Of a stretch of DNA of 26,279 bases, positions 1 to 26,279 are shown piece after piece. The position numbers and the translations under genes are program-made. The stretch covers positions 1 to 26,279 of IMG/VR virus record IMGVR_UViG_3300020195_000152; one strand, written 5' to 3'. The DNA is from a virus. The notes under the pieces were generated by a model that saw only the letters and a list, made by a program, of their open reading frames with translations, made no database searches and was not told where the DNA came from. How positions within the stretch are numbered: the stretch's first letter is position 1; every line of letters begins with the position of its first letter.

Positions 1-1
1 C

Positions 2-631
2 GACGACCTCGTGGCCGAAGTCGGCCGATGCATGCCGTCCGGCATGACCATCACTCGCGACCGGGCGCAGAAAAGCGCGGCGTCCACATATCGCCTCGTA
101 CGCAGGGACGGTGCCGGGACGACCCGGCCGAACCCGATCATGGCCGCGCTCCGAGATCTCGGACTCTGGAACCACCTGTCCGAGCACAAGTTCATTCCTC
201 AGTCGTACATGTTCGCGGGACCAGAGCAGCGGCTCTCGCTTCTGGAGGGCCTACTCGACACCGACGGATACATCTCCGCCGACGGAATGGTGCAATTCGG
301 GTCCTCGTCGAAGCGGCTTTTCGATGACGTCGTTGCGCTCGTTCGTTCGCTAGGTGGGATCTGCCGAACGTTCAGCAAGATGCCCCGCTACACGCACCGC
401 GGCGAAATGCGAACCGGGCTTGAGCACTGGGTGGCAACGATCGCATGGCCCGGCGAAACCGGCCACGTACGGCTAAGCCGAAAGCGCGACCGATTCGTGC
501 CACGGTCGAAGTATCGACCCATGCGCAAGATCGTCGGCATTGAGTTGGCGGGCCGCTCAGAATGCGTATGCATATCCGTTGCTCACGCGTCGCATACATA
601 CGTCACGCACGACTACGTCGTAACGCACAAC
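2..631 (+). mobile_element. C-terminal part of a LAGLIDADG intein
   Basis: About 210 residues of an intein are visible. They include one dodecapeptide block with acidic DTDG and the C-terminal splicing block, where His-Asn precedes a Thr nucleophile on the extein. Established intein chemistry needs the terminal Asn and a Cys, Ser or Thr at +1, and both are present, so the C-terminal splicing half looks intact. The N-terminal splicing half and the first LAGLIDADG block, if any, are outside the window. Confidence 0.85.
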
Positions 632-1858
632 ACCCGGATGCAGATTGAGTGGGCACGCCACGTGCTCGGCGACGTGCTCGTCCTGGCGCCGCTCGCCGTG
701 GCCGCGCAGACCGCTCGCGAGGGCGAGATCATGGGCGTCAAGGTCACGATGTGCCGCGACGGCGCCGACGTGAAGCCGGGCATCAACATCACGAACTACG
801 AGCGGTTGCACCGCTTCGACACGTCGCGATTTACGGGCGTCGTAATGGATGAGTCCAGCTGCCTCAAGCACTACGACTCGAAGACGCTCGGCATCATGCT
901 GAGTGCGTTCCCCGATACCCCGTTCAAGCTCTGCGCGACGGCCACGCCGAGCCCTAACGACTACGCCGAGCTCGGGACGCACGCGGAGTTCTTGGGCGCG
1001 TGCTCGCGCACGGAGATGCTCTCGGAGTTCTTCTGTCACGACGGCGGCGAGACGCAGGTGTGGCGACTCAAAGGTCATGCTCGCGCCGAGTTCTGGAAGT
1101 GGGTTGCGTCGTGGGCGGCCATGCTTCGCAAGCCGAGCGACCTCGGATACAGCGACGATGGCTACGTCCTGCCTCCGCTCGATACGGTGCAGCACACGCT
1201 CGCGGCCGACGACGCCACCACGCGAGCTGCGGGCCTCCTCTTCGCGCAAGAGGCGTCCACGCTCTCGGAGCGGCGAACAGCGCGCAAGGCCAGCCTCAAC
1301 GCAAGGGTCGATGCGTGCGTCGATCAGGTGGCGCGCGAGCCCGGGTGTCGCTGGGTCGTGTGGTGCGACCTGAACGCCGAGCAGGACGCCCTTGCTGCCG
1401 CGTTCGGCAACGATTGCATCTCCGTTTACGGATCGCTCGACGTCGACGAGAAAGAGCGGCGGCTGACGGAGTTCGTCACCACCGACCGACGCATCCTGCT
1501 CGGGAAGCCATCGATCTTCGGCTTTGGCCTCAACCTCCAGATGTGCACGCGGATGGCCTTCGTCGGCGTCACCGACAGCTACGAGGCTTACTACCAGGCC
1601 GTGCGCCGATGCTGGCGGTACGGGCAGAAGGAGCCCGTCGTCGTGCACGTGTTCGCGTCCGAGCTGGAAGGCGCCGTCATCAAGAACCTGGCGCGCAAGC
1701 AGCGGGATGCCGATGCGATGGCCGAGCAGCTGTCAGCTGAGACGCAAGGGGCCGTGCGCGCAGAGGTGCACGGAATGATCAGGACCACGAACACTCATCA
1801 CGCCGGCAAGCGAATTGCGATCCCGGCATGGCTTCAAACCGAAACGAGGGCGACATGA
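2..1858 (+). CDS. Intein C-terminal part followed by SNF2/DEAD-like phage helicase (5' partial)
   Basis: The frame is open from the window edge, so the true start lies upstream. Codons up to 631 encode the end of an intein. A LAGLIDADG-type block (LLEGLLDTDG, about 242-271) is followed by a second homing-endonuclease stretch and a typical C-terminal splice block ending in VVTHN at 617-631, with Thr (632) as first C-extein residue. The extein after it is a superfamily 2 ATPase. It has the Walker B-like VVMDESS near 838-858, a motif III-like TATPSPND near 940-960, and an arginine-rich motif VI-like QAVRRCWRYGQ near 1597-1629, as in SNF2/DEAD phage helicases. The extein restarts with TRMQ, which fits insertion inside a GxGK/T P-loop whose first half is upstream. 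It is ATGA-coupled to a methyltransferase gene. The role in replication or recombination is inferred. The intein and ATPase assignments are secure; exact helicase activity is not. Confidence 0.88.
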   Translation, partial: DDLVAEVGRCMPSGMTITRDRAQKSAASTYRLVRRDGAGTTRPNPIMAALRDLGLWNHLSEHKFIPQSYMFAGPEQRLSLLEGLLDTDGYISADGMVQFGSSSKRLFDDVVALVRSLGGICRTFSKMPRYTHRGEMRTGLEHWVATIAWPGETGHVRLSRKRDRFVPRSKYRPMRKIVGIELAGRSECVCISVAHASHTYVTHDYVVTHNTRMQIEWARHVLGDVLVLAPLAVAAQTAREGEIMGVKVTMCRDGADVKPGINITNYERLHRFDTSRFTGVVMDESSCLKHYDSKTLGIMLSAFPDTPFKLCATATPSPNDYAELGTHAEFLGACSRTEMLSEFFCHDGGETQVWRLKGHARAEFWKWVASWAAMLRKPSDLGYSDDGYVLPPLDTVQHTLAADDATTRAAGLLFAQEASTLSERRTARKASLNARVDACVDQVAREPGCRWVVWCDLNAEQDALAAAFGNDCISVYGSLDVDEKERRLTEFVTTDRRILLGKPSIFGFGLNLQMCTRMAFVGVTDSYEAYYQAVRRCWRYGQKEPVVVHVFASELEGAVIKNLARKQRDADAMAEQLSAETQGAVRAEVHGMIRTTNTHHAGKRIAIPAWLQTETRAT

Positions 1859-2817
1859 GCGCGATGGATCAAGAGATCGGGGAACGGTTCGTGGCCTACC
1901 ACGCAGATACGGTCGACGTTGCGAAGTCCCTGCCGGATCACTCCGTGGACTTCTCGGTATTCTCTCCGCCGTTCGCGTCGTTGTATGTGTACAGCAACTC
2001 GCCACGCGACATGGGTAACGTGCGCACGCACGACGAGTTCTTCGCTCATTACGAGTTCCTCATCAAGGAGCAGGCGCGCGTGATGAAGCATGGGCGACTC
2101 GTGGCCATTCACTGCATGCTCATGCCAACGAGCAAGACGCGAGACGGCCACATTGGTCTCCGTGACTTTCGCGGCGAGATCATCCGCGCCTACGAGAAGC
2201 ACGGATTCATCTTCCACTCTGAAGTGACTATCTGGAAGGACCCCGTCACGGCCATGCAGCGCACGAAGGCGCTAGGCCTTCTCCACAAGACGATCCGCAA
2301 AGACTCATCGATGAGTCGCCAGGGCATCGCTGATTACCTCGTCGTCATGCGCACGCCGGGCGACAATGTGGCTCCCATCGCCCACTCACACGACTCGTTC
2401 CCTGTCGAACGGTGGCAGCGGTACGCATCGCCGGTATGGGCCACGCTCGACGGTATCGATGACGAAGGCTTCGCCATATGCCGCGCCAACACGGTGCCGA
2501 GCGACGACACGAGTGCCATCAACCCGAGCGATACTCTCCAGTACCGGAGCGCTCGCGAGCACGATGACGAGCGGCACGTTTGCCCGCTTCAGCTTCCTGT
2601 CATCCGGCGCGCGGTTCGCCTCTGGTCGAATCCTGGCGACGTGGTGTGGTCGCCGTTTATGGGCATCGGCTCCGAGGGGTACGTCGCCATCGAGGAGGGT
2701 CGGCGATTCATCGGCGCCGAGCTCAAGAAGTCCTACTTCGATCAGGCAGTAAAGAACCTGCGCTTTGCGCAGAGCGGCACCCCGCAGCGAAGCCTCTTTG
2801 CGGAGGCGGCCGAATGA
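1855..2817 (+). CDS. DNA methyltransferase, beta-class (N4-cytosine or N6-adenine)
   Basis: A 320-residue SAM-dependent DNA methylase. The catalytic motif IV SPPF is at residues 37-40. The SAM-binding motif I (SPFMGIGS, then EEGRRFIGAEL) lies at about 266-290, near the C-terminus. That order, catalytic motif first and SAM site last, defines the beta class. SPPF/SPPY is commonest among N4-cytosine enzymes, but N6-adenine is not excluded. I chose ATG 1855 because GAGGG ends 4 nt before it and its ATGA overlaps the helicase stop; ATG 1828 is an in-frame alternative. No restriction endonuclease partner is adjacent, so it is probably an orphan phage methylase that protects phage DNA from host restriction (inference). 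Confidence 0.9.
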   Translation: MSAMDQEIGERFVAYHADTVDVAKSLPDHSVDFSVFSPPFASLYVYSNSPRDMGNVRTHDEFFAHYEFLIKEQARVMKHGRLVAIHCMLMPTSKTRDGHIGLRDFRGEIIRAYEKHGFIFHSEVTIWKDPVTAMQRTKALGLLHKTIRKDSSMSRQGIADYLVVMRTPGDNVAPIAHSHDSFPVERWQRYASPVWATLDGIDDEGFAICRANTVPSDDTSAINPSDTLQYRSAREHDDERHVCPLQLPVIRRAVRLWSNPGDVVWSPFMGIGSEGYVAIEEGRRFIGAELKKSYFDQAVKNLRFAQSGTPQRSLFAEAAE

Positions 2818-2981
2818 CCATCGCGTCCGATTTGGTCGTCAAATGCCGCGACGCCGTCATGCGCATGCAGCGAGGGATACCCCAGGTCACAGAGACCGAT
2901 GACCTTCTCGCGCAAGCCGCCGACGTCATCCACGATCTCCTGACCAAACGCATCAGGATCACGGCGCTAACCAGCGAATAG
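2814..2981 (+). CDS. Small hypothetical protein (55 aa)
   Basis: The ORF starts with an ATGA overlap on the methyltransferase stop and ends 14 nt before dnaN. The predicted product is helical, with mixed charge (VKCRDAVMRMQRG..., then DDLLAQAADVIHDLLTKR), and has no signal peptide or membrane segment. I recognise no family. The coupling and the lack of a competing frame support it as a real gene. A function cannot be assigned. Confidence 0.55.
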   Translation: MTIASDLVVKCRDAVMRMQRGIPQVTETDDLLAQAADVIHDLLTKRIRITALTSE

Positions 2982-2995
2982 AAGGACGAACCCGT

Positions 2996-4123
2996 ATGAA
3001 ATTCACCGCAGACAAGCGCGACATGATGAATGCCCTCGGACTCGTACAGGGCGTCGCCAACAAGAAGACGCCGATCCAGTCGCTATCGTGCGTACTCATC
3101 CGAGCGAATAAGAATATTGAGATGTTCGCGACCGATCTGATCACGTCGGTTACGGCCGTGGCGATCGCGTCGTCTGTCGACAATACCGGCGCGGTTGCCG
3201 TGCCAGCGAAGGATATGTTCGACCGCGTCAAGGCGATGCCAGACGGTCAGGTCATCGTCGACGCGACCAACTCCAAGGCCGTAACCATCAAGGCCGGGGG
3301 CACGTCGCGCAAGTTCATCCTGCACGGACTGCCCGCCGACGACTTCCCTCCCGCGCCGGAGATGAATCCCGGCAAGGCGGCGATGGTGTTGTCCGTCGCC
3401 GAACTCTCTGGCCTCATCGAGCGCACGCACTTCGCGATCCATCTCGACCCCGAAAGGGCAAACCTCAACTCGGCGCTGCTCGAGTGGGGCGAAGGCTTGG
3501 TTCGCATGGTCGCAACCAGCGGCCATCGCATGTCCGTGGCTTCGATCGCCACCGACGTTGAGACGGCGGGGTCGGCACTGATATCGCTCAGCTCTATTCA
3601 GGACCTTCGCAAGTTCGTTGCGAGCGCTGGTGCATCGGAGGAGGTCACGGTTGCCGCCGAGCGATCAAGCATGACGTTCTCGGTGGGCGACGCAACGTTC
3701 GGGACGAAGCTCGTGGACTCCACGTATCCGCCCTATCAGCAGGTTATTCCCGCCGAGGGCCGAGTCGATCTCATCTCGGTTCCACGACGCGCCTTCGCCG
3801 AGGCCATCCAGTCGATCTCGCTCGCGGCGAGCGGCGATATTGACGCATCGGGGACGGTGTCTGGCGCCGGGGTGACGCTCGCCGTCGAGGGGTCACGCAT
3901 GCTCGTATCCAGCCAGTCGGCGCGCGGCGGCGTCGCCTCCGACGATATGCTCGTGACCTACAAGGGCAAGTACATCAAAGCTCGATTAGATCCAAAGTAC
4001 ATGCTCGATGTATTGAATGCGATCGCAGATGACGACGTTGCCATCGACATCGAGAGCGACACCGCGCCGATGGTCATCCGAGCGGCAGGCGCCGTTTTCG
4101 TCGTGATGCCTATGAGGCTTTGA
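2996..4123 (+). CDS. dnaN: DNA polymerase III beta subunit (sliding clamp)
   Basis: The 375-residue product has the length of a bacterial beta clamp and three repeated clamp folds of roughly 120 residues each. The N-terminus (MKFTADKRDMMNALGLVQGVANKK) matches the clamp family's first helix and the loop after it. The conserved DYPP-like element appears as DSTYPPYQQVIP near residues 240-251. The C-terminus ends VVMPMRL, the nearly invariant clamp tail that helps form the client-binding pocket. The clamp encircles DNA and tethers polymerase. No clamp loader or replicative polymerase is seen in the window, so it presumably uses host holoenzyme parts (inference). The SD before ATG 2996 is weak (AAGGACG). 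The gene is in the early operon between the methylase and small early genes. Confidence 0.95.
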   Translation: MKFTADKRDMMNALGLVQGVANKKTPIQSLSCVLIRANKNIEMFATDLITSVTAVAIASSVDNTGAVAVPAKDMFDRVKAMPDGQVIVDATNSKAVTIKAGGTSRKFILHGLPADDFPPAPEMNPGKAAMVLSVAELSGLIERTHFAIHLDPERANLNSALLEWGEGLVRMVATSGHRMSVASIATDVETAGSALISLSSIQDLRKFVASAGASEEVTVAAERSSMTFSVGDATFGTKLVDSTYPPYQQVIPAEGRVDLISVPRRAFAEAIQSISLAASGDIDASGTVSGAGVTLAVEGSRMLVSSQSARGGVASDDMLVTYKGKYIKARLDPKYMLDVLNAIADDDVAIDIESDTAPMVIRAAGAVFVVMPMRL

Positions 4124-4168
4124 GGTGCGGCTGTTCGACGTCATCCGGTGGTGTCGTGGTGGTCTGTC

Positions 4169-4372
4169 GTGAGGTTCTTCGTTCTCGATCGCCAGCTACG
4201 CGAGCTCGCCGTGCACGCCTGCATATTCAAGGCACTCGACCGCATGAAGGGCGACGAGCGCGCGGAGTGCGTCGTTCGTGAGAGCGACGGATCGGTGATG
4301 GCGTGGCGGAAAGTCGTCGGCCCGGTGTCGCTGACGCATTGGTTTCTTAGGCTCGAAAGGTCGGTGGCGTAA
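4169..4372 (+). CDS. Small hypothetical protein (67 aa)
   Basis: I recognise no family. The product is basic with a Trp-containing end (AWRKVVGPVSLTHWFLRLER). I chose GTG 4169 because its GTGA overlaps the stop of a possible 15-codon leader frame (GTG 4125 to TGA 4172) that itself follows the dnaN stop directly. GTG 4148 or 4151 would add a Trp-rich stretch without a better SD. The stop TAA abuts the ATG of the next gene, consistent with the tightly packed early operon. Confidence 0.5.
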   Translation: MRFFVLDRQLRELAVHACIFKALDRMKGDERAECVVRESDGSVMAWRKVVGPVSLTHWFLRLERSVA

Positions 4373-4795
4373 ATGATCGTGGAGCTGTTCGCCGTCGTAT
4401 TGGTATGGATGCACGCGCTCGCGCCTGGCCGTGACGTCGACGCACTCGCGTGGGCCGTGGCGTCCGTCGCTGAGTCGCGCGAGGAGGCCGCGCTCATCAC
4501 GGCAATCGCATACCGCGAGTCGAGTCTCGACAACTCCGCGATCGGCGACCACGGCCGCAGCGTGTGCGCGCTTCAAATACTGAATGGGTCGCGCTCGCTG
4601 CTGCTCGATGTCGGCGCCTGCGTCCGAAGAGGGACGTTGATGCTCCGTGAGTCACGGAGGGCGTGCGCGTCTTTGCCGCCGAGCGAGCGCATGGCCGTGT
4701 TTGCTCGTGGGAAGTGCAGCTCTGTCGAGGGGCGGAGGCTAAGTCGTGACCGCTTTGCGCTTGCGCTTCGGCTGCTCTCGCAGGTCGGGCTATGA
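4373..4795 (+). CDS. Exported lysozyme/lytic transglycosylase-like protein
   Basis: A 140-residue protein. A hydrophobic N-terminus (residues 2-17) could be a signal peptide or signal anchor. A lysozyme-superfamily core follows: YRESSLD, with Glu49-Ser50 as the probable catalytic Glu and its partner, then GDHGRSVCALQI (58-69), matching the G-x-G-L-x-Q-I pattern of soluble lytic transglycosylase folds. Four cysteines (near 65, 83, 99 and 114) would suit disulfides in an exported protein. It probably cleaves peptidoglycan, either for lysis or remodelling. Its place among early genes rather than beside a holin makes a classical endolysin role uncertain. The ATG directly follows the upstream TAA, and the stop overlaps the HNH gene start. 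Confidence 0.7.
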   Translation: MIVELFAVVLVWMHALAPGRDVDALAWAVASVAESREEAALITAIAYRESSLDNSAIGDHGRSVCALQILNGSRSLLLDVGACVRRGTLMLRESRRACASLPPSERMAVFARGKCSSVEGRRLSRDRFALALRLLSQVGL

Positions 4796-5220
4796 GTGGT
4801 GCTCGGCCGTTCTGGGATTGGGTCGACACATCAGGTGGCGCTGACGCTTGCCGGCTTTGGCTTGGGGCCAAGTCGAAGGTAGGTGGTTACGGCGTCTACT
4901 CGATCCGCATCGCAGGAAGCGGGAAGACGGTTCAGCGCAAAGCGCACCGTATGACTTTTGAGGAGCATGCCGGCGCATCGGTCCCCGCAACGATCTTCGT
5001 TTGCCACCGTTGCGACAACCCACCGTGCGTGAATCCCGCGCATCTTTTTCTCGGCACGCCCGCAGACAACATGGCTGATCGTGACGCCAAGGGTCGTACG
5101 GCCCGCATCGGCGGGCCGGAGCACTCGCAGGCAAAGGCGTCGATTTGGCCGCTCGCTTCGGTGCAACGCCGTCGATGGTCTCTCGCATCCGGCGCGGTGT
5201 TGCGTGGAAAGAGCCGGTGA
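4792..5220 (+). pseudogene. HNH endonuclease with out-of-frame C-terminus
   Basis: The first 115 residues form a free-standing phage HNH endonuclease. They include an AHR element at 51-53, a metal-binding CHRC at 71-74 and the NPAHLFLGTPADNM core at 81-94. Such proteins normally end in a small helix-turn-helix. Here the reading frame after residue 115 becomes an unrelated tail (ASIWPLASVQRRR). The expected ending (LAARFGATPSMVSRIRRG) is present but in another frame, from about 5133 to the TGA at 5226-5228. That frame would also restore a TGATG overlap with the next gene. I infer an out-of-frame deletion near 5131-5141 that also removed the linker. The nuclease core is intact, so residual activity is possible. 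Confidence 0.75.
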
Positions 5221-5227
5221 AACCGTG

Positions 5228-5320
5228 ATGGCCTACCTCGTCGCATTCATCCTGTCGGTTGGCCTCGTCATCGGCTGCGCCGCGCTGCTCGTTTACGCGC
5301 GCTGGGGAGCCGACGAATGA
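5228..5320 (+). CDS. Single-pass membrane miniprotein (30 aa)
   Basis: A very short protein that is almost entirely one transmembrane helix (AYLVAFILSVGLVIGCAALLV), followed by a short polar tail YARWGADE. Its ATG overlaps the TGA of the ancestral HNH frame (TGATG), and its own stop is ATGA-coupled to the next gene. Size and topology resemble minimal holin-like or membrane-associated early phage peptides, but no family can be named. Confidence 0.55.
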   Translation: MAYLVAFILSVGLVIGCAALLVYARWGADE

Positions 5321-5505
5321 GGGTCGGCGACCGCGTGCTGTTCACGGCGATGTGGTCCTCGTTCTTCGGGATGAAGGGCCGAGTCGAACAGCTGACGCCG
5401 CACATCATGGTGCGCATCGACGGGGACTCCTATCCGATACGCGTCGGTTCGAGAGAGATCACTGTCGACGTGCAGAGTCTTATCGCGATGACGGGGGCGG
5501 AATGA
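5317..5505 (+). CDS. Small hypothetical protein, SH3/KOW-like barrel (62 aa)
   Basis: Its ATGA start overlaps the miniprotein stop. The sequence opens MRVGDRVLF and continues with alternating beta-type segments (GMKGRVEQLTPHIMVRIDGDSYPIRV). This pattern is typical of small SH3/KOW-like barrels such as those in transcription-elongation or DNA-mimic proteins. That is a fold guess by eye only. No catalytic motif is visible. Confidence 0.55.
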   Translation: MRVGDRVLFTAMWSSFFGMKGRVEQLTPHIMVRIDGDSYPIRVGSREITVDVQSLIAMTGAE

Positions 5506-5552
5506 CGCGAAAGCAGACGGGCGAACTCTTGGAGAGGGTGGGCGGTTCATGA
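5502..5552 (+). CDS. Possible 16-aa leader ORF
   Basis: The ATG overlaps the upstream stop (ATGA), and its own stop TGA overlaps the ATG of the nuclease gene at 5549. It carries GGAGAGGG, which can serve as SD for the downstream gene. It may exist only to carry ribosomes across the gap. There is no evidence that the peptide itself has a function. Confidence 0.3.
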   Translation: MTRKQTGELLERVGGS

Positions 5553-6106
5553 ATACGGATCATAAGATCGCCGCGCTGCGCGCAGAGTCGATGGATCGGG
5601 AGGGTCAGAGGTTCGATCACTGGATAGGGCATGCGGTCGAATCCCCGATTGAGCAGCTTTTCCTTGCGCAAATGCTCGCGTCGGGATGGGGCGTGCACAA
5701 CCCGCACCTAAGTTGGTACGCAATGCACGACATACCACAGTCTATGGAACTTAGTTCCGGCCCGTGGGTGATGACGGAGTTTGAGGCGGCCTGCATTGTT
5801 GTGTGTCAGCTACCGGTCCGGTTTGGTCCGCTCTCGTTCCGGGTGGACTTCGCTTTTCTTGGCAGGGACAGCGCCAAGATGCCGGTTCGCGTCGCGGTGG
5901 AGCTCGACGGCCATGACTTTCACGAGCGGACCAAAGAGCAGGCATCGAAGGATCGTCGTCGCGATCGCGCGTTCGCCGCGAGCGGTTGGGACGTGCTTCG
6001 CTTTACCGGCTCCGACGTGTACCGCGACCCCTTAGCGGTGCTCGACGAGATCGTCACGTTCACCAATCGGCAGTGCTGGCCATGGTGGGATGAGGACTCG
6101 AAATGA
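5549..6106 (+). CDS. DUF559-like PD-(D/E)XK endonuclease
   Basis: A 185-residue protein with the restriction-endonuclease-like core typical of DUF559/Vsr-like nucleases. It has a helix with ESPIEQLF (Glu35), a strand RVDFAF with Asp100, and a strand VAVELDGHDFHE (about 115-126) carrying the acidic metal ligands. A basic helix follows, and then the signature DVLRFTGSDVYRDP (about 148-161). Family knowledge says these cut DNA using metal ions. The substrate is unknown; a role in phage recombination, repair or host DNA attack is inference. The start is ATGA-coupled to the 16-codon ORF, with an SD (GAGAGGG) further upstream. The stop overlaps the initiator gene start. Confidence 0.8.
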   Translation: MNTDHKIAALRAESMDREGQRFDHWIGHAVESPIEQLFLAQMLASGWGVHNPHLSWYAMHDIPQSMELSSGPWVMTEFEAACIVVCQLPVRFGPLSFRVDFAFLGRDSAKMPVRVAVELDGHDFHERTKEQASKDRRRDRAFAASGWDVLRFTGSDVYRDPLAVLDEIVTFTNRQCWPWWDEDSK

Positions 6107-7044
6107 GCGGCCGTATCCGAAGTGTGAAGCCGGAGATTCTCGAGGACGCCGTCACGGCCGGCCTGAGCGACATGGCGTACCGGATCTTCACGGGCATATT
6201 CGTGCTGTGCGAGGACTCCGGGCGCTTCCGTGCGGAAACCGGGTGGCTGATGGGGCAGATCTATTGGAAGCGCCCCGTCTCCGTCGGCGCTTTTTCCGCC
6301 GCCATACAAGAACTCGTCAACGCACGACTCGTCGTCCTCTACGAAGCTTCTGGTCAAAGGTACGGGGTTGTTCGTACGTGGACGAAACATCAGAAGATTT
6401 CGCACCCAGCAGCCGCGCGACTCCCTGCGCCCCCGTGGGGCGACGGAGATCCTCCGGAGAGTATCAAGAGTCCCTCCGGAGGTCCTCCGGAGGTCCTCCG
6501 GACTGATCCCGATCCCGATCCCGATCCCGATCCCGATCACCTATCTACCGCCCCTCCGGGGCTGGACGCGCCCTCGACGGGCGGTCCGGACGAGGTGTGG
6601 TCACACTACGTCGTGACCCTGGCGCAGCACCGGCCCCGTAGGAGGCCGACGAAGCTTGGTCCGAAGGACCGTAAGACCATCCGTACCCATCTTCGCGACG
6701 GCATGTCGATCGCAGATCTCCGTCGTGCCGTAACCGGCCTATTCATCAGCCCGCATCACCTCGGGCACAATGACCGCAAGACCGAGTATCTCGAGCTTGA
6801 ATACGCGCTGCGAAAACCGGCGACGTTTATCGCACTCGCCGACGACAGCGAACCCCCGGCGCCATCGACGTCGTCCGTGCGTCCGGTGGATACGCCAGCA
6901 CCGAACGCGGTACCTATGCCCGATCACGTCCGCGAGAAGCTCATGTCAATCTGCGCCCCGAAGGCCGAACCGAAGCGCAACGTCGGCACCGAGTTCTTCG
7001 ACCGACTCGACGCCGAAGACGCAGCGAATGGGGTTGCCCGATGA
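6103..7044 (+). CDS. Phage replication initiator-like protein
   Basis: A 313-residue protein with a phage replisome-organiser N-terminus. The opening RIRSVKPEILEDA and the following winged-helix region (to about residue 110) contain LSDMAYRIFTGIFVLCEDSGRF. A linker contains an Asp-Pro dipeptide repeat (residues 135-145). A predicted helical C-terminal domain contains DGMSIADLRRAVTGLF near 210-225 and ends in a disordered Pro-rich tail. The gene lies directly before dnaB and is ATGA-coupled to it, the classical initiator-helicase order. No AAA+ helicase loader is visible, so this protein may also recruit DnaB (inference). Codons 6451-6540 hold short direct repeats that could be the origin, as lambda ori lies inside gene O. 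Confidence 0.75.
   Translation: MSGRIRSVKPEILEDAVTAGLSDMAYRIFTGIFVLCEDSGRFRAETGWLMGQIYWKRPVSVGAFSAAIQELVNARLVVLYEASGQRYGVVRTWTKHQKISHPAAARLPAPPWGDGDPPESIKSPSGGPPEVLRTDPDPDPDPDPDHLSTAPPGLDAPSTGGPDEVWSHYVVTLAQHRPRRRPTKLGPKDRKTIRTHLRDGMSIADLRRAVTGLFISPHHLGHNDRKTEYLELEYALRKPATFIALADDSEPPAPSTSSVRPVDTPAPNAVPMPDHVREKLMSICAPKAEPKRNVGTEFFDRLDAEDAANGVAR
6451..6502 (+). repeat. Four CCTCCGGA repeats at 22/11/11-bp spacing (candidate origin iterons)
   Basis: CCTCCGGA occurs at 6451-6458, 6473-6480, 6484-6491 and 6495-6502, so start-to-start distances are 22, 11 and 11 bp, about one or two helical turns. Each core is palindromic (TCCGGA), and the last three sit in a longer GGTCCTCCGGA pattern. They lie inside the initiator gene. 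Repeats are seen directly; the origin role is inference. Confidence 0.6.
6505..6540 (+). repeat. GATCCC hexanucleotide tandem repeat
   Basis: There are five exact GATCCC units (6505-6534) plus a GATCAC variant (6535-6540), in frame, encoding alternating Asp-Pro in the initiator linker. The array starts two bases after the CCTCCGGA cluster. It contains many GATC (Dam-type) sites. It may vary in copy number by slippage without breaking the frame. Confidence 0.85.
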
Positions 7045-8483
7045 ACGCAGCGCTGTCGCTCGTGCAGGGCGGCGTTGAGGTCGACAGCGGGAAGCTCCCG
7101 CCGCACGATCTCCAGGCGGAAGCCGCGGTGCTGTCGGGAATCATCCTCGACCCGAGCGCGCTTGCTCGCGTCGCCGACCTGCTCCGACCGGAGATGTTTT
7201 ACTCGGGTCAGCACGCGCTGCTGTTTGGGGCGTGCGCGAAGCTGCGCGAGGCAGGGCAACCGACCGACGTGCTTACCGTGGAGTCGTACCTCGACGCGCG
7301 AAAGCGGTTGCCTCAGGCTGGCGGCCGTGGGTTCCTCGCAGAGGTTCTTGAGGCGTCACCGGCGATTGCCAACATCGTCGCGCACGCCGAGGTGGTGCAC
7401 TCCGCGTGGCGAGCTCGCGAGCTGATTGGCGCGGCGAGACGCGTCCTCGCCGAGGGCTATCACGGCTACGGCGACATCCAGGACTTCGCGGATCGTTCGG
7501 TCGACGCCATGGGCAAGATCGCCCGCGAGTCGCTGGGCGCGAAGCCCGAAGCAAACATGGTCGTGCTCAAGCGGTTATTCCGCGGGTTTCTCGAGCATGC
7601 GGCGGGGTCGCGAACGCGCGGCATTCCGTACGGCATCCCCGGGATCGACAAGCTCACAGCTGGGATGCACTCGTCGCACAAGATCACCATCTGCGCGATG
7701 ACAGGTCGTGGCAAGACGGTGATGGGAATGCAGGCTTGCATTGCGGCGGCAAAGGCTGGTGTTGGCTCCCTGTTTTTCACGACGGAGATGACCCGTGAAG
7801 AGATGCTCCTGCGTCTCGTCGCGGCGGAGCTAGGCTTCGACACGACCCGGTTCCGAGACCAGAAGGCCTCTCCTGCGGACTGGCAGGACATGTTCCTGCG
7901 CCTCGAGGATATAGCGAAGATGCCAATCGAGATCATCAAAGCGAAAGACCTGCGCATTGACCAGATCGCGGCCACGTCGCGCCGGTACGCAGACGGGATG
8001 CTAAAGACCCACGGCGTGCCGCTCGGCGTCATTGTGCACGACTACGTGCAGCGGATGCCGCCTCCCAACGGTATGGCCAGTGCGCGCAAGTACGACGTCG
8101 TATCGGAAAACACGAAGGGCCTGAAGAAGGTTGCCCAAGAGCTCAAGATTCCGGTCATCGAGCTCGCTCAGATGCGCAAGCACGAGGTCGACCGGGTGAC
8201 GGGGCTGCGGGACAGACCGACGAGCGGTGCCGTCGCGGATAGCCAGGAGATCGAAAAGGAGTCCGACGTCGTCATGTACCTGTATCGCAAACCCCTTATG
8301 CACAACGGTAAGGCTCGAGGCGAGGACGTGTCGTCGATCACATGCGCGCTGGATAAGCAACGTGGCGCGCCACCCGGGGAAGTGCACCTCGTGCTCGAAG
8401 GTCAGTATCAACGTTTCCGCGAAGACGAGTACTTGCCAGGCGGCTATCAGGGCGGCGGCCATTCCTACGATGAGGATCGGTGA
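7041..8483 (+). CDS. dnaB: Replicative DNA helicase, DnaB family
   Basis: A full-length 480-residue hexameric helicase. The N-terminal DnaB domain (about 18-120) has PHDLQAEAAVLSGIILDPSAL. The RecA-like domain has Walker A TGRGKT (221-226), a TEM motif with the catalytic Glu (FFTTEM), the Walker B-like VIVHDYVQRM, and DVVMYLYR then KQRGAPPGEVHL near the C-terminus as in helicase motifs H4 and after. It unwinds DNA 5' to 3' at the fork on the lagging strand. The start is ATGA-coupled to the initiator. The C-terminal tail is Gly/Asp-rich and likely disordered. Together with the clamp and initiator it indicates theta-type phage replication relying on host polymerase and primase, none of which is seen here. 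Confidence 0.95.
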   Translation: MNAALSLVQGGVEVDSGKLPPHDLQAEAAVLSGIILDPSALARVADLLRPEMFYSGQHALLFGACAKLREAGQPTDVLTVESYLDARKRLPQAGGRGFLAEVLEASPAIANIVAHAEVVHSAWRARELIGAARRVLAEGYHGYGDIQDFADRSVDAMGKIARESLGAKPEANMVVLKRLFRGFLEHAAGSRTRGIPYGIPGIDKLTAGMHSSHKITICAMTGRGKTVMGMQACIAAAKAGVGSLFFTTEMTREEMLLRLVAAELGFDTTRFRDQKASPADWQDMFLRLEDIAKMPIEIIKAKDLRIDQIAATSRRYADGMLKTHGVPLGVIVHDYVQRMPPPNGMASARKYDVVSENTKGLKKVAQELKIPVIELAQMRKHEVDRVTGLRDRPTSGAVADSQEIEKESDVVMYLYRKPLMHNGKARGEDVSSITCALDKQRGAPPGEVHLVLEGQYQRFREDEYLPGGYQGGGHSYDEDR

Positions 8484-9013
8484 TGATCGGCGTTCCCATC
8501 CCCGGCCTGCGTCTCGTCAGCGAGAGCAACGCTAGAGACCACTGGCGGAAGCACCAGCGGATTGTCGAAGGACGGATGCGCTCCGGGTACTCGCGCGGCG
8601 CTCAAGGCCGACGAGCCGACCTCGCCGACCGTTATTTTCGTAGTTCATGGGAGGCCAACTATGCGCGCTTCCTGAACTTCCAAGTCAAACATGGGCTGAT
8701 CTCCTCGTGGGACTACGAGTGCAAGACATTCATCTTCGAGACCATCAAGCGGGGCACACGCTCATACCTCCCCGACTTCCTGGTGACGTTCCACGACGGC
8801 CGGCAGGAGTGGCACGAGGTCAAGGGCTGGATGGATCAGAAGAGCAAGACACGCCTGGCCCGAATGGCGCGGCACTATCCGAACGAGGTCGTTCGGGTCA
8901 TTGGGCCCGAGTGGTTCAAGACGGCAAACAAGGGTGGCCTCGCAGCCTTCATCCCCGGCTGGGAACGAGGCGGCAGGCGTGGGATTGGCCACGAGCTTCG
9001 GGGTCAGCGATGA
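8483..9013 (+). CDS. PD-(D/E)XK nuclease (DUF1064/TnsA-N-like)
   Basis: A 176-residue protein. SSWEANYARFL supplies an N-terminal Glu helix. YLPDFLVTF supplies the metal-ligand Asp, and EWHEVKGW the E-x-K strand. Together these give the E...D...ExK pattern of small phage nucleases such as DUF1064, some of which act as junction resolvases. A basic helix follows (KSKTRLARMARHYP). ATG 8483 is preferred because it forms a TGATG overlap with dnaB; GTG 8480 would add one residue. GAGGAT upstream can act as SD. The position after dnaB supports a role in resolving replication or recombination intermediates (inference). Confidence 0.72.
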   Translation: MIGVPIPGLRLVSESNARDHWRKHQRIVEGRMRSGYSRGAQGRRADLADRYFRSSWEANYARFLNFQVKHGLISSWDYECKTFIFETIKRGTRSYLPDFLVTFHDGRQEWHEVKGWMDQKSKTRLARMARHYPNEVVRVIGPEWFKTANKGGLAAFIPGWERGGRRGIGHELRGQR

Positions 9014-9147
9014 AGATTGCCGACGAGCTCGGGCTGCCGAACGACCGCGATCCACGCGTGACATGGGCGTACGCGCAGCGGCGTGGACCCTGGGGGGTAC
9101 ACGTGAAGATCGAAGTGGCGACGCGGGAGGGATCACTTCACGTTTGA
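9010..9147 (+). CDS. Small hypothetical protein (45 aa)
   Basis: ATGA-coupled to the nuclease gene and the last gene before a terminator-like hairpin. It is Trp/Arg-containing (RVTWAYAQRRGPWGVHV), with no signal or membrane segment. I do not recognise it. Its position marks the end of the early operon. Confidence 0.5.
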   Translation: MKIADELGLPNDRDPRVTWAYAQRRGPWGVHVKIEVATREGSLHV

Positions 9148-9157
9148 GTGAACGCAG

Positions 9158-9193
9158 AAACCCCCGATCCGTCTCGCGAACGGTCGGGGGTTT
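9158..9193 (+). terminator. Terminator-like hairpin after the early operon
   Basis: The arm AAACCCCCGA (9158-9167) pairs with TCGGGGGTTT (9184-9193). Four more pairs, CCGT/ACGG (9169-9172 with 9180-9183), close a 7-nt loop, with one bulged T at 9168. The lower stem is A-rich on the left and ends TTT on the right, as in bidirectional intrinsic terminators, though only three Ts are present. Confidence 0.65.
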
Positions 9194-9272
9194 GGAGTGG
9201 CCCGCCAGGCTGCCTCACGTGAACATCTATCACGAATGCTCGCGCTGGTCGCGTGCAGAGGAGCCCGAAGTC

Positions 9273-9932
9273 ATGAAGTTCCAAGACGCAGACCGCGAGC
9301 TAACCGAGTTCTTCACCTCAGCGGTCGGCCTCAGCGCCTGCCCGTTTGAGCCACGCACATCGGGGACCCAATTCGAGGCAGACGTAAACCTCCTGAAGCC
9401 GCAGAACACGCGAGCCATGGCCCTGCACGTGGCCGCGGCCGCATCCCTGGCGATACTCCCGGGCGACGCTCGGCGCGTGCTCACGCTGGTCTACGCCCCC
9501 CACGGCACGGGCTTCGGGCGCCTGGCTGGCGTGGAGGGCCCCGACCTGCTCGCCATTGCCCTTCTGCCGGCCTCGGGCGGCGGGAGCTTCGTCCGGCTGG
9601 CTATGGCGTCCGGGCGCGTCCTGAGGGCGTATGCGCGCCGCTATCCGGCATCGTCGACCGATCCCGCTCGGCTCCTGGCGTTCCTGGCGGCCGAGGCCGG
9701 GGACGGCGACTCGCGCGATGCGTTCTTCGGCAAGCTCCGCCAGGACTGCGAAGAGCAGCGAATGCTCGCGCTTGCCGTCTACGAGGTGGTTCGCGTCGAG
9801 CGTGTCCGTCGAGAGTCGGACGCGCGAAGAGAACGCAAGCGCCTGAACGAGGAGCGGTTTGATGCCACGCTAAAGGCCAAGAACCAACGGGACGCCGAGC
9901 GGCTTAGCCGACGGTTCAAGGGTGCGGCGTGA
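9273..9932 (+). CDS. Uncharacterised protein before the late genes (219 aa)
   Basis: I do not recognise a family. Residues 1-140 look globular with Ala/Leu-rich helices (MALHVAAAASLAILPGDARRVLTLVY). The last 60 residues are highly charged, Arg/Glu-rich and probably coiled-coil (VRVERVRRESDARRERKRL). ATG 9273 is chosen because GAGGAG (9257-9262) lies 10 nt upstream. The frame is open further upstream with GTG options near 9219. It is the first gene after the early terminator and is coupled by GTGA to a winged-helix gene, just before the terminase genes. A role in late transcription control is possible from position alone. Confidence 0.6.
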   Translation: MKFQDADRELTEFFTSAVGLSACPFEPRTSGTQFEADVNLLKPQNTRAMALHVAAAASLAILPGDARRVLTLVYAPHGTGFGRLAGVEGPDLLAIALLPASGGGSFVRLAMASGRVLRAYARRYPASSTDPARLLAFLAAEAGDGDSRDAFFGKLRQDCEEQRMLALAVYEVVRVERVRRESDARRERKRLNEERFDATLKAKNQRDAERLSRRFKGAA

Positions 9933-10312
9933 GCCGAATCTCGATCGCTAGGCTCAACCGGCCCATGACGATCCGCGAGGTGGCGGAGCTCGCAGGTTGG
10001 TCATACGACCGGATGAAGGCGCACCTCCTCCGGCTCAACCGCGAGCTCGGCGGCATGCTCTTGACGGTGTCAGCCCCGCCAAACCGCAGGTATACCCTTC
10101 TGCTACCTGCATTGAGGCGAGCTTGTCCCGATATGTTTGAGAGTCTCGACAATCTCGAGATGCGAGTCGGAGAGGTTGAAGAAGCGACGAAGAGTCACGA
10201 AAAGCGACTCGGCCTGATGGCGTCGCACGTCGGGGACATCACGCGAGATGTCGCGGCGCTGAAATATCGTCGCGTGTTGTCGATGCGTGTCGAGGTGAAT
10301 TCAGCCCCGTAG
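9929..10312 (+). CDS. Winged-helix DNA-binding protein with C-terminal coiled coil
   Basis: A 127-residue protein. Residues 13-60 read as a helix-turn-helix with a wing (MTIREVAELAGWSYDRMKAHL, then a turn and PPNRRYTLLL). Residues 70-115 are a heptad-like coiled coil (SLDNLEMRVGEVEEATKSHEKRL), likely for dimerisation. It starts at GTG 9929, overlapping the previous stop (GTGA); ATG 9965 is an alternative that would still keep the HTH. The repeats and palindrome at 10424-10482 immediately downstream are plausible binding sites (inference). No enzymatic motif is seen. Confidence 0.65.
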   Translation: MSRISIARLNRPMTIREVAELAGWSYDRMKAHLLRLNRELGGMLLTVSAPPNRRYTLLLPALRRACPDMFESLDNLEMRVGEVEEATKSHEKRLGLMASHVGDITRDVAALKYRRVLSMRVEVNSAP

Positions 10313-10423
10313 GCGGTTGGGTAGAGGGTGTCGCGATGGCCGACCGTCTCTCGGGCTGAAACCAAGAGCACGACACGGGCCACACCCTGTCAAGGCCCTA
10401 GCGCGTCTCCGAAGTAGCGCGCC
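10313..10423 (+). other. Noncoding stretch with alternative short stems
   Basis: No gene is seen here. AGGGTGT (10325-10331) can pair with ACACCCT (10382-10388). The overlapping GTGTCG (10328-10333) can instead pair with CGACAC (10371-10376). These are mutually exclusive folds upstream of the operator-like repeats. Whether a structured RNA exists is unproven. Confidence 0.3.
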
Positions 10424-10442
10424 TGCTCACTTGAAGTGAGCA
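10424..10442 (+). promoter_or_regulatory. 19-bp operator-like palindrome
   Basis: A perfect inverted repeat, TGCTCACTT-G-AAGTGAGCA, centred on G10433. Its right half-site AAGTGAG recurs three times just downstream. It is in the gap between the winged-helix gene and the putative terminase operon, where a dimeric regulator would be expected to bind. Confidence 0.6.
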
Positions 10443-10452
10443 AAAAGCTTTT

Positions 10453-10482
10453 CAAGTGAGGAACAAGTGAGCAACAAGTGAG
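10453..10482 (+). repeat. Three CAAGTGAG direct repeats at 11-bp spacing over a start codon
   Basis: Copies begin at 10453, 10464 and 10475, each followed by GAA or CAA. The GTG start of the next gene (10478) is inside the third copy. The array shares its half-site with the palindrome at 10424-10442. The segment 10426-10435 can also pair with 10451-10460 to form a 10-bp stem. Exact phasing suggests a protein-binding array that could block transcription or translation initiation. Confidence 0.65.
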
Positions 10483-10990
10483 CAACGAAGCACTGGCGCA
10501 GTCTCGGTGCCGGGTCTGCTCGCTTCCAAACAGGGATGACGTCGACCGTCGGTTACTGAGTGGTGAGGCCTCGGAGTCTCTGGCGCAGTGGCTGGAGGAA
10601 GCCGGTCATACGGTCTCGTCTGCCGCGCTTCGCCGTCATCGAGAGAATCACTGTCGGGCCGCTGAGGAAGCACGGGTCATCCTCGCCGAGCGGCATGGCC
10701 CGGTGATGGATGCGGCCAGGCGCATCGTCGACGACGCCGACACGCTGGCAGAGGTCAGCGAGATTGGCCTGACCGTCGCGCGCTCTCTCAGGGACCGCAT
10801 GAGCGACCCATACGAGAAGCGGTCACTAGCGGACGTCACGCTGTTCAACGGCGCGCTTAGGGAGGCCCGAGAGGCTGCCAGCGCCCGTCACGAAGTCCTC
10901 AACGGCAAGAAGGTAAACGTCGATGCTCGACTCAGCGGAGGTCTTGCGGGACTCTTCGCCGAGCTCGAGCGTAAGGACATTGACCGATAA
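10478..10990 (+). CDS. Putative terminase small subunit
   Basis: A 170-residue protein. The N-terminus has CRVC (11-14) and a later HRENHC, a possible zinc-binding arrangement around a helix-turn-helix-like segment (LAQWLEEAGHTVSSAALRRHREN). A mostly helical middle and a charged C-terminus (LAGLFAELERKDIDR) follow. Small terminases bind pac or cos DNA through such N-terminal HTH domains and oligomerise through helices. It is assigned as TerS by position before TerL and by this architecture, not by a diagnostic motif. A general regulator is possible. The start GTG 10478 lies within a direct repeat and lacks a good SD; earlier GTGs in the repeats run into stops. Confidence 0.55.
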   Translation: MSNEALAQSRCRVCSLPNRDDVDRRLLSGEASESLAQWLEEAGHTVSSAALRRHRENHCRAAEEARVILAERHGPVMDAARRIVDDADTLAEVSEIGLTVARSLRDRMSDPYEKRSLADVTLFNGALREAREAASARHEVLNGKKVNVDARLSGGLAGLFAELERKDIDR

Positions 10991-11002
10991 CGAATCTCCG
11001 CT

Positions 11003-11039
11003 CCGACGCGCCTGATCGCACCCCCGCAGGGCGCGTCGG
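11003..11039 (+). other. GC-rich hairpin downstream of the small terminase gene
   Basis: CCGACGCGCC (11003-11012) pairs perfectly with GGCGCGTCGG (11030-11039) over a 17-nt loop. CTCCGAC (11001-11007) can alternatively pair with GTCGGAG (11041-11047). No T-tract follows, so it may be an RNA-processing or attenuation structure rather than an intrinsic terminator. Confidence 0.45.
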
Positions 11040-11076
11040 GGTCGGAGGCTAACGCAACGTGCAGGGGTGCACCGTG

Positions 11077-11346
11077 ATGACCAACGATACGAAGCTGCGC
11101 CTTGTCTATCGTGGGACTGGAATCCGCGACCGCGACGAGATGCTCTCGCTGACGGATATGTGGCGAGCGTCAGGCTCGCCAGAGAATCGAGAGCCTGCAT
11201 CCTGGGCGAGAACAGATCAGGCGCGAGACTTCATCAGCACCGCGCAATCCATCATGGCCAGAAACCATGATGAGTGTCATCAGTTCGATGGGTTTCAATC
11301 GAAACGACATCGACTGCCGGGCGTTCAGCCTCGTCTCTTCGGTTAG
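11077..11346 (+). pseudogene. Truncated KilA-N domain protein
   Basis: From ATG 11077 the first 60 residues match the start of a KilA-N DNA-binding domain. They include the beta strands RLVYRGTGIRDRD, the signature SLTDMWRASG, then the ENREPASWARTDQARDFI helix. After about residue 60 the similarity ends. The remaining tail (ECHQFDGFQSKRHR...) is low in complexity and lacks the Trp-rich second half of the domain, and no other frame supplies it. The point of loss coincides with an inverted repeat at 11249-11272. The stop TAG overlaps the proposed GTG of terL. I read it as a remnant, though a short functional product is possible. Confidence 0.6.
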
Positions 11347-12764
11347 TGGCGGCAGCCGCGCAATCCTCGTCGCGCCTCGCCGACGTCCGGCGCTGGCGCG
11401 ACGATCCCGTCGCGTTCGCGAGCGAGATGCTCGGCATCACACCATGGTCGCGCCAGGTCGACCTACTGCATGCGGTGCGGGACCACGACTACGTCGCGGT
11501 CCGCAGCGGCCACAAGTGCAGCAAGTCCAACTCGATCGCCATCCTCGCCCTCTGGTGGTCGATCACTCGGCCCGGCGCTCGCGTCGTCCTCACGGCACCG
11601 GCGAATCACCAGGTCGAGAACATCCTCTGGCCCGAGCTGAAGCTGCTCTACGCGGGTGCTCGGTTCCCGCTCGGCGGTCGGCTCCTTGACGACCCACGAA
11701 GCGGGCTGAAGCTCGGCGACAAGTGGGGTGTCTTCGGCCTCACCACCGACAAGCCGGAGCGCATCGCAGGGCTCTCGGGCGACAAGCTGATGTTTCTCGT
11801 CGACGAGGCCTCGGGCTATCCCGAGGACCTCTTCACCGCGATGTTCGGTAACCTTGCAGGTGGCGGCAAGGTGGTCCTCACGGGCAACCCGACGCAGACG
11901 TCGGGGAGCTTCTACAACGCGTTTCACTCCAACGCCGAGCGGTGGCACGCGGTCCACATCTCGAGCGAGGAGTCGCCGAACTTTCACGGTGGGTCGGTGC
12001 CTGGTCTCGCGACGCCCGAGTGGGCAGCGTGGGCTGCGGGCGAGTGGGGCATAGACTCCCCTCTCTACGACGTCCGCGTCCGCGGGCAGTTTCCGAAGCA
12101 GTCCTCCACCGCGGTGGTTGGTCTCTGGATCGTCGAAGCAGCGTACAAACGATGGGCCGAGACGAGCGCTGACGGACCGCTCGATATCGGGGTCGACGTC
12201 GCGCGCTTCGGCGATGACGACTCGGTCATCCAACCACGGCGCGGCCTCAAGGCCTTCGAGCCCGTCGTCGTACACGGCCTCGACACGGTGCAGGTGGCAG
12301 GCAAAGTGCTCGAGGTCGTCCGGGCGCAGCGACAGACGAGCGAGCGACCGCGCGTGAAGGTCGACGTCATCGGTGTCGGCGGTGGTGTCGCCGACATCCT
12401 TCGACAGAGCAACGAGGTTCAGCTCGTCGAGGTGAACGTCTCTGAGCGAGCCGCCGAAGAGAACGAGTACCCGAACCTCCGCTCCGAGCTCTGGTTCGCG
12501 ATGGCGAAGTGGCTCGAGGGTGGCGGCGCCATCCCGCATGACACGAAGCTCGAGGGCGAGTTGGTCGCTCCGGTCTACAGCTTCGACGTCCGAGGCCGCC
12601 GCAAGGTCGAGAGCAAGGACGACATCAAGAAGCGCATGAAGCGCAGCCCGGACCGAGCCGACGCGCTGGCACTCAGCATTTACGCGGCGCCCACCACGCA
12701 CATCGCTGCACCGGGGGCGAAGTCGAACACCTATCGCTTCGCCGGCTCTGCGCGCGGCTTCTGA
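11346..12764 (+). CDS. Terminase large subunit
   Basis: A 472-residue packaging motor. The N-terminal ATPase has the adenine-contact segment SRQVDLL (35-41), a P-loop-like SGHKCSKS (54-61), Walker B LMFLVDEA (148-155) and a coupling motif VVLTGNPTQTSGSFY (176-190). The C-terminal RNase-H-like nuclease has acidic residues in GVDVARFGDDD (Asp284), KVDVIGVGGG (Asp340) and SPDRADALALSIY near 430. It translocates DNA into proheads and cuts the genome. The P-loop has Ser where most homologs have Gly before the Lys. GTG 11346 is chosen because it overlaps the KilA-N stop and matches a usual N-terminus; GTG 11274 would add 24 residues. SD is poor in both cases. Confidence 0.9.
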   Translation: MAAAAQSSSRLADVRRWRDDPVAFASEMLGITPWSRQVDLLHAVRDHDYVAVRSGHKCSKSNSIAILALWWSITRPGARVVLTAPANHQVENILWPELKLLYAGARFPLGGRLLDDPRSGLKLGDKWGVFGLTTDKPERIAGLSGDKLMFLVDEASGYPEDLFTAMFGNLAGGGKVVLTGNPTQTSGSFYNAFHSNAERWHAVHISSEESPNFHGGSVPGLATPEWAAWAAGEWGIDSPLYDVRVRGQFPKQSSTAVVGLWIVEAAYKRWAETSADGPLDIGVDVARFGDDDSVIQPRRGLKAFEPVVVHGLDTVQVAGKVLEVVRAQRQTSERPRVKVDVIGVGGGVADILRQSNEVQLVEVNVSERAAEENEYPNLRSELWFAMAKWLEGGGAIPHDTKLEGELVAPVYSFDVRGRRKVESKDDIKKRMKRSPDRADALALSIYAAPTTHIAAPGAKSNTYRFAGSARGF

Positions 12765-12879
12765 CACTTCGACGCTCTCGCTCTGCGAGGCGTCCAAACA
12801 CAACATCTGTCGCCCGGTATCGCCGGGAGAAGAGGGTATTCCCATTCTGCTCAATTATGGTGATTCTGCGGTTCGCGAG
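12765..12879 (+). other. Leader before the tail-spike gene
   Basis: The stretch holds a small hairpin (CCCGG 12813-12817 with CCGGG 12823-12827) and a strong purine-rich SD (GAAGAGGG, 12829-12836). The spike reading frame is open throughout. The SD has no ATG, GTG or TTG at the right distance in that frame, but an ATT lies 7 nt after it, at 12844. Confidence 0.5.
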
Positions 12880-15387
12880 GTGAGTGGGCGCATCGCCAAA
12901 GCGTGTGCCACCACCGCGATCATGACGGCCATCCCCGCCGACCGCCGCGTTGAAGGGATGCTCTGTCTCGCAGCCGGCACGCTCTACCAGTTTGACGAAG
13001 ACAGCACGGACAGCGGTGCTGGTGTGTTCGCCCCGGATGCAGGAGGCGGCCGATGGATCTCCGCTGTCGGAGGCGGAGCGACGGACTACAAGGACTCCGC
13101 TCGCGCGGCATCGACGGCGAATCTCGTGGCCACGCGGACCGGCGCCGTTCTTCTCGCGAACGCGAACGGCGCGCTTGCTGCGCAAGACGGCGTCACAATG
13201 GCCGTCAACGATCGCATCTTGGTCAAGAACCAGTCGACTGGTGCGGACAACGGAATATACGTTGTCACGTCGCTCGGTTCTGCCGGCACGAAGTGGAGCT
13301 TCACGCGTGCAGTGGACTTCAATACTTCGGAGAAGGTGACGAGCGGCGCGACTATCCCCGTCACCGATGGCACGGCCAACGGCGACAAGTTGTTCGTGCT
13401 CACGACGTCCGACGCGATCACGCTCGACACGACCGCGCTAACGTTCTCGGTCGGGGGCTCTGGGTTGACGGAGGCGACCTCTTTGGTCGCCAACAAAGCT
13501 GCCCTCGCGCTCATCAACGGTGCGGCTTTGGATGACAACGTGCAGCGCTTCGTCGTCAGCTACCAGCAGCCCTGGAGGCTCGACAAGACTTCGGCTCTAG
13601 CGCTCGTCGACGACATGATCATCGCCGCAGTAGGTGGCGGCCAATGGCTTCGTCAGATTGAGCACGCGCCGCGATGGACGAACCAGTTCACGTGGGGTGT
13701 CGATACCTCCGCAGGAAGCGATGAAAACAGCGGCGCAGACACCGTCGGAAATCGACTCAAGACGCTCACGGAAGTAGCTCGTCGTCTCGCGTGTTTCAAT
13801 TACTCTGAGTACACGATCAACGTCATTGGTACCGTCGCGGCCACGGACACGGCAAAGTGGTCCGGACGGATCATGTCGGAAGGTACCGCAACCGGTACAT
13901 CGATGGTTCTCAATATCATCGGCGTGCGCACACCGGTCGCTGGTTTTCCTGGTGGCACTATCGGAGTTGTTACGGCGACGGATGTGTCCACCTCACCGAG
14001 CACGGGGCTATCACAAGCGACGATCGCTGACGCGGCGGTGGCAGACTGGACGCCTTATGCAGACCCGGCCACCACCACCAAAAGCAAGCTGCTCGTCATC
14101 ACTGGCGGGCCCAATGCTGGTCTTACGGCGTGGACGCTTTTTGCGAATCCTGACGCTGCCTCCTCTGTGCTCAACGCAGGCGCTGACCCCACGAGGGTCC
14201 GTGTTTCCAACTGGACGAATGCGACAACGGCAACGATCAACGGCACGGCGGCGGGAAGTGAAGCTAGCGCCGCGGTCGTAGCGGCGCTTGCGGGGCAGAC
14301 CTACACGATAAACGACGTTTCCCCGTATCTTGCGGCCAACAACGTAAGCATCGGCCTCCCTCCGACGCTGCAAGTCAAGTACAAGAATTTCCAATTCTCG
14401 ACCACCTTCTCTGCACGTTTCCAGGGATCCGTCGCGGTATCGACAACCAAGCACGTCGGTGCTGGTGGTGGCGGCACGGGAGGTTCGTTGTTCTCGTCGC
14501 AAGGCGGTCAACTCCTCGTGCAGGGCTCGCTGGTCCACTTTTCTGCATCGGGAGGAGTAATTGCCGGGTCTCCTTCTTCTGCTTACGAGATGAAGGGAAG
14601 TGCATTCATCAACGCGCAGCTCAATCCGAACTTTGCCGTGCAGATGTTGCTGGTAAATTGCACGCTGCAAAGCAGCTACCTTCTTTCGGGTAGCGCGTCT
14701 CAGAACAAGCCCGGAAACCTGGGCATGGTTTCCATCAACGGTGCGTTCGGCTTGGGCGTGTATGACGCGCCTACTGCACAGGCTGCGATCCGTCTCCGAC
14801 GCTGCGCTATTTGCGCCACAGAAGCAGTCTTGCATGGCTTCGGAGCGGTCGGCGCGTCACTAGCTTTCATGTTGGTCGAAAACGGCGGTGTGGTCATGAT
14901 CAAAACCGGTATCGTCCCCACGGGAACGAACACGGGAGGTCAACTCAAGCTGGCGGGGTCGGTTACCGCTCTGCAATCGCTCGAGGCGGCGATTCCAGGC
15001 GTACAGGCGGGTACGGGAACACTCGCTGCCGGCAGCGCAACCATTCCTGCGGTCCTCGACGCTGCGTCTCGCATCAAGGTTTCGATGAACGACCCAGGAG
15101 CAGGAGCCATCACCGGATTCGCCTCCTTCGAGGTACCGGCAGCTAGCCGCACCTTGGGCACGCCTGGCACTTTCGTGGTCAACGCGATCGACGATGCAAA
15201 GGCACTCATTGGAACGGCCGTATCTACGTTCGATTGGGAAGTCGCGAACGATCCGCCCATCGGCGTGCCGCTGAGTCTCTGGTCGCAGTGGGCGGCGGCT
15301 GTCGTACCGCACGTCTCCGGCTTCGGACGAAACGTCACCAGCCAAACGGATGGGTCGAAGATTATCGACTTCACTGGCTCGAACTGA
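12880..15387 (+). CDS. Large tail-spike/fibre-like beta-helix protein
   Basis: At least 835 residues. An N-terminal ~70-residue region ends GGGRW and looks like a virion-attachment segment. Residues about 70-200 match the common phage fibre repeat (DGVTMAVNDRILVKNQSTGADNGIYVV). Next comes SAGSDENSGADTVGNRLKTLTEVARRL, the entry motif of pectate-lyase-like beta-helix domains. A long Gly/Ser/Thr-rich beta-structured region to the C-terminus follows. Such proteins bind or degrade surface polysaccharide; no catalytic residues can be assigned. GTG 12880 is the first standard start, but coding-like sequence (NYGDSAVREVSGR) precedes it and the true start may be ATT 12844. Position between TerL and portal is unusual for a receptor-binding protein. 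Confidence 0.7.
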   Translation: MSGRIAKACATTAIMTAIPADRRVEGMLCLAAGTLYQFDEDSTDSGAGVFAPDAGGGRWISAVGGGATDYKDSARAASTANLVATRTGAVLLANANGALAAQDGVTMAVNDRILVKNQSTGADNGIYVVTSLGSAGTKWSFTRAVDFNTSEKVTSGATIPVTDGTANGDKLFVLTTSDAITLDTTALTFSVGGSGLTEATSLVANKAALALINGAALDDNVQRFVVSYQQPWRLDKTSALALVDDMIIAAVGGGQWLRQIEHAPRWTNQFTWGVDTSAGSDENSGADTVGNRLKTLTEVARRLACFNYSEYTINVIGTVAATDTAKWSGRIMSEGTATGTSMVLNIIGVRTPVAGFPGGTIGVVTATDVSTSPSTGLSQATIADAAVADWTPYADPATTTKSKLLVITGGPNAGLTAWTLFANPDAASSVLNAGADPTRVRVSNWTNATTATINGTAAGSEASAAVVAALAGQTYTINDVSPYLAANNVSIGLPPTLQVKYKNFQFSTTFSARFQGSVAVSTTKHVGAGGGGTGGSLFSSQGGQLLVQGSLVHFSASGGVIAGSPSSAYEMKGSAFINAQLNPNFAVQMLLVNCTLQSSYLLSGSASQNKPGNLGMVSINGAFGLGVYDAPTAQAAIRLRRCAICATEAVLHGFGAVGASLAFMLVENGGVVMIKTGIVPTGTNTGGQLKLAGSVTALQSLEAAIPGVQAGTGTLAAGSATIPAVLDAASRIKVSMNDPGAGAITGFASFEVPAASRTLGTPGTFVVNAIDDAKALIGTAVSTFDWEVANDPPIGVPLSLWSQWAAAVVPHVSGFGRNVTSQTDGSKIIDFTGSN

Positions 15388-15529
15388 CCACGGACGTCGG
15401 ATCCATCAACGCCGGACGGACGGCATGCAAAGAGCGGCGCTGGTGCAACTGGTGCAACTGGTGAGAGCGCTTTAGTTCGCGCGCGCAGCATCTTGGCTCC
15501 GCTCGCCTCCCGACCATTAGGAGTGGCGC
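15388..15529 (+). other. Intergenic stretch with TGGTGCAAC tandem repeat
   Basis: This 142-bp gap contains two TGGTGCAAC units plus a partial third (about 15440-15463) and, near its end, an SD (TTAGGAG, 15519-15525) for the next gene. In the frame of the upstream spike gene, after its stop, the repeat would encode Gly-Ala-Thr triplets. No standard-start gene fits the gap. Confidence 0.45.
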
Positions 15530-15979
15530 ATGGCACGCAATACAGGTCTCTATACGGGCGCGGTGACGACGCTGCGCTCGGCGACAGCGCTCATCGCCGC
15601 CGAGAGCGCGACGCTGAGCGACGCCAACTATCCCGTCGCGCAGGCCATCGACTGCACGGGCTTCGATACGCTTTTGGTCGGCGTCGAGGTCACTGCTGGC
15701 ACGAACCCAACGATGACCATTGAAGCTCTCGTGCGCGACGGCGAGGCTTCCGACGGCGCGCGTTGGAAGCGCATGACCTCGGGTCTGGCGTTCGAGGGAA
15801 CGCCGACCGTGGGAGACACGGGCGAGCTCGACGGTACGGCGTTCGTCGAGCTCGCCGTGTTCGGCGCCAAGTACGTCATGCTCCGCATCAAGGCGGTCAC
15901 GAACGCGGCGAGTACAACGGCCTGGAAGATCCTAGGTACGCCAGGCCGCACGCGAAACATCTCGGCTGTCTCCCGATGA
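15530..15979 (+). CDS. Hypothetical structural protein (149 aa)
   Basis: An Ala/Thr-rich, beta-strand-rich protein without membrane segments or catalytic motifs. It contains AIDCTGFDTLLVGVEVTAGTNPTMTIEALV and a C-terminal strand region (FVELAVFGAKYVMLRIKAV), a pattern typical of small jelly-roll virion decoration or fibre-associated proteins. It has a good SD (TTAGGAG, 4 nt before the ATG) and is ATGA-coupled to the portal gene, so it is probably a virion or head component. The name is by context only. Confidence 0.6.
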   Translation: MARNTGLYTGAVTTLRSATALIAAESATLSDANYPVAQAIDCTGFDTLLVGVEVTAGTNPTMTIEALVRDGEASDGARWKRMTSGLAFEGTPTVGDTGELDGTAFVELAVFGAKYVMLRIKAVTNAASTTAWKILGTPGRTRNISAVSR

Positions 15980-17340
15980 CAGTTGTCGGGCTCAGCGCGA
16001 AGAAGGTCCAAGCGCGTCCGCGCCCGGACTCGCGCGTGGTGCCCGATCTGTCGTTGTGGAACCAGCTCTCCCGCGTGGGCGGAGGGCTCACGCCCGTGCA
16101 GGTCTCCGGCATCATCCGTGAGGCTGACGGCGGCAACACGACGCGTCTGATGGACCTGGCGAACGATGCGCGCCAGAAGGACGGCACGCTCCAGGCTGTT
16201 CTCTCCCAGTCCGAGGAAGCCATTGGTGGGCTCGACTGGCAGCTTCAGCTCCCTGCGAAGCCGAAGGCCAAGGAGAAGCGGGCCACGGAGTGGATCGATG
16301 GCCTTCTGCGTGGGAATGCCTCGTTTTCGAGGCTCATCGCTCATCTCGCCGGCGCGGTCTACTACGGCTACGCGGTCTCGGAGATCCTCTGGACGAAGAC
16401 CTCCGGCAGGCTTGTGCCCGCCGATTACGTATGCCTCGCGCCGCGGCGGTTTGGCTTTCGCTCTCGCGATGGCCTGTTCGTCCTTCGAGACGAGGGCACT
16501 AAGATTGACGGCGTCGACGTACTCGATGCGTTCCCCAACAAGTTCGTCGTCTCGAGACCGCGCGTGACCGGCGACGTGCCGTGCCGCGAGGGGCTCGTGC
16601 GCGTGCTCATGTGGGCGGCGCTGTTCCGCAACTGGACGATGAGCGACTGGTTGCGGACCGGCGAGATCGCCTGGAAGCCATGGCGCATCGGCACGTACAA
16701 GCCAGGTACTTCAGAGGAGAGCGTCGACAACCTCATCGCGGTGCTCGACGGCATGAGCTCGAACGGTGTCGCGGTCGTCCCTGACACGACGACGCTCGAC
16801 GTGAAGTGGGCGCCGAACGGCTCAGGCAAGACGACGCACGCCGAGCTCTTCGAGACGATCGGACGGGAGATGACGAAGGCCGTCCTTGGTCAGACCGAGA
16901 CGACGCAGTCCTCGACATCGAGCGGCTACGCGCAGGCCAAGGTGCACAACGAGGTTCGCAAGGACCTTCGTGAGTCGCGCGCGCGGTGTGTTGCCGCGGA
17001 CATCACGCGCGACGTGATCCGACCTCTGATCGAGTTGAACTTCGGTCCTGGCATGCGCGTACCTCGCATGCGGTTCGTGACCGACGATTCACTCGACTTC
17101 AAGGCCTTCAGCGAAGGGATCAAGAACCTCGTCGATGCAGGCACCCGCATCCCGCAGTCGTGGGTGCGTGAGGAGGCCGGCATTCCGGACCCGACGGGCG
17201 ACGAGGAGATCCTCGGCGCAGCGGAGGAAACCAGCAATGGCAGCGAAGAAGCAATCCAAGAAGACGACGGCGCGGAAGCCGAAGAAGGTACCGGGGACGA
17301 ATCGTGGGCACCGAGCCATCGACGCACGCCAGATGCGTGA
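15976..17340 (+). CDS. Portal protein (DUF935, Mu gp29-like)
   Basis: A 454-residue protein with the DUF935 pattern. It includes LTPVQVSGIIREADGGNTTRLMDLANDAR (about 36-64), DGTLQAVLSQSEEAIGGLDWQL, AVYYGYAVSEILWT (about 127-140), LAPRRFGF, the FRNWTMSDWLRTGEIAWKPWRIG segment and the later TSSGYAQAKVHNEVRKDL. Portals form the dodecameric vertex through which DNA enters and to which the tail attaches. The last about 35 residues are acidic and disordered (EEAIQEDDGAEAEEG) and are encoded where another gene overlaps in the +1 frame. That part has weaker third-position GC, so the tail may be a secondary extension. The start ATG overlaps the upstream stop (ATGA). Confidence 0.92.
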   Translation: MTVVGLSAKKVQARPRPDSRVVPDLSLWNQLSRVGGGLTPVQVSGIIREADGGNTTRLMDLANDARQKDGTLQAVLSQSEEAIGGLDWQLQLPAKPKAKEKRATEWIDGLLRGNASFSRLIAHLAGAVYYGYAVSEILWTKTSGRLVPADYVCLAPRRFGFRSRDGLFVLRDEGTKIDGVDVLDAFPNKFVVSRPRVTGDVPCREGLVRVLMWAALFRNWTMSDWLRTGEIAWKPWRIGTYKPGTSEESVDNLIAVLDGMSSNGVAVVPDTTTLDVKWAPNGSGKTTHAELFETIGREMTKAVLGQTETTQSSTSSGYAQAKVHNEVRKDLRESRARCVAADITRDVIRPLIELNFGPGMRVPRMRFVTDDSLDFKAFSEGIKNLVDAGTRIPQSWVREEAGIPDPTGDEEILGAAEETSNGSEEAIQEDDGAEAEEGTGDESWAPSHRRTPDA

Positions 17341-17380
17341 CGACGTGAAGAACCGGAAGCAGGCCAACGGTGCGAGCTGA
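17237..17380 (+). CDS. Small Lys/Arg-rich protein overlapping the portal gene (47 aa)
   Basis: It is encoded in the +1 frame over the last 104 bases of the portal gene and continues 40 bases beyond it. The start is supported by a near-perfect SD (GGAGG, 17223-17227) 9 nt before ATG 17237. The product is very basic (MAAKKQSKKTTARKPKKVPG), then helical (RQMRDDVKNRKQ). Third codon positions are mostly G/C in this frame (about 26 of 33 overlapping codons, counted by hand) and only about half in the portal frame. It may bind DNA or acidic partners. No family is recognised. The stop precedes or overlaps the alternative protease starts. Confidence 0.65.
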   Translation: MAAKKQSKKTTARKPKKVPGTNRGHRAIDARQMRDDVKNRKQANGAS

Positions 17381-18323
17381 GATGCTCGGCCGCGGCCTCG
17401 AACTCCGGTCGTTCGACAAGACAAGCCGTCATGTCGAGTTTGTCGCGTCGACCGACGCCGTCGACTCGTACGAGGAGATCGTCGAGCAGGACTGGCAGCT
17501 CGAGCGCTATCGCGCGAACCCAGTCGTGCTGTTCGGGCATGACTCGCGCGATCTGCCGATCGGCAAGGCAACGTTCTGCGAGGTCGTGCAGCGCAATGGG
17601 CGCATGCAGCTCGAGTGCACGATCCAGATTGCCTCGGCCAAGGCCAACCCGCTTGCCGAGCAGGTGTGGAACAGCATCGAAGAGGGGACGCTTCGCGCGG
17701 TGAGCGTCGGGTTCATTCCCGGCGAGGTGCGCGCGGAGAAGCGGAGCGGGCGACAGGTGCTGGTTCTATCCAAGAACGAGCTCATCGAGATCAGCGTCGT
17801 GCCCATCCCGGCAAACCCCGAAGCGCTCGCGAAGATGAAAGCCAAGGCGTTTGCCGCGGCGACAGAAAACCAACAGCTGGCGCTGCCAGCCGTCACGGAG
17901 AACACCATGGACGAGAAGCAGATGAACGAGCGCGTCGCGAAGGCCGACGCCGAGAAGGGCCACGCGGAGAAGGTCCTCACCGACACGCAGAAGGAGCTCA
18001 CATCGACGAAGGCGGCTCTCGCGGCCGTGGAGGCGACGGTGAAGGCCGTAGAGACCGATCGCGATGCGCAGAAGGCGCGCGCGGAGAAGGCCGAAGCGGG
18101 CGTCATCGACGCTGAGGTCGAGGCTCTGGTCGGCAAGAAGATCGCCCCCGCCGAGAAGGCGGACATGGTCGAGCTCGCCAAGACCAACCGTCCGCTCTTC
18201 GAGCGCATTGTCAAGGCTCGCCCCGAGATGAAGCTGCTCGGCGGGGTCTCCGGCGCGGACAAGGTTCCCGCGACGGACCTCTCGGACTCCAACGGAGAGG
18301 CCCTCGCGGCCCTCATCGCCTGA
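17370..18323 (+). CDS. Prohead protease (HK97 type) fused to scaffold domain
   Basis: A 317-residue protein. Residues 1-150 are a HK97-type (U35/S78-like) prohead protease. They hold VDSYEEIVEQDWQLERYRANPVVLFGHD with catalytic His57, and GTLRAVSVGFIPG with Ser112, then the strand ELIEISVVPIPANPEAL that ends the protease fold. Residues 180-265 are a charged Ala/Glu/Lys coiled coil (KADAEKGHAEKVLTDTQKEL), as expected of a scaffolding or delta domain that is digested during maturation. GTG 17370 is the upstream start; ATG 17382, after the overlapping small gene's stop, is equally possible. An internal ATG at 17907 could give a separate scaffold. Confidence 0.88.
   Translation: MRAEMLGRGLELRSFDKTSRHVEFVASTDAVDSYEEIVEQDWQLERYRANPVVLFGHDSRDLPIGKATFCEVVQRNGRMQLECTIQIASAKANPLAEQVWNSIEEGTLRAVSVGFIPGEVRAEKRSGRQVLVLSKNELIEISVVPIPANPEALAKMKAKAFAAATENQQLALPAVTENTMDEKQMNERVAKADAEKGHAEKVLTDTQKELTSTKAALAAVEATVKAVETDRDAQKARAEKAEAGVIDAEVEALVGKKIAPAEKADMVELAKTNRPLFERIVKARPEMKLLGGVSGADKVPATDLSDSNGEALAALIA
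17907..18323 (+). CDS. Possible nested scaffolding protein from an internal start
   Basis: In-frame ATG 17907 (residue 180 of the protease ORF) follows the protease domain and an Ala-rich linker. It is preceded by GGAG (17897-17900) at 6-nt spacing. The resulting 138-residue product would contain just the coiled-coil scaffold. Lambda makes scaffold Nu3 from an internal start in protease gene C, so the arrangement has precedent. Use of this start here is inferred. Confidence 0.45.
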   Translation: MDEKQMNERVAKADAEKGHAEKVLTDTQKELTSTKAALAAVEATVKAVETDRDAQKARAEKAEAGVIDAEVEALVGKKIAPAEKADMVELAKTNRPLFERIVKARPEMKLLGGVSGADKVPATDLSDSNGEALAALIA

Positions 18324-18337
18324 AAGGCTGACGGACC

Positions 18338-18751
18338 ATGGCAACTCGCACACACCGCTTTCTGCAGAACGCGTGCATCCGCACGTTCAAGGTCGAGACG
18401 TCTGGCGACGTTACACTCGGCCGACCTGTCAAGTTCGGCAACGCCGACGACGAGGTTGAGAACGCGAGCACGAACGAGAAGAGCATCGGCACCGCCTACC
18501 TGTCTGAGACCACGGACGGCGCCCGCGTCCAGGTCGTGATGCACGGACACTCGATCGTCCCCGTACTCGTGGGCACCGGCGGCGCAACGCGTGGCGAGTA
18601 CGCCATCGCGACGACCGACGGCTACACGAACCAGACCCTCGGTGGTGGAACCACCGTCAAGTACATCGCAGGTCAATTCCTGCAGTCCGGCGTCGCCGGT
18701 GACTACGTCGGCATGCAGATCGGCGGCGGGTACGCGTCCGGCGCAGCCTGA
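18338..18751 (+). CDS. Capsid decoration-like protein (DUF2190-like)
   Basis: A 137-residue protein dominated by beta strands and Gly-rich turns. It has GDVTLGRPVKFGNADDEVENA near the N-terminus, then TAYLSETTDGARVQVVMHGHSIVPVLVG and a repeated Gly/Thr-rich end. This resembles small capsid-stabilising proteins that sit between the protease and major capsid genes in many phages (DUF2190 or gpD-like). The ATG follows GAAAGG at a longer than ideal distance. The assignment rests on fold appearance and synteny. Confidence 0.68.
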   Translation: MATRTHRFLQNACIRTFKVETSGDVTLGRPVKFGNADDEVENASTNEKSIGTAYLSETTDGARVQVVMHGHSIVPVLVGTGGATRGEYAIATTDGYTNQTLGGGTTVKYIAGQFLQSGVAGDYVGMQIGGGYASGAA

Positions 18752-18878
18752 GTCTCTGAGCGCGTAGGGCGTCCGCGCAGTTTCTCGACGCCCCCACAAC
18801 CAAGTTTCCGCGCCGACAGCCGCGCTCCAACGAAGGAGCGGGGACGGGGGCGCTTTGTCTCGAAAGGCAAAACGCCAA
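18752..18878 (+). promoter_or_regulatory. Structured leader before the major capsid gene
   Basis: An inner stem CGCTCC/GGAGCG (18823-18828 with 18835-18840, 6-nt loop) sits inside a longer pairing CGCCCCC/GGGGGCG (18789-18795 with 18846-18852), which is followed by CTTTGT. It may attenuate or protect transcripts, or hold a promoter for the highly expressed capsid gene. No sigma-70 consensus is convincing. Confidence 0.4.
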
Positions 18879-19925
18879 ATGACTCCCGCGTCTCAGAACA
18901 TCGTCCAGAAGGTCAAGTCGCTCCTCGCCTCCCGCGATCCCGCCATCGTTGCCGCCGTAAAGGCCGCCAACGATGGTCTGCTTCGCTGCAAGCTCGTCTC
19001 GCCTGGGGCCGTCCACAACGACGCCACGCTCACGTCGATGAGCGTTCAGTACAAGAACGACGAGTACATCGGAACGAAGCTGATGCCGATCGTCACGGTC
19101 GGCAAGCTCTCCGACAAGTACTACGTCTACAACAAGCGCGACCGACACGGCGTCCCCGACGATGCCGTGGATGCGCGCTCGCGACCGAACGAGATCAGCG
19201 AGTCGCGCAGCACGGCGACGTACTCCGCGAAGGGGTACGCGCTGATGAACTTCGTCGACGCGCTCACGTTGGCGAACCAGGACGCGCCGCTGAACGAAAT
19301 GGCGGACCTGACCGCGTCGATCAACGACGTGCTCGACCTTTCGGAGGAGATCCGTATCGCGGCCATCCTCACGGACACCGCGAACTTCACCGGCCAGACA
19401 GCGACGCTGTCCGGCTCCGATCGATGGGATAGCGCCTCGGGCGGCTCGTTCATCAAGAACATCCAGGATGCTGCGGCTTCGATCTGGATGGGCTCTGGAG
19501 CGACGAAACTCGTGGGGTACACCTCGATCGAGGTCATGAACGTGCTCTCGCGCCATCCGCAGATCCTCGACCTGTTCAAGGTGAACACGTCGGGACTCGC
19601 GACGAACGCGATGATCGCGGGCTTCCTCGGCCTCGACGAGATCCTCGTCGGCAAGGCGCGTAAGGACACCGCGAACGAAGGCGCCACGGCGAGCTACTCG
19701 CGTGTGTGGGGCAAGTCGTTCGGCATGGTGCGTGTCGCCACGTCGCCGTCGCTTCGCAGCGCCGCGTATGGCTACACGATGCGCTTCGGTCAGAAGACCG
19801 CAACGCAGTGGTACGACCCCGCAGTCGGCACGCGCGGCGGCTACTACGCGCGCGTGGGCCTCGAGGAGGATCACAAGATCGTCGCCGTCGACGCTGGCTA
19901 CCTCTTTGCAACCGTCATCTCGTGA
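18879..19925 (+). CDS. Major capsid protein
   Basis: A 348-residue protein in the position expected of the major head protein. The central region shows a HK97-like or Mu-T-like capsid layout: NDATLTSMSVQYKNDEYIGTKLMPIVTV (N-terminal strand/loop), SISDVLDL-type spine helix as LTASINDVLDLSEEIRIAAILTD, WDSASGGSFIKNIQDAAASIW (P-domain helix), and FLGLDEILVGKARKDT near 248-263. The C-terminus ends in a beta segment GYYARVGLEEDHKIVAVDAGYLFATVIS. ATG 18879 is chosen; TTG 18855 would add eight basic residues and has a G-rich SD. Assembly with the preceding protease/scaffold is expected. Exact fold family was not tested. Confidence 0.85.
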   Translation: MTPASQNIVQKVKSLLASRDPAIVAAVKAANDGLLRCKLVSPGAVHNDATLTSMSVQYKNDEYIGTKLMPIVTVGKLSDKYYVYNKRDRHGVPDDAVDARSRPNEISESRSTATYSAKGYALMNFVDALTLANQDAPLNEMADLTASINDVLDLSEEIRIAAILTDTANFTGQTATLSGSDRWDSASGGSFIKNIQDAAASIWMGSGATKLVGYTSIEVMNVLSRHPQILDLFKVNTSGLATNAMIAGFLGLDEILVGKARKDTANEGATASYSRVWGKSFGMVRVATSPSLRSAAYGYTMRFGQKTATQWYDPAVGTRGGYYARVGLEEDHKIVAVDAGYLFATVIS

Positions 19926-19953
19926 GCGCAGCGCTCGCGAAGGGAAGAACACC

Positions 19954-20265
19954 ATGACGACCAAACACAAGACGGACGACGCGCAGACCGACATCCAGAA
20001 GCACGCCAAGACTCCGATGGAGGCCGCTGGCACCACGGGCTCTGAGGCTGCGGCGGATCTCAACGCGGACATGAAGGCGCCTCTCGCGCCTGAGACGCAC
20101 AGCGTGACGGAGATCGCCAACGGGCTTGGCAAGTACAAGGTCAAGGCGGGACATAAGCTGTCGCACAACGGCAAGGAGTACGCGGAGGGCGAAGCCCTCG
20201 AGCTCACCGGTGTCGACGCGGAGTCGCTGCAGCACATCCTCGAGCGCGCCGAAGAGAAGAAGTAA
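19954..20265 (+). CDS. Small head-region protein with barrel-like C-terminus (103 aa)
   Basis: The first 55 residues are polar and probably disordered. Residues 60-95 read KYKVKAGHKLSHNGKEYAEGEALELTGVDAESL, a pattern known from small phage proteins of the DUF7210 sort, where short strands follow an H-x-G-x-x-Y-x-x-G motif. The ATG has a good SD (GAAGGGAAG, ending 7 nt before it). It lies between the capsid and DUF1320 genes, so a minor head or connector role is likely (inference). Confidence 0.6.
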   Translation: MTTKHKTDDAQTDIQKHAKTPMEAAGTTGSEAAADLNADMKAPLAPETHSVTEIANGLGKYKVKAGHKLSHNGKEYAEGEALELTGVDAESLQHILERAEEKK

Positions 20266-20271
20266 GCCGCG

Positions 20272-20727
20272 ATGGCGTACTGCTCGCAGCAGGATCTCGA
20301 GAATGCATTTGGCCGGGCTCTCGTCGTTGCCATCTACGATGACAACAACGACGGGGTGCCCGAGACGGCAGCCGTTGCCGCTTGCTTGGCGTACGCCGAC
20401 GCCGAGTGCAACTCGTTCCTGCGCGGGACGTACAAGCTTCCGATCACCTCGGTGCCCGATGAACTGAAGTTCGCCGCGCTGGACTTCGCGTGCGCCTACT
20501 CGGCTCGGCGACGTCCCGAGCTGGCGCACACACTGGGCTCCGATCCGTTCAAGCAGTTCTATGACGCCGCCGTGTCGAAGATGAAGCGCTACGACAGTTC
20601 GGAGCAGCGTCTCGGCACGGCGGCGGGCGAGCCCACCAACATCGACGGCTACATCCGCAGCTCCTACGACGAGACTGCCGCCAGCGATGCTCCCGCGCGC
20701 GCGTTCGACGACTTCGGGGACTACTGA
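20272..20727 (+). CDS. DUF1320 family head-tail connector (Mu gp36-like)
   Basis: A 151-residue protein that starts MAYCSQQDLENAFGRALV, the usual DUF1320 opening (Y-x-x-x-x-D-L...G). Next comes AACLAYADAECNSFLRGTYKLPIT and an aromatic helix ELKFAALDFACAYSARRRPEL, both typical of this family. Mu gp36 and similar proteins are placed between head and tail genes and are thought to act in the neck. The last 40 residues are disordered. Its stop forms TGATG with the next gene. Confidence 0.85.
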   Translation: MAYCSQQDLENAFGRALVVAIYDDNNDGVPETAAVAACLAYADAECNSFLRGTYKLPITSVPDELKFAALDFACAYSARRRPELAHTLGSDPFKQFYDAAVSKMKRYDSSEQRLGTAAGEPTNIDGYIRSSYDETAASDAPARAFDDFGDY

Positions 20728-21167
20728 TGGCCAGCATCGACGCATCGGAGTTCCTGCGCAACCTCGCCACCATCGAGCGTCGCGTGCTGGACTCCGCGCG
20801 TCTCGGGATGGCTCAGGTGGCGAAGGTCGCCTACCGGAACGCGAAGGAAACGACGCTGTTCAAGGACCGCACGGGTGAGCTCCGCGGAACGATGGATATC
20901 GTCGACCGCGGCGCGTACTCCAAGCGGCTCATATTCCGCGCAAAACACGCCAAATTCGTCAACGACGGCACTAAAAAGCACGTCATTCTGCCCAAGAATG
21001 CCCCTTTTTTGCGCTTCGTCATCGGCGGACGCGTCATCTTCGCCAAGAAGGTGAACCATCCGGGCACGGCCAAGCGGCCGGTCCTCGAGAACGCGGCGGC
21101 CGCAGGTAGCCAGGCCATGAGCGTCATCCTCCACGAGGGTGCCGAGAACGCGGTCAAGTACCCGTGA
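20727..21167 (+). CDS. HK97-gp10-like neck/tail-completion protein
   Basis: A 146-residue protein resembling HK97 gp10-type minor tail/neck proteins. It has an N-terminal helix (LRNLATIERRVLDSARLGMAQVAKVAYRNAKE), the RTGELRGTMDIVDRG turn-strand, and AKFVNDGTKKHVILPKNAPFLRF, the conserved Y/F-x-x-G-T motif. It ends in a helix HPGTAKRPVLENAAA similar to the P-x-x-x-P-A ending of the family. These bind the head-tail interface. It starts at ATG 20727 in a TGATG overlap and ends in GTGA with the next gene. Confidence 0.82.
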   Translation: MASIDASEFLRNLATIERRVLDSARLGMAQVAKVAYRNAKETTLFKDRTGELRGTMDIVDRGAYSKRLIFRAKHAKFVNDGTKKHVILPKNAPFLRFVIGGRVIFAKKVNHPGTAKRPVLENAAAAGSQAMSVILHEGAENAVKYP

Positions 21168-22174
21168 CGCTCGGCGGCTACGGCGAGTGGGGACACGGCG
21201 ACGTCGTCTTCCCGCTCGACGGCTCCGTCTCGGACTCGACACCGCTGCTCGAACTCGCCGATCCGGCGCTCGCGGCAGTGCTCGCGTTCTTGCCTGAGGT
21301 GCTGCAGCTTCAGCTCGGCGCCGCGCTGACGGCCTACGCCGCGATCGATGGGATCGTCATCTCCGACGCGGTGATCTCGTCGACGAACGCCGAGCCGGTC
21401 CCGGCCCTCTATGCCGACCGCACCCGCTTTCCTTTCTTCGCCCTCTACCGCAAAGGCGAGACCTACGCGACGCACACCGTGGCGTTCGACAAGAGCGTCT
21501 CTGAGTGGGAGTTCGCCTACGTGCTGCCGCCGCTGATGCCGCAGCCGCAAGAGCGCATCGTACCCATCCTGCATGCCGTCGCTTCGGTCATCCGCAAGGC
21601 GCTGCATGTGGGCTACCATCCGCTCTACGAGGACGGCGCAGAGGTGCTGAAGGACGCGGGGATCATGTCCTCGCGGCTCGTCTCCGTGCGCTACGAGCGC
21701 TACGAGCGCATGGCAAGCGCCGCGGGCAGCAACGCCGAGCAGTTCTTCCGCGCCGTGGTCGGCACCATCGAGGTTGTCGAGGTGGACAGGGCGGTCGTCG
21801 GTGCCTTCGAGGCGTTCACCGGCGCCAACGTCAACGTCGACCAGGAGTCGGAGGACGGCACCACCATCGCCGACGGGGTCGCGCTCGCCACCTCTCAAAA
21901 GCCGACAGTCACACTCGTCTCGCCGAACAGCGGCACCAAGGCGGGCAACACTGCCATCACCATCACCGGCACGCTGTTCGCTCCGGGTCCGACGCCGCGC
22001 GTCTTCATCGGCGGAGCCGAGTGCACTTCGGTGGTCCGCGTCAGCACGACGTCGATGACCGCTCGGACGCCGGCGCACGATGCTTACCCGACCTTCATGG
22101 CGGATGTCGTCGTGACCAACGGCGACGGGCAGAGCGGCACGCTGAGCGCTGGATACACGTTCACGACGCCGTAG
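21164..22174 (+). CDS. Tail-terminator-like protein with C-terminal IPT/TIG domain
   Basis: A 336-residue protein beginning at GTG 21164 (GTGA overlap). Residues 1-230 form a globular domain with FPFFALYRKGETY, SEWEFAYVLPPLMPQPQERIVPILHAVASVIRKAL and a DAGIMSS strand. In the Mu gene order (gp36, gp37, gp38, sheath) this is the gp37 or tail-terminator position. Residues 247-336 are an IPT/TIG immunoglobulin-like domain: TLVSPNSGTKAGNTAITITG, then an RVFIGGAECTSV strand and VVVTNGDGQSGTLSAGYTFT at the end. Such domains often bind carbohydrate or protein surfaces and are unusual on a tail terminator. Confidence 0.7.
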   Translation: MTLGGYGEWGHGDVVFPLDGSVSDSTPLLELADPALAAVLAFLPEVLQLQLGAALTAYAAIDGIVISDAVISSTNAEPVPALYADRTRFPFFALYRKGETYATHTVAFDKSVSEWEFAYVLPPLMPQPQERIVPILHAVASVIRKALHVGYHPLYEDGAEVLKDAGIMSSRLVSVRYERYERMASAAGSNAEQFFRAVVGTIEVVEVDRAVVGAFEAFTGANVNVDQESEDGTTIADGVALATSQKPTVTLVSPNSGTKAGNTAITITGTLFAPGPTPRVFIGGAECTSVVRVSTTSMTARTPAHDAYPTFMADVVVTNGDGQSGTLSAGYTFTTP

Positions 22175-22226
22175 CGCGTCCTCACTCATCGATTGCAGCG
22201 CTCTTCGGGAGCGCGACGGAGAACAC

Positions 22227-22607
22227 ATGACACCTAAGAAGCTGCGCGTTCGTGCGCGCGGGGACGCACTCGTCCAAGATCACGAGAGACTCGCCGCGGG
22301 CACCAACGCATTCATCGGTCGCACCTTCGCGCCACTCGCGCCGACCGAGGATGGCCTCAACGCTGCGCGCGAGGCTGCAGGGTTCGACGCCGACAGCATC
22401 GAGCCTGGTCAGTGGGGGTTCATCCCCACCAGCGCCGAGGTCACCGTGCCGAACCGCGCGGAATACATCAAGGCGCTGAAGGACGGCGACCTGCTCGCTG
22501 CCGACGACGCGACGGCCAAGGCCGCCGGTGTCGAAGCGACGATGCCATCGCCGCCGAACGCACTGCACGACATGAAGCCCTACGACGCGAAGGATGGTGA
22601 CCGATGA
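22227..22607 (+). CDS. DUF2635-like protein before the sheath gene (126 aa)
   Basis: The N-terminus KKLRVRARGDALVQDHERLAAG looks like a longer version of the small Mu gp38/DUF2635 proteins that precede sheath genes. The middle has QWGFIPTSAEVTVPNRAEYIKALKDGDLLAADDATAKAAG and the end is Pro/Asp-rich. GGAG (22218-22221) precedes the ATG at 5-nt spacing, and the stop is ATGA-coupled to the sheath. The synteny is strong but the family match is by eye. Confidence 0.6.
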   Translation: MTPKKLRVRARGDALVQDHERLAAGTNAFIGRTFAPLAPTEDGLNAAREAAGFDADSIEPGQWGFIPTSAEVTVPNRAEYIKALKDGDLLAADDATAKAAGVEATMPSPPNALHDMKPYDAKDGDR

Positions 22608-24139
22608 GCGCGCCTGCAATTGCCCCGGTCGGCCTGACGTCGTCCGGCCCGTTGCCCGGCATCTTCATAGAGATCAACTTCGCGCAGGGCCCGAGCAATG
22701 GCAGCGGCCTCACGCGCGCCATCCTGGCTCTCGCGAACAAGAGCGCGGCAGGTACGGCCACCGTCGACAGCGCGATCTACGGTCCGGACAGCGTGACGCC
22801 GCTGCAGACCGAGGCGCAGATGATCACCCTTGGTGGTCCTGGCTCCGAAGCTCATCGCATGTATCGCCGCATGGCCGCGATCACCGGTGGACAGAGCGGC
22901 CCGCCGGTCTACTGGCTGTTCGTCACCGAATCCGTGGGCTCCAAGGCCACCGGAACGGTCACGATCGTCAACACGGCCACGGGCGACGCCACCCATCGCC
23001 TCTGGGTGGGAGACGAGTACGTCGATACAGGCATCGTCTCCGGGGATCTGATCGGCACCATCGCCACGGCCATCGCCGCGAGCGTCAACGCCAAAACGCA
23101 CTGGCCGGTGACGGCTGCTGTGGTTGCCGGTGAAGTTACACTCACCGCAAAGCAGAACGGCCTCCGTGGCAACTGGATTCGATTCCAGGCCGCCATCATC
23201 GCACCATCGTCGATCGCCACGACCACGACGGCGACGACCGATGCTTTCCTCGCGGGCGGCACGACGGCCGACTCGAACACCACGGCACTCGCGACGATCT
23301 TGCCGCGCTGGTACTACCAGATCGTCTCGGCCGCCGACGACGGGACGCAGCTCGGCGCGCTCGCCAGCCAGATCGCTACCCAGGCGCTCGCCACCAACGG
23401 TATCCGCCAGCGTGCGGTCGCCGGATCGGTGAACACCAGCGGCGCGGAGATCACCATCGCCACGGGCGTCAACAGCCCGCTCGTCGAGGTCATCCACTCC
23501 GAGAAGAGCCCCTTCACTCCGGCGGAGCTCGCGGCGAACAACGCCATGGTCTACGCGATGGAGGAGTCCGACGAGCTCGGCTTCCGCACTAACTTCATCG
23601 GCTACGGCAACAGCTCGAAGACGCAGCCGCTATGGAAGGTGCCCGCGCCGCGGCTCGCGAGTGCGTGGCCGACGCCGGCGACGATCCGCAGCCTGCTGAA
23701 CAACGGCATCACGCCCATCGGCGTGAACACGAACGGCACGACGTACATCGTCGATCGGTTCACGACGCGCAGCCTCAACGGCTCGCAGCCCGAGACGCGC
23801 ATCCGCGAGGCGCACAAGGTCACGATCTGCCATCGCTTTGCAGACGCGCTTAGCCGGCGCATCGTGGAGGCGAGCGACGGCAAGGTCATCGGCGACGATC
23901 CGCCGAACGGTCAGTCGCCGGGGCCGAACATGTTCACGCCGCGCACGGGCAAGCAGATCGTCTACCTGACCATCGACGAGTTCGCCTCGAACTCCAAGGT
24001 GCAGCGCGCCGACGAGATCAAGGCTGGCAGCGTCATTCAGCGTGAGGCGAACCCGACAAGTCGACTCGGGATAAGGGTCCCGCTGCAGACGATCGACAAC
24101 TTCAGGCAAGCCGCGATCATCGTCGACCAGGTCGCTTAG
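22604..24139 (+). CDS. Contractile tail sheath protein (Mu gpL-like)
   Basis: The 511-residue length fits contractile sheaths of the Mu gpL group. The N-terminus has PLPGIFIEINFAQGP, the usual P-G-x-Y/F-x-E-x handshake arm. The C-terminal half contains ITPIGVNTNGTTYIVDRFTTRSLNG, a signature of sheath C-terminal domains, and ends with a long region FRQAAIIVDQVA. A large variable insertion (about residues 110-230) is Thr/Ala-rich and probably surface exposed. Sheath subunits polymerise around the tube and contract to drive it into the host. Coupled to the DUF2635-like gene by ATGA. It defines the phage as a myovirus-type. Confidence 0.92.
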   Translation: MSAPAIAPVGLTSSGPLPGIFIEINFAQGPSNGSGLTRAILALANKSAAGTATVDSAIYGPDSVTPLQTEAQMITLGGPGSEAHRMYRRMAAITGGQSGPPVYWLFVTESVGSKATGTVTIVNTATGDATHRLWVGDEYVDTGIVSGDLIGTIATAIAASVNAKTHWPVTAAVVAGEVTLTAKQNGLRGNWIRFQAAIIAPSSIATTTTATTDAFLAGGTTADSNTTALATILPRWYYQIVSAADDGTQLGALASQIATQALATNGIRQRAVAGSVNTSGAEITIATGVNSPLVEVIHSEKSPFTPAELAANNAMVYAMEESDELGFRTNFIGYGNSSKTQPLWKVPAPRLASAWPTPATIRSLLNNGITPIGVNTNGTTYIVDRFTTRSLNGSQPETRIREAHKVTICHRFADALSRRIVEASDGKVIGDDPPNGQSPGPNMFTPRTGKQIVYLTIDEFASNSKVQRADEIKAGSVIQREANPTSRLGIRVPLQTIDNFRQAAIIVDQVA

Positions 24140-24300
24140 TTCCCAGTCGCGGCGCGTTCCCCCGAACGTGCTGCAGGCCGCGCGCGGCGGCCGCAAGCGC
24201 GAAAGCGCGCCGCGCACCTAGCCACGTCCGCTCGTGATGAGCGCGACGCCTCGAACCACGACACGAGCTGGCGAATCGCCAGTGACGGGAGACGTCCGCG
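24140..24300 (+). promoter_or_regulatory. Structured gap between sheath and tube genes
   Basis: Two elements are visible. A GC hairpin has outer stem GCGCGGC/GCCGCGC (24182-24188 with 24209-24215) and inner GCGC-GAAA-GCGC (24197-24208), a GNRA tetraloop. A perfect 15-bp palindrome CTGGCGA-A-TCGCCAG lies at 24268-24282, just before the SD GGGAG (24287-24291) of the tube gene. No gene is seen. Control of the tube-to-sheath ratio or mRNA stabilisation is plausible. Confidence 0.5.
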
Positions 24301-24675
24301 ATGAGCGATAGCAAGATCTACAGCACTGGCCAGGTCACCATGGACAACAAGCTGGTCACCGAGGCCGGGAGCATCACGCTCAACAAGAACCCGAACGTCA
24401 ATCCCGTGATGACGCTCGGAAACGGCTTCGCCGGCATCAACATCGGCGCCGGCGTGTGCGAGCTCACGATCGAGACGGCCGTGCCCTCCGCTAATTTTGA
24501 AATCAATCCAGATCCGTTCATGCGGGTGGGGAAGCAGGTCGAGGTCGGCGTCGTCATCGCGAACCGTCAGACGGTGGCGAAGATGTTCATCACCGGCGCC
24601 AACTACTCGGTCGGCGTCAACCAGCCGACGTCGCTCTCGATCAGTTTCATCGGTCCGCTCGCTGACTTCGAGTGA
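24301..24675 (+). CDS. Tail tube protein (Mu gpM-like)
   Basis: A 124-residue beta-rich protein immediately after the sheath, the expected position of the tube. It contains KIYSTGQVTMDNKLVTEAGSITLN, GNGFAGINIGAGVCELTIETAVP and a C-terminal SLSISFIGPLADFE strand, matching the small single-domain tube proteins whose rings form the rigid inner tail. It has SD GGGAG 9 nt before the ATG and is coupled to the chaperone gene by a GTGATG overlap. No insertion domain is seen. Confidence 0.82.
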   Translation: MSDSKIYSTGQVTMDNKLVTEAGSITLNKNPNVNPVMTLGNGFAGINIGAGVCELTIETAVPSANFEINPDPFMRVGKQVEVGVVIANRQTVAKMFITGANYSVGVNQPTSLSISFIGPLADFE

Positions 24676-25295
24676 TGGCGGGACCGCCTGACATCGACGC
24701 GAGCGCGCTATGGGTGCAGCTGACGGCACTCCCGCGTCCTCATCGCGTCGTCGACTTCCCGAGGATGGGGCCCGATGGTGAGCCCGTGGGGCAGCTGGCA
24801 ATCTTCGTCCTCACGCAGGAAGAACAGGTTGCGGCCAACACTGAAGCCGAGAGGTTTTCGCGCAAGCTCCTGAAAGACGGCAAGCGTGGGGATCTCGGTT
24901 ACGAGGCCATCTTCAACAACGAAGGTGCTGTTCAGGTGCTCTATCGCGCATGTCGCGACGCCGACAACCTGAAGAAGCCAGCCTTTCCCACGCCGAACGC
25001 CATCCGTGAGCACCTGACGGCCGACGAGGTCGGGACGCTATTCGAGCACTACTTGACGGTGCAGCTCGAGCTCGGTCCGATCATGGCGTCGCTCTCTCAG
25101 GTGGAGCTTGACGCATGGGTCGACAAGATCGCCGAGGGCGGCGCGTATTTTTTAGATTTGCTCTCGCGAGAAATGCAGAAAGCGCTTCTGATTTCTATGG
25201 CATCGCGCCTGGCGAGCTCTGCGACTGGCAGTGGCTCGTCTGGTACGCCGCGAGACGTACCGGCGGCCACCGATGATGTGCAGGTAGAGGCGTAA
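24675..25295 (+). CDS. Tail assembly chaperone, zero-frame product
   Basis: A 206-residue cytoplasmic protein between tube and tape measure, the standard place of tail assembly chaperones (lambda gpG, P2 gpE, Mu gp41). It has a folded N-terminal part (RPHRVVDFPRMGPDGEPVGQLAIFVLTQEEQ), a mainly helical middle (TPNAIREHLTADEVGTLFEHYLTVQLEL), and, after codon 160, a low-complexity Ser/Gly-rich end. A slippery T TTT TTA at 25148-25154 lies in the right phase for -1 frameshifting, and the -1 frame after it is open. GTG 24672 is an alternative start by one codon. The product would coat the tape measure while the tube assembles. Confidence 0.8.
   Translation: MAGPPDIDASALWVQLTALPRPHRVVDFPRMGPDGEPVGQLAIFVLTQEEQVAANTEAERFSRKLLKDGKRGDLGYEAIFNNEGAVQVLYRACRDADNLKKPAFPTPNAIREHLTADEVGTLFEHYLTVQLELGPIMASLSQVELDAWVDKIAEGGAYFLDLLSREMQKALLISMASRLASSATGSGSSGTPRDVPAATDDVQVEA
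25148..25154 (+). promoter_or_regulatory. Candidate -1 programmed frameshift site (T TTT TTA)
   Basis: The canonical slippery heptamer X XXY YYZ is present with zero-frame codons TTT and TTA at 25149-25154. Phage tail chaperone genes often use such sites; P2 uses a very similar T-run slippery sequence in gene E. Sequence and phase are seen directly. Use is inferred. Confidence 0.6.
25154..25276 (+). CDS. -1 frame extension of the tail assembly chaperone
   Basis: After a slip at 25148-25154, reading continues from AGA 25154 to TGA 25274-25276, adding 40 residues and giving a total of about 200. The extension reads ASDFYGIAPGELCDWQWLVW and ends YAARRTGGHR, a Trp-rich sequence unlike the low-complexity zero-frame end. 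From about 25199, third codon positions are about 21 of 25 G/C in the -1 frame versus about two-thirds in the zero frame (hand counts). This suggests that the -1 frame carries real coding selection. It would correspond to the T-like domain that recruits the tape measure or tube. Confidence 0.55.
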   Translation, partial: RFALARNAESASDFYGIAPGELCDWQWLVWYAARRTGGHR

Positions 25296-25296
25296 C

Positions 25297-26279
25297 GTGC
25301 CCGCGCCGATTTTCATTGATTTTTTGGCGCGCGGGGTGCCAGAATTTAGCCGCGCGCTGAAGACGGTTTCGGACTCGGTGGCGAGGTATGAGTCGGGACA
25401 GACACGCGCCGGGGTTGCAGGCGCTCGCACGCGCACGACGGCGGTGGAGAAAGAGGCGCGCGACAAGATTCGCGCGATGCAGAAGGCCGACCGCGAGCAC
25501 TCCAAGGCGCTCTCACACGGCCTTCGCGAGGCCGAGAAGGCCGCACGCGCCGAGGCGCTGGCCGTCGAACGCGGTGCACGTGACCGCGTGCGCGCGATGC
25601 AGCGCGCCGATGATGCGGTCAAGCGCATTCGTGAGCAGTCCGTGCGCGAAACGGCGCGCGCGGAAGAGCAGAAAAACGCCGAATCGGCGAAGTGGGTCCG
25701 AAAGCGCGAGCGCGAGAGCGACTTTGCGCGACATCGCATAGTCAACACCATTGGCGGTGCGGCGGCATCCGGCTTCAGGTCTGGTCTCGGACGGGTGGCG
25801 CAGGCCACGCAGCAGGTCGCGGGCACGGTCCTGAGCCTCGGCGGCGGCTTCTCGGTGGCTGACAGCGTGCAACGCGCGAGCGGGCTGCGCGGCGAGGCTG
25901 CGGACCTCGCTAATAGCGGTTTCAACGCAAACGCGCCGAACGCCGCGAATCGCACCAAACGGTCGACGAATGAACTTGTCGGCGCGTCGCGCGCGGTCGG
26001 CATCAAGTACGGCATCGGCGCCGAAGACGCCATGAAGGGCCTCGGCGAGTTCACCAAGGTGACCGGCGACCTCGATACGGGCATGAAGATGCTCGACGAG
26101 ATGGCCGCGCTCGCTCGCGCGACTGGCTCGTCGCTCGCTGACGTTGCCGCCGCCGGCGCCAACGTTGCCGCCGTCCTCCCGGAGACAGCCGACAAGGGCG
26201 CGAAGACGATGGCGGTGCTACGCGGCATCGCGGGTCAGGGCAAACTCGGCGCCGTCGAGATGAGCGACCTTGCCAAGCA
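25297..26279 (+). CDS. Tail tape measure protein (3' partial)
   Basis: The frame from GTG 25297 is open to the window end (327 codons). GAGG (25287-25290) lies 6 nt before the start. Residues 1-40 read PAPIFIDFLARGVPEFSRALKTVSDSV, a typical tape-measure opening. Residues 40-150 are an Arg/Glu/Lys/Ala coiled coil (REAEKAARAEALAVERGARDR). Next come a Gly/Ala-rich hydrophobic stretch (GTVLSLGGGFSVADSVQ) and helices with EFTKVTGDLDTGMKMLDEMAAL. The family sets tail length and is ejected through the tube. It is the gene expected after the chaperone. The C-terminal domains, possibly enzymatic, are beyond the window. Confidence 0.88.
   Translation, partial: MPAPIFIDFLARGVPEFSRALKTVSDSVARYESGQTRAGVAGARTRTTAVEKEARDKIRAMQKADREHSKALSHGLREAEKAARAEALAVERGARDRVRAMQRADDAVKRIREQSVRETARAEEQKNAESAKWVRKRERESDFARHRIVNTIGGAAASGFRSGLGRVAQATQQVAGTVLSLGGGFSVADSVQRASGLRGEAADLANSGFNANAPNAANRTKRSTNELVGASRAVGIKYGIGAEDAMKGLGEFTKVTGDLDTGMKMLDEMAALARATGSSLADVAAAGANVAAVLPETADKGAKTMAVLRGIAGQGKLGAVEMSDLAK

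Follow-up and report, generated by a model that had tools for sequence, protein, structure and literature searches.

A conserved, probable -1 frameshift arrangement with a long dual-coding overlap in the tail assembly chaperone gene of a contractile-tailed phage family

Does the tail assembly chaperone (TAC) gene of this phage specify a second product through a -1 programmed frameshift and, if so, does the slip exchange one C-terminus for another of equal length? Both had been proposed in a sequence-only reading of the locus, which held that the two products would swap tails rather than one of them gaining an addition. The window, i.e. the whole stretch of 26,279 nucleotides that was analysed, is a complete IMG/VR contig of GC-rich DNA and carries the following features:

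22604-24139, plus strand: contractile tail sheath gene (PHROG 165, E 1.4e-49)
24301-24675, plus strand: likely tail tube gene, identified from its position directly 5' of the chaperone gene
24675-25295, plus strand: tail assembly chaperone, zero frame, 206 aa (ATG 24675, TAA 25293-25295)
24675-25147, plus strand: portion common to both products, 157 whole codons plus 2 nt
25134-25142, plus strand: Shine-Dalgarno (SD)-like stretch GAGGGCGGC, putative stimulator, 5' of the slip site
25148-25154, plus strand: slippery heptamer T_TTT_TTA (zero-frame codons TTT TTA; -1 codons TTT TTT)
25148-25276, plus strand: -1 frame tail, 42 codons plus TGA 25274-25276, nested in the zero-frame gene
25155-25295, plus strand: zero-frame tail after the slip, a predicted helix (residues about 165-185) followed by a disordered Ser/Thr/Pro/Asp-rich end
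25297-26279, plus strand: start (GTG) of the tape measure protein gene (weak PHROG 167 match, E 0.019)

The chaperone ATG overlaps the stop codon of the tube gene as TGATG, with a GTG at 24672 as an alternative start, and the tape measure gene, which begins 1 base past the chaperone zero-frame stop, runs off the contig. The gene order of sheath, tube, TAC and tape measure places the chaperone between tube and tape measure, the position characteristic of a TAC. Further upstream, between a neck-type gene and the sheath gene, an ORF at 21164-22174 encodes a C-terminal IPT/TIG domain (Pfam E 5e-13), which is unusual there.

Searches of Pfam, PHROG and NCBIfam with the zero-frame, -1 and fused proteins returned no match to a curated family. 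TAC families are very diverse and a profile match is supporting rather than defining; membership here rests on fold and position. The AlphaFold model of the zero-frame protein is confident at residues about 20-130 (pLDDT mostly above 90), and pLDDT lies under 50 from residue 185, the last 22 residues being predicted disordered. The best PDB match of the common domain is the HK97 TAC (2ob9; Z 9.6, rmsd 3.1, 103 of 107 residues), followed by YqbN (3klu; Z 7.9), with unrelated rows at Z about 3, and named TACs are among its top BFVD matches. Gene position and the fold match to 2ob9 bear out the chaperone identity assigned earlier.

The heptamer lies in the X_XXY_YYZ phase of the zero frame (TAT TTT TTA). 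Slippage there would lead into the -1 tail, FFRFALARNAESASDFYGIAPGELCDWQWLVWYAARRTGGHR, and yield a product of 158+42 = 200 aa, the stops of the two frames being 19 nt apart (25276 versus 25295; 200 versus 206 aa). The sequence-only reading had its coordinates and arithmetic right, both in the exact slippery phase of the heptamer and in the product lengths of about 200 and 206 aa; the tail that it called Trp-rich has 3 Trp among 42 residues. The peptides predicted at the slip region are IAEGGAYFFR for the transframe product and IAEGGAYFLDLLSR for the zero frame. The higher third-position GC once credited to the -1 frame comes down to a one-codon difference (0.595 versus 0.571 over 42 codons, or 25 versus 24) and disappears without the heptamer codons (0.62 versus 0.62), so that it carries no weight as evidence. 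When synonymous codons of the window were redrawn, the -1 frame stayed open in 54% of trials (P=0.54), and the zero frame, given the -1 frame, in 86%; in the window alone, an open -1 frame could be chance. Little can be concluded from the window by itself, and the argument for a frameshift is drawn from its relatives.

Four contigs were reached through the sheath protein and the phage record MW202476 through tblastn, and the chaperone alignment brought the relatives to eighteen loci in all. With repeats of the same contig and the near-duplicate pair L016/L017 collapsed, 19 distinct loci are available, including the window. They fall into two subfamilies, A (the window's) and B, and the relatives are 23-63% identical to the window chaperone (aligned set of 18 homologous zero-frame proteins). 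A host search of genome_contigs with the subfamily B alignment gave no match, nor did single-sequence scans of viral_contigs and genome_contigs.

An X_XXY_YYZ heptamer stands at the homologous place in 18 of the 19 distinct loci, against a background of 0.0023 in-phase heptamers per codon in long ORFs of the same loci. Its letters vary and include TTTTTTA (the window and L023), TTTTTTC (L004), CCCTTTC, CCCTTTG, TTTCCCT and CCCTTTA, the last being the commonest; the TTTCCCT of L007 sits one codon upstream of the position in the other loci. Loss of the heptamer, or stops in the -1 frame of relatives, had been named as grounds for abandoning the proposal. The -1 frame is open in all loci, and the heptamer is absent from a single one (L014, 4489-4502), where TCCTTTTTAT replaces the canonical motif, yet the -1 tail is retained. 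Once the aligned relatives are included, an in-phase heptamer at the homologous site is clearly more than chance. Two relatives also differ in gene content nearby. In L006, tandem tube-like ORFs (7626-8000 and 8021-8440) lie in the sheath-to-chaperone interval, apparently a duplicated tube gene, and in L007 an extra ORF (7554-8174) in the sheath-tube interval has HNH-endonuclease-like Cys motifs and is possibly a homing endonuclease insertion.

Constraint was assessed by fixing the amino acids of one frame, redrawing the synonymous codons and comparing similarity in the other frame. With z scores somewhat inflated by shared ancestry (z 3.0-4.3 for the whole pre-slip region), similarity in the -1 frame exceeds the expectation imposed by the zero frame at z 17 in A and z 24 in B, and zero-frame similarity exceeds the -1-only expectation at z 8.2 in A and 15.0 in B, the latter excess being weaker (z 4.6) over the distal half of the overlap in A. 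A sliding control was hence made with segments of 25 columns, in which z for the -1 frame lies between -0.2 and 2.3 upstream of the heptamer, rises to 9.7-14.1 within the overlap and drops to about zero past the -1 stop; for subfamily A alone the values are 0.3-2.1 upstream and 9.7-13.9 from the heptamer to the -1 stop. Protein-level selection on the -1 frame is found from the slip onward, with its onset at the heptamer. Divergence at the three codon positions flips at the slip as well, from.44/.33/.64 to.44/.53/.48 in A and from.41/.33/.62 to.34/.47/.46 in B, and the post-slip pattern of both subfamilies is intermediate between 'zero only' and '-1 only'. The best conserved part of the zero-frame tail is its first 18 codons, a predicted helix; in B the zero frame continues past the -1 stop and closes with another conserved, helix-like stretch. 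At the sequence level, constraint acts on both frames and is stronger on the -1 frame. The conserved heptamer position and the frame conservation that starts at the heptamer uphold the -1 programmed frameshift as originally proposed and, on these comparative grounds, the arrangement is real, conserved and unannotated.

The dual-coding overlap spans 30-83 codons across the family, and the end of the -1 frame minus that of the zero frame ranges from -163 to +80 nt. The equal-length C-termini of the sequence-only reading are accordingly a near-equality of the window (19 nt) and not a conserved property. A swap of tails rather than an addition describes the window and 13 other loci, in which the zero frame outlasts the -1 frame (14 of 19; by only 4 nt in L012) and the C-terminal extension of the strict lambda/P2 layout is absent; the reverse is seen in five loci (L006, L009, L011, L014 and L024), where the -1 frame ends 23-80 nt beyond the zero frame. 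The near-equal lengths of the window are one point on a continuum, and what the family conserves are the slip site and a long dual-coding overlap. The start of the tape measure gene usually abuts the furthest-downstream stop, namely the zero-frame stop in most loci (0-9 nt) and the -1 stop in L009 and L014, with L023 as an exception at 45 nt.

Modelled with its relatives, the -1 tail of L018 is predicted to be compact (pLDDT 92.8) and consists of a helix, a hairpin and two helices. A compact fold is less sure for the window's own -1 tail, because the hairpin segment present in the L018 homologue is absent from it. Neither BFVD nor the PDB chains compared yielded a fold match to the -1 tail, and there was no profile match to Pfam P2_GpE or to any Pfam or PHROG family. 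In hhalign, the motif xfgvxPxeLxd of the -1 tail was placed opposite the P2 E', lambda T and SfV tails, with P-values of 0.02-0.08 that apply at the level of the motif only; the same motif was responsible each time, and the signal is too weak to claim homology to any of the three.

Affinity for the anti-SD sequence shows a single sharp peak 9-13 nt upstream of the heptamer over 18 loci (-7.3 versus a mean of -2.3 kcal/mol), and in the window the 7-codon stretch there ranks within the top 3% for the gene. These codons double as code for the conserved EGG residues, and the synonymous preference for SD-like codons is slight. The downstream stem that the sequence-only reading had proposed to look for did not materialize, RNAalifold giving no conserved structure in subfamily A or B, and single-sequence folds downstream are unremarkable on average. 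Upstream SD-like elements are arranged in much the same way in dnaX, and comparison of the loci points to an upstream element as the likely stimulator of slippage.

The best explanation overall, and very probably the correct one, is that most ribosomes synthesize the 206-aa chaperone and a slipped minority a 200-aa product, the two having alternative C-termini. Its foundations are the heptamer, the two conserved frames, the predicted fold of the common domain and the gene position. The zero-frame product of most ribosomes would consist of an HK97-TAC-like domain followed by a helix and a disordered end rich in Ser, Thr and Asp. In vivo, a minority of ribosomes, a few per cent by analogy, would slip back one base at T_TTT_TTA, probably aided by the SD-like stretch about 9-13 nt upstream, and would finish with the small domain to give the 200-aa product. 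The common domain would coat the tape measure protein and the -1 tail would recruit tail tube subunits, by analogy with lambda gpG/gpGT, from which we infer a T-domain-like role for the -1 tail. Translational coupling may be part of the reason why the zero frame continues, ribosomes that terminate there being brought to the tape measure start, 0-9 nt away in most loci. In lambda, gpG and gpGT are made at 30:1, G binding the tape measure and T the tube (PMC5009743), and a slippage of 6-7% has been measured for HK97-like chaperones (PMC3711429). Given this division of labour in lambda and these slippage rates, the same division is likely here, and the -1 tail would be the part that recruits the tube.

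The frameshift may be real and the zero-frame tail nonetheless a by-product, kept open by base composition and by the -1 frame fixing the DNA, a reading to which we give somewhat less than an even chance. The tail would then at most carry ribosomes to the tape measure gene, and the functional pair would be the short chaperone and the T-like product, which is credible in the same measure. Such a by-product would fit the probability of an open zero frame given the -1 frame (0.86 in the window and above 0.7 for five of nine A loci), the predicted disorder of the last 22 residues, the freedom of the zero-frame end relative to the -1 end (-163 to +80 nt) and the tape measure start within 0-9 nt of the zero-frame stop in most loci. 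However, it leaves unexplained why zero-frame similarity exceeds the -1-only expectation (z 8.2 in A, 15.0 in B), why the first 18 codons, with their predicted helix, are the best conserved and why B has a further conserved stretch past the -1 stop. This stretch suggests that the zero-frame tail has a job of its own in subfamily B, A being less clear. That the frameshift swaps functional C-terminal domains, with both nested tails selected for different partners and an overlap of up to 83 codons coupling their evolution, strikes us as rather doubtful.

Ribosomal slippage as the source of the -1 product has itself been weighed against other origins. Transcriptional slippage could be imagined on the T run, which has six T in the window and nine consecutive T in L004, but most relatives have CCCTTTA, CCCTTTC or TTTCCCT, without a long homopolymer, and the X_XXY_YYZ phase is conserved rather than the run length; in view of this variety of heptamers, it was rejected as highly improbable. 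We think it equally hard to believe that the -1 tail is a separate small protein, initiated internally from an SD-like stretch that acts as a ribosome-binding site. That stretch is present and the window has a -1 frame ATG 11 codons before the heptamer, but the ATG is upstream of the stretch, in 8 of 18 loci the open -1 stretch upstream lacks any ATG, GTG or TTG, no locus has a start within 3 codons after the heptamer start, and conservation of the -1 frame is absent 5' of the heptamer; internal initiation was rejected for lack of start codons. A sequencing or assembly error, or a decaying gene, might be suspected of a single metagenomic contig, but the same arrangement recurs in independent contigs of many metagenomes and in MW202476, which makes this explanation practically negligible.

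A programmed ribosomal frameshift into a nested tail is easily overlooked. Frameshift finders seek a second ORF running past the first stop, and a nested -1 ORF interrupts nothing; PRFect works on adjacent overlapping genes and weights sites near an in-frame stop (PMC10885494). Since the -1 ORF is nested and the gene uninterrupted, the homologous gene of MW202476 is annotated as one hypothetical protein. In the literature searched we found no description of the nested layout, of which an earlier mention is possible. The 19 natural variants, in which the -1 frame outlasts the zero frame or the reverse, offer a way to ask the role of each chaperone tail, and the family provides a clean phage example of dual coding, with constraint measurable in both frames.

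The arrangement would work like the lambda G/GT frameshift, although it falls outside the strict G/GT layout. As in lambda, the gene lies between those for the major tail protein and the tape measure, an in-phase -1 heptamer is found near its 3' end, and a minority product would have a different C-terminus. In contrast, lambda uses GGGAAAG, has 8 zero-frame codons after the slip and a far longer -1 product, whereas the window family reads 30-83 codons in both frames and its zero frame usually ends last. P2 E/E+E' shares the contractile tail, the same place in the gene order, a heptamer (TTTTTTG) resembling the TTTTTTA of the window and a small -1 tail with an aromatic/Arg-rich motif, but in P2 the zero frame stops 9 codons past the slip, and E' extends a further 152 nt; loci L006, L009, L011, L014 and L024 approach this layout. 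Zero-frame codons after the slip number 8 in lambda, 9 in P2, 6 in SfV and 33 in a Klebsiella phage, the -1 frame running well past the zero-frame stop in all four. The latter phage, ST405-OXA48phi1.1, has AAAAAAG 33 codons before the chaperone zero-frame stop and a 70-aa -1 tail (L031:4603-4815), annotated as two separate ORFs instead of a frameshift. The HK97 TAC (2ob9) and YqbN (3klu) share the fold of the common N-terminal domain, a sequence-family match being undetected. In the Mu-like chaperones of Burkholderia phage KS10 (L025:971-1207) and Curvibacter phage TJ1 (L030:4854-5102), a similar +1 (= -2) frame near the 3' end (46% over 54 aa) ends 31-52 nt after the zero-frame stop, which suggests, from sequence similarity, a nested -2/+1 frameshift of the kind found in Mu; none was reported in the paper describing KS10 (PMC2628397).

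Nested transframe ORFs that provide an alternative C-terminus occur beyond phages too, in RNA viruses, as in alphavirus TF. Arterivirus nsp2TF likewise has its transframe ORF inside the zero-frame ORF (PMC5009743). Both differ from the window family in that they concern unrelated genes and hosts, and the phage family would depend on bacterial ribosomes and an upstream SD-like stretch instead of a 3' structure. Frameshifting in chaperone genes is itself known, textbook biology; what is unusual here is an overlap of 30-83 codons in which both frames are constrained.
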